Shown here piece after piece: positions 1 to 64,000 of a stretch of DNA of 64,000 nucleotides. The notes under the pieces were generated by a model. That model made no database searches, was not told where the DNA came from, and saw only the letters and a program-made list of their open reading frames with translations. Source of the stretch: Luteimonas panaciterrae (GTDB lineage Bacteria > Pseudomonadota > Gammaproteobacteria > Xanthomonadales > Xanthomonadaceae); NCBI RefSeq assembly GCF_020511115.1, contig NZ_JAJAVH010000004.1, positions 1-64,000 of the forward strand, read 5' to 3'. Numbering within the stretch: the first letter of the stretch is position 1; each line of letters opens with the position of its first letter. A program made the translations under genes and the position numbers.

Positions 1-42
1 AGCACTCAACTGCCGTCACCACGAGCGTACTCAAGACAAGAT

Positions 43-1305
43 CTACCAAGTATCTTCAAGCATCCGCGGCCGCGATGCCATCCAGCCGCCGATCAACAGC
101 ACACCCACCGCGACCAGCAGCATCGCGAACGGCCACGTCCAGCCGTGGGTGTATTCGTGCAGCACACCGAACAGCAGCGGACCCAGGCAGCTCAAGGCAT
201 AGCCCAGCCCCTGCATGAAACCGGACAATGCCGATGAACCGGCCGGTGTGCGCGTGCGCAGATTGATCAACGTCAATGCCAGCGGGAACGTCGATGGTCC
301 GAGGCCGAGCAGTGCCACCCACAGCGCCGGCAACAGCATGGGCGCGAACAGCAGGCCGGCGAATGCGGTCACGTGGCAGGCCGCGCATGCGAGGATCAGG
401 GGGAAAGGATTGCGCACGCGCACGGCCAGTGCCGGCATGCCCAGGGCGCTCAACAGGCCGAGCGTGGAGAACAGCGCCACCATCACGCCACCGAAAGCGG
501 GTGTGGCGCCGGCTTCGGTCAGCAGCTTCGGCAACCAGGTGAACATGGAGTAGGTGATCAGCGAGGTGGTGCCGAACATCAGCGCCAGGCCCCAGGCGAT
601 CGGTGAGCGCCAAGCCTTGCCGCGCACGGGCGGAGCGGTCAGCTCGGGTGCTTCGTCGCCATCCTTGCAGGCATGATCATGGACTTGCGCCAGCGCCGAT
701 GACTTGCGTCGTTCGGCGATCAGCACGCCGACCCACGGCACGGCGGCGATGAGCGCGGTCACGGCCCAGATGCCCATCGACCAGCGCCAGCCGGCGGCGT
801 CGGCGAGCGGTACGGCGAGCAATGCCGGCAGAATGGTGCCAGCCTGCAGCACGGTGAGGTAGATCGTGCTGATCGTGCCGACTCGATCGGCGAAATAGCG
901 CTTCACCAACGGCGGCAGCACCACGTTGCCGATGCCCATGCCGGCGAGGGCGATGATCGAGCCGAGCATGAGCACGCCGATGTTGCCGGCGAACGAGCGC
1001 AGGATCAGGCCGGCCGCGGCCAGCAGCATCGACAGCAGCGCGGTGCGCTCCAGGCCGAGGCGGTGCGCGATCGAGGGTGTCGTCACGCCGAGCAGTGCGA
1101 ACGAGGCGGTGGGCAGCATGCCGAAGACGCCGGCGACGGTGGCGCTGAACCCGAACGTATGTCCCAACGAATCGAGCAGCGGCGTCAACGAAGTGACGGC
1201 CGTGCGCAGATTGAACGCCGACAGGGCGATGCCGGCCAGCACCAGTGCCGCGCCCTTCACCTGGGGTGTTGCGATGGCACTAGGAGATGTTGTCAAGCGG
1301 GTCAT
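43..1305 (-). CDS. MFS transporter, CynX/NimT-like
   Basis: A 420-residue inner-membrane protein with about twelve hydrophobic segments, fitting the major facilitator superfamily. The first segment reads FNLRTAVTSLTPLL, which resembles the NLRxxxTSxxPLL signature of the cyanate/nitroimidazole (CynX/NimT) branch. The ATG at 1305 is preferred: the reading frame stays open for 28 more residues upstream, but that stretch is arginine-rich and unlike a transporter N-terminus. No clear ribosome-binding site precedes it. It lies downstream of the pga operon on the same strand, separated by 257 bases and a hairpin, so it is probably transcribed separately. The substrate cannot be inferred; cyanate is only a family label. 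Confidence 0.85.
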   Translation of the reverse strand: MTRLTTSPSAIATPQVKGAALVLAGIALSAFNLRTAVTSLTPLLDSLGHTFGFSATVAGVFGMLPTASFALLGVTTPSIAHRLGLERTALLSMLLAAAGLILRSFAGNIGVLMLGSIIALAGMGIGNVVLPPLVKRYFADRVGTISTIYLTVLQAGTILPALLAVPLADAAGWRWSMGIWAVTALIAAVPWVGVLIAERRKSSALAQVHDHACKDGDEAPELTAPPVRGKAWRSPIAWGLALMFGTTSLITYSMFTWLPKLLTEAGATPAFGGVMVALFSTLGLLSALGMPALAVRVRNPFPLILACAACHVTAFAGLLFAPMLLPALWVALLGLGPSTFPLALTLINLRTRTPAGSSALSGFMQGLGYALSCLGPLLFGVLHEYTHGWTWPFAMLLVAVGVLLIGGWMASRPRMLEDTW

Positions 1306-1503
1306 GGATAAGAACTCGAATGCATCCGAGCAAGGATGGCCACGGAGTCGCCGGACCATGCGTGACGGATGCCATCTATAAGATTGCACGGATACGCGGA
1401 ATCGCGCATCTGCGAGAAGAATTCGTCTATGGGAGTCGGCCGGACGGAAATGTCCGGGAATACTCCAGTATCAGTTTAACCGGGGTATGTGACGAACACG
1501 TCG

Positions 1504-1535
1504 GGAAAGCCGCAACGGAGTGTTGCGGACTTTCC
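1504..1535. terminator. Hairpin after the pga operon
   Basis: Arms GGAAAGCCGCAAC and GTTGCGG-A-CTTTCC pair over 13 bp with a single bulged A and a 5-base loop. It lies 28 bases beyond the stop codon of the last pga gene and before the MFS gene. There is no T-run on either side, so it is either a weak or factor-assisted terminator or an mRNA-stabilising hairpin. Confidence 0.45.
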
Positions 1536-1562
1536 GATCGTGCTTTCCCATCGGGGCCGCGA

Positions 1563-2693
1563 TCAGCGATCCGGCGTGAATTCCACCGGCACCAATACCG
1601 TCGATGCGACCGGCTTGCCGTTGCGCACGGCCGGCGTGAAGCGCCAGCGCATGACCGTGTCGTGCGCAACGCGATCGAGTTCGCGCACGCGGCTGCGACG
1701 CGCGAAATCGACCTTCGTCGGTCTGCCATCCGGGCTGACCGTCACGCGCAACACCACCAGACCGCCTTCGCCTCCGCGCAATGCCTCGCGCGGGTAGGGC
1801 GGCTTCGGACTCTGGCCCGGAATCGGCTTGGCTGCCGTCGTCGTCGGACGTGGTTTCTTGTCCTTCTTCTCTTTCTTCGGCTTCTTGGTCTCGGTCTGCT
1901 TGGCGACGACCTTCTTCTCCGCCTGCGGCTCGACGGTGTTCTGCGGCGGCGTTTGTGCCTGCTGCAAAACCTGCGTCTGTCGCTGTGCCTCGTCGATGGC
2001 CGCCTGCAGTTCCTTGGTGGCCTCCGCGAACGCACTGGTGCCCTGCGGGACCGGGCGATGCAGGACCGGATCGGTATAGGTATGGGAGATCAGCACCAGT
2101 GCGCCGACCGCAACGGCGATCAGGAGCAGGCCCAACGGCACCAGCCAGCGGCTCGACTTCGTTCCCGGCAACAGCGTCCGTGATTCGGCGGGTGGCGCGG
2201 GTGGCGGGGAGGGTGTTGTCGGCGCGGTCGGCGCGACGGCCGTCACCGACAGCGGGAAGGCGCGCTCCTGATCCATGTGCAGGATCGAGATGCGGCCGCT
2301 GTTGAGTTCGGCGGCGATCTCCGGCGTCGCGTGCAGCGCGGCGGCGACCCGATCGAGCGTGATATCGGCCTGCGGGCTCCGCCGTTCCTTGTCCTTGAAG
2401 CGCCAGCGGTTGTACTCCGCCCATAGGATCAGCAGGACGGTTGCCGCGATGGCGATCAACGGCAGCGCCAGGATCAGGAACGGATCGATCTGGTGCTCGC
2501 GCAGGTACAGCTCGAAGATGGTGGTGCGGATGCCGAACAGCCACAGCACCAGCGTCAGCAGCGGCAGCCACAGATAGAGATACAACGCCCAGAACGCGGC
2601 GGTGATGATGCCGAAGAAGGAGCGGTGCAGGGTAGGTTGAGCACTCGGCTTGCTGATGATGCGCGGATCGAATTTTCCCCGGGCGGCGTTCAT
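1563..2693 (-). CDS. pgaD: PgaD fused to a TonB C-terminal domain
   Basis: A 376-residue protein in the pgaD position. Residues about 1-140 look like PgaD, the partner of the PgaC glycosyltransferase: two membrane helices (about 27-53 and 72-92) with a W/Y-rich stretch, then a cytoplasmic part. Unlike ordinary PgaD (about 130-150 residues) it continues with a proline-rich linker (152-169), a third membrane helix (183-203), a glutamine-rich helix, a lysine-rich segment (258-282) and a TonB-type C-terminal domain (296-376; PYPREALRGGEGGLVVLRVTV, then the VMRWRFTPA motif). The C-terminal part should therefore reach into the periplasm. The ATG at 2693 overlaps the pgaC stop (ATGA), so translation is coupled. 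The fusion is read directly; its role is unknown. Confidence 0.85.
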   Translation of the reverse strand: MNAARGKFDPRIISKPSAQPTLHRSFFGIITAAFWALYLYLWLPLLTLVLWLFGIRTTIFELYLREHQIDPFLILALPLIAIAATVLLILWAEYNRWRFKDKERRSPQADITLDRVAAALHATPEIAAELNSGRISILHMDQERAFPLSVTAVAPTAPTTPSPPPAPPAESRTLLPGTKSSRWLVPLGLLLIAVAVGALVLISHTYTDPVLHRPVPQGTSAFAEATKELQAAIDEAQRQTQVLQQAQTPPQNTVEPQAEKKVVAKQTETKKPKKEKKDKKPRPTTTAAKPIPGQSPKPPYPREALRGGEGGLVVLRVTVSPDGRPTKVDFARRSRVRELDRVAHDTVMRWRFTPAVRNGKPVASTVLVPVEFTPDR

Positions 2694-3937
2694 CGCAACC
2701 CCCGGTCCGGGCTGACCCAGGTCGCGCGTTGCCGGCGCCGCTTCAGCAGCGTCTTCGGCACGGCGGTGACCGTGGTGAGCAGGCTGAGCAGCCAGTATGC
2801 GATCGGATACCAGATCATCCAGTAGTAGTTGCGGCCGACGCGCGCTTCGTAGCGGCGGTCGATGATCAGGCTGGCCGCGAACTGGGTGAGGCAGACCATG
2901 GCCAGGATCACGCCATGCCACGACGGCAGGATGCTGCGCACTTCCAACTGCGCGGGCATCTGCACGAACAGGCCGATCGCCCACAGCAGCATGATGAACA
3001 CCATGATGTAGGCCCAGACCACGCTGAGCAGGTATTCGAACAGCACCAGCCACATGCGGCGCTTGCGCCAGCTCAGCAGGTCACTGGTATGGCGTAGCAT
3101 GACCTCGACGCCGCCCTGGGCCCAGCGCAGGCGCTGCTTCCACAAGCCCTTGAGGGTTTCGGGCATCAGGATGAAGCACAGCGCGCGCGGCTCGTAGCGG
3201 ATGTCCCAATGGTCCATCTGCAGGCGCCAGCTGATGTCGATGTCCTCGGTGATCATGTCGTCGGACCAGTAGCCGATCCGATGCAGGGCGGTACGACGAA
3301 ACGCGCTGATCACGCCCGAGACCGTGAACAGCCGTCCGTACACGCGTTGTGCGCGCTTGATCATGCCGATGATCGAGGAGAACTCGCCCACCTGCAGGCG
3401 GCCGAGCAGGGTGGAGCGGTTGCGGATGCGCGGATTGCCGGTCACCGCGCCCACGCGCGGCCCCGACATCAGATGCCACACCATCCAATGCACGGCGTAC
3501 TCGTCGAGCAGGGCGTCGCCGTCAATGCAGACCAGGTATTCCGAACGCGCCGCCAGCGCGCCCATGCGCATGGCGTTGGCCTTGCCGAGATTGCGGTCGA
3601 GGTGGACCACGCGCAGCCGCTCGTGCTGCGCGGCGAGCTGATTGAGTTGCTCGGCCGTGTCGTCCTTGCTGCCATCGTTGATGGCGATGACTTCGAAATC
3701 CGGATAACGCTGCGCGAGCGCGGCGCTGATGGTCTCGCGGACCTGTTCACCCTCGTTGAAGCAGGGGATCAGGACCGAGACCAGCGGCGTGGACGCCAGA
3801 GGCGGCGGCTCGATGCGTGGCCGCTCTTTCCGTTCGCGACGGAAGTAGTAGTACAGACCGCCGGAAATCCAGAAGAAGGACATCACGATCGGGTACAGGA
3901 ACGCGAACTGGAACAGCAGGGCAATCACCGGCGCCAT
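2690..3937 (-). CDS. pgaC: Poly-beta-1,6-N-acetylglucosamine synthase
   Basis: Membrane-bound family 2 glycosyltransferase, 415 residues, that polymerises UDP-GlcNAc into the biofilm polysaccharide PNAG. It has an N-terminal membrane helix, then the GT-A fold: VLIPCFNEGE, the DGSKDDT motif, the DGDALLDE acid motif, TEDIDISW and the QRLRWAQGG (QxxRW) product-binding motif, followed by several C-terminal membrane helices. Length and order match E. coli PgaC. It sits third in the pgaA-B-C-D operon, 4 bases after pgaB, and overlaps pgaD. Confidence 0.95.
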   Translation of the reverse strand: MAPVIALLFQFAFLYPIVMSFFWISGGLYYYFRRERKERPRIEPPPLASTPLVSVLIPCFNEGEQVRETISAALAQRYPDFEVIAINDGSKDDTAEQLNQLAAQHERLRVVHLDRNLGKANAMRMGALAARSEYLVCIDGDALLDEYAVHWMVWHLMSGPRVGAVTGNPRIRNRSTLLGRLQVGEFSSIIGMIKRAQRVYGRLFTVSGVISAFRRTALHRIGYWSDDMITEDIDISWRLQMDHWDIRYEPRALCFILMPETLKGLWKQRLRWAQGGVEVMLRHTSDLLSWRKRRMWLVLFEYLLSVVWAYIMVFIMLLWAIGLFVQMPAQLEVRSILPSWHGVILAMVCLTQFAASLIIDRRYEARVGRNYYWMIWYPIAYWLLSLLTTVTAVPKTLLKRRRQRATWVSPDRGLR

Positions 3938-3944
3938 CTTGGCT

Positions 3945-5840
3945 TTATCTCCTTAAGGGGTAGGGGAACCCGCGCGAGGAAATGATCTCGCGGGCCGTCT
4001 CCAGACGCGGTCTGTTGGCGATGAAATCGTCCGGATACCAGGCCAGATGGCGAACGCCCATCGCTTTCAGCTTGCGTGCCTGCTCCAGCAGGGTCTTGTC
4101 CGCGATCGGCTTGCGGCTGTTCCAGTCCACCGTCTGCAGTTCGAAGATGGTCTTGTCGAACTTCGGATCATGCTCGCCGACCATTTTCGCCAGGTGCTGC
4201 ATCCAGCTCCACGGACGGTCGCCGCTGCCTTCCAGCCACGGCATCGCCATCAGCGCGGTGTAGTCGTAGTAACGGTTGAACGTGTCCAGCCGCTGCGCGA
4301 ACCAGGCCTCGCTGGCGGGATCGATCACGGTGCGCGCGTACAGATTGCGCACCGTCTTCAGCTTCGAGCGCCAGTGTTCGGCGGTGTTCCTCAGATCGAG
4401 CGTGAAATCGATCAGCGCCTGCGTGCGCTTTGCGGGATCGTTGCCCAGCGAGGGCAGCTCGTTGTCGCGCAGGAAGGCATCGTCATGGAACAGCAGGCCC
4501 TGGAAGCTGCTGCTGGCGGCCATTTCATCGTAGATGCCTTCGATGATCTTGCGCGCTTCCGGCTTGGTGAAGTCGAGGCGATAGACGTCCTTGGAATCGG
4601 CATTGGCGATGCCGAGCTCGCGGCGCTTGTCCGCATCCGGCAGTTCGAAACCGAGCACGGGCAGCCAGGCATAGACCTGGGTTTGCGCGCGCGTCTGCAA
4701 CTGCCAGGCGACGAAGCTGAAGAGATCGGCGCGCATCGGCAGATAGCTGTTCGGGAAATACAGCGCGTCGGCGGAACCGTTGCCGTCGGGGTCGGCGAAG
4801 GCCTGCAGGAACACGTAGTTGGGGCCGATCTGCTTGATGCGTTCGATCAGCGCATCGATGTTGCGCGACTGCTGCTGCGGGTCGGCGTCGTAGACCGAAT
4901 CCAGATCCACCTGCACGGCGCGGATGCCGTCCAGGCGCAGATCGCGGCGCAGGTCGACAGCCAGATCGGCGGCGGTCGGATTGTTGGTGATCAGCATGCG
5001 GCCGAGGCCTTCCAGCCCGTGATCCAGCCAGGTCGTGCGGCCTTCGAGGTCGAAGGTCGCGGTCATGCCCAATTCCTTGGAAGTGTCGTTGGCGACGCCG
5101 TTCTCGGCGCCATACGGCCAGACCAGCGAACGCGGCGCGCGGCCGAGGTGCTGCTTGATCTTGTCGCGGCTGCGGGCGAGGTCGGCGCCGATGCGGGCAC
5201 GATAGGCGTCTTCATCCTCGTATTTGCCGTTGGCCGAGTCGTAGAGCAGCGTGACTGCCGCCGGGCGCTGGTTGCCTTGCGGATTGGCCAGCAGGCCCTG
5301 GTGCATGTTGTCTGTGTGCGATGCGACCTCGACCAGCCCGGAATCCTGCATTTCGCGCAGCTGTTCCCAGGTGACGAAATCGTCGTGGCCCATCGGGCGG
5401 CTGAACTGCACGGTCTGGCCTTGAGGCAGATCGACCCATGCCGTGATCACGGCGACCAATGCCGGGTAGTTGTAGGCGCGCAGCAACGGGAACACCTTGC
5501 TGTACACGCTGCGCAGGCCGTCGTCGAAGGTGAGCAGCACCGGTTTGCTCGGCAGCTTGGCGCGGCCGGCCGAGGCGTCGATGACCTGCTGCAGGCTCAC
5601 CGGGTGATAGCCCTGCGCATTGAGCCAGTCGAGGTGGCCGATGAAGTTCTGCGTGCTGATCGCGAACTGGTCGGGATCGCCATGCGGCGCGACGTCGTCA
5701 CGCACGTCGTGATAGTTCAGCACCAGCAGCGGCTCCGGCTGCGTAGCCGTTTCGGCTGCGGCCACGATGCCGCCGACGGGCAGCAGGCCGAGCAGCAGCA
5801 ACAGCAGGCCGAGCGGTCTCAGGAAACGATGACGATGCAT
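3945..5840 (-). CDS. pgaB: PNAG N-deacetylase PgaB
   Basis: Periplasmic enzyme of 631 residues that partly deacetylates PNAG before export. It has an N-terminal signal peptide (MHRHRFLRPLG plus a leucine-rich core), a polysaccharide deacetylase domain with TFDDG and the SHTDNMH metal-binding motif, and a C-terminal glycoside-hydrolase-like domain (LLFHDDAFLRDNE) as in E. coli PgaB. The start at 5840 gives the normal signal peptide; the frame could begin 17 codons earlier, but that extension would spoil it. It begins 4 bases after the pgaA stop. No lipobox cysteine follows the hydrophobic core, whereas E. coli PgaB is a lipoprotein. Confidence 0.93.
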   Translation of the reverse strand: MHRHRFLRPLGLLLLLLGLLPVGGIVAAAETATQPEPLLVLNYHDVRDDVAPHGDPDQFAISTQNFIGHLDWLNAQGYHPVSLQQVIDASAGRAKLPSKPVLLTFDDGLRSVYSKVFPLLRAYNYPALVAVITAWVDLPQGQTVQFSRPMGHDDFVTWEQLREMQDSGLVEVASHTDNMHQGLLANPQGNQRPAAVTLLYDSANGKYEDEDAYRARIGADLARSRDKIKQHLGRAPRSLVWPYGAENGVANDTSKELGMTATFDLEGRTTWLDHGLEGLGRMLITNNPTAADLAVDLRRDLRLDGIRAVQVDLDSVYDADPQQQSRNIDALIERIKQIGPNYVFLQAFADPDGNGSADALYFPNSYLPMRADLFSFVAWQLQTRAQTQVYAWLPVLGFELPDADKRRELGIANADSKDVYRLDFTKPEARKIIEGIYDEMAASSSFQGLLFHDDAFLRDNELPSLGNDPAKRTQALIDFTLDLRNTAEHWRSKLKTVRNLYARTVIDPASEAWFAQRLDTFNRYYDYTALMAMPWLEGSGDRPWSWMQHLAKMVGEHDPKFDKTIFELQTVDWNSRKPIADKTLLEQARKLKAMGVRHLAWYPDDFIANRPRLETAREIISSRGFPYPLRR

Positions 5841-5844
5841 GATC

Positions 5845-7914
5845 TTATTTACCCCAACGGAATTCGGCATCGAAGCCAAGATGACGCTCACGCTGCCCGT
5901 CGTAGACCGGGCGCGACCAGTTGACGCCGTAGACCAGCACCTGGCCGGTCGCGAATTGCCATTCGTGTTCGTAGCGCAGCGATGGCACCCAGGCGGTTCC
6001 GTAATCCTCCTGCCAGTAGGGCGCGACCGTCACCGTCAGGCGGTGGCGGAAATAGCGCTCGTACTCGCGCCACACGATCTGGTCGGCGCGCACGCCGAAT
6101 TCCAGCGAGGCATCGCGCGAGGGGTTGAAGTAGGGCGCGTCGTCGCGCGTGCCGCGGCTGGTGTAGATCGAGGCCAGGCCGTTGAGCAGGAAATGCGGTC
6201 GCGTGACCAGTCGCTGGTCGAGGTTCACGCCCAGCGACTGGCGGCGGTTGCCGTCGTCGAAACGATAGGCCTGCGCACTGGCCTGCACCGTGGTGAGTTC
6301 GCTCGGATGCCAATTGGCGGAAAGCGCGGCGGAGTCGGCGGTGATGCCGAACGCGCGGGCCTGCAGGGAGGCTTCCGGGTCGTACTTGCGCAGCGTCAGG
6401 CCGGCGTCGAAGACGTCGCTGAAGCGCCAGCCGACATCGAGGCTGGCGCCGGTGTTGTCGAGGTCGTCGTGGGAACGGTTGGCCTGCAGGTGCACGTCGA
6501 GGCGGTCATAGGTGTAGCGCACGCCAAAAGCGCCGCGGCGATCGTGGATGCGGCGGTCGTTGAAGTCGGCGTAGCGGTCCGCGTAGCCGGCGGTGAGACG
6601 CCAGCGGTCGCCCAGCAGCGGAGTTTCCGCCTCGATGCCATAGACGCCATCGCGCGAACCGACTGGCGAGACGTTGCTGCTGCCGTTGCTGTCGCTGCGG
6701 CCCCAGGCCGCGAATGCGCGCCACTGCCAGCCCACGTTCTGGTTCCAGCGGTCGCGCAGGGTGCGTGACTGCAGGGTGTCGGGATAGACCGTCTGCAATT
6801 CGTTGTAGATCGGACGCGCCTGTTCGACGCGCTGCAATTCCAGCAATGATTCGACTTGTCCTGTGCGGGCATCGATGCTTTGTGGATCGAGCGTGCTGGC
6901 GATGCGATGGCGTTCCAGCGCGCGTTCGTGCCAGCCGCGGCGATCGTAGATCGAACCGAGCGAGGACTGCACGCCGGAATCATCCGGGCCATAGGCACTC
7001 ATGGTTTCCAGCGTCTTCTGCGCGCCGGTCAGGTCGCCCGCGTAGGAGCGCACCATCGCTTCGTTGACCTCGGCGTGGTAGCGATCCCAGTTCTCGTAGG
7101 GCAGCGGGGCGCCGGGTACGGTGCGCCAGTCGGGATTCGCCTCGACCAGCGCCTTGAGCTCGGGCTGGGCGAGATCGAAGCGCTCGGCTTCCATGAGCGC
7201 GTAGGCGTGCATGATCTTGTACTGGACTTTCTTCGGATTGTCGTCCGGGATTGCCTCGATGGCTTTTTCCAGGACCGGAATCGCTTCCTTCGGCCGCTTC
7301 TGATCCATCAGCGAGGCGCCGATCGGGATCATCGCGTAGCCCGGGATGTCATATCCTTCGGCGCGCAGCTTCTCGTATTCCTCGACCACCTCGCGATGGC
7401 GTTCGAGCCTGTTGAGCAGGTCCAGCCGGTCGTAGCGCATGCGCAACGGCATTTGCGACGCATCGATCCCGGCACGCTTGAGATAGTCCTGATTGGCCGC
7501 TTCGACGGCGCGGGCCTCCTCGAGGCGCCGGGTTTCGTCGGCGACGAAGTATTCGCTGGCGGAGGTGAGCCGTGCCAGACGATCGAGCTCGATGCGCTGC
7601 GCCTCCTCGGCGCTGAACAGCTGCGGCTTGGCCTGATACAGCTGCCAGGCGCGCTCGCGGGAGCCGATCTCGCTCAGGGTGTGGACGCGCAGGACGTAAA
7701 GCGTGTCGTCGTCCGGATACTTGGCCGCGGTCTGCTCGATCAGGGAGAGGGCGGGGAGCCACTGCTTCTGGTCGCGCAATTGCCGGATCTCGGAAAGAGC
7801 GCTGTTTAGGCCCGAGGGCTGGCCGGTGCCGGACTGTGCCCAGGAGGGCGAGGCGGCAGCGGTCGCGAGCGCAACCGCCAGTGCGAGGCGGCACATCGAT
7901 GGAAAAGTCGGCAT
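5845..7914 (-). CDS. pgaA: PNAG export porin PgaA
   Basis: Outer-membrane exporter of the biofilm polysaccharide, 689 residues. A signal peptide ending SPSWAQ is followed by a periplasmic superhelix of TPR repeats over roughly the first 390 residues (for example the segment around DDSGVQSSLGSIYDRRGWHERALERH), then a C-terminal beta-barrel rich in alternating aromatic residues. It is shorter than the roughly 800-residue E. coli protein, with fewer TPRs. It is the first gene of pgaABCD, so the operon promoter should lie in the 256 bases before tRNA-Pro. Confidence 0.93.
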   Translation of the reverse strand: MPTFPSMCRLALAVALATAAASPSWAQSGTGQPSGLNSALSEIRQLRDQKQWLPALSLIEQTAAKYPDDDTLYVLRVHTLSEIGSRERAWQLYQAKPQLFSAEEAQRIELDRLARLTSASEYFVADETRRLEEARAVEAANQDYLKRAGIDASQMPLRMRYDRLDLLNRLERHREVVEEYEKLRAEGYDIPGYAMIPIGASLMDQKRPKEAIPVLEKAIEAIPDDNPKKVQYKIMHAYALMEAERFDLAQPELKALVEANPDWRTVPGAPLPYENWDRYHAEVNEAMVRSYAGDLTGAQKTLETMSAYGPDDSGVQSSLGSIYDRRGWHERALERHRIASTLDPQSIDARTGQVESLLELQRVEQARPIYNELQTVYPDTLQSRTLRDRWNQNVGWQWRAFAAWGRSDSNGSSNVSPVGSRDGVYGIEAETPLLGDRWRLTAGYADRYADFNDRRIHDRRGAFGVRYTYDRLDVHLQANRSHDDLDNTGASLDVGWRFSDVFDAGLTLRKYDPEASLQARAFGITADSAALSANWHPSELTTVQASAQAYRFDDGNRRQSLGVNLDQRLVTRPHFLLNGLASIYTSRGTRDDAPYFNPSRDASLEFGVRADQIVWREYERYFRHRLTVTVAPYWQEDYGTAWVPSLRYEHEWQFATGQVLVYGVNWSRPVYDGQRERHLGFDAEFRWGK

Positions 7915-8247
<333 letters not shown>

Positions 8248-8527
8248 ACTTGGGTGAGCCGCGCATTGTAGAGATGCGGGGTGGGGTCGGGCAAGCGTTC
8301 GTTCGCATTCCGGTGCCGGCGGGAAGATCGCGGGTGTTCGACCCGGCGCCACGCATGCGGGGCGCGTCGCCCTTGCGCGGGTTCCGCCGGCGTGGTCAGC
8401 CGCGTTGATTCTCCGTGCCATCGCGCCGGATGCAGCGGATGTCCGGCCGGCGTGATGCCAAGCGCGAGCCCCGCGACGTTAAACTGTAGGCAGCAATGCG
8501 CAGACGATCTGCGCCGGAGTCCTCCCC

Positions 8528-9931
8528 TTGATCAAGCCACGCACGCCCCCGGGCGTCCTGGAGCTGTTGCCCCGCGACCAGATCGCGTTCCAGCGCATGC
8601 TCGACACCATCCGCACCACGTTCGAGCGCTTCGGCTTCCTGCCGGTGGAGACGCCGGTGTTCGAGCTGTCGGAAGTGCTGCTGACCAAGTCGGGTGGCGA
8701 GACCGAGCGGCAGGTGTATTTCGTGCAGTCCACCGGCGCGTTGGAGAAGGCGGGTGACGGCTTGCCCGAGCTCGCACTGCGCTTCGACCTCACCGTGCCG
8801 CTGGCGCGCTACGTCGCCGAGCACGAGCACGAACTGGCCTTCCCGTTCCGCCGCTACCAGATGCAGCGTGTCTACCGAGGCGAGCGTGCGCAGCGCGGCC
8901 GCTTCCGCGAGTTCTACCAGTGCGACATCGACGTGATCGGCAAGGATGCGCTGTCGCCGCGCTATGACGCCGAGATTCCCGCGGTGATCCACGCCGTGTT
9001 CTCCGCCTTGAACATCGGCGAGTTCACCATCCAGCTCAACCATCGCAAGCTGCTGCGCGGCTTCTTCGAGGGGCAGGGCATCGCCGACGATCAGCAGGTC
9101 GCGGTGCTGCGCGAGATCGACAAGCTCGACAAGCGCGGCGAGGATGCGGTGCGGGCGACGCTGGCCGGAGAAGGCTTCGGCCTGTCTGATGAGGTGATCG
9201 ACCGCCTGATGACGTTCTCGCGTGTGCGTTCCAGCAATCATGACGATGCGCTGGCGAAGCTCGACGCGCTTGGTGCCGGAACGCCGCTGTTCGAGGAAGG
9301 CCGCGACGAATTGCGCGCGCTGCTGCAGCGGCTGCGCGCGATGGGCGTGCCGGAGTCGAACTATGCGATCAACCTGTCGATCGCGCGCGGCCTCGATTAC
9401 TACACCGGCATGGTGTACGAGACGCAGCTCGATGCGCATCCGCAGATCGGTTCGATCTGCTCCGGCGGCCGCTACGACAATCTCGCCAGCCATTACAGCA
9501 AGTCGAAGCTGCCGGGCGTCGGCATCTCGATCGGCCTGACGCGCCTGTTCTGGCAGCTGCGCGAAGCCGGCCTGATCGCGACCGCGGAAAGTTCGGTGCA
9601 CGTGCTGGTCTCGCTGCTCGACGACTCCGCGCTCGATCACGCGCTGGCTTTGTCGCAGCGCCTGCGCGCGGCCGGGCTCAATGTCGAAACCCAGCAGGAG
9701 CCGCGCAAGTTGGCGAAGCAACTGCAATACGCCGATCGCGCCGGTATCCGTTTCGTGGTGATCCGTGGCGAGGACGAAGCCGCGAAGGGTGTGGTGACGG
9801 TGCGCGATCTGCGCCGTGGCGAACAGTTCGAAGTGGCCGATGCCGAGATCGCCTCGGCGCTGCGCACCGAGCTGGAACAGGCCAGGTTGGAACAGGCCAA
9901 GCTGCAACTGCGCGCGTCGCCACAATCCTGA
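8528..9931 (+). CDS. hisS: Histidyl-tRNA synthetase
   Basis: Class II aminoacyl-tRNA synthetase of 467 residues that charges tRNA-His. Recognisable parts are [11 protein letters not shown], the motif-2 segment with [11 protein letters not shown], the histidine-binding motif [19 protein letters not shown] and motif 3 near [13 protein letters not shown], then the anticodon-binding domain. It starts with TTG at 8528 behind GGAG at 8516-8519 (spacing 8); no in-frame ATG lies upstream. The C-terminus carries a charged helical tail ([14 protein letters not shown]). An ammonia-lyase gene follows after 13 bases and is probably co-transcribed. Confidence 0.96.
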
Positions 9932-9944
9932 GCATGAGGTCCAG

Positions 9945-11831
9945 ATGAAAGCGATTCGACTCGATGGACGCTCGCTCACGCGCGCGCAGCTGTGCGCGGT
10001 GGCGCATGGCGCGCAGGTGGCGTTGGACGAGGGCGCGCTGACGGCGGTGGCCCGCGCGGCGGATTTCCTCGCCGAACAAGTGCGCCGCGAAGAACCGATC
10101 TACGGCGTCTCCACCGGCTTCGGCAGCAATGCCGACAAGCTGCTGGGCGCGCATCCGCTGCGCGATGAGTTGCCGGGAGCCGCGCCTTCCGGCCGTTCGC
10201 TGCACGCGGAGCTGCAGCAGAAGCTGATCGTCACGCACGCGGTCTGTGTCGGCGAGCCGCTCGCGACCGAGGTGGTGCGCGCGATGCTCTGCATTCGCAT
10301 CAACACGCTGCTACACGGCCACTCCGGCATCCGCGTGCAGACGCTGCAGGCGCTGGCGGCGATGCTCAACGCCGGAATCGTGCCGGTGGTGCCGGCGCTG
10401 GGCTCGGTTGGCGCGTCGGGCGATCTCGCGCCGCTGTCGCATCTGGCGATCGTGCTGCTGGGTGGCGGCGAAGCGTTCTACGGCGGCGAGCGCCTCCCCG
10501 GCGCCGAAGCGCTGCGTTGCGCAGGCTTGGAACCGGTGTCGCTGTCCTACAAGGAAGGCCTGGCGCTGAACAACGGAACCGCGCAGATGCTTGCAAGCGG
10601 TGTACTTGCGGTGCAGCGGATGGAGGAGCTGCTCGACACGGCCGATCTCGCCGCGGTGATGACCATCGATGCTTTCGCGGGACGCCTTGGCGCGTTCGCC
10701 GAGGAAGTGCATGCGCTGCGCCCGCATCCGGGACAGGTGCATGTCGCGGCGCATCTGCGCGAGCTGCTCGGCGGTTCTACGCTCGCAGACATTCCGTATC
10801 ACCTGGTGCCACGCTTCCGGCAATGGCTGCCCGCGAGCTGGGACACACCGGAAGCGCAACAGCTCAGCTTCGATATCGGCTGGGACTGGGTGCCGTTCGG
10901 CCAGCGTCACGGCCGCGAGAAGTTCTACAAGCGCTTCAAGCCGTTCCGCGGCGGCAAGAAACATCAGCCGCAGGACAGTTATTCGTTGCGCTGCATCCCG
11001 CAGGTACACGGCGCGGTGCGCGACGCGGTGGCGCAAGCCAAGCGCGTGTTCGACATCGAACTCAACGCAGTTACCGACAATCCGCTGGTGTTCCCGGACA
11101 AGCAGGCCGAGCACGTCGAGCAGCAGGTGATCTCCGCCGGTCATTTCCACGGCATGCCGTTGGCGCTGGCGATGAGTTACGTGAAGGCGGCGATCCCGGT
11201 GCTGGCCTCGATCAGCGAGCGGCGCCTCAACAAGCTGGTCGATCCGGCCACCAACGACGGCCTGCCGGCTTTCCTGATCGGCAACGAGGACGGCACCGAA
11301 TCCGGCTTCATGATCGTGCAGTACACCGCGGCGGCGATCGTCAACGATCTGGCCAGCCGCGCGCATCCGGCCAGCGTGTACTCGATTCCGACGTCGGCCA
11401 ATGCCGAGGATCATGTTTCGATGGGCGCCAACGAGGCGCGCCATGTGCTGGCGATGGCCGACGACCTCGGCAAGGTGCTCGCGCTCGAACTGATGACCGC
11501 CGCGCAGGCGCTGGATCTGCGCCGCGACATGATCAACGCCGCGCGCGATCTCGCCGACCGCGCCGACGCCCGCACGTTCGCCGCGAAGGTGCAGGGCGGT
11601 CCGGCGCCGGATCATCCCGACTACGCCGGATTCCTCGCCGAAGTGGAAGCGCTGCGCGCGGAACTGGCCGCCGCCGACGCCTTCCATCCGGGCGCCGCGG
11701 TGGCGACCGCGCATGCGGTGATCCGTCGCGAGATCGCCTTCCTCGACCAGGACCGCGCGCTCGACGCCGACGTGGCGGCGGCGGTGCGATTGGTCGCCGA
11801 CGATACGGTTCTCACGGCCCTGCACGCATGA
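9945..11831 (+). CDS. Histidine ammonia-lyase-like enzyme with insertion
   Basis: MIO-type aromatic amino-acid lyase, 628 residues. The prosthetic-group triad Ala157-Ser158-Gly159 lies in GSVGASGDLAPLSH, Tyr53 is in YGVSTGFG, and the core continues with QDSYSLRC and HPASVYSIPTSANAEDH. His98 (VTHAVCVGEP) and Glu488 (NAEDH) match positions that favour histidine in HutH, against phenylalanine or tyrosine lyases. It is about 120 residues longer than HutH: a roughly 60-residue insert rich in W, F, R and K (about 279-340) splits the conserved core, and the C-terminus is extended. The ATG at 9945 has GAGG five bases upstream. No other hut genes are nearby. Deamination of histidine to urocanate is likely but unproven; another aromatic substrate is possible. 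Confidence 0.8.
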   Translation: MKAIRLDGRSLTRAQLCAVAHGAQVALDEGALTAVARAADFLAEQVRREEPIYGVSTGFGSNADKLLGAHPLRDELPGAAPSGRSLHAELQQKLIVTHAVCVGEPLATEVVRAMLCIRINTLLHGHSGIRVQTLQALAAMLNAGIVPVVPALGSVGASGDLAPLSHLAIVLLGGGEAFYGGERLPGAEALRCAGLEPVSLSYKEGLALNNGTAQMLASGVLAVQRMEELLDTADLAAVMTIDAFAGRLGAFAEEVHALRPHPGQVHVAAHLRELLGGSTLADIPYHLVPRFRQWLPASWDTPEAQQLSFDIGWDWVPFGQRHGREKFYKRFKPFRGGKKHQPQDSYSLRCIPQVHGAVRDAVAQAKRVFDIELNAVTDNPLVFPDKQAEHVEQQVISAGHFHGMPLALAMSYVKAAIPVLASISERRLNKLVDPATNDGLPAFLIGNEDGTESGFMIVQYTAAAIVNDLASRAHPASVYSIPTSANAEDHVSMGANEARHVLAMADDLGKVLALELMTAAQALDLRRDMINAARDLADRADARTFAAKVQGGPAPDHPDYAGFLAEVEALRAELAAADAFHPGAAVATAHAVIRREIAFLDQDRALDADVAAAVRLVADDTVLTALHA

Positions 11832-11856
11832 TCGGATCACACGAGGCAAGCTCGCC

Positions 11857-12228
11857 ATGAACTTGACGCTGCACTACGGTTGGCTGGGCGTGCTGGAGGC
11901 GGGGGCGATCGCGTTCGCGATCGGTGCGGTGATTTGCCTGATCTGGCGGCCGTTGTGCCGCTTGATGGGATTGGACACCGGCCATGTGATCGGTTGGGCG
12001 TCCTTCGCGTCGGTGCTCATCAGCGCCGGTATCGATCTGCGGCATCTGGTGTCGCTGTTCTTCGTCAATCCGGGTTCGCCGGCCTACGCGCAGCAAGCGC
12101 TGGCCGGCATCCACGATCCCGATCGCCTCGGGCTGCGTGTATTGCTCGAAATCATCGGCGCGTTGACGGGTGTCGTGCTGGTCTGGCTGGCCTATGAGCA
12201 GATCGGAAAGCAGCGTCCGCGCGACTGA
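11857..12228 (+). CDS. Small membrane protein of unknown function
   Basis: A 123-residue protein with three hydrophobic segments (about 9-30, 46-70 and 95-115) and no recognised motif. It follows the lyase by 25 bases on the same strand with GAGG just upstream, so it may be the third gene of a hisS-lyase unit. A short inverted repeat (GCGACT-GATCG-AGTCGC, 12221-12237) spans its stop codon, before the convergent YeeE-type genes. Confidence 0.7.
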   Translation: MNLTLHYGWLGVLEAGAIAFAIGAVICLIWRPLCRLMGLDTGHVIGWASFASVLISAGIDLRHLVSLFFVNPGSPAYAQQALAGIHDPDRLGLRVLLEIIGALTGVVLVWLAYEQIGKQRPRD

Positions 12229-12274
12229 TCGAGTCGCCGCGGATGGCGGGATCGATGAGACGCCGTCGTCGCGA

Positions 12275-12721
12275 TCAGGATGCTCCGTTCGCGCGGCCGG
12301 CTCTCAATCGCCATGCCAGCGCGCCCGCCAGCAGGGACGGCAGGAATAACGCGGCCTCGCGACCGCTGCCGGGCAGGGCGGCGAGTAGGGCGATCGCGGG
12401 TCCGGGACAGTAGCCACTCAATCCCCAGCCGAGACCGAACAACACGGCGCCGATCGCCAGCGGGCGATCGATGCGGGTGGCGAGTGGCAGCTCGAAGGAC
12501 GTCGCCAGCAATGGTGCCCGGCGTCGCAGGATCAGCGGGAACAGAACGCCGGCGACACCGACCGCGCCACCCAGCACGAACAGGAGGCTGGGATCCCAAT
12601 GACCACCGAGGTCGAGGAATCCCAGCACCTTCTCCGGCAACGTCATGCCGGACAGCGCCAGCCCGGCGCCGAACACGAGACCCGCGCCAAAGACGGCGGA
12701 CAGCGCGCGCGATGTGCTCAT
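12275..12721 (-). CDS. YeeE/YedE-type transporter half, DUF6691-like
   Basis: A 148-residue integral membrane protein with about four helices and the signature GLSGYCPGPA, typical of the second of two half-size YeeE/YedE (Sulf_transp) proteins that accompany sulfur-compound uptake or detoxification genes. Its ATG overlaps the stop of the preceding half-gene (ATGA at 12718-12721), so the two are translationally coupled and probably form one transporter. Thiosulfate or a related sulfur species is a family-based guess; no rhodanese or ArsR regulator is adjacent. Confidence 0.8.
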   Translation of the reverse strand: MSTSRALSAVFGAGLVFGAGLALSGMTLPEKVLGFLDLGGHWDPSLLFVLGGAVGVAGVLFPLILRRRAPLLATSFELPLATRIDRPLAIGAVLFGLGWGLSGYCPGPAIALLAALPGSGREAALFLPSLLAGALAWRLRAGRANGAS

Positions 12722-13149
12722 CCCAGCCATTCCGGAAGATGACGCAGCACGCTCGCCGTCAGCAGGCCGACGCCGAGGAAGATCACGGTCGCGACCAGCG
12801 AGCGCGGCGAGCGGCGCGCCAGCCCGCAGACGCCGTGGCCGCTGGTGCAGCCATTGCTCATGGCCGTGCCGTATCCCACCAGCAGGCCCGAGACGATCAG
12901 GAGCCAAGCCGGTACGCCGGCACGACCGAGCGGCGCCGGCACGCCGAGCCGATACAGCAGCGCGGCGCCCGCGATCAGGCCAAGCAGGAACAGCGCACGC
13001 CAGGCGAACTCGAAACCGCGCGACAGCGGCAGGCTGCCGACGATTCCGCTGATGCCGGCGACGCGGCCGAGCACAAGCAATAGCCAGCTCGCGCCGGCGC
13101 CGATCAACAGGCCGCCCAGCAGGGCACTCACGGGTGTGAATGAAGCCAT
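12718..13149 (-). CDS. YeeE/YedE-family membrane protein
   Basis: A 143-residue membrane protein, the first YeeE/YedE half, with the family hallmark SNGCTSGHGVCGLARRSPRS containing two cysteines that in the family are thought to handle the sulfur substrate. It has about four helices. It begins 27 bases after the stop of the FadL-like porin gene on the same strand, so porin and both halves may be one transcript. Confidence 0.85.
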   Translation of the reverse strand: MASFTPVSALLGGLLIGAGASWLLLVLGRVAGISGIVGSLPLSRGFEFAWRALFLLGLIAGAALLYRLGVPAPLGRAGVPAWLLIVSGLLVGYGTAMSNGCTSGHGVCGLARRSPRSLVATVIFLGVGLLTASVLRHLPEWLG

Positions 13150-13176
13150 CAGCGGAAGCTCGCCAGGAAGTGCGGA

Positions 13177-14457
13177 CTACAGTTTCCACGCATACGCGAA
13201 GCCTAGCGAATCCTCGCTCAGCTGGATGTCCGCCTCGCCGCCGCCGAACGGCTGCGGGATCGAGCCGCGTCCGTTCACTTCCTTCTCGAACGCGTGGCTG
13301 TAGTAGATGCTGAACTCGCCGCGTTCGCCGGTTTGCCAGGTGGCGCCGAGACTGAGCTGATCCTGCACCGCGCCGGGCGCGAGGATGTTGAAGAAGGTCT
13401 GATCATCGGGAATCGGCTGCTCCGCATGACTGAAACCGGCCCGCAGCGTGAGCCTCGGCGAATAGTCGTAGCTGGCGGCGATCTTGTAGACATCGATGTC
13501 GCGCCAGCCGAAGCCTGGTCCTTGTTTTCCACCCAGGGGCTGGCCTTGCAAGAGCGGTGCCAGCGAATTCCCGACGGATTTGGTTTTCGAGTAATAGATG
13601 CGCTGCACGTCGGCCAGCAACGTCAATTTGTCATTGGCGCGGAACGCGGCGCCGATGCTGGCGTTCTGCGGAATGTCGAAGCCACCGTTCTCGGCGAACA
13701 GGCCTTCGTAGTCGTCGAAATGGCCTTCGATCTTCGAGGCCCAGGTCGCGCCGAAGCTCAAGCGCTCGTCGAGGAAGCGGCCGGTCCAGCCCAAGCGCAC
13801 GCCCACGCCGGTGGAGGTGGAATAGTCGTTGCCGGTGAGTCTGTCCGGCGCCAGCGATGCGCCGGCGAATCCTTCCAGCCCTTTCGCGTAGAAGCGCTGC
13901 ACGGCGAAGTTCAGGCCGATGCCGATCGACTGCTGTTCGCCCACCCGGAAGGCCAGGGACGGTGTGAGGAAGATCTGCTGCAGGTTCACGCCCGCCGAGC
14001 CGCGGCCGCCGAAGGCGCGATAGGGGTTGCGGCGGTAATCGGTGTTCATGCCGCCGTTGCCGGTGAGCGAGAGGCCGAAGGACACATCGTCGTTGATGCG
14101 ATGGGTGTGGCCGGCCTCCGGCAGCAGGAAATATTCGCGGGCGTTGCCGGAATACTCGCCATCGGCGCCAAACGCGTTGCCTTCGATCGTCGAGGAGCGA
14201 TCCGGGCGGAACACGGTCAGCCCGACATCGACGCGATCGCCGACGAACAGGATGCCGGCCGGATTGATGAATCCGGCCAGCGAATCGACCGGGAACGCGG
14301 TGCCGGCGCCGCCGAGGCCGTTCGACTTCACGCTTGGGCCATTGCTGAAGTACCCGTTGGTGGCGAAGGCGCTGAAGGGCAGGGATGCCATCGCCAGGGC
14401 GAGAATGCCCAGGCCGCGCGCGCCCTTGCGGCGCGGCAGGAATGCCGACGTTTGCAT
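13177..14457 (-). CDS. FadL/TodX-type outer-membrane porin
   Basis: A 426-residue OmpP1/FadL/TodX-family barrel that takes up hydrophobic compounds such as long-chain fatty acids or aromatics. After a signal peptide ending in FSAFA, the mature N-terminus NGYFSNGPSVKSNGLGGAG matches the family hatch motif. The rest has the alternating pattern of beta-strands and ends in an aromatic-rich strand (SLGFAYAWKL). The ATG at 14457 is preceded by GAGG. A good promoter lies at 14489-14517. Fatty acid as substrate is inferred from family only. Confidence 0.88.
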   Translation of the reverse strand: MQTSAFLPRRKGARGLGILALAMASLPFSAFATNGYFSNGPSVKSNGLGGAGTAFPVDSLAGFINPAGILFVGDRVDVGLTVFRPDRSSTIEGNAFGADGEYSGNAREYFLLPEAGHTHRINDDVSFGLSLTGNGGMNTDYRRNPYRAFGGRGSAGVNLQQIFLTPSLAFRVGEQQSIGIGLNFAVQRFYAKGLEGFAGASLAPDRLTGNDYSTSTGVGVRLGWTGRFLDERLSFGATWASKIEGHFDDYEGLFAENGGFDIPQNASIGAAFRANDKLTLLADVQRIYYSKTKSVGNSLAPLLQGQPLGGKQGPGFGWRDIDVYKIAASYDYSPRLTLRAGFSHAEQPIPDDQTFFNILAPGAVQDQLSLGATWQTGERGEFSIYYSHAFEKEVNGRGSIPQPFGGGEADIQLSEDSLGFAYAWKL

Positions 14458-14488
14458 GTGGAACCTCGTTTACGACGTGGGGAATTCC

Positions 14489-14517
14489 GATATAGCCGCG
14501 TGCGTGAGTCCCTCCAA
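14489..14517 (-). promoter_or_regulatory. Promoter of the FadL-like gene
   Basis: On the minus strand TTGGAG (complement of 14512-14517) lies 17 bases before TATATC (complement of 14489-14494), about 30 bases upstream of the start codon. This is a sigma-70-like pair with ideal spacing. Confidence 0.5.
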
Positions 14518-14657
14518 ACCATTGTTTTGCATCACGACAGAAGACGTGGATATATGTGCTTGATTTTGTTCAGAGACGTGAGGGGGATGAGAAATCCGTC
14601 GCCGGGCCAACACCTGCTGTCGGATCGGGATCACCGGCTTGACGAGTCCGTTTTCAT

Positions 14658-14691
14658 GAATTAATGTATTAACACGCTAATACATTAATTC
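14658..14691. promoter_or_regulatory. Perfect palindrome at the TrpR-like gene start
   Basis: The arms GAATTAATGTATTA and TAATACATTAATTC are exact inverse complements, 14 bases each around a 6-base centre (ACACGC). They end two bases before the ATG of the TrpR-like gene. In this GC-rich genome such an AT-rich perfect dyad is a strong operator candidate, most simply for autoregulation of that repressor and the his operon behind it. It leaves no room for a Shine-Dalgarno site. Confidence 0.75.
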
Positions 14692-14692
14692 G

Positions 14693-15022
14693 ATGAAACA
14701 ACGACTCGAACCCCTGCCGGAACGCGATGCCGACGCCTCTTTCAAGGCGCTGGCGCGGACGCTTGCCAGCCTGAGCCGTCCGCAGGACGTCGCGGCCTTC
14801 CTGGAAGACCTGTGCACGCCGGCCGAGATCGAAGCCATGGTCGACCGCTGGCGGGTGGTGCCGCTGCTGCTGGAAGGCGTGCCGTACCGGGAAATCCACG
14901 AGCGCACCCAGGTCAGCGTGACGACCATCGGCCGGGTCGCGCGCACGCTCGAACGCGGTGCGGGCGGCTATGCCATCGCAGCGCGTCAGCTACCGTCTTC
15001 GCGCCAGAAAGCGTCGCACTGA
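14693..15022 (+). CDS. TrpR/YerC/YecD-family repressor
   Basis: A 109-residue helical DNA-binding protein of the TrpR/YerC-YecD family: [30 protein letters not shown] and then a helix-turn-helix (about residues 64-85, with [20 protein letters not shown]). It stands directly ahead of hisG, with its stop overlapping the hisG ribosome-binding site. This suggests that it controls histidine biosynthesis, perhaps with histidine as co-repressor; that is inferred from position and family. The ATG lies two bases after a perfect palindrome without a Shine-Dalgarno sequence, so the mRNA may be leaderless. Confidence 0.88.
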
Positions 15023-15032
15023 GGAATCCGAT

Positions 15033-15947
15033 ATGAGTCTCACTGCCGCCGCGACCGCGCGCGATCGTCTGCGCATCGCTATCCAGAAATCCGGCCGCCT
15101 CAGCGAGCCCGCGCGCGCGCTACTGGCCTCGTGCGGACTGTCGTGGCGCGAAAGCCGCGACAAGCTGTTCTGCTACGGCGAATCGCTGCCGGTCGACCTG
15201 CTGCTGGTGCGCGACGACGACATTCCGGGGCTGCTGGCCGACGGCGTCTGCGATTACGGCATCGTCGGCCGCAACGTGCTCACCGAGCAGGCGGGCGAGC
15301 GCGCCGAGCGCGGACTGCCGCAGGTGGCCTTCGAATTGCGCGCGCTCGGTTTCGGCGGCTGCCGTCTCGACATCGCCGTTCCCGAGGAGTGGCAGTGGGA
15401 AGGACCGGCGCAGCTGGAGGGACGGCGCATCGCCACGAGTTATCCCTATCTGCTGCAGAACTGGCTGCGCGAGCAGGACGTGCAGGCGACGGTGGTCACG
15501 CTGTCCGGTTCGGTGGAGATCGCGCCTCGGCTTGGACAGGCCGATCTGGTCTGCGATCTCGTATCGAGTGGCGCGACCCTGACCGCCAATCACCTCAAGC
15601 CCGTGACGACGCTGCTGCAGAGCGAAGCGGTGCTGGCCGGTCCTCAGGTACCGTTCGCGGATGCGCGCGCGGAACTGGCGCAGTTGCTGCTGCGTCGTCT
15701 GGAAGGCGTGCTGAAGCTCAAGGACAGCCGCCTGTTGCTGTTCCAGGCGCAACGCAGCGCGGTGCCGGATCTGCTCAAGCTGCTACCGGATGCGGAAGCG
15801 CCGACGATGATGCAGGTGGACGGTGCCGATACATTGGCGCTGCAAGCACTCTGCCATGGCGCGATGACCTGGCAACGGCTGGAAGACCTCAAGCATGCCG
15901 GCGCGCGCGGCCTGATGGTGGTGCCGGTGGAGCGGACATTGGCATGA
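15033..15947 (+). CDS. hisG: ATP phosphoribosyltransferase, long form
   Basis: First enzyme of histidine synthesis, condensing ATP and PRPP, 304 residues. Length shows the long, HisZ-independent form with a C-terminal regulatory domain (about 225-304) that mediates histidine feedback in homologues. Seen are [12 protein letters not shown], the [10 protein letters not shown] segment and the PRPP-binding region with [14 protein letters not shown]. The start at 15033 has GAGGA spanning the stop of the regulator gene upstream. Its own stop overlaps the hisD start (ATGA). Confidence 0.95.
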
Positions 15948-17302
15948 ACGCGGCGATGCGAACCGGAGTCGCCGTGTCACGTCTCGATTGGGCCGTGCTC
16001 GATGCCGCCGCGCGCGAGAACGCGCTGCAGCGGGCCACGCAAGCGACTTCACGTCAGACAACGGAAGCAGTGGCCGACATCCTCGCGCGCGTGCGCGAGG
16101 GCGGCGATGCGGTGCTGCGTGAGCTGGGAACGCGCTTCGATGGCGTGACATTGCCGTCACTGGAAGTGCAAGGCGAGGAATTCGATTCCGCCGAGGCGAG
16201 CGTCCCCGCGGAACTGCGCGCGGCGATGGTGGCGGCCATGCGCCGCATCGAGGCTTTCCACCGCGCCGGCATGACACAGCCATATGCCGTGGAGACCGCA
16301 CCGGGCGTGGTGTGCGAACGCGTCATCCGTCCCATCGCGCGCGTCGGCCTGTACGTGCCGGCGGGTAGCGCACCGCTGCCATCGACGGCGTTCATGCTGG
16401 GTGTGCCGGCGAAACTCGCCGGTTGCCGCGAAACCGTGTTGTGCACGCCGCCGCGACGTGACGGCACCGCCGATCCCGCCGTGTTGGTGGCGGCGAGGCT
16501 CACCGGCGTGTCGCGTGTCTTCAAGCTGGGTGGCGCGCAAGCGATCGCGGCGATGGCGTTCGGCACGGAATCGGTGCCCACATGCGACAAGTTGTTCGGG
16601 CCGGGCAATGCCTACGTCACCGAAGCCAAGCAGCAGGTCGCGCAGTCCGGTGCCGCCGCGATCGACATGCCGGCGGGGCCGTCGGAAGTGCTGGTGATCG
16701 CCGATAGCGGCGCCAATCCGGCGTTCGTGGCGGCCGATCTGTTGTCGCAGGCCGAGCACGGCCCGGATTCGCAGGTGCTGTTGTTGTCCGACAATGCCGA
16801 TTTGTTGTCGCGAGTGGAGGCGGAGCTCGCCGAGCAGCTCGCTCAGCTGCCGCGTGCTGAAATTGCACGCACATCCTTATTGCGCTCGCGCCTGATCCTG
16901 GTGCAGTCGCTGGAGCAAGCTTTCGAGATCAGCAATACCTACGCGCCCGAGCATCTGATCCTGGCGCTGCGCGAACCGCGCGCCTGGCTCGATCGCGTGC
17001 AGGCCGCGGGCTCGGTGTTCCTCGGCGACTGGACGCCGGAAGCGCTCGGCGACTACTGCAGCGGGACCAATCACGTGCTGCCGACGAACGGAGCCGCACG
17101 CGCGTACAGCGGCGTGAGCGTCGCCAGTTTCCAGAATTTCGTCAGCGTGCAATCGGCCACGCGCGCCGGCATCGACGCCATCGGGCCGGATGCGGTGACG
17201 ATGGCCGAGGCCGAAGGGCTCGATGCGCACGCCAATGCGGTGTCGCTGCGATTGAGCCCAGCGGTCGCGCGCCAGGACGATCGCAGGGAGGCCAGGGGAT
17301 GA
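15944..17302 (+). CDS. hisD: Histidinol dehydrogenase
   Basis: NAD-dependent, zinc-containing enzyme that oxidises histidinol to histidine in two steps; 452 residues, a normal length. Motifs include [12 protein letters not shown], the [14 protein letters not shown] segment, [23 protein letters not shown] with the zinc-ligand glutamine and histidine, and the catalytic pair in YAPEHL. Start and stop both overlap the neighbouring genes by four bases. Confidence 0.96.
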
Positions 17303-18408
17303 GCACGCTGCTCGATCTCGTCCGTCCTGATCTGCGTGGCTTCGGCGGCTACAAATCCGCACGCAGCGAAGCCTTGCGCGGCGATGTGTGGTTGAACGCC
17401 AACGAATCGGCCTGGGCGAATCCCGCCGATGCCACGGCGTCCAGCCGGCGTTATCCCGATCCGCAGCCACTCGCTTTGCGCGCCGCGCTGGCATCGCTGT
17501 ATGGCTGCGAGCCCGAGCGCTTGCTCATTGGCCGTGGCAGCGACGAGGCGATCGATCTGCTGGTGCGCGCATTGTGCGTGCCGGGACGCGATGCGGTGCT
17601 GATCGCACCACCCGTGTTCGGCATGTACGCGGTCAGCGCGCGGTTGCAGGGCGCGTCCTTGCTGGAAGTTCCTTTGCGTGATGGCGAAGCCGGATTCGTT
17701 CCGGATTTCGATGCCATCGCCGATGCGGCGTTGTCGCAGCCGGTGAAGCTGGTGTTTCTGTGTTCGCCCGGCAATCCGACGGGCGAAGCGCTCGCGCTGC
17801 GGGAGATCGAGGCATTGGCGGACAAGCTCGCGGGACGGGCGCTGGTGGTGGTGGACGAGGCTTACGGCGAGTTCTCCGGAGCAGAGTCCGCCACGACGTT
17901 GCAGGCGCGCTGCGAGAATCTGGTCGTGCTGCGCACCTTGTCGAAGGCGCACGCACTGGCGGCCGCGCGGATTGGTTGCGCGATCGCTGATCCGGCCCTG
18001 ATCTCGGTGTTGCGTGCCTGTCAGGCTCCGTATCCGGTACCGACGCCTTGCGCGGAGCTTGCGCTGGCGGGTCTATCGCCGCAGGTGCTGGCGGAAACCC
18101 GGCAGCGCGTCGCGCTCGTGCGCGCGGAGCGCGAGCGTGTGCGCGAGGCATTGGTGAAGTTGCCCGGCGTGAAGCGTGTCTATCCGTCGCAGGGCAATTT
18201 CCTGCTGGCACGCTTCGGCGATGCGGAGACGGCGTTTCGCGCGCTGTTGGGCGCGGGTGTGGTGGTGCGCGATCAGCGCGCGGCGCCGCAGCTCGGCGAC
18301 GCTTTGCGCATCACGATCGGAACGCCGCAGGAGAACGACCGAGTGTTGGCAGCGTTGAAATCTTGTTCTGCCGCGGGCGGAACGGTGACGCGGGAGGCGG
18401 CGGCATGA
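17299..18408 (+). CDS. hisC: Histidinol-phosphate aminotransferase
   Basis: PLP-dependent class I/II aminotransferase, 369 residues, making histidinol phosphate. The sequence shows [18 protein letters not shown], the glycine-rich [30 protein letters not shown] and the PLP lysine in [14 protein letters not shown]. It is coupled at both ends by ATGA overlaps with hisD and hisB. Confidence 0.96.
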
Positions 18409-19487
18409 CCACGCAGACACCGGTCCTGTTCGTCGACCGCGACGGCACCCTGATCCAGGAGCCGGCCGATTTCCAGATCGATGCCTACGAGAAGCTGCGC
18501 TTCGTCGACGGCGTGATCCCGGCGCTGTTGAAACTGCGCGATGCCGGTTACCGCTTCATCATGGTCACCAACCAGGATGGCCTCGGCACCGAGGCATTCC
18601 CGCAAGCCGCCTTCGACGGACCGCACGCATTGATGATGCAGATCCTCGAAAGCCAGGGCATCGTGTTCCGCGATGTGCTGATCGACCGCAGCTTCCCGGC
18701 GGACAACGCGCCGACACGCAAACCCGGCATCGGGCTGGCGCTGCCGTATCTGAAGGACAGAAGCATCGACTGGACGCGCTCGGCGGTGATCGGCGATCGC
18801 GAGACCGATCTGCAGTTCGCCACGAATCTCGGCATTCGCGGCTTCCAGCTGCATACGGCGCAGTTCGGCGGCGAGTGGGACTGGGCCACCATTGCCCACG
18901 AACTGGCCGACGCGCCGCGACGCGCGACGGTGCAGCGCGATACCAAGGAAACCAAGATCCGTATCGTGCTCGATCTCGATCGCAGCGCCGATCCGCGCGT
19001 GCACACCGGCCTGCCGTTCTTCGATCACATGCTGGAACAGATTGGCAAGCACGGCGGCATCGCGCTGGAAGTGCGGACCGACGGTGACCTGCACATCGAC
19101 GAACACCACACCGTCGAGGACACCGGCCTCGCGCTCGGGCAGGCGTTGCGCGAGGCGCTTGGCGACAAGCGCGGCATCGGCCGCTACGGCTTCACACTGC
19201 CGATGGACGAAACCTTGGCCAGCGCGGCGCTGGATTTCAGCGGCCGGCCGTATTTCGTCTTCGACGGCGCATTCCGGCGCGAGCGCGTGGGCGATCTGCC
19301 CACCGAACTGGTGCCGCACTTCTTCCGTTCCGTCTGCGATGCCGCCGGCCTCAACCTCAACCTGCGGGTGCGCGGCGACAACGACCACCACCAGGTCGAG
19401 GCCTGCTTCAAGGCGTTCGCGCGCGCGCTGCGCCAGGCGGTGCGGCGTGAGGGCACCGAATTGCCGACTACCAAGGGTCAGCTGTGA
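18405..19487 (+). CDS. hisB: Bifunctional histidinol-phosphatase / imidazoleglycerol-phosphate dehydratase
   Basis: A 360-residue fusion as in enterobacteria. The N-terminal half (about 1-165) is a HAD-type histidinol-phosphate phosphatase ([41 protein letters not shown]). The C-terminal half is the manganese-dependent dehydratase with [18 protein letters not shown], the [10 protein letters not shown] metal site and [19 protein letters not shown]. It overlaps hisC by ATGA; hisH follows after 10 bases. Confidence 0.97.
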
Positions 19488-19497
19488 GGGGCCGGCC

Positions 19498-20124
19498 ATG
19501 AGGGAGCGCGTGACGGATGTCGCACTGATCGACGCGGGCGGTGCCAACCTCGGCTCCGTGCGCTATGCCCTGGAGCGGCTCGGGGTGACCCCGCGCATCG
19601 TCCGCGACGCCGACGAGTTGGCCGGCGCCGACCGGGTGATCCTGCCCGGCGTGGGCGCGGCTGCACCGGCCATGCGCGCCCTGCGGGCCCAAGGGCTGGT
19701 GGAGGCCCTGCGCGATCTGAAAGTGCCGCTCCTAGGCGTCTGCCTGGGCATGCAGCTGCTGTACGAGTCCTCGGAGGAGGGGGAGACCCCCTGTCTGGGG
19801 CTGCTTCCGGGGCGGGTGAAGGCGTTGCGGCCGGCTCCGGGAATCCGCATTCCGCACATGGGGTGGAATGCCCTGTCCTGCGTTACAGGAGATGGACTGT
19901 TGCAAGGCATCCGGGACGGCGATCGTGCCTACTTCGTGCACGGCTACGCCGCCCCGGTCGACGTGGGCGTGTCGGGGACCAGCGTGCTGGCCACCGCGCA
20001 TCACGGCGAGGCCTTCGCAGCCATCGTCCGGCATGGACTGTATTTCGGCGCGCAGTTCCATCCGGAACGATCTTCGGCCCTTGGGTCACGGCTGCTGGAG
20101 AACTTCATCCGATGGGTACCATGA
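19498..20124 (+). CDS. hisH: Imidazole glycerol phosphate synthase glutaminase subunit
   Basis: Class I glutamine amidotransferase, 208 residues, which supplies ammonia to HisF. The catalytic cysteine lies in LLGVCLGMQLL, and the His-Glu pair in FGAQFHPERS. The N-terminus ALIDAGGANLGSVRYALERLG is typical, though an alanine stands where the oxyanion-strand residues vary among homologues. Its stop codon overlaps the hisA start. Confidence 0.96.
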   Translation: MRERVTDVALIDAGGANLGSVRYALERLGVTPRIVRDADELAGADRVILPGVGAAAPAMRALRAQGLVEALRDLKVPLLGVCLGMQLLYESSEEGETPCLGLLPGRVKALRPAPGIRIPHMGWNALSCVTGDGLLQGIRDGDRAYFVHGYAAPVDVGVSGTSVLATAHHGEAFAAIVRHGLYFGAQFHPERSSALGSRLLENFIRWVP

Positions 20125-20876
20125 ACGCATATGTGCTGCGCGAGACCTTCCAGATCTACCCGGCCATCGATGTCCGTTCCGGACGCGTGGTGCGGTTGGC
20201 GCAAGGTGACTATGCGCGCGAAACCCGTTATGCCGACGACCCGTTCACGCTCGCCAAGAGCTATGCGGATGCGGGCGCGCAGTGGCTGCATCTGGTCGAT
20301 CTCGACGCCGCCCGCAACGGTGGCTACACGCTGGGCGATCTGCTGCGCCGGCTCAAGGCGGAAACGCCGCTCTCGGTCCAGACCGGCGGCGGCGTGCGCA
20401 GCGAGGCCGACATCGAACGTCTGCTGCAGGAGGGCGCAGATCGCGTCGTGGTCGGTTCGCTTGCCGTCACCGAACCCAATCGCGTGGTGCGCTGGATCAA
20501 CCGCTACGGGAACGAACGCGTGACCGTGGCCCTGGACGCCTGGTGCGGGCAGGATGGCCGCTGGTTCCCCACCAGCCACGGCTGGACCCAGCCCGGCCGC
20601 CGCAGCCTCGGCGATCTGGTGCGCTTCTATTCGCGCTCCGGCTTGCGCCACCTGCTGTGCACGGACATCGCCCGCGACGGCACCCTGGCCGGCCCCAATC
20701 TGCAGCTTTATCAACTGCTGCGGCAGTGGGCGCCGCGACTCGAATTGCAGGCCTCGGGCGGCGCCCGCGATCTGGACGACGTGCGCGACGCGCGCGGCGC
20801 CGGTTGCGCGGGCATCGTGCTCGGCAAGGCCCTGCTCGAAGGCAGGTTCGACTTGCCACAGGCGTTGCGGTGCTGA
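20121..20876 (+). CDS. hisA: ProFAR isomerase (HisA)
   Basis: TIM-barrel isomerase of 251 residues acting on the ribonucleotide intermediate of histidine synthesis. [20 protein letters not shown] carries the first catalytic aspartate, QTGGGVRS the first phosphate-binding loop, [13 protein letters not shown] the second aspartate and [10 protein letters not shown] the second loop. The start at 20121 (ATGA with the hisH stop) follows the pattern of the operon; an ATG nine bases upstream would also be in frame. Confidence 0.95.
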
Positions 20877-21658
20877 GCCGACGCATCATTCCTTGTTTGG
20901 ATGTGCGCGACGGCCGTGTCGTCAAGGGCGTGCGTTTCCGCGATCACGTGGACATGGGCGACATCGTCGAACTGGCGATGCGCTACCGAGACGAAGGTGC
21001 CGACGAACTGGTGTTCTATGACATCGCCGCGAGCCCGCAGGGCCGCAGCGTCGATCGCGGCTGGGTGGAGCGCGTGGCGCGGTCGATCGATATTCCGTTC
21101 TGCGTCGCCGGCGGCATCCGCAGCGTGGAGGATGCGCGCGCCGTGCTGCATGCCGGCGCCGACAAGATTTCGATCAACACACCGGCGCTCGAACGGCCGG
21201 CATTGATCGGCGAGATCGCCGAAGCCTTCGGCGTGCAATGCGTGGTGGTCGGGATCGATTCGCTGCGCGACGGCGACGGCCAGTGGCGCGTGCGCAGCCA
21301 TACCGGCGATCCGGACAACATGCGCGCCTTGTCCAGGCGCACCGTCGATTGGGTGGTGGAAGCGCAGGAACTCGGTGCCGGCGAAATCGTGCTCAATTGC
21401 ATGGGCAGCGACGGTGTGCGCGGCGGTTACGACATCGCGCAATTGCAGGCCGTGCGCGCGTTGTGCCATGTGCCGCTGGTGGCTTCTGGCGGCGCCGGTG
21501 CGCCGGCGCATTTCATCGAAGTGTTCCGCGACGCCGATGTCGATGCCGCGCTCGCCGCCAGCGTGTTCCACAGTGGGCAGATCGCGATTCCCGTGCTGAA
21601 GCGCGAACTGCGCGAGGCTGGGATTGAGGTGCGTGATGGTGAGGGAGCGCGCGCTTAG
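20870..21658 (+). CDS. hisF: Imidazole glycerol phosphate synthase cyclase subunit
   Basis: TIM-barrel cyclase of 262 residues that joins HisH-derived ammonia to PRFAR, giving imidazole glycerol phosphate and AICAR. Seen are [19 protein letters not shown] with the catalytic aspartate, [19 protein letters not shown] with the second aspartate, and [11 protein letters not shown]. It has no ATG in the expected place: the GTG at 20870, inside the end of hisA (7-base overlap), gives the exact homologue N-terminus M-L-S-R-R-I-I-P. Confidence 0.95.
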
Positions 21659-21684
21659 CGGATGCCTTCAAGGCGTCCGCTGCG

Positions 21685-21716
21685 CTCCCGAACGCCCGGC
21701 CATGGATGGCTGGGCA
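21685..21716. repeat. Palindromic intergenic element, copy 1
   Basis: The core GAACGCCCGGCCATGGATGG, followed by CTGGGC, lies between hisF and hisIE. The same core stands at 28091-28122 before mtnD. The centre CCCGGCCAT-GG-ATGGCYGGG can fold into a 9-bp stem (one G-T here). It looks like a dispersed REP-type element within the his transcript. Confidence 0.65.
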
Positions 21717-21784
21717 GAGCATCCGCAGACGGTACTGTTGCGCCATGGAAGGCATCGACGCTCTTTTTTGAAATGGAAAGACCT

Positions 21785-22378
21785 ATGAATATCGAGTCCC
21801 TGGCCTGGGACAAGCAAGACGGCCTGCTGCCGGCGATCGTGCAGGATGCGTGCACCCTGCGTGTGCTCATGCTCGGCTACATGAACCGCGAGGCGCTCGA
21901 GACGACATTGCAGAGCGGACGGGTCACCTTCTTCAGCCGCAGCAAGCAACGGTTGTGGACCAAGGGCGAGGAGAGCGGCCACGTGCTCGAATTCGTTTCC
22001 GTCGAGACCGACTGCGATAGCGACACTCTGCTGGTGCAAGCAAATCCGCGCGGGCCGACCTGCCATCTCGGGCGCACGAGTTGCTTTCCTGAGGCGCCGA
22101 GCTCGCAGCTGGGCGCGCTCGACGCGCTGATCGAGCGCCGCGAGCGCGAGCGTCCGACCGACAGCTACACCACGCGCCTGTTCGAAGGCGGCACGCGCCG
22201 CATCGCCCAGAAAGTGGGAGAGGAAGGCGTGGAGACGGCTCTGGCGGCGGTTGCCGAGGGCGATGACGCGCTGCTCGGCGAGGCCGCCGATCTCGCCTAC
22301 CACCTGCTGGTGCTGCTGCGCGCGCGTGGCTTCGGCCTGGCCGATCTGGAGGCCGCTCTGCGGAAACGTGAGCGCTAG
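21785..22378 (+). CDS. hisI: Bifunctional phosphoribosyl-AMP cyclohydrolase / phosphoribosyl-ATP pyrophosphatase
   Basis: HisIE fusion of 197 residues catalysing steps two and three of the pathway. The N-terminal cyclohydrolase half has MLGYMNREAL, FFSRSKQRLWTKGEESGH and the zinc cysteines of DCDSD and CHLGRTSCF. The C-terminal pyrophosphatase half has KVGEEGVETALAA and EAADLAYHLLVLL. The ATG at 21785 is preferred, with GGAAAG five bases upstream; an ATG at 21773 is also in frame. It is the only his gene with a real gap before it (126 bases, holding a palindromic repeat). Confidence 0.95.
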   Translation: MNIESLAWDKQDGLLPAIVQDACTLRVLMLGYMNREALETTLQSGRVTFFSRSKQRLWTKGEESGHVLEFVSVETDCDSDTLLVQANPRGPTCHLGRTSCFPEAPSSQLGALDALIERRERERPTDSYTTRLFEGGTRRIAQKVGEEGVETALAAVAEGDDALLGEAADLAYHLLVLLRARGFGLADLEAALRKRER

Positions 22379-22457
22379 CGCTCGCGCATGACGTTCCGTA
22401 GATAGGGGCGAGGGGAGCGGCGCGGCATAATCGCGGCTTCCCACCAGGATGCCGGCG

Positions 22458-23996
22458 ATGAGTCATCGCTTCCTTTGTGTATGTTTCCTGTTGATCGGCA
22501 GCGCCGCCGCGCATGCCGCGACGATCCGTGGTGTCGTGTTCGACGACGGCAACGGCAATGGCCGACGCGATCCGGGCGAGCGCGGCATCGTGGATGTCGC
22601 GGTGTCGAACGGGCGCGACATCGTCCGCAGCGATGCGGCGGGGCGCTACACGCTGGAAACCCGGCCGGGCTTGCCGGTGTTCGTGATCAAGCCGGCTGGC
22701 TGGCGCGTGGAAGCGGGCGGCGAAGGGCTGCCGGGTTTCTGGCGCGAGTCGTCGTCCGATGCCGACTTCGCTCTGCGCAAGGCACCACGGTCGAAGCGTG
22801 CGCTGGACGTGCTCGTTTTCGCCGATCCGCAGCCGAAATCGCAAGTCGACGTCGACTACTACCGTCGTGACATCGTCGAGCCGCTGATCGGCAAGACCCA
22901 GGCCACGCTGGGCCTGAGCCTGGGCGATATCGTCAACGACGATCTCTCGCTTTATCCCGGCATGAATGCCGTCACCACGCGTCTCGGCGTGCCGTGGCTG
23001 CACGTCGCGGGCAATCACGATCTCGATGCGGACGCGGGTGACGACGAAAGCTCGCTGCGCACGTTCCGCCATCACTTCGGCCCCGACACCTTCGCATGGG
23101 AGGAATCGCAGGCGAATTTCGTGCTGTTCGACGACGTGATCTCCCAACCTGGGATGAAGCCCGCCTATGTCGGCGGCCTGCGCGAGGATCAGCTCGCGTT
23201 CCTCGAAGCTTATCTGCGCGATGCACCGAAGGATCGCTTGCTGATGCTCGGCATGCATATTCCGCTGTTCGAACCGGATGGGGAAGACACGTTCCGGGAC
23301 GCCGATCGCGAGCGCCTGTTCGCGCTGCTGCAACCATTCCCGCACGTGCTGGTGCTGAGCGGGCACAGTCATACCCAGCGTCATTTCTTCCATGACGCGA
23401 AGACGGGTTGGCATGGCGCCCGTCCCTTGCACGAATACAACGTCGGTGCCGCCTGCGGTGCGTTCTGGAGCGGCGTCAAGGACGCGCAGGGCATTCCCGA
23501 CACGACCATGAGCGATGGCACGCCGAACGGCTACGCGACGCTGCGGATCGATCGCGCTGGCGGTTATTCGTTGGCCTGGCATCCGGCGCGACTCCCCGCG
23601 GGTGATGCCGCTTTCACCGCGGAGATGGCGCTGCATGCGCCGAAACTGCTGCGCAAGGGCGCGTATCCGGCGGCGGGCGTGTACGCGAACGTGTTCATGG
23701 GCGGCGACGACACGCGCGTGGAGTACCGGATCGACGGCGGCGACTGGAAGCCGATGCGGCAGGTCGCGCAACCCGATCCCGGCGTGCTCGCGGAGAATGC
23801 GCTCGATGATGCGGCGACGGCGCTGCGCGGCTACGATCGCGCGGCCCAGGCCACGCCATCACCGCATTTGTGGCGTGGCACCTTACCCACCGATCTGGCG
23901 CTGGGCGAGCACGTGGTCGAAGTCCGTGCTTTCGATCAATGGCAGGGCGAGCGGGGTGCGACGACGCGTTACGGTCTGGCGGAAGCGCAACCATGA
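22458..23996 (+). CDS. Secreted calcineurin-like phosphoesterase
   Basis: A 512-residue exported protein: signal peptide ending in AHA, then an SdrD-like Ig/carboxypeptidase-regulatory domain (VVFDDGNGNGRRDPGE, a calcium-binding-type loop), then a metallophosphoesterase core with SLGDIVNDD, VAGNHDLD and the metal-binding SGHSHTQ, and the C-terminal domain seen in this three-domain family. The first metal motif reads FADPQP rather than DxH, which is usual in this subgroup. The start at 22458 has AGGA eight bases upstream. Its stop overlaps the next gene's ATG (ATGA). Substrate unknown; a periplasmic phosphodiester or phosphomonoester is likely. Confidence 0.85.
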   Translation: MSHRFLCVCFLLIGSAAAHAATIRGVVFDDGNGNGRRDPGERGIVDVAVSNGRDIVRSDAAGRYTLETRPGLPVFVIKPAGWRVEAGGEGLPGFWRESSSDADFALRKAPRSKRALDVLVFADPQPKSQVDVDYYRRDIVEPLIGKTQATLGLSLGDIVNDDLSLYPGMNAVTTRLGVPWLHVAGNHDLDADAGDDESSLRTFRHHFGPDTFAWEESQANFVLFDDVISQPGMKPAYVGGLREDQLAFLEAYLRDAPKDRLLMLGMHIPLFEPDGEDTFRDADRERLFALLQPFPHVLVLSGHSHTQRHFFHDAKTGWHGARPLHEYNVGAACGAFWSGVKDAQGIPDTTMSDGTPNGYATLRIDRAGGYSLAWHPARLPAGDAAFTAEMALHAPKLLRKGAYPAAGVYANVFMGGDDTRVEYRIDGGDWKPMRQVAQPDPGVLAENALDDAATALRGYDRAAQATPSPHLWRGTLPTDLALGEHVVEVRAFDQWQGERGATTRYGLAEAQP

Positions 23997-24931
23997 AGAT
24001 GTTGGGCGATTTCCACGATGTTCTTCGTTGGAGTGGCTTCGCTTCCTTGATGATGTGCATCGCTGCAGGGACGGCCCTGCACGCGAGAACACCACCGAAG
24101 GTCGAAGCCTGGATTCCCGAGGGTGTATCCAGCGACCAGTTCGAATCCCATCCCGCCTTCGACCCTACCAACGGCGATTTCTATTTCGTTCGCAGCAATC
24201 CGCAATTCAAGGGCTGGCGCATCCTAGTCAGCCAGTGCGGCGCCGAAGGCTGGACGTCGCCGCAGCCGGTGGCATTTTCGGGTGATGGCGTGGAAGCCGA
24301 TCCCTGGTTCGCCGAGGCAGGGCGCACGCTGTACTTCATCAGTACGCGCTCGACCGACGGTATCAAACGCAAGGATCTCGACATCTGGCGCGTGCAGCGC
24401 AATGCCGACGACAGCTGGGGCACGCCTGAACGCTTGCCGGAGCCGGTGAATTCGACTGGGAACGAATGGTTTCCGCGCCTGGACAAGGATGGCTGGCTGT
24501 ATTTCGGTTCCGATCGCCCTGGCGGGCTCGGCAAGACCGACATCTGGCGCGCGCATCGATCGCAGGACGGTCATTGGACAGTGGAGAACGCGGGCACGGC
24601 GCTCAACACCGCCGACGACGAATACGAGCCATTGCCGGCACCGGATGGCCGCACGCTGATTCTGATGGCCAACGATGGCCTTTACCGAAGCGAGCGTGAT
24701 GCGCGTGGTGCGTGGCGCCCACGCGAGAAGCTGCCGGCGCCGATCAATGTCAACGGCAGCGAGATCGGCGCACTGTTCTCGCCGAGTAGACACTCGCTGC
24801 TGTTCGCGCGCGATCTCAAGGGCGAGAAGTCGGGCGAATTCTTCGTCTGGCGCCTTCGCGGCGACGAAGCATGGCCGCCGGCCTGTCCGGCATCGGACGC
24901 ACAAGGAAAGGTGGACAAGCATGGTCGCTGA
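23993..24931 (+). CDS. Exported PD40/TolB-like beta-propeller protein
   Basis: A 312-residue protein with an N-terminal hydrophobic export signal and four or five WD40-like PD40 repeats, for example HPAFDPTNGDFYFVRSN, DPWFAEAGRTLYFIST, FPRLDKDGWLYFGSDRPGG and YEPLPAPDGRTLILMANDG. Such propellers bind proteins or peptidoglycan-associated partners; no enzyme motif is seen. It is coupled to the phosphoesterase (ATGA) and overlaps the next gene by 11 bases, so the three form one operon. Confidence 0.8.
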   Translation: MKMLGDFHDVLRWSGFASLMMCIAAGTALHARTPPKVEAWIPEGVSSDQFESHPAFDPTNGDFYFVRSNPQFKGWRILVSQCGAEGWTSPQPVAFSGDGVEADPWFAEAGRTLYFISTRSTDGIKRKDLDIWRVQRNADDSWGTPERLPEPVNSTGNEWFPRLDKDGWLYFGSDRPGGLGKTDIWRAHRSQDGHWTVENAGTALNTADDEYEPLPAPDGRTLILMANDGLYRSERDARGAWRPREKLPAPINVNGSEIGALFSPSRHSLLFARDLKGEKSGEFFVWRLRGDEAWPPACPASDAQGKVDKHGR

Positions 24932-25502
24932 GCTGCCGACAGACTTGCCGATCCGGCATTTCCGCAATGCCGCTGCCTTCGAGAAATGGCTTGCGGCAAA
25001 TGTGGGCGAGAAGGGGCTCTGGCTGAAGATCGCCAAGAAAGAGTCGGGCATCGCTTCGGTGACGTATGCCGAGGCAATTGAAGTCGCACTGTGCCACGGG
25101 TGGATCGATGGCCTGAAGCGTAGCTGCGATGCGCAATTCTTTCTGCAGCGTTTCACGCCGCGGCGCCCGCGCAGTCTGTGGTCGAAGATCAACATCGCTC
25201 ATGTCGAGCGCCTGACCACCGCCGGCCGCATGCAACCGGCCGGCCTGCGCGAAGTGGAGGCCGCCAAGGCCGACGGCCGCTGGCAGGCCGCCTACGACAG
25301 CGCGACGACGATGGAAGTACACGCGGAACTGGCGGTGGCGTTGGCGAAGAATCGTAAGGCCAAGACCTTCTTCGAGACGCTCGACAAGACCAACCGCTAC
25401 GCAGTGTGCTGGCGCGTGCAAACGGCAAAGAAGCCGGAGACGCGCGCGGCCCGCATCGAGAAGCTGGTGGCGATGCTGGCGCGCGGAGAGAAGATCCACT
25501 GA
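24921..25502 (+). CDS. YdeI/OmpD-associated family protein
   Basis: A 193-residue cytoplasmic protein of the YdeI/OmpD-associated family, recognised by GLWLKIAKK, the ALCHGWIDGLKR segment, FTPRRPRSLWSKIN and the C-terminal YAVCWRVQTAKKPETRAARI. In the family it is linked to stress and envelope responses, but biochemistry is not established. It begins inside the end of the beta-propeller gene. Two repeat/terminator elements follow. Confidence 0.85.
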   Translation: MVAELPTDLPIRHFRNAAAFEKWLAANVGEKGLWLKIAKKESGIASVTYAEAIEVALCHGWIDGLKRSCDAQFFLQRFTPRRPRSLWSKINIAHVERLTTAGRMQPAGLREVEAAKADGRWQAAYDSATTMEVHAELAVALAKNRKAKTFFETLDKTNRYAVCWRVQTAKKPETRAARIEKLVAMLARGEKIH

Positions 25503-25510
25503 GGCAGATT

Positions 25511-25543
25511 GCTCGTCATTTCCGCAAAGGTGGGAATGACGAA
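25511..25543. repeat. Degenerate dRS3-like hairpin repeat
   Basis: GCTCGTCATTTCCGCAAAGG, then TGGGAATGACG, is a diverged copy of the CGTCATTCCCGC...GCGGGAATGACG hairpin seen at 27352, 38584 and 50677. It lies just after the YdeI-like gene. Confidence 0.6.
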
Positions 25544-25560
25544 GAACTTCCCTGGCCAAA

Positions 25561-25594
25561 AACGAAAAACCCACGCATCGGCGTGGGTTTCGTT
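25561..25594. terminator. Bidirectional terminator
   Basis: CCCACGC-ATCG-GCGTGGG forms a perfect 7-bp stem flanked by AACGAAAAA on one side and TTTCGTT on the other, so either strand ends in a T-rich tail. It separates the phosphoesterase operon (plus) from the convergent mtn/C13-peptidase operon (minus). Confidence 0.85.
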
Positions 25595-25742
25595 AACGAC
25601 TGGCTGGCGAGCGGATGCTGGCGGGCGAATCGTTGTGCGCGTGGCTGGCTGGCGTTGAGCTGGCTGGCAGCGCCCGCGCAGTGTAGCGGGGCGCGTTTTT
25701 CGATGACGAAATGAGAATCGCTTTCAGCTGTGGCGGGCCGCC

Positions 25743-26609
25743 TCAGCGGTCGTACGGATAGGTCACCGATGCTCCGATCTGCAGTTGCCGCTGCCAGGCC
25801 TGCAGCCGAGGGACGATGCCGTCGCCGACGTCGATCTGGGGCATCGACGGTTCCTGGCCGTCCTCGCGCTCCCATTTCGCGATCTCGGCCGTGGCGATGT
25901 CGTAGGCGCCGATGAAGCTGTCACTGTGGTTAAGCCCGTCGACGAGAAAGGCGCGACCGAAATAGGTGATGTTGGATTCCACGCCGCAGCCGAACGAGGT
26001 GCGGTCCTCGCGCGATGCGGTGATCACCAGGCTGTCGCTGCTGCGCAGGCCCGGGACGAAACCGCCCGAGTAGCAGGCCGAGACGATCACGATGCGGTTG
26101 CGGATGCCGGAGGCATTGAGCGCGCCGCGCAGCTGTTGCGGATCGATGGTGGTCTGGAAGACGGGCAGCAGTTCCGAGATCAGCTCGTGCTTCTCGGTGC
26201 CGTGCGTGGTGAGGAACAGCAGCACGATGTCCTCGTCGCGATCGACGATCTTGCCGATGCCGGCCAGGGCCAGGCGCAGGTTGTCGAGCGTCGCCAATGG
26301 CCGCTGCGCATCGCCGAGGCTGTCGAGGTGGTTGACCAGCGTCACCACGCGTCCGCTGGTGCCGAAGCGCTGCGACATCAGCGTGTCGAGATATGCGACT
26401 TCGTTGCGGAACACGTCCTCGTTGCCGTCGCCGGCGAAGCCGACCACGTAAAGATCGACCTTGCCCGGCCGCTGCGGCGACAGGCCAGCGAGGGATTTCT
26501 GCAATAGCTCGCGATCGCGTTCGGGAACACTGATGTCGTCGCCGGCTTGGGCAGGCAGGGCGGCCAGCGCGAGCGCCAGCCAGACGAGTGCGTGCAGTGC
26601 GGACTTCAT
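25743..26609 (-). CDS. Exported C13-type (legumain-like) cysteine peptidase
   Basis: A 288-residue protein with a signal peptide ending in AQA and a caspase-fold peptidase domain. His136 lies in [10 protein letters not shown] and Cys179 in [11 protein letters not shown], the His-Gly and Ala-Cys-x-Ser-Gly pair of clan CD (family C13/legumain). The strand [10 protein letters not shown] precedes the histidine as expected. It is the last gene of the methionine-salvage operon, its ATG overlapping the mtnC stop (ATGA). Bacterial members are largely uncharacterised; cleavage after Asn or Asp is a family expectation only. Confidence 0.8.
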
Positions 26610-27322
26610 GTGTCGTCGGGTCGTATCTCGGCGAAGCTTTCCACGCGGGGATGGCCGTGCGTGGCCTCGCCCGTGCGTGGCTGCGGGTAATCCTCGCGGC
26701 GATCGACCAGCACCGTGCGCAGGCCGGCTTCGCGGGCGGCGTCCAGTTCCTCGACGACATCGGAGAGGAACACGATCTCGCCAGGATCGTGCTTGCCAGA
26801 GCCGTGCCCCAGCACTTCGGTGATGCGGCGATAGCTGCCGGATTCGCGCTTGCCGCCGACTTCGGTGTCGAAGAACGCGCCGAACACAGGCAGTAAATCG
26901 CCGGCCTCGGTGTAGCCGTATAGCAGTTTCTGCGCAGGCACCGAACCGGAGGAATAGACGGCCAGCGATCGGCCTTCCTCGTGCCAGCGGCGCAGCGCCG
27001 CGGCCGCGTCGGGATAGATGTGCGAGGTGTAGTCGCCGCTGCGGTAGCCGTCGGCCCACAGCATGCCTTGCAGCGCTTTCAACGCGGTGTGCTTGCGATC
27101 CTGGTCGATCCAGCCTTGCAGCGTCTCGACGATCACATCATCGCTGCAGATGCCGCCTGCCGCCTCGATCGCCACCGCGTCGAGCCAGCGCCGCACTTCC
27201 GGTTCCTGCCCGTGCTCGCGTACGAAGCGCGGCAGCTCGCGGCGCGCGTACGGGAACAGCACGTCCTTCACGAACGAGATGCTGCTGGTGGTGCCTTCGA
27301 TGTCCGTGAGAATGGTGCGCAT
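26606..27322 (-). CDS. mtnC: Enolase-phosphatase E1
   Basis: HAD-family enzyme of 238 residues in methionine salvage; it enolises and dephosphorylates 2,3-diketo-5-methylthiopentyl-1-phosphate to the acireductone. Motif I is [20 protein letters not shown], motif II is [15 protein letters not shown], and the C-terminal acid motif is [18 protein letters not shown]. It lies downstream of mtnD after a 100-bp repeat and overlaps the peptidase gene. Confidence 0.95.
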
Positions 27323-27351
27323 GAGGTGTGAGAGTCTGAGATTCTGCTTTT

Positions 27352-27451
27352 GCTCGTCATTCCCGCGAAGGCGGGAATCGATGGACTTTGCGGTTGATTT
27401 CGCAACTCAGGCACGAACGTCCATGGATTCCCGCCTTCGCGAGAATGACGA
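27352..27451. repeat. Composite dRS3-like inverted-repeat element
   Basis: Two head-to-head copies of the hairpin motif bracket about 35 bases: CTCGTCATTCCCGCGAAGGC at one end and its near inverse complement ending in GAGAATGACGA at the other, extended by ATGGAC/GTCCAT. Total 100 bp, without a reading frame, between mtnD and mtnC. This is a MITE-like arrangement equal in size to the element at 38584-38684. Confidence 0.8.
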
Positions 27452-27474
27452 AGGATTTGGAAGGCTGGTGTGCG

Positions 27475-28029
27475 TCAGGCCGCCTGTTTCTCGTAGCGCG
27501 GGAAGCGCTGCGCGATGTCCGTCCCGGTGAAGTGGCCGATCCAGCCGTCCGGCTGCTGGAAGAACCGGATCGCGACGAAGCTCGGCTCGGCGCCCATGTC
27601 GAACCAGTGCGTGGTGCCGTCGGGCACGGCGATCAGGTCATTCTTCACGCATTCGATCTCGTAGACCTTGCCACCCACGTGCAAGGTGAACAGGCCGGAG
27701 CCGTCGACGAAGAATCGCACCTCGTCTTCCTTGTGGTAGTGCTCGTCGAGGAACTTGCCGCGCAGCTCCTCGCGCTTCGGATTGTCCGGCGCGATGCTGA
27801 TCACGTCGATCGTGGTGAAGCCGCGTTCGGCGGTGATGCGGTCGATGTCGGCCTGGTAGGCGGCGATCACTTCTTCCTGGCTCGCACCGGCCTTGATCGG
27901 CTGGTTGGCCTGCCAGCGTTCGAAGGTGACGCCGATCTTGTTCAGTTCGCGCGCGATGGCATCGCCGTCGTGGCTCACGAACTCGGGCGCGTCGGGGGCG
28001 TTGTCGGCGAAGATGCGGAGTCTGCTCAT
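27475..28029 (-). CDS. mtnD: Acireductone dioxygenase
   Basis: Cupin-fold metalloenzyme, 184 residues, that splits acireductone with oxygen in methionine salvage. The metal site is [11 protein letters not shown] (His-x-His and Glu) with the later histidine in [10 protein letters not shown]. With Fe it makes the methionine precursor; the sequence does not say which metal is bound. It follows mtnB after 251 bases that contain a palindromic repeat. Confidence 0.95.
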
Positions 28030-28082
28030 GGGGGAGACCTCGTCGGGTGAGGAGCCGCGCTTGGCCGATGTCCTATCGACAT

Positions 28083-28138
28083 CGGCTGCGGCTCCGAACG
28101 CCCGGCCATGGATGGCCGGGCCGGACGTTCCGAAGCCG
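28083..28138. repeat. Palindromic intergenic element, copy 2
   Basis: Core CCCGGCCAT-GG-ATGGCCGGG (9-bp perfect arms), flanked by TCGGCT/AGCCGA and TCCGAACG/CGTTCCGA, so the whole 56 bases can fold into one long imperfect hairpin. It shares about 30 bases with the element between hisF and hisIE. A smaller dyad, TCTTCAA/TTGAAGA, lies at 28168-28190. Confidence 0.7.
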
Positions 28139-28280
28139 ACATGACAACGCCATGGACGGCTACGGCGTCTTCAAGATTAACAGTTGAAGATGATCGTTCC
28201 TATCTAAGCGCTGGAACGGCAGGATTCAAGCCTTGGAACGTCGGGCCGGCGCATTGTCCGGGGCCTGCGAAACCGCCGTC

Positions 28281-28919
28281 TCAGGCGGTATGCAGCTTGC
28301 GCAGCTCCAGTTCGCAATTGATCAGGAACTCGAACGCTTCCAGATGACGCCGCGCCTCGGCCATGTCGCGGCCCCAGGCGTACAGGCCGTGGCCGTCGAT
28401 GAGGTAGCCCCACAGCCGGTCTTTGTCGAGCAGGGCGTCCACCTGGGCCGCCAGCGTCGGCATGTGCTGGGTGTTGGCGAAGACCGGCACGTCGATCATC
28501 GTCTCGTGCGTGGTGTTGCCGTGGAAGGCCTTGAGCAGCTCGTAGCCTTCCAGGCGCAGATGGCCGGCGCCGGCGAACAGGCGCGAGGCGACAGTCTGCG
28601 CCTGCGAATGGGTATGCAGCACGCAGCCGATTTCCGGGAAGCGCTTGTACAGCTGCGTGTGCAGCAGCGTTTCCGCGGACGGCTTGTGCTCGGTGGCGAC
28701 GGGCTGGCCGTCGAAGTCGACCACCATGATGTCCGACTCCTTCAGCTTGCCCTTGTCGCGGCCGGAGACGGTGATCGCGGCGAAGCGGTCGTCGAGGCGG
28801 CGCGAGAAGTTGCTGCTGGTGGCCGGCGTCCAGCCGCGCGCGGCCAGCTCGCGGACGTTGATGATGATCTCGCCGGCGAGGTCGCAGAAGCGGTGATAGT
28901 CGTAGGGCAGGGCGCTCAT
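28281..28919 (-). CDS. mtnB: Methylthioribulose-1-phosphate dehydratase
   Basis: Class II aldolase-like zinc enzyme of 212 residues, third step of methionine salvage. Features are [29 protein letters not shown], the [10 protein letters not shown] zinc motif, the [13 protein letters not shown] segment and DGHGLYAWG with a further zinc histidine. It is the first gene of mtnB-mtnD-mtnC-C13 peptidase. No Shine-Dalgarno precedes the ATG; a GTAAACT box sits only about 10 bases upstream, so a leaderless mRNA is possible. mtnA and a kinase or phosphorylase are not in the window. Confidence 0.95.
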
Positions 28920-28976
28920 GCCGCGAGTTTACAAACAAACCGGTGGGCGGCGGTGACAGGAACGTCCGAATTTCGG

Positions 28977-28995
28977 AAAACCGCCCTTCGGGCGG
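28977..28995 (-). terminator. Terminator of the APC permease gene
   Basis: On the minus strand CCGCCC-GAA-GGGCGG is followed by TTTT, 8 bases after the permease stop codon. A classical rho-independent terminator that also insulates the mtn operon. Confidence 0.85.
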
Positions 28996-29002
28996 CGGTT
29001 GC

Positions 29003-30439
29003 TTATTTCTGTGGCTGGTTGCGCAGCCGGCTATGGCGGTACCCGTAACCGAAGTAGATCAGGAAGCCGATCGCGCTCCAGCCCGCCATCAGCATCCAGT
29101 TGTGCGGACCCATCGGATACAGCAGTGCCAGGCAACTGAGGACACCCAGCGTGCAGAGCACCGGCGCGAACGGCATGCGGAACGGGCGCGGCAGATCCGG
29201 CTGGGTGCGGCGCAGGATCAGCACGCCGGCGCAGACCGCGGCGAAGGCGATCAGGGTGCCCATCGAGGTTAGGTCGCCGAGGATGTCCAGCGGGAATACT
29301 GCAGCCAGCACGGCGATGCCGATGCCGGTGATGACCGTGTTGATGTGCGGCGTGCGGTATTCGGGATGGATCCTGGTGAACAGTGGCGAGAGCAGGCCGT
29401 CGCGCGCCATGATCATGAAGATGCGCGGCTGGCCGATGATCATCACCAGGATCACCGACGACAGGCCGATCAGCGCGCCGATTTCAACGATGACGCGCAG
29501 CCAGCCCAGTCCCGGATGCGCGGCCACCGCGGTGACCACCGGCTCGTCGGTGCCGAGCAGCGTGTACGGCACCAGTCCGGTCATGACCGCCGCCATGGCG
29601 ATGTAGAGCACGGTGCAGATGCCGAGCGAGAGCATCATGCCCAGCGGCAGGTCGCGCTGCGGGCTGTGCGATTCCTGCGCCGCCACCGACACCGCCTCGA
29701 AGCCGATGTAGGCGAAGAACACCATCGACGCGCCGCGCAGCACGCCTTCCCATCCGTATTTGCCGGGGCCCTGGCTTTCGGGGATGAACGGCGTCCAGTT
29801 CGCCGGCTCGACGTATTTCCAGCCGACCGCGATCACCAGAATGATCAGCCCGGTCTTGAGGACGACCATCGCCATGTTCATCGCCGAGGACTTGCTGATG
29901 CCTACATAACAAAGCCAGGTCAGCAGCAGCACGATGCCCGCGGCCGGCAGATTGAGAATGGCGCCGGTCGGATGCAGCTTGGCGTCGAGCGGCGCCTGCA
30001 CCAGCGCCTTTGGCAGCACGATGTCGAAATGTTGCAGGAGACTGAGGAAATAACCGGTCCAGCTCGCCGCCACCGCCGAAGCGGACAGTCCGTATTCCAG
30101 CACCATCATCCAGCCGATGAACCAGGCCGCGCCTTCACCCAGCGTCGCGTACGTGTAGGTGTAGGCACTGCCGGAGACCGGCACCATCGCCGCGAATTCG
30201 GCGTAGGCCAGCGCGCAGAAAGCGCAGCAGATTGCCGCCAATACGAAGGAAAGCATGATCGCCGGGCCGGCATGCAGCGCCGCCGCCTTGCCGGTGATCA
30301 CGAAGATACCGCCGCCGATCACCGCGCCGATGCCGAGCGCGGTGAGCCCCCACGGGCCGAGCACGCGGCGCAGGCTCAGACCCTCGGCGTCGCTATGCGC
30401 GGCGTGCGGGTGTTTGGTAGCCAGAAGTTGTCGCAACAT
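29003..30439 (-). CDS. APC-family amino-acid permease (1)
   Basis: A 478-residue inner-membrane transporter with about twelve to fourteen helices, of the cationic-amino-acid-transporter-like branch (YfnA/CAT). The first helix reads LGIGAVIGGGIFVITG, the substrate-backbone motif of the APC fold. AYAEFAAMVPVSGSAYTYTY and FFAYIGFEAVSVAAQES are also family-typical. It is a paralogue of the permease immediately upstream, with a 64-base gap, so they are probably co-transcribed. Substrate not predictable. Confidence 0.9.
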   Translation of the reverse strand: MLRQLLATKHPHAAHSDAEGLSLRRVLGPWGLTALGIGAVIGGGIFVITGKAAALHAGPAIMLSFVLAAICCAFCALAYAEFAAMVPVSGSAYTYTYATLGEGAAWFIGWMMVLEYGLSASAVAASWTGYFLSLLQHFDIVLPKALVQAPLDAKLHPTGAILNLPAAGIVLLLTWLCYVGISKSSAMNMAMVVLKTGLIILVIAVGWKYVEPANWTPFIPESQGPGKYGWEGVLRGASMVFFAYIGFEAVSVAAQESHSPQRDLPLGMMLSLGICTVLYIAMAAVMTGLVPYTLLGTDEPVVTAVAAHPGLGWLRVIVEIGALIGLSSVILVMIIGQPRIFMIMARDGLLSPLFTRIHPEYRTPHINTVITGIGIAVLAAVFPLDILGDLTSMGTLIAFAAVCAGVLILRRTQPDLPRPFRMPFAPVLCTLGVLSCLALLYPMGPHNWMLMAGWSAIGFLIYFGYGYRHSRLRNQPQK

Positions 30440-30503
30440 CGTCCGTTCCGGTTGAATGGAAAGGCCAGCGAATGCCTCGCTGGCCTTAGTGGCATCTTGC
30501 CGA

Positions 30504-32006
30504 TCAGCCGGCCGCGATGGCCGCCTTGCGGATCTTGCTGTTGCGGTAGCCGTAGACGAAATAGATGACCATGCCGATCGCGACCCAGGCTGTCATCAGA
30601 CGCCAGTGCTCGGAGAAGGCCTGCCAGAACAGGAACAGGCAGGCGAGCGCGCCCACCGGGCAGACCACGATGGCGAGCGGCACGCGGAAGGGGCGCGGCA
30701 GGTCTGGGCGCGTATAGCGCAGCACGAGGACGCCAATGCAGACCGTCGCGAAGGCGAGCAGGGTGCCCATCGAGACCAGTTCGCCCAACACGCCGATCTC
30801 GAAGCTGGCGGCCAGCGACGCCGCCAGGATGCCCACGATGATCGTGCCGACGTAGGGCGTCTGATACTTGGGATGGATCTTGCTGAAGAATCGCGGGATC
30901 AGGCCATCCTTCGACATCGTATAGAAGATGCGTGGCTGCGCGATCGCCATCACCAGGATCACCGAGCTCAAGCCGGCCAGCGCGCCGATCACCACGAGCC
31001 CGCGCAACCAATTCAACGACGTGTACTGGGCCAGCGCGGTGGCGACGGGCTCAGGCGTGTTGAGGATGCGGAAATCAGCGATGCCCGTCAGTGTGCCGGA
31101 CACGAGGATGTAGAGCAGGGTGCAGATGAAGAGCGAGCCGAGGATGCCGATCGGCATGTCGCGCTGCGGATTCTTGGCTTCGCCGGCCGCGGTGGAGACC
31201 GCGTCGAAACCGATGTAGGAGAAGAACACGATCGCCGCCGCGCGCGCGATGCCGCCCCAACCGAACTTGCCCGGACCTTCGCTTTCGGGAATGAACGGAT
31301 GCCAGTTTTCCGGCTGGATGTAACGGACGGCAACGGCCAGGAACAACAGGATCACTACCAGTTTGATCGTCACGATGATGGCGTTGACGAACGCCGACTG
31401 GGTGATGCCGACGTAGCACAGCCAGCTGATCGCGGCGACGATGCCGATCGCAGGCAGATTGATCACAGTACCGGTTGGTGTAGGTGCGCCGTTGACGAAG
31501 GTGAAGGGCGCGGACGCCAACTCCTTGGGCAAGGCGATGGATGTCCCTGTCAAATCGCTTAGCAGTTGCAGGAGTTCATTGAAGTAGCCCGACCAGCCTA
31601 CCGAGACCGTGGCGACCGCGAACAGATATTCCAGTACGAGACACCAGCCGATGAACCAGGCGACGAACTCGCCCAGCGTGGCGTAGGAGTACGAATAGGC
31701 GCTGCCCGACACCGGCAGCATCGCCGCAAATTCTGCGTAGCAGAGGCCAGCCAGGGCGCAGGCGAAGCCCGCGAGCACGAAGCTGAGCACCACGGCCGGA
31801 CCCGCGTGCGCGGCGGCCGCTTGCCCGGTCAGCACGAAAATGCCTGCTCCGATCACGCCACCGATGCCCAGCATCACCAGATGTTTGGCGGTCAGCGCTC
31901 GTTTGAGCGTCGCCTCACCCTGCAGATGATCGGCATGGGCGGGCTCACCGGCGTCGACATGCGGCGCCGGCTCCACCGGCTTGGTGATGAACAGGCCTCT
32001 CGACAT
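30504..32006 (-). CDS. APC-family amino-acid permease (2)
   Basis: A 500-residue paralogue of the neighbouring permease with the same landmarks (LGIGGVIGAGIFVLTGQAAA, YAEFAAMLPVSGSAYSYSY, FFSYIGFDAVSTAAGEAKNP). The ATG at 32006 is chosen because GAGGGG lies just upstream; a TTG six codons earlier is also in frame but sits on that site. It is the first of the tandem pair. A proline- and histidine-rich N-terminal tail of about 40 residues precedes the first helix. Confidence 0.9.
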   Translation of the reverse strand: MSRGLFITKPVEPAPHVDAGEPAHADHLQGEATLKRALTAKHLVMLGIGGVIGAGIFVLTGQAAAAHAGPAVVLSFVLAGFACALAGLCYAEFAAMLPVSGSAYSYSYATLGEFVAWFIGWCLVLEYLFAVATVSVGWSGYFNELLQLLSDLTGTSIALPKELASAPFTFVNGAPTPTGTVINLPAIGIVAAISWLCYVGITQSAFVNAIIVTIKLVVILLFLAVAVRYIQPENWHPFIPESEGPGKFGWGGIARAAAIVFFSYIGFDAVSTAAGEAKNPQRDMPIGILGSLFICTLLYILVSGTLTGIADFRILNTPEPVATALAQYTSLNWLRGLVVIGALAGLSSVILVMAIAQPRIFYTMSKDGLIPRFFSKIHPKYQTPYVGTIIVGILAASLAASFEIGVLGELVSMGTLLAFATVCIGVLVLRYTRPDLPRPFRVPLAIVVCPVGALACLFLFWQAFSEHWRLMTAWVAIGMVIYFVYGYRNSKIRKAAIAAG

Positions 32007-32187
32007 CGAATTCCCCTCTCCCAAAGAAAAAATGTGACTGAACTCGCCATTCTTGGATGGCGATGACCGTGACCGGTGCTAGGCGGCGGGCCACCATACC
32101 CCACGGGAGAAACGGGGAGCAACAGGCGATGGTCATGCGCTTGCCGGCATACTTGTCGTTTCGACTCCAGCGATCGCGCACCCAGGC

Positions 32188-32751
32188 ATGCAGGCGAGAC
32201 ATTCAGACCCGATCGAGCGGCTACGTTCCAATTTCATCGATTATCGGCAGCGTTGGCCTGCTCAGGCGGAGGAAACGGCGCTGTTCCTCGAACTGCTCGA
32301 CGACTCCGAGAATCCTTTCGAACGCGCACGCCTGGCCGGCCACTTCACCGCCTCGGCCTGGCTGATCAGCGCCGACGGCCAGCGCCTCCTGCTCACCCAC
32401 CACCGCAAGCTCGATCGCTGGCTGCAGCTCGGCGGCCACGCCGATGGCGACACCGATCTGCAGCGGGTGGCGCTCAAGGAGGCGGAAGAGGAATCCGGTC
32501 TGACCGATCTTTCGGTCGAGGCCGGCATCTTCGACCTCGACCGGCACTGGATTCCGGAACACAAGAACGTGCCGGGCCACTGGCACTACGATGTCCGCTA
32601 CGTCGTGCGCGCACGGGGGCAGGAGGCGTTCGTCATCAGCGACGAATCCAACGCGCTGGAGTGGCGTGACATCGAGGACCTGTTTCGCGATCCATCGCTG
32701 GACCCGTCCATCCACCGCATGGCGGAGAAGTGGAGCCAGCGCGCGACATGA
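32188..32751 (+). CDS. Nudix hydrolase
   Basis: A 187-residue Nudix-fold enzyme. The box reads GGHADGDTDLQRVALKEAEE then ESGL, with the catalytic EAEEESG helix intact; the first Glu of the consensus is Thr and the Arg is Lys, a pattern common in a subgroup of unknown substrate. An N-terminal region of about 40 residues precedes LAGHFTASAWLIS. It stands alone, divergent from the permeases. Confidence 0.85.
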   Translation: MQARHSDPIERLRSNFIDYRQRWPAQAEETALFLELLDDSENPFERARLAGHFTASAWLISADGQRLLLTHHRKLDRWLQLGGHADGDTDLQRVALKEAEEESGLTDLSVEAGIFDLDRHWIPEHKNVPGHWHYDVRYVVRARGQEAFVISDESNALEWRDIEDLFRDPSLDPSIHRMAEKWSQRAT

Positions 32752-32846
32752 ATAGGGGCCGGTGCCAGGCCTCCCATATGACACCGTTGGCATAGGGATC
32801 AACAGGTGGCAACGGCTTCACGGCCCCCGAAATCGGCCCTGAGAAA

Positions 32847-32877
32847 TTGTTACATTTGCTACCAACATCGTTTTAGA
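32847..32877 (+). promoter_or_regulatory. Possible promoter of the small secreted protein gene
   Basis: TTGTTA at 32847-32852 and TTTTAG/TTTAGA ending at 32877 are 18-19 bases apart in a locally AT-rich stretch, about 100 bases before the ATG at 32979. Confidence 0.35.
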
Positions 32878-32978
32878 CTTGGGATGTCCGGGAGTTCGTG
32901 GCGCCAGCCGTCGCGTCCCTGTCTCTCGTCGGGAGTGCGGCGTCCGCCGCGACACCACTACATGTGCGGAGGCAATGC

Positions 32979-33266
32979 ATGAAACGTGTTTTGAAAGCTG
33001 GGGGCTTCAAACAGCTGCTTCTGTTGGGCGCCGTGGGTTTCGTGACGTTGTGGACGGCCGGCAGCTCCGCCGGCACGACGGCGCAAGGCGGTTGGCTGAT
33101 CAGGTATTACTCGGGGCCGGATTACGCCGTGGTGACCGGTCAAAGATATGTGCAGTACGCCCCTTGCCCAGCGGGCGTCGCAACTCCCGCCTCGTGGGGA
33201 GACGCAACGAAGTATTCCAAGGAAATGGCCTATAACTGCAGCACGCTGCAACCGATGCAGCGCTGA
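32979..33266 (+). CDS. Small exported protein, DUF6289-like
   Basis: A 95-residue protein with a positively charged start (MKRVLKAGGFKQ), a hydrophobic core and a cleavable-looking AGSSAG site, then a short mature domain reading LIRYYSGPDYAVVTGQRYVQ with two cysteines (YAPCP and MAYNCS) that could form a disulfide. YYS...VVG-type spacing resembles the small DUF6289 secreted proteins common in this order; that match is from memory. GGAGG lies 7 bases before the ATG. It is a single-gene unit with its own terminator. Confidence 0.7.
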   Translation: MKRVLKAGGFKQLLLLGAVGFVTLWTAGSSAGTTAQGGWLIRYYSGPDYAVVTGQRYVQYAPCPAGVATPASWGDATKYSKEMAYNCSTLQPMQR

Positions 33267-33284
33267 GCGCCAGGTTCCAAAACG

Positions 33285-33315
33285 CGAAAGGCCGGGCATG
33301 TGCTCGGCCTTTTCG
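33285..33315 (+). terminator. Terminator after the small secreted protein gene
   Basis: CGAAAGGCCGGGCA and TGCTCGGCCTTTTCG pair almost perfectly around a 2-base loop and end in a T-run, 18 bases after the stop codon. Confidence 0.85.
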
Positions 33316-33375
33316 TTTGTGTGGAGAACGAACGGCAGCACATGGATGCCAATCGAAGACCAACGACATAGGCCA

Positions 33376-34218
33376 TCATCTTCGGCCCGCCGCACACAGA
33401 GCTATATTTGGAATCCGAACGCCGCCATCAGCCGTCACGTACTGCTGAAGCTTTTCGGCGAGTCTGCGCCGATATTCTGCCTGCCGCCCGGACGACTTGT
33501 CGGAAAACAACGAGGCAAATCCCGGCGAAACATCCATTAGGTACTGCGTGCAGTCATCGGTGGACGCAAATGCCAAGGTCAGCGTGACCTCTTCAGTGCG
33601 AACATCCGAAAATCCGGCATCAATCATTTCCGTTTCCAGCGCATTCTCAGGCGGAGAAGGCTCGGGCGACGGCATATCGAACATCTCTCGGGCGACAGTC
33701 ATCGCAAGGCTCGCCAGGGGGCGGGCCTTCGGCCCGGCTTCCCAGACAGATGCGACGAACGAGCCATCGAGCGTCAGCATGCGTCGTATCGCGATCAACG
33801 CGTTCGACGGATTCGATAGATCTGTTGGACCCCAGCGCCAGAGAATGGCGTCAAAGCTGCCGTCGCGGAAATCCAGTCGCTCGGCATCCGCTTCCAGGAA
33901 CTCCACATTCGTCAGCCCCAATGCAGTTGCCCGCTCTCGGGCGATATCGAGCATCTGAGAGGAGAGGTCCGTCGCGACGACCCGTCCCGCGGGACCAACA
34001 CGGCTTGCCGCCAGCAGTGCGGGCTCGCCAATCCCGGTTGCAATGTCCAACACCCGTTGGCCCGGTTTGACTTCCGCCAGTTCGATCATGCGCTTGCTTA
34101 CGTCTTGAGCGCCATTTTCGATAGTCAGCCACCACTTCTTCCAGCCGATCGCAACGCTATCCCACTGTTGGCGTTGCTCCTCCTTGTTGTGTGCCAGGTC
34201 ATTGGATTGGGTGTTCAT
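33376..34218 (-). CDS. Class I SAM-dependent methyltransferase
   Basis: A 280-residue methyltransferase of the UbiE/COQ5-like type. SAM-binding motif I is VLDIATGIGEPAL, motif II region VVATDLSSQMLDIA, and the acidic-post motif FLEADAERLDF. C-terminal residues 180-280 form a substrate domain with no recognised signature. The ATG at 34218 (MNTQSN) is favoured over a TTG ten codons upstream. Methyl acceptor unknown; neighbours give no hint. Confidence 0.85.
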   Translation of the reverse strand: MNTQSNDLAHNKEEQRQQWDSVAIGWKKWWLTIENGAQDVSKRMIELAEVKPGQRVLDIATGIGEPALLAASRVGPAGRVVATDLSSQMLDIARERATALGLTNVEFLEADAERLDFRDGSFDAILWRWGPTDLSNPSNALIAIRRMLTLDGSFVASVWEAGPKARPLASLAMTVAREMFDMPSPEPSPPENALETEMIDAGFSDVRTEEVTLTLAFASTDDCTQYLMDVSPGFASLFSDKSSGRQAEYRRRLAEKLQQYVTADGGVRIPNIALCAAGRR

Positions 34219-34527
34219 GGATTCGATCTCATGCTTCTTGCCAAACAATATTCAGGGAGCACAAAGGCCGCTACTCGGCCGATGGCCAGAATGGAGATCA
34301 AGTGACAAGGTGCGGATGGCGATTGCGTTCGGGGTTTCAGCGCTAGTGCTCGTGGGGAGGCATCTCGCTAGTCAAGGCGGATGGGCTCGCCTCATGTCCC
34401 CAATTATGCCTCTCGATGCCCCGATGCAAAGAGGCGATGTGATGCGGCCGGGCACAAAAAAGCCCGCATTTCTGCGGGCTTTCGCGTGCGTGACGGACGT
34501 GGTGGAATGTCCGGATTTCGCATTTTT
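34219..34527. other. Intergenic stretch before tRNA-Leu
   Basis: About 310 bases without a coding sequence: the upstream region of the methyltransferase gene and, at 34456-34482, the terminator of the tRNA-Leu transcript. Nothing else was recognised. Confidence 0.6.
34456..34482 (-). terminator. Terminator of tRNA-Leu(CAA)
   Basis: On the minus strand AGCCCGCA-GAAA-TGCGGGCT is followed by a T-run, about 45 bases past the CCA end of the tRNA. Confidence 0.85.
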
Positions 34528-34614
34528 TGGTGCCGAAGGTGGGACTCGAACCCACACGCTTTTAAGGGCGGCGGATTTTGAGTCCGCTGCGTCTACCGAT
34601 TCCGCCACTTCGGC
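34528..34614 (-). tRNA. tRNA-Leu (anticodon CAA)
   Basis: 87 bases including CCA, with the long variable arm of class II tRNAs. Acceptor GCCGAAG/CTTCGGC; anticodon arm GCGGA-CTCAAAA-TCCGC, reading UUG codons. Confidence 0.95.
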
Positions 34615-34680
34615 GCGGCCGGGAAGTATAGCCGAGGGCGGCGGTTCGGTGCTCGGGGTGCGGATCGGAAGAATGCCGGC

Positions 34681-35133
34681 TCAGAACATGCCGTAGCGGG
34701 CCATGGCGGCGGCGCAGACGAAGATCACGGCCACCATCAGCAGTTCGAAGCGGACGATGCGGGCGAGTGTCGCCGCTTCTCCGGCCGGGGGCAGGAAGGC
34801 GGGATCGGCCTTCAGGGCCTTGCGCCAGCGCAGGAAGCGGATGGTCGGCCACGCCGAGAGGATGGCGGCGAGGATGAAGAGGGTGATCTTGGCGTGGAAC
34901 CAGGGGTTGTGCAGGTAGTAGTTCCAGCCCTTGGCGCCGTAGAGCAGGCGCAGGATGCCGACGACGAGCAGCAGGGTGGCGGTCATGCCGTAGCCGGCAT
35001 CGACGCCGGCCAGGCGCTTGAGGGCGGCGCCGTCGAGCTTGCCGCGCAGGAGGACGGATTCGGTCACCAGCATGGCGATGAATCCGAATAGCAGCAGGTG
35101 ATGCAGGCTTGCGAGGATGAGGTCGGTGAGCAT
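34681..35133 (-). CDS. DUF2214-like membrane protein
   Basis: A 150-residue protein with four hydrophobic helices (about 5-25, 48-68, 80-98 and 128-148) and conserved-looking polar points HHLLLFGF, GYGMTATLLLVVGILRL, and a W/Y/H cluster WNYYLHNPWFHAKI. This fits the DUF2214 family of small membrane proteins; the H and W pattern suggests possible cofactor contacts but nothing is established. The ATG at 35133 is preferred over in-frame starts upstream that would add an arginine-rich head. Confidence 0.7.
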   Translation of the reverse strand: MLTDLILASLHHLLLFGFIAMLVTESVLLRGKLDGAALKRLAGVDAGYGMTATLLLVVGILRLLYGAKGWNYYLHNPWFHAKITLFILAAILSAWPTIRFLRWRKALKADPAFLPPAGEAATLARIVRFELLMVAVIFVCAAAMARYGMF

Positions 35134-35252
35134 GGGAGCCGCCTGGCGCGCCGGAGTGCGGCGGAGGATAGCAAGCCATGTCGGGCTCGGCCGTTGCGAG
35201 TGTCCAAAAACGGACTTGGTGATGGGTCGCGTGGGTGTTGCGGATGGTCGAC

Positions 35253-36056
35253 TCAGCCGTCGGGCGGCAGGGACGACAGCCATGTCGAGAGTGCCTGGAT
35301 GCTGTCGTCGTCGAGTCGCTCGCCGATGCCGCGCATGACGAAGTCGGTGGTGGAATCGTGCAGCTTGCTGTCGCGATATTCGGTCAGCTTGGTCTGCAGG
35401 TAGATCGATTGTTGGCCACGCAAGGCGGGATAGGCGGCGTAAGGCGTGTGGCCGTCGCGATCCGGGCGCAGGGCGTCGGCATGGCCGCGCGCGTCGACGC
35501 CGTGGCAGCCCTGGCAGGGCGGAATGCCCTTGGCGGAATCGCCGGTGAGATACAACTGCTCGCCGCGTTGCGCCTGCGTCGCATCGACGGGCGCGGCGGC
35601 GGCATCGGCGGCGGGTACGGGCGGCTTGAGGCCGGCGAAGTAGGCGGCAAGGTTGCGCATGTCCGCGTCGCTGAGATCGGCGACGAGCGGCGTCATCGGT
35701 GATTCGGTGAGCGTGCCGCGCTTGAACTCGACCAATTGCCAGTAAAGGAAGTCCGCGCGCTGGCCGGCGAGGTTGGGGAAGTTGGGCGCGATGGCGATGC
35801 CCTGCGCGCCGTGGCAGGCGGCGCAGAGTTCGGATTTGGCTTTGCCGGCGCTGGCATCGCCCGCGATCGGATGCACGCGGCGCAGATCGCTGTAAGGCAG
35901 GGAAGGCTTCGCGGGCACGGCAGCCGCCGGCGCGTCTTGCGCGGGAGCCGGTGTGGCTTCCGCCGTGGCTGACGGTGTTTCCTGCGACTGCGCGATGGCG
36001 AGCGCGCTAGTGAGGCAGGCGCCGACGATAATCAACGAGAGCGATGTGCGCTTCAC
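35253..36056 (-). CDS. Periplasmic di-haem cytochrome c
   Basis: A 267-residue exported cytochrome with two CxxCH haem sites (CAACH 78-82, CQGCH 181-185) in two homologous halves, each with a candidate distal methionine (Met121 in SPMTPL, Met241 in FVMRG). This is the cytochrome c4 layout; an alanine/proline-rich linker follows the signal peptide. It starts with GTG at 36056, the GTGA overlapping the stop of the MtrB-like gene, so the two are coupled. It could carry electrons between the inner membrane or an oxidase and the decahaem cytochrome in the periplasm. Confidence 0.9.
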   Translation of the reverse strand: MKRTSLSLIIVGACLTSALAIAQSQETPSATAEATPAPAQDAPAAAVPAKPSLPYSDLRRVHPIAGDASAGKAKSELCAACHGAQGIAIAPNFPNLAGQRADFLYWQLVEFKRGTLTESPMTPLVADLSDADMRNLAAYFAGLKPPVPAADAAAAPVDATQAQRGEQLYLTGDSAKGIPPCQGCHGVDARGHADALRPDRDGHTPYAAYPALRGQQSIYLQTKLTEYRDSKLHDSTTDFVMRGIGERLDDDSIQALSTWLSSLPPDG

Positions 36057-38752
36057 AGCTGCATCTCCAGCAGGACGCCGACCATGTTGACGCTGTAGCT
36101 CTCGGGGCCGCCGTCGGTGTAGACGCGATGGTCGATCACCTGGCCATCCTCGAAGCCGTAGTAATGCCAGTCGAAGACGCTTCCGCGCTGGTAGGTGTCG
36201 AACAGGCGCACGTTGAGGCTGCGATGGATCGGGAAGGTCAGGCCGAGCGTGAATGTGTTGACGCGATAGATCATGGCCGGGAATGCGCCGGTGAGCAGCG
36301 GCTCCACGACGGGTGAGACGAGCGCGCCGGCCGAGTTGTAGCGATAACTGGTGATGCCACGCGAATAGGTCCAGTTCCAGTCGGCATCGAGCACGACGCG
36401 GCCGATGCGCTGACTGAAATTCGCGCCGGCATAGTGATTGCGTTGTTTGTCGCGCGTCCACCAGCGGTTGGCTTCGGGATAAGTGGCACCGCCGAGATTC
36501 GGATCGGACGTCGGCGCGGCATCGTTGACGTTGGCGAAATCGAGCGTGGAGCGGTCGTAGCCGTACCAGGCGCTGGCGACGGTGGTCGGTGTCGGCTGCC
36601 ATTCCCATTGCAGGCTGCCGCCGAGCGTGTCGTAGCGCTGGCGGCCGAGGAGGGCGTCGTAGTCGTTCCAGTCGCCGCGCAGCGAGGCGTAGAGCGTCAT
36701 CTCGCGTGGCAGCGTGACGGTGGCCATCAGGTCCAGCTTGTTCTGCACGCGGCCGGAGACGTCGTACTTGCGCAGCTGCGCGACGGTGTGCGCAGTTTCC
36801 TCGCCGGTGAAGCCGGGGAGTTGGCTGGAGAAGGTGAATTCGTAGGGATCGTAGTCGTATTCGCTGCCGGTGCGGCGCAGGTAGGTGTAGTTGGCGCGGA
36901 AGGTCAGCCAGTCGAGCGCACGGTTGTTCCAGGTGAGCTTGAGCGCATGGTCGCGCGTGGCGGCGACTTCGCGATGCGTGCGCTCGGTGCGGTCGAAGGT
37001 GTAGGTGGCGCCGAGGGTGTTCTTGTTGTCGAAACGCCAGTCGCCGCCGAAGGACACTTCGTTGAGTTCGTTGTCCAGCGGCATGTTGCGGATGGTGGTG
37101 AAGCCGCCGGGGTTGGTGACCGGATCCCACACGCCGGATTCGCCGGGCACGACGCTGCCTTGCGAACCGTTCTCGCTCGGATAGCCCCATTGCCCGGTGA
37201 GCGGGTTGTAGGCCCAGTAGGTGCCCGAATAATCGTTGCGCTGGTATTTGGCGCTGGCCCGCCAGGTGAGGTGGTCGGTGGGTTGCAACACCACGCGCGC
37301 GTCGACCAGTTGCGAGTTGATGCGCAGATCGGCGCGGCGGCGCGAGAGCGCGGCGGGCGTGTTCCAGTCGGCGCAGTCGAGCAGGGCGCCGGGGATGCCG
37401 TTGATGCCGAACTGTCCCTGGCAGTTCATCGGCGCGACCAGCTTGTCGTTCTGGCGCATGGTGCCGCCCGAAGCAGTCAACGAGAACTCGCCGTTCCAAG
37501 CGATCTTGCGGGTGAGGCCGACACGCAGATGATGGTAGTCGTTGTCCGGTTCGTAGGAGAACGAACCTTGCGTCAGCGTCGGCGACGTCAGCCCGGGCAC
37601 CACCGGCGTGAGTGCGAACGGCACTTCGTAGTCGAAGCTGCGATTGCCGTGGCGGAAGAACGAGCCCGAGTAGCTGAATTCCATGCGCCAGAGATTCCCG
37701 GCGAAACGTGCGCCGCCGTTGAAGTTGACGGTGCTGTCGTCGATGGGGCGCGGGATCTCGTAAACGCCGCCGTTGTCGGCGAAGGGATAGTTGAAGAAGA
37801 ACGGGCCGCCGAACGGTCGCGCGCCCTTGCGCGATTCGTGGCTGGCGTTGGCGAAGGCGGTCCAGCGCTTGTTGATGATGTAGTTGATGCCGATGCCTTG
37901 CTTGTCGCGCACCACCTTCAGGAGCCGTTCCGGCTGCGCCGCGGAGACGGCGGCCACCTGCGCAGAGGTGCTGGCGCCGGGTGTGAGGCCGTCCTTCAGC
38001 GTGAGATGGTTGCTGCCGACGCCGTTCCAGATCGAGCGCGCATTGCCGCTGGTGACATTGGCCTGGCTGCGCGCGAACGCCTGCACGCGGAACTTGCCGG
38101 CGCGCCCGAACACCACACGCGCAGACTGGTTGTCGTCGTTGATGCGGTTGGCGCGCAGGTCGAAATAGCTGCCGTCGGAGGGTTTCTCCAGGCGCAGGTC
38201 GGCACCGAGGTAGAGGCCGTCGTCCCAGTTCGAATAGCGGCGCCACAGCATGTTGTTCTCGTCGCCGTGTACGCCGAGGTAGCCGAAAGTCAGAAGGCCG
38301 CGATAGACGCCCGTGTCGTCGCCCTTGTAGTCGGAATAGGCGGGCGGGCAGGCGTAGAGGAATCCGGTCGGCGTGCGCTTGTGCTCGCCGGTGAGCCAGC
38401 TGGCGCCATCCTCGTCGCAGCGATAGGCACCCACGCCACTGGGATCGAGCGCATTGCCGAATTGCAGATCGGTGCCGATACCGCTGTCCTGCGCGAACGC
38501 GCAAGGCGCTGCCAAGGCCAGCGATAGCAACGCGCAACGAGAAAATGCCGTCGTCTTGGCGAAGATCGAAATCCGGTGCTTTTGCTCGTCATTCCCGCGA
38601 AAGCGGGAATCCAGTGCCTTTTCTGTTGATCTTGCGTCACCTGCGCGAAAGACGCTGGATTCCCGCTTTCGCGGGAATGACGAACAAAAAACAAGGCTGC
38701 GTCCCCAGCGGAGTGTTTGTCTGGGCGAAGAGCGGAAGTCGTACTCGTCCAA
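36053..38752 (-). CDS. MtrB/PioB-family decahaem-associated outer-membrane protein
   Basis: A large outer-membrane beta-barrel, 899 residues from the chosen start, of the family whose barrel sheathes a decahaem cytochrome so that electrons can cross the outer membrane (MtrB of Shewanella, PioB of Rhodopseudomonas). The body shows the recurring D-x-R-xN barrel strands (YFDLRANRIND, HLRVGLTRKI, FTLGLTFPIHRSLNVRLFDTYQRG) and ends ...VNMVGVLLEMQL. The start is a TTG at 38752 with a strong GGAGG 8 bases upstream, directly after the stop of the decahaem gene. Residues 23-56 are encoded by an interspersed repeat lying in frame ahead of the hydrophobic core (CALLSLALAAPCAFA-Q); without it the head would be a normal signal peptide. 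No MtrB-type N-terminal CxxC is seen. Confidence 0.88.
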   Translation of the reverse strand: MDEYDFRSSPRQTLRWGRSLVFCSSFPRKRESSVFRAGDARSTEKALDSRFRGNDEQKHRISIFAKTTAFSRCALLSLALAAPCAFAQDSGIGTDLQFGNALDPSGVGAYRCDEDGASWLTGEHKRTPTGFLYACPPAYSDYKGDDTGVYRGLLTFGYLGVHGDENNMLWRRYSNWDDGLYLGADLRLEKPSDGSYFDLRANRINDDNQSARVVFGRAGKFRVQAFARSQANVTSGNARSIWNGVGSNHLTLKDGLTPGASTSAQVAAVSAAQPERLLKVVRDKQGIGINYIINKRWTAFANASHESRKGARPFGGPFFFNYPFADNGGVYEIPRPIDDSTVNFNGGARFAGNLWRMEFSYSGSFFRHGNRSFDYEVPFALTPVVPGLTSPTLTQGSFSYEPDNDYHHLRVGLTRKIAWNGEFSLTASGGTMRQNDKLVAPMNCQGQFGINGIPGALLDCADWNTPAALSRRRADLRINSQLVDARVVLQPTDHLTWRASAKYQRNDYSGTYWAYNPLTGQWGYPSENGSQGSVVPGESGVWDPVTNPGGFTTIRNMPLDNELNEVSFGGDWRFDNKNTLGATYTFDRTERTHREVAATRDHALKLTWNNRALDWLTFRANYTYLRRTGSEYDYDPYEFTFSSQLPGFTGEETAHTVAQLRKYDVSGRVQNKLDLMATVTLPREMTLYASLRGDWNDYDALLGRQRYDTLGGSLQWEWQPTPTTVASAWYGYDRSTLDFANVNDAAPTSDPNLGGATYPEANRWWTRDKQRNHYAGANFSQRIGRVVLDADWNWTYSRGITSYRYNSAGALVSPVVEPLLTGAFPAMIYRVNTFTLGLTFPIHRSLNVRLFDTYQRGSVFDWHYYGFEDGQVIDHRVYTDGGPESYSVNMVGVLLEMQL
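38584..38684. repeat. dRS3-like composite repeat inside the mtrB-like gene
   Basis: About 100 bp with inverted ends GCTCGTCATTCCCGCGAAAG and its complement, the same size and form as 27352-27451. It is read in frame by the mtrB-like gene and yields the characteristic SFPRKRESS...LDSRFRGNDE peptide, placed within the signal-peptide region. Confidence 0.85.
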
Positions 38753-38765
38753 GACTACTTCCTCC

Positions 38766-39824
38766 CTATTTGTGCAGCCGCGGACCGGCGGGATTGTTGG
38801 ACCCGTGAATCTGCGCGTGGCAGGTCAGGCAACCGCGTCCCATCAGGCGCTCGTCCGGCGCGATGCCGTTAGCGAGCTGCTGTTCGCCGAACAGGTCGTT
38901 GGGATGACGCGTGTGCGAGTGGCACTGCTGGCACAGCATCGGTACCGGCGCCACCAGCAGCGCATGCTGGTTGGAGCCGTGCGGGGTATGGCAGTTGAGG
39001 CAGTTCTCGCGCGCGGGCGCGTGCTCGAACAGGAACGGCCCGCGCTTCTCGGCGTGGCACTGGTAGCAGGTCTCGTTGACCGTGTCGGTCTTCAGCAGCG
39101 CGGTGTTGATGGTGCCGTGCGGGTTGTGGCAATCGACGCAGGCCATCTGGCCTTCCGGCAGCGGCATGTGCGAGCGGCGGTTGAACTGCTGGCGGATGTC
39201 CCGGTGGCAGGTGGCGCAGGTTTCGTTGATCGACTGCTTGGCCTCCAGGCCTTCCGCGGACAGCTGCGCCATCGGGTTGTGGCAGTCGCTGCAGGAGAGG
39301 TCGTTGCGCTGGTGGATCGAGCCGAGCCAGTGATCGCGCGGGCCGCCGGCATGACAGCCGAGGCAACTCGCCGTCTGCGTCTTGATCGGCGTGGCGCCCT
39401 GTTTGGTGAAGGCGATGATGCTGCCTGGTTGTGTCGGGTTCTGCGCATGCGCCGATCCGGCGCCGTGGCAGGCCTCGCAGGTCGCGGTCTTGGGATCGGC
39501 CGCGAACGCGGCGTTCATGCCCAGCGCGTGGATGGTGTGCGCGAAGTTCTGGCTTTCCTTGCTGTGGCAGGTGGTGCAGACCTGCCGTCCGACCGGCTTG
39601 GCATCCGGCGCGCCGGGATTGTCGGGGATGGACGGATGATCGAAGCCGGGCGCGGGATCGAAGCCGTGTCCGGCTTGTGCCTCCTCGCTGCTGAAATTGG
39701 TCGGTGGGAGGTTGTGAGGATTCGCTCGGGCCTCGACGCCTTCCTGCGCGGCGACGGGCGCGAACCAGGCCGCGGCGGCGAACACGCACGCAGCAGCCAT
39801 TCCAATAGCCAAGAAAATCCGCAT
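38766..39824 (-). CDS. DmsE/MtrA-family decahaem cytochrome c
   Basis: A 352-residue exported cytochrome with exactly ten CxxCH sites, starting at residues 83, 116, 154, 178, 203, 229, 253, 275, 298 and 332, the number and size of MtrA, PioA (core) and DmsE. The signal peptide ends at PVAAQ. In the family this protein is threaded through an MtrB-type barrel and moves electrons between periplasm and cell surface. The barrel gene follows after 13 bases. MtrC-type surface cytochromes, CymA and DMSO-reductase genes are absent from the window, so direction (metal reduction, Fe(II) oxidation or another surface reaction) is open. Confidence 0.93.
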   Translation of the reverse strand: MRIFLAIGMAAACVFAAAAWFAPVAAQEGVEARANPHNLPPTNFSSEEAQAGHGFDPAPGFDHPSIPDNPGAPDAKPVGRQVCTTCHSKESQNFAHTIHALGMNAAFAADPKTATCEACHGAGSAHAQNPTQPGSIIAFTKQGATPIKTQTASCLGCHAGGPRDHWLGSIHQRNDLSCSDCHNPMAQLSAEGLEAKQSINETCATCHRDIRQQFNRRSHMPLPEGQMACVDCHNPHGTINTALLKTDTVNETCYQCHAEKRGPFLFEHAPARENCLNCHTPHGSNQHALLVAPVPMLCQQCHSHTRHPNDLFGEQQLANGIAPDERLMGRGCLTCHAQIHGSNNPAGPRLHK

Positions 39825-39874
39825 CGACCCCTTCCCGTGCGCCTGGCTGGCCGGAACGCTGGCTCGCCGCAGGG

Positions 39875-39890
39875 CGTAATCTTTATTACG
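39875..39890. promoter_or_regulatory. Dyad upstream of the decahaem gene
   Basis: CGTAATCTTTATTACG is a perfect 6-4-6 inverted repeat, 51 bases before the decahaem start codon, in an AT-rich patch of the 144-base gap after the TetR gene. Position fits an operator at the conduit promoter. Confidence 0.5.
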
Positions 39891-39968
39891 TTTAGACTGC
39901 GACCGGATTCAGCCGCCGTCAAGTCTCCCGGGACGGTTCGTGCTTGGCGGGAAGAAAAACAGACTGTC

Positions 39969-40643
39969 CTATCGGGGCAGCGCGCCGTGCAGGAACAGGT
40001 CCATGGCAGCCCGCGCTTCTTCCTGGGCCTTGGTCAGGTCGGGCACAGTCAGGTTGCCGCTGGCCACACGGATGATCAGTTCGCCGAAGATCATCATGAA
40101 GAATTGCGCCGAGGCCAATTGCGGGGAATGCAGCGACAGCCGGCCGGCGTCGACTTCGTGTTTGAGGTAGTCGGTGAGCATCGCCTGCGCCGGCGCCACC
40201 GCGTTCTCGAAGAACCAGTCGCGCAGGCCGGGGAAGTCGCGGCCCTCGCCGATGACGATGCGGTGGATCAGCACCGATTCGGGGGTGAGGATGCTGTTGA
40301 TGATGCTCTCGCCGGTCTGACGCAGCGCGATTTCGGGCGGCAATCCGGACAGATTGAGCGCCTGCAATTGCTCCGCCACCACGGCCATGTGGCGTTCGAT
40401 GATCGCGTGCGCAAGGCCTTCCTTGTCGCCGAAGACACGGTACAGCGTCGCCATCGAACCGCCGGCGCGGGCGACGATGTCACTCAGCCGCGTTTGCCGG
40501 TAACCCTTTTCAAGGAAGACATCGGTGGCCGCGTCGAGGAAACGTTCGCAGCGTCGTTCGCCGCGTTTGCACAGCTCCACATCCGGGCGCGGTCGGAACG
40601 GCGTATCAGTCCCTTTGCGAGCGATAGTTGTGGATTTCGACAT
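39969..40643 (-). CDS. TetR/AcrR-family regulator
   Basis: A 224-residue regulator. The N-terminal helix-turn-helix region reads FLDAATDVFLEKGYRQTRLS, DIVARAGGSMATLYRVFGDKEGL; the C-terminal ligand domain resembles TetR_C of AefR-like proteins. It lies directly upstream of the decahaem-barrel-cytochrome genes on the same strand, so it most likely controls them, itself, or both. Ligand unknown. Confidence 0.88.
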   Translation of the reverse strand: MSKSTTIARKGTDTPFRPRPDVELCKRGERRCERFLDAATDVFLEKGYRQTRLSDIVARAGGSMATLYRVFGDKEGLAHAIIERHMAVVAEQLQALNLSGLPPEIALRQTGESIINSILTPESVLIHRIVIGEGRDFPGLRDWFFENAVAPAQAMLTDYLKHEVDAGRLSLHSPQLASAQFFMMIFGELIIRVASGNLTVPDLTKAQEEARAAMDLFLHGALPR

Positions 40644-40685
40644 GGGCGGGCGAGATTGCGGCTCGTGAGTGGGATGTCATTCGAT

Positions 40686-40702
40686 ATGCTGCTATGCAGC
40701 AT
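40686..40702. promoter_or_regulatory. Dyad upstream of the TetR gene
   Basis: ATGCTGC-TAT-GCAGCAT is a perfect 7-3-7 inverted repeat 42 bases before the TetR start codon, a candidate autoregulatory operator. It does not resemble the dyad at 39875. Confidence 0.45.
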
Positions 40703-40844
40703 CCCAGACTGAGTATAGGCCTCCGTTACAGAAACGGGTGGGAAGGACGTCACTGCGGCCATGACCGTCCGATAGCCGGTATCGGACCGTTCACGACCAG
40801 CCAAACGTCAAGAATCGATGATCAAGATTCAGTGATCGAGATCT

Positions 40845-40872
40845 GGCGGGCGAGATCAGGCGGGTGAGATCA
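40845..40872. repeat. 14-bp tandem duplication at the cysteine dioxygenase stop
   Basis: GGCGGGCGAGATCA is followed at once by GGCGGGTGAGATCA. The second unit contains the stop codon of the dioxygenase gene, so the duplication lies at the very end of the reading frame. Confidence 0.7.
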
Positions 40873-41466
40873 GGCCGCCTGATCGGTCTTCAGTGCGCTG
40901 TCGGTGCGCAGGAACCATTCGCCGGACTGCGGGAAGAACTTGGAGCAGCACTCCATCGGCGCCTGATAGATGTGCAGCGACACCGCGACCGCGTCGTCGC
41001 TGGCATTGGCGATGGTGTGGTACTCGTGCGGCGGAATCAGGCTGCCGGCGCTGCCGGGGCCCGCGTGCATGCCGCCCGCGGCGCGGAAGCGGAAACGATC
41101 GCCGTCGCGTTCGAGCAGTTCGTATTGAGTGATTTCCAGCTCGCCGTCCCAGACGCCTTCCACGCACCACAGGCCGGAATGGTCATGGATCGGCGTGCCC
41201 TGGCCGGGCCCCCAGGTCATCGCCACGACGCTGTAGCCATGCTTGGCGCTGCGATAGATCTCGCGGCGAGCGTAGTGGTCGGCGATGGCGCTGTGGACGC
41301 AGTCCGGAAGATGCACGTCCGGGTCGCGGATCAGCGCACACAGCGTGTTGCGCAGGCTGGCCGTGACGGCGTGTTCGTCGCCCAGCGACACCGAGTGGTC
41401 GATGGCGGCGACGAGTTTGTCGTGGCCGGGGAAGTCGAGATCGGGCAGGGGAGCGACGGAAGCCAT
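40870..41466 (-). CDS. Cysteine dioxygenase-type cupin
   Basis: A 198-residue thiol dioxygenase of the CDO family, oxidising cysteine (or a related thiol such as 3-mercaptopropionate) to the sulfinic acid. Two iron histidines lie in TPIHDHSGLW (94, 96), followed by Cys101 and the GVWDGELEITQY cupin strand; the third histidine is in PPHEYHTIAN. It is adjacent to a MetX-type acyltransferase, a sulfur-amino-acid context. Cysteine versus other thiol cannot be settled by reading. Confidence 0.85.
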   Translation of the reverse strand: MASVAPLPDLDFPGHDKLVAAIDHSVSLGDEHAVTASLRNTLCALIRDPDVHLPDCVHSAIADHYARREIYRSAKHGYSVVAMTWGPGQGTPIHDHSGLWCVEGVWDGELEITQYELLERDGDRFRFRAAGGMHAGPGSAGSLIPPHEYHTIANASDDAVAVSLHIYQAPMECCSKFFPQSGEWFLRTDSALKTDQAA

Positions 41467-41530
41467 GGGAAGGTAGTGTACGCCTGGATGCGATTAGTTG
41501 CAGGTGAAACTCTAAGCCGCCGAAGCGCGC

Positions 41531-42652
41531 CTAGAGCGACTTGAGGAAGTCCCCGACCGCCGGTCCGAAGCGTCCGATGTCGACCAGGAAGGCATCGTGT
41601 CCCTGCGGCGATTCCAGCGGCAGGAAGGTGGCGTCGACGCCGCCGGCGCGCAGCCCGTCGGCGATCTGCTGTTGCTGTTGCAGCGGGAACAGGATGTCGG
41701 TGTGAACGCCGATGGCGAGCGCCTTTTCGACCCGCAGCTTCGCCAGCCCCTGATCGGCGGTGCCGCCGCAGGATTCGCCCAGATCGAACCAGTCCATCGA
41801 CCGGCTCAGGTAGAGATAGCAGTTGGGATCGAAATTGCGCACGAAGCGGCGCGCATGGCCTTCGAGGTAGCTTTCCACCTCGAACTCCAGGCCGAACGGG
41901 TCCTCGTCGTCGCGGCGATCGGATTCCAGCCGCACGCGTCCGAAGCGTCCGTCCCATTCCAGCGCCGAGCGATAGGTGATCACGCCGAGCTTGCGCGCCA
42001 TGCGCATGCCGCTTTCCGGATAGTTCGCCTCGTCGTAGTTGCCTTCGTTCCATTTCGGATCGAGGCGGATCGCCTCGCGCTGCAGCGAGCGGATCGCGAT
42101 CGAGAACGGCAGCGCGTGCGCGGCACCGGAAATATTGATGTGGCTGCGCGCCACACCCGGATGGCGCGCGAGGAAGGCGAGCGCGGTCATGCCGCCCATC
42201 GAATTGCCGATCACGCAGGCCAGACGCTCGAAGCCGAGCGCGCGCACCACGTGCGCGGCGGCATCGGCGATGTCCTCGATCGAAAGTTCGGGGAAGGCGA
42301 GTTTGTATGACGTGCCCGTATTCGGGTCGATCGCGGCCGGCCCGGTCGATCCCTTGCAGCTGCCCAGGGAATTCACGCAGATCACATGCCAGCGCGTCGT
42401 GTCGATCGGTTTGCCGGGCCCCAGCATCGCCTCCCACCAGCCGGGCGCCGGGTTGGCGTCATGCATGGCCGCGTGCGCGTCGGGCGAAAGGCCGGTGAGG
42501 ATCAGGATCGCGTTGTCGCGCGCGGCGTTCGGCGTGCCCCAGGTTTCATAGGCGATGCGGGCACCGGCCAGCGTGCCGCCGCGTTTCATCGGGAAGGGGG
42601 AAGGCAGATCGATGTAGCGCGTGCCGGGCGGGATGAATTCGGTCATGCGCAT
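41531..42652 (-). CDS. MetX-family homoserine/serine O-acyltransferase
   Basis: Alpha/beta-hydrolase acyltransferase of 373 residues. The nucleophile serine is in CVIGNSMGGMTAL, the acid in VHTDILFP and the histidine in ESPQGHDAFLVD. It activates homoserine for methionine synthesis or serine for cysteine synthesis with acetyl- or succinyl-CoA. Members from this bacterial order have been described that succinylate (I recall both homoserine and serine enzymes), so the acyl donor and acceptor are left open. Start 42652 or 42646; no clear ribosome-binding site. Confidence 0.85.
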   Translation of the reverse strand: MRMTEFIPPGTRYIDLPSPFPMKRGGTLAGARIAYETWGTPNAARDNAILILTGLSPDAHAAMHDANPAPGWWEAMLGPGKPIDTTRWHVICVNSLGSCKGSTGPAAIDPNTGTSYKLAFPELSIEDIADAAAHVVRALGFERLACVIGNSMGGMTALAFLARHPGVARSHINISGAAHALPFSIAIRSLQREAIRLDPKWNEGNYDEANYPESGMRMARKLGVITYRSALEWDGRFGRVRLESDRRDDEDPFGLEFEVESYLEGHARRFVRNFDPNCYLYLSRSMDWFDLGESCGGTADQGLAKLRVEKALAIGVHTDILFPLQQQQQIADGLRAGGVDATFLPLESPQGHDAFLVDIGRFGPAVGDFLKSL

Positions 42653-42734
42653 AGTCTAGTGGGTGACCGCGTGTTCCCACGAGCGCCGGGCGATGAACTT
42701 CTTGATTGGTTCGCGGGGAAACGGAGGACGGTGA

Positions 42735-43082
42735 TCAGTCTTCCTCGGCTGGATACGCCCGTTGCGGCCGCGATTGCCGATGGCGCTCGCCGCCTGGTCC
42801 CTGATTGAGCAGCAGGCGATTCCCGTACAGAGATTCACCTTTGTCGATCGCGAAGGCATGGGCCAGCTTGTCGAAGGACGGTTTGTCGTTTTCGAACAAC
42901 TGCAATTCATCCGCGGACAGCCAGAAGTAGACGCTGTAGTAGGCGATCCACGGGATCACGACCTCGAGCACGGCGATCCCGGCCTGACGGTCGCGCAGGA
43001 TCGAGTAGTAGTTGTCGCGATCGACGAACACGCTGACGAGCGTGGCGGGATCGAAGACGTAGCTGTCGAGGGTTTTGGTCAT
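42735..43082 (-). CDS. Unknown small protein
   Basis: A 115-residue protein without recognised family. It has an internal hydrophobic, aromatic segment (IAVLEVVIPWIAYYSVYFWLS, about residues 36-56) that could be one membrane helix or a buried core, and a charged tail. Amino-acid use looks protein-like and the reading frame is the only sensible one here; expression is unproven. It is divergent from comEC. Confidence 0.5.
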   Translation of the reverse strand: MTKTLDSYVFDPATLVSVFVDRDNYYSILRDRQAGIAVLEVVIPWIAYYSVYFWLSADELQLFENDKPSFDKLAHAFAIDKGESLYGNRLLLNQGPGGERHRQSRPQRAYPAEED

Positions 43083-43267
43083 CGGGATCCGATTCTGGCA
43101 CCGGGCCGTCAAGGAAAATCCTACATCGGTTCGGGGTTTCGCCCGATTTCTCCGGTTCGCGGCGCGAGCGATCCTGCGGGCTGCGTTCTTCGGCAAATGA
43201 AAAGCATGTCCGAAATCATGTCCAGCCATCGGTCTCGGCCGCTCGTGCATGTTGAGCTGGCCGCAGG

Positions 43268-45718
43268 GTGAAATCGGGATGGCTCCGCTTCGCGGCAGCC
43301 CGGCTGGAAGGGCAGGTCGCGCCGTTTGGAATCGCGACGGCGGTTTCGCTGCTGGCCGGCATCGTGGCGTGTGCTTGCCTGCCGGTCCTGCCGCCATGGC
43401 CATTGCTGATCCCGCTGTTGCTGATCGGGTCGGCGCTGTGGTTTCGGCCCGATCGCTCGAGGGTGCTCGGCGCGCTCCTCACTGGTTTTTCCCTCTTCGG
43501 ATTGCATGCGGCGCATGCGTTGGCGCAACAGCTCGCGCCGGAGCTCGAACGGCAGGATGTCGTGGTCAGTGGGCGCATCGTCGAGTTGCCGGATCACGAA
43601 GATGGGCGCATGCGTTTCCATCTGCGGGTCGAGGAGACCGCATCGCCGCGATCGGCGAGCCTGCGCGGGCGATTGCTGCAGGTGGCGTGGTACGACACGG
43701 AAGAAAGCGTCTCGCAATGGAAACGGGTGACCTCCGGCAGCCGCTGGCGGTTCGCGCTGCGCCTGCGCGCGCCGCGCGGATTGCGCAATCCCGGCCCGCT
43801 CGACAGCGAGAAGACGGCGCTGGCGCGCGGCATCGCCGCGACGGGCTACGTGCGCAATCCACATCTCGCACGCCAACTGGCACCTGCCACCGGTGTCGAT
43901 GCCTGGCGCGAACGCATGTCGGCACGCATCGCCGAAACGGTGCCGGCGTCCTCATCGCGATTCGTGCAGGCATTGGCGCTCGGTGATACGCGTGCTTTGA
44001 GCGACGAAGACTGGGACGTTCTGCGCGCGGTCGGCACCACGCATCTGATCGCGATCTCGGGATTCCACGTCGGCATGATCGCGGTGCTGTTCGCGTGGCT
44101 GGCGGCGATCATGTGGCGCGTGTTTCCGCGATTGGCCTTGAGAGTGCCGCGTCCGCAGGCGATGGCGGGCGCTGCCTTGTTCGGCGCGGCTGGTTATGCG
44201 GCTGCATCGGGGTTGGCGTTGCCGACGTTGCGCACGGTGTTGATGATCGCGGTGGTGGTGTCGGCGCGTTTGTTGCGCCGGCCGGTGCGTGTCGTGGATG
44301 CGCTGGCATTGGCCGCGCTGGTGATGCTGCTATTCGATCCGATGGCGGTGTTGACCGCGGGGTTCTGGCTCAGCTTCGCGGGCGTCGCATGGCTTGCCTG
44401 GTGCCTTCCGCAGAGCGGTGCCGCCAGTGGAAGCAAGCGCATCGTGGGTGATTTCCTTTCCGCGCAAAGCGTGGCGACCTTGGGCTTGCTGCCGCTGACG
44501 GTCGTGCTGTTCGGACAGGCATCACTGGCCGGGCCGTTCGCCAATCTCGTTGCGATTCCGTGGTGGAGTCTCGTGGTCGTGCCGCTGTCGTTGCTGGGCA
44601 CCGCGCTGGAAGTGATCCATGCCGGCTGGGGCGGTGGCGCATGGCGCGGGGCGGCGTGGTGTTTCGATCTCACCTGGCCGCTGTTCACGACATTGGCCGA
44701 GAGCCGCTTCGCACTGTGGTGGTTGCCAGAGCCGCGCGGGTTCGCCTTGCCGCTGGCGTTGCTCGGCGCGTTCTGGTGTCTGTTGCCGCGCGGTACGCCA
44801 GGCAAGGCTCTCGCGGCATTGTTGTGGCTGCCGTTGTTGTGGCCGGATCGCGGGTTGCCGAAAAAAGGCGAAGCCGAATTCGTGATCCTGGATGTGGGGC
44901 AGGGATTGTCCGTGCTGGTACGGACGGCTGGTCACAGCCTGCTCTACGACATGGGGCCGTTTTCCGGCAGGCCGGCGCGGGGATGCGCGGGCGCTTGCGA
45001 AAGGGTTCGCATGGCCGGCTTCGACACCGGCGAGCGCGTGGTGCTGCCGGCCCTGCATGCGTTGGGTGTGCGGCGCCTTGACGCCGCGGTCGTGAGTCAT
45101 GGCGACAACGATCACGCCGGTGGCTTCCCGGCGGTGCGTCGCGCGATGCCGATGCCGGTCGCCTATGCGCCGGAAGGCGTCGGCATCGTTGGAACGCGTG
45201 CCTGCCATGCCGGCACGGCATGGGAATGGGAAGGCGTGCGCTTCCGCTTTCTGCATCCGCCGCCGCACTTTCCCTATCTGGGCAACGAGTCCAGCTGCGT
45301 GCTGCGCGTGGAAACCCGGCACGGTGCCGCGCTGCTGGTCGGCGACATCGGCGAAGTGGTGGAACGTGATCTGGTCCGGCGCGATGCGGCATCACTGCGC
45401 GCGGAGATGGTCGTGGTGGCGCATCACGGCAGCCGCGAGTCTTCAGACCCCGCCTTCGTTGCTGCGACGGGCGCACGTTTTGCCCTGGTGTCGGCGGGAT
45501 ACGGCAATCGCTATCGACATCCGCATCCATCGGCCGTGCGACGCTGGCGCGAGGCTGGCGCCACGGTGGCCGCTACGCTCGATGGCGGTGCCTTGCGTGT
45601 CCGGATGGGCGAGGAGGGCGCCACGCTCGAAGCGCGTCGGCGGTCGCAGCCGCGGCTATGGGATGCGGCGCGCCGGCAATTGCGTCTTTCCTTGGAGGAC
45701 TCAGAAGAGCCGGAGTGA
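43268..45718 (+). CDS. comEC: DNA-internalisation competence protein ComEC/Rec2
   Basis: Inner-membrane channel protein of 816 residues for uptake of single-stranded DNA in natural transformation. Order: two or three N-terminal membrane helices with an OB-like DUF4131 region, the multi-helix Competence domain (ALALGDTRALSDEDWDVLRA, then HLIAISGFHVGMIA), and a C-terminal metallo-beta-lactamase domain with HGDNDHAGGF and VAHHGSRESSD. It starts with GTG at 43268. Full length suggests a functional gene; other competence genes are not in the window. Confidence 0.93.
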   Translation: MKSGWLRFAAARLEGQVAPFGIATAVSLLAGIVACACLPVLPPWPLLIPLLLIGSALWFRPDRSRVLGALLTGFSLFGLHAAHALAQQLAPELERQDVVVSGRIVELPDHEDGRMRFHLRVEETASPRSASLRGRLLQVAWYDTEESVSQWKRVTSGSRWRFALRLRAPRGLRNPGPLDSEKTALARGIAATGYVRNPHLARQLAPATGVDAWRERMSARIAETVPASSSRFVQALALGDTRALSDEDWDVLRAVGTTHLIAISGFHVGMIAVLFAWLAAIMWRVFPRLALRVPRPQAMAGAALFGAAGYAAASGLALPTLRTVLMIAVVVSARLLRRPVRVVDALALAALVMLLFDPMAVLTAGFWLSFAGVAWLAWCLPQSGAASGSKRIVGDFLSAQSVATLGLLPLTVVLFGQASLAGPFANLVAIPWWSLVVVPLSLLGTALEVIHAGWGGGAWRGAAWCFDLTWPLFTTLAESRFALWWLPEPRGFALPLALLGAFWCLLPRGTPGKALAALLWLPLLWPDRGLPKKGEAEFVILDVGQGLSVLVRTAGHSLLYDMGPFSGRPARGCAGACERVRMAGFDTGERVVLPALHALGVRRLDAAVVSHGDNDHAGGFPAVRRAMPMPVAYAPEGVGIVGTRACHAGTAWEWEGVRFRFLHPPPHFPYLGNESSCVLRVETRHGAALLVGDIGEVVERDLVRRDAASLRAEMVVVAHHGSRESSDPAFVAATGARFALVSAGYGNRYRHPHPSAVRRWREAGATVAATLDGGALRVRMGEEGATLEARRRSQPRLWDAARRQLRLSLEDSEEPE

Positions 45719-45746
45719 TTCCTGGCGTATCGAAGCGCGCTTTCGA

Positions 45747-46643
45747 TTATTTGTCGCGCTTGGAATACATCTTCTTTTCCCACGTCTTCTGCTTCTGTCC
45801 CGCTTCGCGCAGGAACGGCGCCAGCGGTGCGAGATTCAGCAGGCGGCGATTGAACCAATTCCAGGGCTGCCGCAGCGGACGCGCGAAATCGATGAACAAC
45901 ACCACGCGCCAGCCGTCGGTATCGTTCCAGACCTCATGGTTGAAGCTGTCGTCGAAGATCAGGCAGCGGCCTTCGCTCCAACTGCGGAACTCGTTGCCGA
46001 TGCGGATGCGGCAGCGCTCGCGCGGCTCGGGCACCAGCAGACCGAGATGGCAGCGCAGCAAGCCGTTGTAGGCGCCGCGATGGGCGGGGATGTGCTTGCC
46101 CGGGGTGAGGATGCTGAAGAACGCGGTGGTCAGGCCCGGCACGCAGGACAGCAACTTCATCGTTTCCGGGCAGCGCCGCGCGTTGCCTTCGCAATCCATG
46201 CCGGCGCTGACGAGGAAGAAGGTCTTCCAGGTGTCGTCGGAACTGATCGTCTCCACTTCCTTGAGGATCTCGTGGAAGCTCGGCATCTGGTCGCGATAGA
46301 CCATCACCTGGTCGAGTTCCGCGCGGACTTTTTCCCAACCGTTCTCGAGCTGCGCCGTCCACGGGAAATCCCGGGCCTCGTAGATCGCCGAATCCGGCAG
46401 CACCGACACGGCGGCCACCGCCGCCTCCAGGTGTTCCTGCGCCTTGAGCGCCAGGCGGCCAAGCCAGGTGCGAGGCAGGCCCAGGGTATGGGCGCGGGTG
46501 TGATGGTCGATGGTCGGGGGTGTTACGGGGTTGGACGCTGCGACGGGGGCGGTATCCGTCCTGCGCGACCCGAGGCCGGTGGCGGTTGCAGTTTCGTCGT
46601 GGGTCTGCGGCATTCTTCCATCGGTCATGGAGTTCGAGCCCAT
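45747..46643 (-). CDS. Aspartyl/asparaginyl beta-hydroxylase-family protein (LpxO-like)
   Basis: A 298-residue Fe(II)/2-oxoglutarate dioxygenase of the AspH/LpxO family. The catalytic domain shows HIPAHRGAYNGLLRCHLGL with the first metal histidine, IGNEFRSWSEGRCLIFDDSF, then HEVWNDTDGWRVVLFIDFAR with the second histidine and the 2-oxoglutarate arginine. LpxO-type members hydroxylate lipid A acyl chains, and the nearby msbA and lpxK genes fit that, but a protein substrate is also possible. The ATG at 46643 has AAGG just upstream; 46628 is an alternative. Confidence 0.8.
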   Translation of the reverse strand: MGSNSMTDGRMPQTHDETATATGLGSRRTDTAPVAASNPVTPPTIDHHTRAHTLGLPRTWLGRLALKAQEHLEAAVAAVSVLPDSAIYEARDFPWTAQLENGWEKVRAELDQVMVYRDQMPSFHEILKEVETISSDDTWKTFFLVSAGMDCEGNARRCPETMKLLSCVPGLTTAFFSILTPGKHIPAHRGAYNGLLRCHLGLLVPEPRERCRIRIGNEFRSWSEGRCLIFDDSFNHEVWNDTDGWRVVLFIDFARPLRQPWNWFNRRLLNLAPLAPFLREAGQKQKTWEKKMYSKRDK

Positions 46644-46779
46644 TGCCTTATCCGGGAGGCCCCGTATTTTACCGGAACGTGACAAAAGACCCTGAAGTGA
46701 AGCTTGCCCATTCGCCAGTCCGGGCTTTCCTCCGTATGCTTATCTCCCAAATGAACGCGTGATGGGTCGGAGGTAGAAA

Positions 46780-47445
46780 GTGCTGGAACTGGTGAAGGCG
46801 GGCGGCTGGCCCATGCTGCCCCTGGTGCTGTTGTCGGCGCTGGCGGTGGCGATCGTGGTCGAACGGTTCTGGGCGCTGCGGCGCAAGGCCGTGCTGCCGC
46901 CGGGACTGGGCAGCGAAGTGCGCGCCTGGGCGGCACGTGGCCGGCTCGATCCCGAGCACATCGATTCCCTGCGCGTGAATTCCCCGCTCGGCGCCCTGCT
47001 GGCGGCGGCGCTGGACGTGCGCAACCGTTCGCGTGAGGAAATCCGCGAGCGCGTCGAGGATGTGGGCCGCCATCAGGCCCATCGCATGGAACGCTATCTG
47101 AACGCTCTGGGCACCATCGCCGCGGCGGGTCCGCTGCTCGGCCTGTTCGGCACGGTGGTGGGCATGATCCAGATGTTCCTTGGCATCATGGACCACGGTG
47201 TCGGCGACGTCAGCCAGCTCGCCGGCGGCATCGGCAAGGCGCTGGTATGCACCGCGGCCGGCATGGTGGTGGCGGTGCCGGCGCTGATGTTCCATCGTTT
47301 TTTCCGCGCCCGGGTCGACGCCTATCTGGTCGACATGGAGCACGAGGCGATCCAGCTGATGGACGCGATCGATCCGCGCAATACGCGTCGTGCCGCTTCG
47401 CCGTCCGCGAACGCACCCGCGACATCATTGGCGGAGCAGGTCTGA
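46780..47445 (+). CDS. exbB: ExbB/TolQ-type proton channel subunit
   Basis: A 221-residue inner-membrane protein of the MotA/TolQ/ExbB family: an N-terminal helix (PMLPLVLLSALAVAIVVE), a cytoplasmic domain and two helices with the signature LGTIAAAGPLLGLFGTVVGM and ALVCTAAGMVVAVPALMFH. With ExbD it uses the proton gradient to drive TonB-like proteins. GTG start at 46780 behind GGAGGT. It opens the exbB-exbD-msbA-lpxK unit. Confidence 0.9.
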   Translation: MLELVKAGGWPMLPLVLLSALAVAIVVERFWALRRKAVLPPGLGSEVRAWAARGRLDPEHIDSLRVNSPLGALLAAALDVRNRSREEIRERVEDVGRHQAHRMERYLNALGTIAAAGPLLGLFGTVVGMIQMFLGIMDHGVGDVSQLAGGIGKALVCTAAGMVVAVPALMFHRFFRARVDAYLVDMEHEAIQLMDAIDPRNTRRAASPSANAPATSLAEQV

Positions 47446-47449
47446 TCGC

Positions 47450-47899
47450 ATGCGTATCCGCGACCGTCGCGCCGAGGACAATCCCGACATCAACCTCGTG
47501 CCGTTGATCGATGTGATCCTGGTGCTGATCATCTTCTTCGTGATCACCACCACCTTCGACATGCGCTCGGTGTTGAAGCTGGAACTGCCGCGCGCCGACG
47601 GCGAGCGCAGCGACGCGCAGGCGAAGACGCTCAACCTGCTGATCAATGCCGACGGCCGTTACTTCGTCGACGATCGCGAGGCGTTGCGCACCGATGTGGA
47701 ATCGCTCAAGCGCACCATCGCCGAGGTCGCGGGCAGCGACCGCGAACGCACCGTGCTGATCCGCGCCGACGCGCGCACGCCGTGGCAGGCCGTGATCACC
47801 GCCTACGACGCACTTGGACAACTGGGTTTCCGCCGCATCGCCAATGCCACCGCGCCGGAACAGCGTGGTGGTTCTGGCGGTTCGGGACAGGCGCGATGA
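47450..47899 (+). CDS. exbD: ExbD/TolR-type subunit
   Basis: A 149-residue single-helix protein. The helix reads INLVPLIDVILVLIIFFVIT and includes the conserved proton-path aspartate (LIDV). The periplasmic domain follows (SLKRTIAEVAGSDRERTVLIRADARTPWQAVI). It lies 4 bases after exbB; its stop overlaps the msbA start (ATGA). Confidence 0.92.
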   Translation: MRIRDRRAEDNPDINLVPLIDVILVLIIFFVITTTFDMRSVLKLELPRADGERSDAQAKTLNLLINADGRYFVDDREALRTDVESLKRTIAEVAGSDRERTVLIRADARTPWQAVITAYDALGQLGFRRIANATAPEQRGGSGGSGQAR

Positions 47900-49659
47900 G
47901 TAGCGATTCCAAGCTCGCAGCCACCTGGCCCATCTACAAGCGGTTGCGCGGTTTCGCCGGCAAGTACCGCTGGCTGTTGTTGCTGGCGCTGGTCGGCATG
48001 CTGATCGAAGCCACGGCCGGCGGCGCCTTCACTTATCTGATGAAGCCGGTCGTCGATCAGACCTTCGTGATCAAGAACGAGCGCATCGGTGTGTGGCTGC
48101 CGCTGGCGATCGTCGGATTGTTCATGGTGCGCGGCATCGCCGGCTTCGCCGCCGACTACTACATGGCGCGTTCCGGCCGCGGCATCGCCCGCGATCTGCG
48201 CGTGATGGTGCTGGGCAAGTACCTGCGCATGCCGGGCCTGCGTTTCGACAGCGAATCGGTGTCCTCGATGCAGGTGCGCCTGGGCTCGGACAGCGATCAG
48301 GTCGCACAGGCCACGATCGACGCGGCCAAGGTGATGCTGCAGCAGAGCTTCCAGATCGTCGCCGCGCTGACGGTGATGTTGTTGACGAGCTGGCAGGTGA
48401 CGATCGCGATTCTGGTGCTAGCGCCCCCGTTGTCCTTCGTGATGAGCCGCGTCTCCAAACGCTATCGCCGCGTGAGCTACCGCATCCAGGAAAGCGGTGC
48501 GCAGCTGATGCAGTCGGCCGACCAGTCGCTGCACGGCCATCAGGAAGTGAAGATCTACGGTGCCCAGGAAGTTGAGCACAACCGCTACGCGGCGCTGGCC
48601 GACAAGAACATGCGGCTGGCGATGAAGGTCGAGGCCACGCGCGGCGTGTCGTCGGCGCTGGTACAGTTCATGGGCGCGGTGGGGCTGGCGATGTTGCTGG
48701 TGGTGGCGGGCCACGAGGCTTTCGCCGGACGTCTCACCGCCGGCGGTTTCGTCACGCTGATGACGTCGATGGTGGCGATCCTGCCATCGCTGAAGCAGCT
48801 CACCAATGTGCAGAATATGCTGCAGCGAGGCATCGCCTCGGCGGAGCGCTTGTTCAGCGTGCTGGACGCCGACAACGAGCGCGACTCGGGCACGCGCGCG
48901 ATCACGCGCGCGCAAGGCCTGATCGAATTCCGCAACGTGAGCGCACGCTATCCGGGTCAGACGCATCCGGCGCTGTCGGGTGTGAGTTTCGTCGCCAAGC
49001 CCGGCACCGTCACCGCGATCGTCGGCCGTTCCGGCAGCGGCAAATCGACGTTGATCAAGCTGATTCCGCGTTTCTACGAGCAGGAATCCGGCGAGATCCT
49101 GCTCGATGACGTTCGACTGGAAGAATATAAGCTCGTCGATTTGCGCAAGCAGATCGCACTGGTCGGACAGCAGGTCATGCTGTTCGACGATACCGTCGCC
49201 GCCAACGTCGCCTACGGCGAGATGGCGTCGGCGAGCCAGCAAGCGCTGGATAGCGCCGTGCGCGGCGCCAATGCCGCGGAATTCATCGAGCGCCTGCCGG
49301 AAGGGCTGCAGACGCCGATCGGCAGCAACGGCTCGCGCCTGTCCGGTGGCCAGCGCCAACGCGTGGCGATCGCGCGCGCGATGCTGAAGGACGCGCCGAT
49401 CCTGATCCTCGACGAAGCCACCGCCGCGCTCGACACCGAGTCCGAGCGTCTGGTGCAGGATGCGCTCAATCGTCTGATGCCCGATCGCACCACGCTGGTG
49501 ATCGCGCACCGATTGTCGACCATCGAGCACGCCGATCAGGTGCTGGTGCTCGATCACGGCAAGCTGGTGGAGCGGGGCACGCATACCGAACTGCTGGCGC
49601 AGGGCGGGCTGTATTCGCATCTGCATCGCATGCAGTTCCGCGAACCAGACGCGACATGA
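47896..49659 (+). CDS. msbA: Lipid A exporter MsbA
   Basis: ABC half-transporter of 587 residues that flips core-lipid A across the inner membrane. Six membrane helices are followed by the ATPase domain: Walker [14 protein letters not shown]-loop [10 protein letters not shown], signature RLSGGQRQR, Walker [13 protein letters not shown] and the switch histidine in VIAHRLST. The lpxK gene that follows overlaps by ATGA, a lipid-A context that supports MsbA over other exporters. Confidence 0.95.
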
Positions 49660-50654
49660 GCACAGGCGCGGGAAAGGCGCCGGCGTACTGGTTCGGTGGT
49701 GCGGTGCCGTGGCATGCGTGGATGTTGTCCCGGATTTACGGCGCGGCGATCGCGTTGCGGATGCGCTTGTTCCGCATCGGATTGTTGCGGCGCGTGCGCG
49801 TCGGTAAGCCGGTGCTGGTGGTCGGCAATCTCATCGCCGGCGGCAGCGGCAAGACGCCACTGACGATCGCCGTGGTGGAACGCTTGCGGGCCGCCGGATG
49901 GAAGCCCGGCGTGGCCACGCGTGGCTATGGCCGCGCCGATGCCGGAACCGCGCGTTGGGTCGAGCGCGATACCGATCCGACGCTTGGCGGCGACGAGCCG
50001 GTGCTGATCGCGCGGCGCACACACGCGAAGGTGCGAGCGGATCGCGATCGTGTGGCGGCTGCGCGCGCCTTGATTGCAGCCGGTTGCGACATCGTGGTTT
50101 GCGATGACGGGTTGCAGCACTATCGGTTGCAGCGGGATGTCGAGATCGAGGTGATCGATGGGCGGCGGCGCTACGGCAACGGCGAGTTGCTGCCCGCCGG
50201 GCCGTTGCGTGAGCCGGTGGAGCGTGCGCGGAGTTGCGATTTCCACGTTCTCAATCTTGGTGGCGACGATGGTGTGGAAGCGGGGTTTGGCGAGTGGCCG
50301 ATGCGACTGGTCGCCGATCAGGCCTATCCGTTGCTCGGTGGGCGGCCGAGTGCGTTGACCAGTTTCGCCGGTCAGCGTGTGCATGCGGTGGCCGGGATCG
50401 GGGATCCGGAGCGGTTCTTCGCGATGCTGCGTGGGTTCGGGATCGCGGTGGTGCCGCATGCGTTTGCGGATCATCATCGGTATTCGGCCGATGATTTGCA
50501 GTTCGGCAGCGATTTGCCGGTGCTGGTGACGGAGAAGGATGCGGTGAAGTGTGCTGGGTTGGCGAGTGATCGCTATTTCAGCGTGCCGGTGCGGGGGGAG
50601 TTGTCGGAGGCGTTTTGGGTGGCGTTGCTGGATCGGGTGGGGCGGTTGCGCTGA
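49656..50654 (+). CDS. lpxK: Tetraacyldisaccharide 4'-kinase
   Basis: Kinase of 332 residues that adds the 4'-phosphate of lipid A. The P-loop is [16 protein letters not shown], the second strand [10 protein letters not shown], and [21 protein letters not shown] is the conserved aspartate-histidine motif. It has an N-terminal membrane-association helix. Overlaps msbA by four bases. Confidence 0.95.
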
Positions 50655-50676
50655 GCGTTCCGAGAGGGTTGCTTTT

Positions 50677-50812
50677 GCTCGTCATTTCGGCGAAAGCAAG
50701 GTTTTTAACAGCTGGATGGCTGGTCATTCAGATATTCGCTTGATCGTCGTCCCAGCGGAAGCTGGGATCCATTTTGATGTTGCTCGTCATTCCCGCGAAG
50801 GCGGGAATCCAG
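50677..50812. repeat. Cluster of dRS3-like hairpin repeats
   Basis: Three motifs in a row: GCTCGTCATTTCGGCGAAAG (degenerate, 50677), ATCGTCGTCCCAGCGGAAGC with TGGGATCCA (50743-50771) and CTCGTCATTCCCGCGAAGGC with GGGAATCCAG (50783-50812). The last is identical in core to the copies at 27353 and 38585. Confidence 0.75.
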
Positions 50813-50884
50813 CGACTTAGCTTTTGGTCTTTGCCGTTGGTCGTGAAGAGCGAAAGCGTTTCGTCCGCTACGCGGCCGAGTTCA

Positions 50885-50910
50885 TTTCTTTTGGTAAGCG
50901 CCAAAAGAAA
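50885..50910. repeat. Perfect inverted repeat
   Basis: TTTCTTTTGG-TAAGCG-CCAAAAGAAA, 10-base arms, within the repeat-like stretch before kdsB. It could fold as a hairpin in either transcript. Confidence 0.6.
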
Positions 50911-51117
50911 CGAACCAAAGAAAAACGCTTTCCCCGACGAAGCAGCCCCAGGGTTTCATTGCTATCAGGATTTTTTCGACTCGCCATCCATGGCTCGGTC
51001 GAAAAACGGCGCACATCCTGTGCGCCGCCCTCCGGGTCTCCTGTTGTCATGGTGGTTTGGCATCTTTAGAAGCAAAAAGCGGTTACGCTTTCGTATCTCT
51101 TGTGGCATCCGATTCTC

Positions 51118-51891
51118 ATGTCGTCCTCTTCCGGCTTCGTCGTTGCCATCCCAGCCCGCTTCGATGCCACCCGATTGCCCGGCAAGCCCTTGCGCCTGCT
51201 GGCGGGCGAGCCCCTGGTGCTGCACGTCGCGCGCCGGGCATTGGCGGCGGGCGCGCGGGAGGTGTGGGTGGCGGCTGATGACGAGCGCATCGCGCAGGCG
51301 CTGGAAGGGAGCGGGGTGCGGGTGGCGATGACGGCCAGGAGTCATGTTTCGGGGAGTGATCGTCTCGCCGAGTGCGCGGACATCGCGGGATGGAGTGATG
51401 ACACGCCGGTGGTCAATCTGCAGGGGGACGAACCGTTCGCGCCGGCGGCGGCGATTCGTGCGGTGGCGGCGCTGTTGACGTCCGGTGATGCCGAGATGGC
51501 GACGTTGGCAGAGGCGATTCTCGATCCGGATGTGTTGTTCGATCCGAATGCGGTGAAGCTGGTGCGCACCGATGCCGGTCTTGCGCTGTATTTCAGTCGC
51601 GCGCCGATTCCGTGGCATCGCGATGCATTCGCGCGGGATCGTCGTGTGCTGGTGCCTGGCGAATGTCTGCGCCATATCGGCATCTATGCTTATCGCGCCG
51701 GGTTCCTGCGGCATTTCACCAAGTTGCCGCCGGGGCGGCTCGAGCAGTTGGAATCGCTGGAGCAATTGCGCGTGCTAGAAGCCGGTTTCCGCATCGCGGT
51801 CGGGGTAACGCCGGAGCCTTTTCCGGGCGGGGTCGATACGCCCGAGGATCTCGCGCGCGCGGAACGCAGGCTGAGCGGCTCGGATGAGTAA
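51118..51891 (+). CDS. kdsB: CMP-Kdo synthetase
   Basis: Nucleotidyltransferase of 257 residues that activates Kdo for lipopolysaccharide core assembly. N-terminal [19 protein letters not shown] is the CTP-binding signature; [12 protein letters not shown] and [10 protein letters not shown] carry the metal aspartate, and [15 protein letters not shown] is typical. The ATG at 51118 removes a six-codon upstream extension. It is separated from lpxK by repeats but follows the same theme. Confidence 0.95.
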
Positions 51892-51896
51892 TCCCG

Positions 51897-52394
51897 ATGA
51901 CTGAACCCTTGCGCTTGCTGGTCGTCTGTCTCGGCAACATCTGCCGTTCGCCGATGGCGGAAGGGGCGTTGCGTGCGCGCGTGGTCGAGGCGGGACTGTC
52001 GGACGTGGTGCGGATCGACTCGGCCGGCACGGGCGGCTGGCATGCCGGCGATCCGCCCGATCCGCGTGCGATCGCCACGGCGCGGCGGCATGGCGTCGAC
52101 ATTTCCGGCCTGCGGGCACGCAAGCTGCAGTCGCAGGACTTCGACCGGTTCGATGCGCTGCTCTGCGCCGACCACGCCAATCTGCGCGACGTGCGGGCGC
52201 TGGCACCGGCGGGCGCGCCCGCGGCGCTGTCCCTATTCATGGAGTGGGCCGGCCTGGAGGGTGCCATCCCTGATCCCTACGAGGGCGGCGAGGCCGATTT
52301 CGAACGCGTCTGGCAGCAGGTGGACGAAGGGGCGCGGGTGATCGTAGCGCGGTTGCTGACCCCGGATGTGTCGGTGGCCTCGGGAACTGGTTGA
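51897..52394 (+). CDS. Low-molecular-weight protein-tyrosine phosphatase
   Basis: A 165-residue phosphatase with the P-loop VCLGNICRSPMAEG (C-x5-R-S) near the N-terminus and the acid motif IPDPYEG with the general-acid aspartate. Bacterial members dephosphorylate tyrosine kinases that govern polysaccharide export, or other phosphotyrosine proteins; no kinase is adjacent. It starts 5 bases after kdsB. Confidence 0.92.
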   Translation: MTEPLRLLVVCLGNICRSPMAEGALRARVVEAGLSDVVRIDSAGTGGWHAGDPPDPRAIATARRHGVDISGLRARKLQSQDFDRFDALLCADHANLRDVRALAPAGAPAALSLFMEWAGLEGAIPDPYEGGEADFERVWQQVDEGARVIVARLLTPDVSVASGTG

Positions 52395-52427
52395 CGCCTT
52401 CGCGTGCAGGCGGGAAGCTGACCGCAC

Positions 52428-53858
52428 ATGACCACCCTTGCCGTCGCGCCGGAGTTCCCGGGCAATCTCGAATGGCTGAACCTGACCCAGCCGCTGCGCA
52501 TGGCGCAGCTGCGCGGGAAGGTGTGCGCGCTCGCCTTCGTCAATGCGGGGTCGGCCTGGTGCCAGCAGCGGCTGGGCGATCTGGCCAATCTGCGCCGGCG
52601 GCATGGCGATCGCATCAACGTGGTGGCGGTGCACGTGCCGCGCTTCGAGAACGAGCGCGATCCCGGCCGGGTGGTGATGCTGTTGCGGCGCCAGCGCTTC
52701 GAATTTCCCGTCGCCCATGATCCCGACTGGACCTTGTGGCAGCAGTACGGCATCGAGGCCTGGCCGACCGTCGTCCTGATCGACGGCGAGGGCAAGGTGC
52801 GCAAGCGCTGGGTCGGTGACACCCAGGTGCGCGAACTGGATGCGGCGGTGTCGGAACTGCAGGACGAAGTCGTGATGCCTGCGTATGACGCCGATCCCAT
52901 CGAATTGCGGCAGATGCGCGAGCCATTGCTGCCTCTGAACTTTCCGGCCGGGCTGGCGCTGGATGCCGGCACGCTCTACGTCGCCGACAGCGGCCATCAC
53001 CGCATCCTGGCCTGCGATCCGGGCGGGCGCGTGCTGCGTCAATTCGGCAGCGGCGGGCCGGGGTTCATCGACGGGCCGATGGAGCTGTCGGCGTTCAACC
53101 AGCCGCGCGCGCTGTGCGTCCACCACAACAATCTGTTCGTCGCCGACAGCGGCAATCATGCGATCCGGCGCGTCGATCTGCGGACCGGCGAGGTCGATAC
53201 GGTCTGCGGCGCCGGGCGGCCAGGCCAGCCGGAGCCGGGCGTGTTCACCGACCCGCGCCGGGTGGCGCTGGATCAGCCGCGCGCGGTCGCGATCGATGCC
53301 TCGGGCACGATGCACATCGCCACCGTGGGCGACAACCGGATCTGGTCGCTTGACCTCGGGCGCCGCGAGATTCGTCTGCTCGCCGGATCGGGCGCCCTCG
53401 ACGTGATCGACGGTGTCGGCACCGCGGCGGCGTTCGCCGAACCGGTGGCGCTGGCGGCGGTGCAGCAGCTGCTGTACGTCTGCGACGGTGCCGGTTCGGC
53501 GATCCGCAGCGTCAACACCCGCACCGGCCAGGTCACCACATTGTTGGGGCAGGGCGTGTGGGAACACGGCCACGTCGATGGCGCGCGCGGCGAGGTGCGT
53601 CTGCAGCAGCCGCAGGCGATCGCGCTCGATCCGAACGCGCCGATGCTCTGGATCGCCGACAGCGGCAACGACGCGCTGCGCACCCTGCGCCTGGGAGGCG
53701 GCGAGGTCAACACGATTTCCCTTCTGCACCGTCTGCACGCGCCGGCCGGTCTCACGGTGGCGAACGGCGCGGTCTGGATCGCCGACAGCGACGCCCACGC
53801 CGTGCTGCGGCTGGATGTGCAAGAGGGCATTCTGCGACACGTTCCGATCGGCGAATGA
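52428..53858 (+). CDS. Thioredoxin-like plus NHL-repeat protein (NHLRC2-like)
   Basis: A 476-residue protein with an N-terminal thioredoxin-like/TlpA fold (about 1-145; LRGKVCALAFVNAGSAWCQQ, GIEAWPTVVLID) and a C-terminal NHL beta-propeller of about five or six blades (LYVADSGHHRILACD, LFVADSGNHAIRRVD, LWIADSGNDALRTL, VWIADSDAHAVLRLD). This matches the domain order of animal NHLRC2. The redox site is WCQQ, so the resolving cysteine is missing and oxidoreductase activity is doubtful. Its stop overlaps the uvrC start. Confidence 0.85.
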   Translation: MTTLAVAPEFPGNLEWLNLTQPLRMAQLRGKVCALAFVNAGSAWCQQRLGDLANLRRRHGDRINVVAVHVPRFENERDPGRVVMLLRRQRFEFPVAHDPDWTLWQQYGIEAWPTVVLIDGEGKVRKRWVGDTQVRELDAAVSELQDEVVMPAYDADPIELRQMREPLLPLNFPAGLALDAGTLYVADSGHHRILACDPGGRVLRQFGSGGPGFIDGPMELSAFNQPRALCVHHNNLFVADSGNHAIRRVDLRTGEVDTVCGAGRPGQPEPGVFTDPRRVALDQPRAVAIDASGTMHIATVGDNRIWSLDLGRREIRLLAGSGALDVIDGVGTAAAFAEPVALAAVQQLLYVCDGAGSAIRSVNTRTGQVTTLLGQGVWEHGHVDGARGEVRLQQPQAIALDPNAPMLWIADSGNDALRTLRLGGGEVNTISLLHRLHAPAGLTVANGAVWIADSDAHAVLRLDVQEGILRHVPIGE

Positions 53859-55714
53859 CGGCAGGATCCGAGGAATTCGACGGCAAGGCATTCGTGCGCG
53901 GCCTGAGCACCGCGCCGGGCGTGTATCGCATGTTCGCGGCCGACGACAGCGTGCTGTACGTGGGCAAGGCGCGCGAGTTGCGCAAGCGCGTCTCCAGCTA
54001 TTTCAACGCCGCGCCGAAGAATGCACGCACCATGGCGATGCTGGCGCAGGTCGCGCGCATGGACGTCACGGTCACGCGCAACGAGGGCGAGGCGCTGCTG
54101 CTGGAAAACCAGCTGATCAAGTCGCTCAAGCCGCGTTACAACGTGATGCTGCGCGACGACAAGAGCTATCCCTACGTGCTGCTCACCCAGGAAGCCTGGC
54201 CGCGATTGGCCCTGCATCGCGGCGCACGTGCGATTCCCGGGCGCTATTTCGGGCCGTATCCCAGCGTCGGCGCGGTGCGCGAGACGCTCAATCTGATGCA
54301 CAAGCTGTTCAAGCTGCGCAGCTGCGAGGACAGCGTGTTCCGCAACCGTTCGCGGCCGTGCCTGCAGTACCAGATCGGCCGTTGCAACGCGCCCTGCGTC
54401 GGCCTGGTGCAGGCGCGCGATTACGCCGAGGCAGTGCGTCGCGTCGGGTTATTCCTCGACGGCCGCAGCGACGAACTCGGCGAGGAACTGCTCAAGGCGA
54501 TGGAAGCGGCCAGCGAGCGCCTGGATTTCGAGGAAGCCGGCCGCCTGCGCGACCTGATCACGGGAATCCGCCGCCTGCAGGCGCGCCAATACGTCGACGG
54601 CAACGCCGCCGATCTCGATGTGCTGGCCTGCGCCATGCAGGGCACGCATGCCTGCGTGTTGCTGTTGGCCTTCCGCGACGGCCGCAACCTCGGCACGCGC
54701 TCGTTCTTCCCGAAGACCAACGGCAGCGACAATCCCGCGGAAGTGCTGTCGGCATTCGTCTCCCAGTACTACGCCGAGCAGACGCCGCCGCGCGAGATCG
54801 TGCTCGACCGCGACATCGAGGATGCCGAACTGCTGGAGAACGTGTTCAGCACCGTCGCCGGCCGCCGCATCGCGATCAAGACCAGCGTGCGCGGCGAGCG
54901 GGCGGGCTACCTCGACCTGGCGCGGCGCAATGCCGAGGTGACGCTCGCCACCGAACTCGGCAGCCAGGCCGCCCAGCATGCCCGCGCCGAATCCCTGCGC
55001 GATCTGCTCGGCCTGGAGGATCTGCCGCAGCGGATCGAATGCTTCGACATCAGCCACACCATGGGCGAGGCGACGGTGGCCTCGTGCGTGGTGTTCGATG
55101 CTGCAGGCCCCGTTCGCAGCCAGTACCGGCGCTACAACATCACCGGCATCGAGCCCGGTGACGACTACGCGGCGATGAAGCAGGCCCTGGAGCGGCGCTT
55201 CCGCCGCGCCGTCGAGCAGCTGGAAGCCGAAGGCGGGGAGGCGGACGGCGCCCGCGAAGGCCTCGGCATTCTCCCCGACGTGCTTCTGATCGACGGCGGC
55301 GCCGGCCAGGTGGCCCAGGCGAGGGAAGTCCTCACCGATTTCGGCATCACCGGCGTCATGCTGGTCGGTGTGGCCAAGGGCGAGGCGCGCAAGCCCGGCC
55401 ACGAGACCCTGCTGCTGCCGGACGGCCGTGAGCTGCGCCCGGGCGCGGCGTCCTTGGGCCTGCAGCTGATCCAGCAGGTGCGCGACGAGGCCCACCGCTT
55501 CGCCATCACCGGACATCGTGGGCGCCGGCAGAAGGCGCGCAACGTCAGCCGGCTGGAGGACATCCCCGGGATCGGCCCGCGCCGGCGCGCCAGCCTGCTC
55601 AAGCATTTCGGCGGCCTCGGCGGCCTGAAGAAGGCGGGGGTGGACGAGATCGCCCAGGTCGAAGGCATCAATGCGGCCCTGGCCGAGCGCATCTACGCGA
55701 CATTGCATGCGTGA
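53855..55714 (+). CDS. uvrC: Excinuclease ABC subunit C
   Basis: Nucleotide-excision-repair endonuclease of 619 residues. The N-terminal GIY-YIG-type domain is APGVYRMFAADDSVLYVGKA; a UVR helix pair for UvrB contact lies around LLKAMEAASERLDFEEAGRLRD; the RNase H-like second nuclease includes IECFDISHTMGEATVASCVVF and DVLLIDGGAGQ; two helix-hairpin-helix motifs (LEDIPGIGPRRRASLLKHFG) end the protein. ATGA overlap with the NHL gene. Confidence 0.96.
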   Translation: MTAGSEEFDGKAFVRGLSTAPGVYRMFAADDSVLYVGKARELRKRVSSYFNAAPKNARTMAMLAQVARMDVTVTRNEGEALLLENQLIKSLKPRYNVMLRDDKSYPYVLLTQEAWPRLALHRGARAIPGRYFGPYPSVGAVRETLNLMHKLFKLRSCEDSVFRNRSRPCLQYQIGRCNAPCVGLVQARDYAEAVRRVGLFLDGRSDELGEELLKAMEAASERLDFEEAGRLRDLITGIRRLQARQYVDGNAADLDVLACAMQGTHACVLLLAFRDGRNLGTRSFFPKTNGSDNPAEVLSAFVSQYYAEQTPPREIVLDRDIEDAELLENVFSTVAGRRIAIKTSVRGERAGYLDLARRNAEVTLATELGSQAAQHARAESLRDLLGLEDLPQRIECFDISHTMGEATVASCVVFDAAGPVRSQYRRYNITGIEPGDDYAAMKQALERRFRRAVEQLEAEGGEADGAREGLGILPDVLLIDGGAGQVAQAREVLTDFGITGVMLVGVAKGEARKPGHETLLLPDGRELRPGAASLGLQLIQQVRDEAHRFAITGHRGRRQKARNVSRLEDIPGIGPRRRASLLKHFGGLGGLKKAGVDEIAQVEGINAALAERIYATLHA

Positions 55715-55965
55715 GCCGCCCCGGGCATGAACTCCGGGCCATGCCGCGTGGTGAATGATCCGCGGCCATGGCGCCACCACGATCCCGGTGGATCGCACCT
55801 TCCTCTTATGGTGAAAGGCTGCCGATTTTCGACAAGTCAGTGGTCACGCATGGGCACATGCGCGGATTTTGTGCAGGAGCATCAAAACGAAACCCCTCGA
55901 TTCCTCACTTTCCGCCCCCATCACTGCACTAAGATGTCCCCGCACCGCACCCGATAGATCACCGG

Positions 55966-56682
<717 letters not shown>

Positions 56683-56811
56683 GTTTCAAGAAATACGAGG
56701 ACGTCCCCATCAGGTGACGGACTTCGAGAGGAAACCCCGGCATCCGGGGTTTTGCTTTATCGGGCGCTTGAAAACGCCGCCCGGATGCGCCAGCCTCGGC
56801 GCATCGTCACC

Positions 56812-56885
56812 GGCCTGGTGGCAGAGTGGTCATGCAGCGGACTGCAAATCCGCGTACGCCGGTTCGATTCCGACCCAGGCCTCCA
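56812..56885 (+). tRNA. tRNA-Cys (anticodon GCA)
   Basis: 74 bases with CCA. Acceptor GGCCTGG/CCAGGCC; anticodon arm GCGGA-CTGCAAA-TCCGC. It follows tRNA-Gly by 129 bases. Confidence 0.96.
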
Positions 56886-57140
56886 TCGCGTCGGAGACTC
56901 CCGTGAGAACGGGTACTTCGCCGTGGTGCGAGCGATCGAGCGGAATCAGCCCGCTAACTTACTTACGATCGATTTTGCGCGACGTCCGCATATCAGCCTG
57001 ACAGACCCGAAACCCTGGACTGCGGCGGGGATTGCCTGAAATGCATGGCGGAAGTCGTTGAAGATCCTGATTGCGTGCTGGCAATGAGTGAGATCATGCG
57101 AGCCGTCAACCCGACATCATCCAACCCCGCGAACTAGACA

Positions 57141-57983
57141 ATGAATGCCTGTCTACGCCTACTAGCTGTTGCACTCCTTGCTTTTCCTATATCTCTGATC
57201 GCAGCCGCGCCGGCCACGAAACCCGATCTGCGCCTGTGGCGTCTGGATTGCGGTGAGTTGTGGACCTACAACCTGGATGAAATGTCCGATACGCGCGCCT
57301 ATGTCGGCCGGAGCAAGTACTTCGTAGGAAGCTGCTACCTCATCCGGCATGGTGAGACCTATCTGCTCTGGGATGCGGGCCTGTCGCGGGAGTATCTGCA
57401 CAAGCCTTTCGCCCGAGGTGATGCGGATTCCAATTCGTTGGCCATCACTCTGGTCGATCAGTTGGCCAAGATCGGAGTCGAGCCATCGCAGATCGCTATG
57501 ATCGGCATCAGCCACTATCACTTCGACCATATCGGCCAGGCGGCCGATTTCCCGCAGGCGAAGCTGCTGATCGGCCAGAAGGATTTCGAGGTCCTGGGCC
57601 AACCGGGCCAGGAATGGCGCGCGAAGCTGCTTGCCCCTTGGCTGCGCAAGGATGCCAAGATCGAAAAAATCAACGGCGACTCCGATGTCTTCGGAGACGG
57701 CAGCGTCGTGATGCTCGATCTCCCGGGACACACGCCGGGCCATCACGGGTTGCTGGTGCAGTTGCCCAAGCGCGGCGCCGTGCTGCTGTCGGGCGACGTG
57801 GTGCATTTCCGCGAGAACATGGAGTCGATGGGCGTGCCCTCGTTCAACACCGATCGCGCGCAATCGCTCGCCTCGATGGATCGCTTTGGCAAGCTCGCGC
57901 GGAATCTGCACGCGACCTTGATCATCCAGCACGAGGAAGAGGATGTATCGAAGCTGCCGGTATTCCCGGAAGCAGCCGAGTAA
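57141..57983 (+). CDS. Exported AHL-lactonase-like metallo-beta-lactamase
   Basis: A 280-residue metallo-beta-lactamase-fold hydrolase with a signal peptide (LLAVALLAFPISLIAAA). The dizinc motif SHYHFDHIG (His125, His127, Asp129, His130), the later LPGHTPGHHG histidine, SGDVVHF aspartate and IIQHEEED match the N-acyl-homoserine lactonase group (AiiA-like), which opens the ring of quorum signals. A signal peptide puts it in the periplasm or outside. It sits alone between tRNA-Cys and tRNA-Leu. AHL as substrate is a family inference. Confidence 0.85.
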   Translation: MNACLRLLAVALLAFPISLIAAAPATKPDLRLWRLDCGELWTYNLDEMSDTRAYVGRSKYFVGSCYLIRHGETYLLWDAGLSREYLHKPFARGDADSNSLAITLVDQLAKIGVEPSQIAMIGISHYHFDHIGQAADFPQAKLLIGQKDFEVLGQPGQEWRAKLLAPWLRKDAKIEKINGDSDVFGDGSVVMLDLPGHTPGHHGLLVQLPKRGAVLLSGDVVHFRENMESMGVPSFNTDRAQSLASMDRFGKLARNLHATLIIQHEEEDVSKLPVFPEAAE

Positions 57984-58115
57984 GTGCGCCTCGGCAACGG
58001 AACGGCATCTAAAACAGGCCCCGCGCACAGCGTGAAGTACCATTTGGGTCGTGTTGAATCCTGACGGCTTGAGTCTTTGATCTGGCGTCGCGGGTTCAGG
58101 CAAACTAAACGGCAT

Positions 58116-58202
58116 GCCCGGATGGCGAAACTGGTAGACGCAAGGGACTTAAAATCCCTCGACCGCAAGGTCATGTCGGTTCGATTCCGACTCCGGGCAC
58201 CA
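58116..58202 (+). tRNA. tRNA-Leu (anticodon TAA)
   Basis: 87 bases with CCA and a long variable arm. Acceptor GCCCGGA/TCCGGGC; anticodon arm AGGGA-CTTAAAA-TCCCT, reading UUA codons. Confidence 0.96.
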
Positions 58203-58213
58203 GGTGATGAATG

Positions 58214-58241
58214 AAAAAGGCCATCCGAAGATGGCCTTTTT
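58214..58241. terminator. Bidirectional terminator
   Basis: AAAAAGGCCAT-CCGAAG-ATGGCCTTTTT, an 11-bp perfect stem with T-runs on both strands. It ends the tRNA-Leu transcript and, in the other direction, that of the flavoprotein gene. Confidence 0.9.
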
Positions 58242-58297
58242 TGCCGGATGGGCAAGGGCTTTCGATCTCGAAACTGCCTGGACGCCTGAAGTGCTGG

Positions 58298-60064
58298 TTA
58301 CAACAGCTTGTCCAGCAGTGGCGAGGTAAACACTCGGGCGGGATCGTACTTGTCCAGAATCTTGCGCGCCGTCTCCCATTGCGCGTTCGCCGGTTGCCCG
58401 ATGCTGATCGACTCGGGAACGACGGAAGACAACACATACGGGTTGTCCCAGGCCTGGGCATCGGTATAGCCCCAGCCCTTGCTCCATTCGACGCGAGCCT
58501 GCGCGTAGTCTCCGGTGTAGTTGGAGAGCACCCATTCCTCCATCTCACGGTAGAACTCGTTGGCATGCGCCGTGCCCGGCAGGGTGAGGATGTCGAGCCA
58601 TACCGCGACATCCCATTCCGGTTTGTCGAGGCGTGGTCTGAGCGCCGACAGCAAAGGCGCGACCGCGCCTTCGACGGCGGCTTCCGACGGCGTGTCCAGG
58701 CCGGTGACGCGAATCTCGACCGGTCCATTCATCGGGTACTGATTGCGGCTTTGGTAGTCGGCGATCATCTCGTCGTAGCGCTTGACGAATTCATGCACGA
58801 CGCGCTGCACGTCGGAGCGTCGGGTGAGGATCGCGTAGCCATTCGCGGTGACGCGCAAGGTGCTGGGTTTGACGTATAGGAGCGTGTTCTTCGACGCGCC
58901 CCAGATGTCGAGATTCAATGTCGCGACGAGGCCCGCTTGCACGGCGGCGAGCTGGGCTGCGCCGAACAATGGCGTGATCGCGGAGATGCCTCGGTTGATG
59001 TCGCCGATCAGGTCGGTGACCAGCTTCGGCAGGTTCTCGGCGAAGATGTAGTTGAACGGCGCGAAGACCGGACGCGAGAACAGCGGACGTTTCGGCGAAA
59101 CCGTCCAGACCTTGGTCCACGGCGTGCGGGTGAACGGGAAGGTGATCGTTTCGATGCGGCCGGCGCTGTCGAGGAAGCTGGCGAAGGTGCGGCCACCGGA
59201 ACCGGGCGGCGCGAACAACTCGTCGGTGGTGATGTCGGTGAAGCTTTGGCAGCGCAAGTATTGGTTCGGGCCGGCCTGCAGCGTGGCGCTGGTGATGAAC
59301 GCGCGTCCGAGATGCGTGAGGAAGGCCGCGGATTCGAATTCGTCGCGACGAAAGGTTTTCAGCACGTAGCGGCCGGAAGTGTGCTCCCAGACCACGGCCG
59401 TGAGTGAAAGAACGCTGTTGCTCACCGAGCCGAAGCTGTGTCCGGGCCGCGCCTTCTCGCCTGGTGCCGGAACGGCCGTGCCGTGTCCGTTGATGGCCAG
59501 GGCGCCGCCCAGCGTGATGTCGCCGGGGGCTGGAGTGGAGATGAATCCGAGGCCGGCGGTTTCCAGTTTGGCCATGAGATCCTGCATCAGCACGCCGGTT
59601 TGTGCCGTCACTCGCGCGGGTTGCGTGCTGGCGTCGATCTGGACCTTGTTGAGGGACGTGGTGGTGTCGATCAGCAGCACGCCGGACGCGTTCTGCCCCG
59701 GCTGGAAGGTCAATGGCGACCAGTTGTGCATCGCGCCGCGCGGGCGCACCTTGAAGCCGTTCTCGAACGCCCAGTTGACGATCTGCAGCACTTCGTCTTC
59801 GTTGCGGGGCGAAGTGGTCCAGGCATCGTCGACCTTGATGTCGCCGGCCCAGTTCTGGAAGGCCTGCCTGTACAGGCGAACCTGCGAGGGGAAGCTGGTG
59901 GGGGCGTCGCCGAGTTCGCTGGCGTTGACCTGGAATGCGGGCATCCACGCGACCGTGGCTGCCGCCGCGCCCGCGGAAAGCGCCTTGCCCACGAAGCGCC
60001 GTCTGGAAGTGTCTTGGGGAGCGGATCCGTTGTTCGGATCGTATTTGCTATCGGAGTTCGACAT
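58298..60064 (-). CDS. Tat-exported FAD oxidase, cholesterol-oxidase-like
   Basis: A 588-residue flavoprotein. The N-terminus has a twin-arginine signal (TSRRRFVGKALSAGAAAATV). A VAO/PCMH-type FAD domain follows, with RGAMHNWSPL, whose histidine is placed like the covalently FAD-linked histidine of Brevibacterium type-II cholesterol oxidase, and TPAPGDITLGGALAINGHGT. The middle part resembles the cholesterol-oxidase substrate-binding domain (PFTRTPWTKVWTVSPKRP). Sterol oxidation is inferred from family only. The start at 60064 keeps the Tat signal at the head. It lies downstream of a bacteriocin-like gene on the same strand. Confidence 0.8.
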   Translation of the reverse strand: MSNSDSKYDPNNGSAPQDTSRRRFVGKALSAGAAAATVAWMPAFQVNASELGDAPTSFPSQVRLYRQAFQNWAGDIKVDDAWTTSPRNEDEVLQIVNWAFENGFKVRPRGAMHNWSPLTFQPGQNASGVLLIDTTTSLNKVQIDASTQPARVTAQTGVLMQDLMAKLETAGLGFISTPAPGDITLGGALAINGHGTAVPAPGEKARPGHSFGSVSNSVLSLTAVVWEHTSGRYVLKTFRRDEFESAAFLTHLGRAFITSATLQAGPNQYLRCQSFTDITTDELFAPPGSGGRTFASFLDSAGRIETITFPFTRTPWTKVWTVSPKRPLFSRPVFAPFNYIFAENLPKLVTDLIGDINRGISAITPLFGAAQLAAVQAGLVATLNLDIWGASKNTLLYVKPSTLRVTANGYAILTRRSDVQRVVHEFVKRYDEMIADYQSRNQYPMNGPVEIRVTGLDTPSEAAVEGAVAPLLSALRPRLDKPEWDVAVWLDILTLPGTAHANEFYREMEEWVLSNYTGDYAQARVEWSKGWGYTDAQAWDNPYVLSSVVPESISIGQPANAQWETARKILDKYDPARVFTSPLLDKLL

Positions 60065-60229
60065 GGGGAAGGCTCTGGGAATGGAAATCTTTGGGAATTG
60101 AAATGGTGTTCTTGAGCGCAAACGCGCCCGAATCCCGATTTCTCGAGACGGAGAGAGGAATCTGAAAGCGACCTGGACTGGCGCGGAAATGCCGCTTGCC
60201 TAGCGCCAGGTGTCAACGGCGTCGCCGAT

Positions 60230-60257
60230 GCATGCCCGGTGTCGACCCCGGGCATGC
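60230..60257. terminator. Hairpin after the bacteriocin-like gene
   Basis: GCATGCCCGG and CCGGGCATGC pair perfectly over 10 bp around an 8-base loop, about 20 bases beyond the peptide stop codon. No T-run follows on the minus strand, so termination would be weak; read-through into the flavoprotein gene is possible. Confidence 0.5.
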
Positions 60258-60276
60258 AATGACGAACGCGTCAGGC

Positions 60277-60585
60277 TCAGAACGGAGCCGGGCCGTGCTC
60301 GGTCGGGTAGTGATAGTTGATCGTGCCTTCGCCACCGAGCAGGTTTCCGATCACTTCCACTGTGCGAAACACGGTGTAACCGGCCAGATCAGCGGCCTGG
60401 TGGATGGCACCGGTGATGCCGAAGGTGTACGGGCTGAGGCCATCGAACAACACCCCACCGACCGACGAAACGAGCGGCGTGTTGAGGAATTCGTTGGCCA
60501 GATTGTCGAGGCCGATGATGGCATCGCCGATCAGGGTGCCCGCGCCGGACACCTGGGTGGCTTCCTGGAGACTGAGTTCTTGCAT
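60277..60585 (-). CDS. Bacteriocin-like peptide with double-glycine-type leader
   Basis: A 102-residue peptide. The leader MQELSLQEATQVSGAG matches leaders cut by C39-peptidase ABC exporters (E-L/S-L...V-S-G-G/A). Cleavage after Gly14-Ala15 would release an 87-residue, glycine-rich, hydrophobic product (TLIGDAIIGLDNLANEF..., GG at 43-44 and 84-85, GxxG-type helices) with no cysteine. AGGAG lies 8 bases before the ATG at 60585. It directly follows the gene of a C39 ABC exporter. Antibacterial activity is inferred; a signalling or adhesion peptide is also conceivable. Confidence 0.8.
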   Translation of the reverse strand: MQELSLQEATQVSGAGTLIGDAIIGLDNLANEFLNTPLVSSVGGVLFDGLSPYTFGITGAIHQAADLAGYTVFRTVEVIGNLLGGEGTINYHYPTEHGPAPF

Positions 60586-60670
60586 GGATGTACTCCTGTT
60601 GTGAGGGATGAATTGCTTGCCAGATACCCCGTCTGGCACGGGTCACGACCGCCCATCGCGCGCTGGACGA

Positions 60671-62803
60671 TCAGTTTTGGGGCTTGGGCCATAGATCGAT
60701 GACCCGGTCGGCGCTGGCGATCGTCTCGGGCCGGTGCGCGATGACGATGCGCGTGGTGCGCAAATGCTTGATGGCTTCGTTGACCTGCTTTTCGCGATTG
60801 ATGTCGAGGTGGCTGGTGGCCTCGTCGAGCAGGAGCAGGCGAGGGCGCCGATACAGCGCGCGCGCAAGCAGCACGCGCTGCCGCTGTCCGCCGGAAAGCG
60901 AAGAGCCCATGTCGCCGACCAGGGTCTGGTAGCCCATCGGCATGGCTGCGATGTCGGAAGCGATTGCCGCCCAGCGTGCGGACAGCTGGACGCGTTCCTG
61001 GTCGATGCCGTGATCGAAGAAGGCGATGTTGTCGGCGATGGAGCCGGCGAACAGTTGGTCTTCCTGCATGACCGCGCCGATCTGCGCGCGATAGCGCGAC
61101 AGGCCCAGCTTGCGGATGGGAACACCGCCGAACAGGATTTCGCCCTCCTGCGGCTCCAGCAGGCCGAGCATCAGCTTTGCCAGCGTGGTCTTGCCGCAGC
61201 CGGATGGGCCGATGATCGCCACGGACTCGCCACTGCCGATGCGCAAATTGCAATGCCGGATCACCCAGGGTTCGTCGTCGGCATAGCGGAAGGACACATT
61301 GCGCAGTTCGATGCCGGCATCGTCCAGTTCGCCATCCCAGCCGATGTCTTCTTGCGGTTCGGGTGCGCTCAGCGCGATGTCGGCCAGACGCTCGGTATGC
61401 AGCTTGAGCATGCGGAAGTCGATCCACTTGTCGACAAGACTGCCGGCGCGACTGGTGAACTGATCGGCGTAGGCGATGAAGGCCACGAGCATGCCCGCGG
61501 AGAAGCTGCCGTCGAGCGCACGCAAGGCGCCGATCCAGATCAGGGCGACGCGACCGACACCGAACAGGATCTGGTTGAGCGCGCCGAAGGCGAGCGAGAA
61601 GCGCTGGATGCGGATGTCGCGGTTGGTGGTGTCGACCACCGCGTTCATGTAGCGCGCGCGCCGTTCTTCTTCCTGGTTGTAGAGCTTGATGGGCAGGACG
61701 CCGCGGATCGATTCCAGCAACTCGCTCTGCTGGCGTGCCGCGTAGATGATCTGGTCTTCGTTCAAGCGCCGCAGGCGGCCGAAGATGGCCCATCGGATCA
61801 ACGCGTAGGTGATGAACAGCCCGACCACGATCGCGGTGAGCGAGGGGCTGTAGGCGAGCAGCACGATCAAGGTGATCACCGACATCAATCCGTCGAGAAG
61901 CGCGCCGATGAACTGCGTGGTGAGCGTGCGCTGGATGGCCTGGATCGAGCCGAGTCGCGAGACGACATCACCGACATGCCGCTTCTCGAACCAGTCCAGC
62001 GGCAGGCGCAACATGTGGCCGACGACATTGCCGACCCACTGAACGCCGAGCTTCATGCCCAGTACCGTGACGGCCCAGGAGCGGGCGGCACCGACGGCGA
62101 TCTGCAAGGCCAGGATGGTGAGGAATCCCAGGCAGAGCAGGGTGAGCAGATCGCGATCGGCTGATGGCAGCACCTGATCCATGATCCATTGCATGAAGAA
62201 TGGACTGGTCAGGGCAAAGGCTTCGAGCGCCAGCGCCAGCAGCGCGATCTGCACCAGAAAAGGCACGACGCCATGCATCGTGCCGGTGAGCTGCCTGAGT
62301 GAAACGGACAGGCGCTGCTGCACGGGTTCGAAGCCGGCCGCGGGCAGCAGTTCCAACGCGATGCCGGTGAAAGCGGCGGAGGCTTCGGCGAAAGTGAGCC
62401 GGCGCTCGCCGCGCGCGGGATCGTGAATGACGATGCCGCGCTTGTCGACTTTCTTCAGCACGACGAAGTGATTGAGCTCCCAGTGCAGCACGCAGGGCGT
62501 GTTGAGCTTGGACAGCTCGTCCATGTCCAGCCTGAGCGGGCGGCCGCTCATGTGCAGTGCGGATGCCATCGACATCAGCTGCGCGAGATTGCTTCCCTTC
62601 AGCGACGTGGGGAAGCGGCGGCGCAGTCCGGCGAGATCGACGTCGTGACCGTGGTAGCTGGCGATCATCGTCAGACAGGCCAGCGCGCACTCGGTGGCCT
62701 CGGTCTGCAGGATCATCGGCAGATGACGGCCCCAGCCGAACTGCAGCGGACGTACCGCCGTGTTCGGAGAGCCGTCGGACTGGCGCGGGCTACCGTCCGC
62801 CAT
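60671..62803 (-). CDS. C39-peptidase ABC exporter (CvaB/RaxB type)
   Basis: A 710-residue peptidase-containing ABC transporter (PCAT). The N-terminal C39 domain has the catalytic cysteine in QTEATECALACL (Cys39), the histidine in LNHFVVL (His112) and the aspartate in HDPARG (Asp128), so it should be active. Six membrane helices follow, then the ATPase: Walker A GPSGCGKTTL, signature SLSGGQRQR, Walker B LLLLDEATSHLD, His in IAHRPE. It cleaves double-glycine leaders and exports the product. It overlaps the HlyD gene by 14 bases and lies 85 bases before the peptide gene. Confidence 0.93.
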   Translation of the reverse strand: MADGSPRQSDGSPNTAVRPLQFGWGRHLPMILQTEATECALACLTMIASYHGHDVDLAGLRRRFPTSLKGSNLAQLMSMASALHMSGRPLRLDMDELSKLNTPCVLHWELNHFVVLKKVDKRGIVIHDPARGERRLTFAEASAAFTGIALELLPAAGFEPVQQRLSVSLRQLTGTMHGVVPFLVQIALLALALEAFALTSPFFMQWIMDQVLPSADRDLLTLLCLGFLTILALQIAVGAARSWAVTVLGMKLGVQWVGNVVGHMLRLPLDWFEKRHVGDVVSRLGSIQAIQRTLTTQFIGALLDGLMSVITLIVLLAYSPSLTAIVVGLFITYALIRWAIFGRLRRLNEDQIIYAARQQSELLESIRGVLPIKLYNQEEERRARYMNAVVDTTNRDIRIQRFSLAFGALNQILFGVGRVALIWIGALRALDGSFSAGMLVAFIAYADQFTSRAGSLVDKWIDFRMLKLHTERLADIALSAPEPQEDIGWDGELDDAGIELRNVSFRYADDEPWVIRHCNLRIGSGESVAIIGPSGCGKTTLAKLMLGLLEPQEGEILFGGVPIRKLGLSRYRAQIGAVMQEDQLFAGSIADNIAFFDHGIDQERVQLSARWAAIASDIAAMPMGYQTLVGDMGSSLSGGQRQRVLLARALYRRPRLLLLDEATSHLDINREKQVNEAIKHLRTTRIVIAHRPETIASADRVIDLWPKPQN

Positions 62804-64000
62804 TGTCCGTCTCGCGTGCGGCGTATTGATTGCTCAGGCCGTAGAGCGGTTCGAACAACCACTCCATCAGACGTCGGCGTTCCAGCAGGATGTCGGCGTC
62901 CAGCGTCATGCCGGCACGCAATGATTCGGACTTGCCGTACACACGGATCTGCTGCTTCTCCAACGCCACATCGATGCGATAGCGCGGCTCCGAAACCTGT
63001 TGTCCCGTCAGCGCCGTGACCTCGGCCGGCGCCAGCGCATTGCGCGAAATCGCGGTGACGCGGCCGTATTGCTGGCCGAACTTCTGGTAGGGATAGGCCT
63101 GATAGCGCAGCACCACGCGATCGCCGGCTTCGATGAAGCCCGCCGCGCGGCTGGGGACGAGCAGTTGTGCTTCGAGCCGTGCGCCTCGCGGCAGGATCGA
63201 CAGCACCGGCTGGCCGGTGCTGAGCGACTGGCCCGGTTTTGGTAACAGCGCGGAAACGACACCGTCCTGCGGCGCGCGCAACAGCAGCGCGCGCTGGACT
63301 TCGTTCTGCGCGAGCGAGCTGTCGGCATCGGACAGCTTGCGTTCCGTTTCGTGGCGCTGGATCGAGGCATCCAGCGGTAATTGCGACAGTTGCTGATCGA
63401 CCGAGGCCAGCTGTTGATGCAATTCAAGCCGCTGACCGCTCATCGCCTTGTATTGGGTCTGCGCGGCGAGCATCGTCGACTCCTGCTGCTGGATCTGGAA
63501 GGCGGAGACGTAGCCTTCCTTGCGCAGCGGCGCGATCCGTTTCAACAAATCCCTGGCGCTGTCGACCTGGCGTTGCTGGATCGCCAGTTGACCTTCGATT
63601 TCCTGCAATTGCGCTTGCAGGAGGCGACGCTTGTCTTGGAGGGAATCCCGTTGCTGCACCTGCGATCGCTGTTGGATCGACAGATCGTCCTTCAAGCGCT
63701 GACGCTGCGATTCCAGTTGTGCGTTCACCCTGGCCAGCGTGCCGCCGAACGCCTCGCTGTCGATTTCTCCGGAGATTTCCAGCAGCGGGTCGCCTTTCCG
63801 GATCTGCTGTCCCTCGCGCACGAGAACGCGGGTGATCCGTCCGCTTTCGGTGGCGGTGATGTTGATCAGGCCGGTGGTGGGGACGAGTTGCCCGGTGACG
63901 CGTTCGCGCCGGGTGTAGTGGCCGAAGCTCAAGAAAAGGATCAGGCAAAGGGCGGCCGCGCTGGCGATGCCGGCGTAAGTCCACAGGGACAGGGATTGCG
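62790..64000 (-). CDS. HlyD-family membrane fusion protein (5' end outside window)
   Basis: Periplasmic adaptor of a type I secretion system, incomplete: the frame is open to the window edge, and the visible part begins QSLSLWTYAGIASAAALCLI, an N-terminal membrane helix. Then come a lipoyl half (GQLVPTTGLINITATESGRI), a long coiled coil of paired glutamine-rich helices and the second half GLLPKPGQSLSTGQPVLSIL. It is the partner of the C39 exporter, which overlaps its end. A TolC-like outer-membrane component is not visible. Confidence 0.9.
   Translation of the reverse strand, partial: QSLSLWTYAGIASAAALCLILFLSFGHYTRRERVTGQLVPTTGLINITATESGRITRVLVREGQQIRKGDPLLEISGEIDSEAFGGTLARVNAQLESQRQRLKDDLSIQQRSQVQQRDSLQDKRRLLQAQLQEIEGQLAIQQRQVDSARDLLKRIAPLRKEGYVSAFQIQQQESTMLAAQTQYKAMSGQRLELHQQLASVDQQLSQLPLDASIQRHETERKLSDADSSLAQNEVQRALLLRAPQDGVVSALLPKPGQSLSTGQPVLSILPRGARLEAQLLVPSRAAGFIEAGDRVVLRYQAYPYQKFGQQYGRVTAISRNALAPAEVTALTGQQVSEPRYRIDVALEKQQIRVYGKSESLRAGMTLDADILLERRRLMEWLFEPLYGLSNQYAARETDNGGR

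Follow-up and report, generated by a model that had tools for sequence, protein, structure and literature searches.

PgaD, the family described by TIGR03940 and PF13994, is encoded after pgaC and has two membrane helices, and both of its termini are expected to be cytoplasmic. TonB has been proposed to bind peptidoglycan, and TonB genes do not all adjoin exbB and exbD. In E. coli, the contact between PgaD and PgaC is set by c-di-GMP (PMC8461298). TonB and TolA have in common a Ser-X3-His-X6-Leu-X3-Ser (SHLS) helix motif, whose Ser and His contact ExbB and whose His is essential (PMC12215075). A D-box strand following the TonB helix binds ExbD, and TonB C-terminal domains (TonB_C) attach by strand addition to short strands in outer-membrane receptors (PMC10907165). 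Several gene fusions have been reported in exopolysaccharide operons, namely glycosyltransferase-PgaB, BcsAB, and BcsZC (PMC7112194), in a paper that does not mention TonB. Like the gene described here, these fusions alter an exopolysaccharide export operon, but they join the pathway's own parts. PgaD and TonB_C are each known; no report of a PgaD-TonB protein was found in the literature searched, where a Lysobacter capsici paper notes the PgaD domain only, and the architecture may already be visible in protein databases.

The window, a 64,000-nucleotide stretch of the Luteimonas panaciterrae genome, contains a full pgaABCD operon on the minus strand, the last gene of which is a pgaD-tonB fusion. 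This gene occupies positions 1563-2693 as a single uninterrupted frame of 376 aa, with its ATG at 2693 and its stop at 1563. Upstream are pgaC, encoding the PNAG synthase (2690-3937, minus strand; TIGR03937, 652 bits), pgaB, encoding the PNAG deacetylase/hydrolase (3945-5891, minus strand; TIGR03938, 756 bits), and pgaA, encoding the outer-membrane exporter with its TPR region and barrel (5845-7914, minus strand; TIGR03939, 398 bits; PF21197), each over its NCBIfam equivalog cut-off. The fusion gene and pgaC overlap by 4 bases, at the start of the former and the stop of the latter. The Pfam and NCBIfam matches of PgaA did not include a receptor plug. We also considered whether a shorter PgaA offsets the added domain, and this was rejected since PgaA is about equally long in fused and unfused genomes.

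The original prediction placed PgaD, a third membrane helix, and a TonB C-terminal domain in one frame, and the open frame, the domain matches, and hydropathy all agree with it. The PgaD domain (residues 12-142, 2268-2660; PF13994, E 7.6e-24) contains two membrane helices, and the fusion protein scores 115.9 bits against the PgaD equivalog TIGR03940, whose cut-off is 31.45 (NCBIfam). The protein shares with PgaD the N-terminal 145 residues, the two helices, the W..YN..RF motif, and the place after pgaC, and it differs in having about 230 extra residues that make up a third helix, a periplasmic linker, and TonB_C. The motif, WAEYNRWRF here, is intact after helix 2 in the fusions, and on this basis the PgaD part probably keeps its role. 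A cytoplasmic linker that contains proline follows (residues 143-183, 2145-2267; low pLDDT), and then the third helix (residues 184-205, 2079-2144), which was located by hydropathy, a motif test, and AF2 (helix at 184-205). Hydropathy alone placed the three helices at about 37-55, 72-90, and 184-202. The periplasmic linker (residues 206-295, 1809-2078), assessed by composition, dN/dS, and AF2, is rich in Lys, Gln, and Ala and fast-evolving; its approximately 90 residues compare with 86-105 across all fusions. The Lys-rich segment that had been remarked on is present in this species (15% Lys) but is specific to it, since four other fusions measured have only 4-8%. The chain ends in TonB_C (residues 296-373, 1575-1808; PF03544, E 5.7e-20), and both Pfam scores are far over their cut-offs. 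Because both ends of PgaD are expected to be cytoplasmic, helix 3 should lead the chain outward and place TonB_C in the periplasm, which is the normal side for TonB.

Structure prediction with AF2 used a 15-sequence alignment of fusion proteins as input. The model of the whole protein was weak (pLDDT 61, pTM 0.29) and that of TonB_C was good (pLDDT about 76-90 per block). Foldseek matched the TonB_C model to TonB C-terminal domains, the best being 6i97_D from a FoxA-TonB complex (E 1.3e-6, TM-score 0.83 by target length). A sequence search of the PDB gave convincing matches to TonB domains only and none for the PgaD part.

Next, pgaD genes were surveyed with TIGR03940 across order, family, class, and phylum genome samples. 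Loci with an open frame long enough for a fusion were selected, and their C-termini were read. The architecture does recur elsewhere: Luteimonas aquatica RIB1-20 encodes the same fusion protein (71% identity) between the same neighbors as here, hisS and an MFS gene, and 15 of the 20 pgaD-bearing genomes of a second genus, probably the sister genus Lysobacter, carry the fusion as well, the remaining 5 being unfused. The fusion-bearing genomes of this second genus are about 5-6.3 Mb in size. Within its own genus, the fusion was found only in the window genome and L. aquatica, giving 17 fusion-bearing genomes in total. No fused pgaD was present outside these two genera among the pgaD genes examined in the order, family, class, and phylum samples, and a search of a plasmid collection gave no match. 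Three other observations were made. At two loci outside the class, pgaD continues into a lengthy tail rich in Pro, Thr, Ser, and Ala, reaching 304 aa counted from the model start, with no TonB_C match. In six genomes, a second pgaD match lies on the same strand as the first at a distance of about 5.8 kb, which suggests tandem pga operons. One pgaC frame is stopped at 311 aa though the homology reaches the end, a possible pseudogene or assembly error.

These data bear on whether a sequencing error joined two genes, in favor of which we found nothing and to which we give practically no chance. The same fusion in L. aquatica and 15 genomes of another genus excludes such an error, as in 17 separate genomes the frame is joined and its stop follows TonB_C. 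Scanning all retrieved loci with a TonB_C profile detected no tonB closer than about 1.5 kb to an unfused pgaD. The idea of a separate tonB next to pgaD in relatives was therefore dropped as well. The fusion is a genuine and inherited gene that selection maintains.

Conservation was examined by part of the protein. Between the two Luteimonas-type genes, dN/dS was 0.24 for PgaD, 0.23 for TonB_C, 0.48 for helix 3, and 0.57 for the periplasmic linker; pairs inside the second genus showed a similar but noisier pattern. The TonB domain is thus under purifying selection on par with PgaD, and TonB_C has many invariant columns among 15 proteins. Helix 3 is among the less conserved parts. No D-box strand was seen when the fusion alignment was inspected by eye. 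The cytoplasmic joining segment is modestly conserved and disordered in the AF2 model. One explanation to be weighed here is that the fusion is neutral or nearly so and that the TonB domain is a passenger doing little. Unfused relatives, including the 5 in the second genus, live without the domain, but it is intact in 17 genomes and its dN/dS is about 0.1-0.5 over nine pairs, and we consider a passenger improbable. Domain searches, fold prediction, topology, and conservation together support the architecture and the proposal that the synthase has gained a periplasm-spanning arm.

A further proposal was that this arm links polysaccharide export to the proton gradient. Helix 3 would then join ExbB/ExbD, and the TonB domain would pull on PgaA or a TonB-dependent receptor, tying PNAG export or a surface signal to the gradient. 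The TonB_C fold is intact, the genome has ExbB/ExbD genes, and the linker is similar in length to that of canonical TonB, all of which is in keeping with such coupling. However, Ser-X3-His is absent from helix 3 in 15 of 15 fusions, as is Ser/Ala/Thr-X3-His; in the fusion described here, the sole His of the helix, His204, is at its periplasmic end. Helix 3 is also variable, reaching a dN/dS of about 1 in some pairs, and the linker is not proline-rich (10% Pro versus 43% in this genome's canonical TonB). An exbB-exbD pair is indeed in the window, at 46780-47899 and 44 kb from the fusion, as had been noted, but it is away from any tonB and immediately followed by an msbA-like ABC transporter gene, and so appears untied to pga. 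The canonical tonB-exbB-exbD genes are on another contig. As TonB genes do not all adjoin exbB and exbD, this distance is supportive evidence only. Canonical TonB shares with the fusion the TonB_C fold, a membrane anchor, and a periplasmic chain end, and it differs in having the conserved helix His and in adjoining exbB-exbD. With the helix motif missing, a linker low in Pro, a separate canonical tonB-exbB-exbD, and a window ExbB/ExbD pair untied to pga, coupling to the proton gradient is judged unlikely from these sequence features, and this part of the original prediction was not upheld. A His-less TonB could be driven in some other way. Lacking the parts that TonB uses to draw energy, the arm looks more like a tether than part of a motor, and the scaffolding role that had also been suggested for it is possible.

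The origin of the fused domain was traced with trees of TonB_C, of which the alignment had about 84 columns and the deeper forks were weak. TonB_C of all the fusions formed one clade (support 99/91), whose closest relative was one of the two TonB-like genes located between aroA and serS. In this genome the pair is on the window's contig at about 88-89 kb. The two genes were seen at locus coordinates 7931-8578 and 8816-9520, with relatives across the family sample. Genes of this type also have a membrane helix without His, another point against coupling to the gradient, and their TonB_C is up to about 50-56% identical to that of the fusion, its sister clade; unlike the fusion, they are stand-alone, paired, and without PgaD. 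The fused domain probably stems from this pair. Canonical TonB was rejected as the ancestor since the tree groups the fused domain with the serS/aroA-type genes.

The PgaD halves of the fusions likewise formed one clade (support 93/96). The PgaC tree was compatible with the fused-clade grouping (p 0.13), and the PgaA and PgaB trees (p about 1e-4 and 4e-5) and the concatenated set (p 6e-6) rejected it. A single origin with vertical descent of the whole operon is therefore rejected by the PgaA and PgaB trees. As the pgaA and pgaB trees conflict with those of pgaC and pgaD, the operon of the fused genomes looks mosaic, and the fused gene looks like a unit of single origin set in differing operon backgrounds. 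These trees are most simply read as a single fusion, after which pgaD, perhaps together with pgaC, was exchanged among operons or pgaAB was replaced.

The mechanism that we favor, at roughly even chances, is that a TonB-like protein of the serS/aroA type, without the helix His, was joined to the cytoplasmic C-terminus of PgaD and that the resulting arm is an unpowered trans-periplasmic tether for the PNAG synthase. The joining most likely happened once. At the inner membrane, the PgaD part would still bind PgaC and c-di-GMP; helix 3 would carry the chain out of the cytoplasm, and the linker of about 90 residues would let the TonB-fold domain sit far out in the periplasm. There the domain may bind a fixed partner, for which peptidoglycan, PgaA/PgaB, and a Ton-box-like strand in some outer-membrane protein are candidates, and the synthase would thereby be kept aligned with the wall or the export apparatus with no use of the proton gradient. 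The pairing of fused pgaD with different PgaA/PgaB lineages speaks mildly against a contact specific to PgaA or PgaB, and a general partner such as the wall fits slightly better than a PgaA-specific one.

The main rival to the tether is a sensing role, in which the TonB domain would detect the state of the wall, the envelope, or the outer membrane and relay it through helix 3 to PgaD, altering the c-di-GMP-dependent contact of PgaC and PgaD. This would make use of the very subunit whose association with PgaC is governed by c-di-GMP (PMC8461298), and it agrees with the purifying selection on TonB_C. The disorder and modest conservation of the cytoplasmic segment that joins the two halves count against it, as does the lack of a known ligand, and we regard such a role as possible but rather doubtful.

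If the arm is a tether, a recycled TonB domain would strap the PNAG synthase, via its regulatory subunit, to the wall or the outer-membrane exporter, and one continuous path would lead from the inner membrane across the periplasm, a picture that we put forward tentatively. We know of no such continuous trans-periplasmic path in this type of operon, and, as far as we know, it is not settled how the inner-membrane PNAG synthase is positioned relative to PgaB and PgaA. A fusion that by nature equips the synthase with a domain spanning the periplasm offers a handle on this question, and because the bait is already in place, a pull-down with the TonB domain could identify the partner. The fusion further suggests that domains with the TonB fold can find new uses when the energy-coupling motif is missing.
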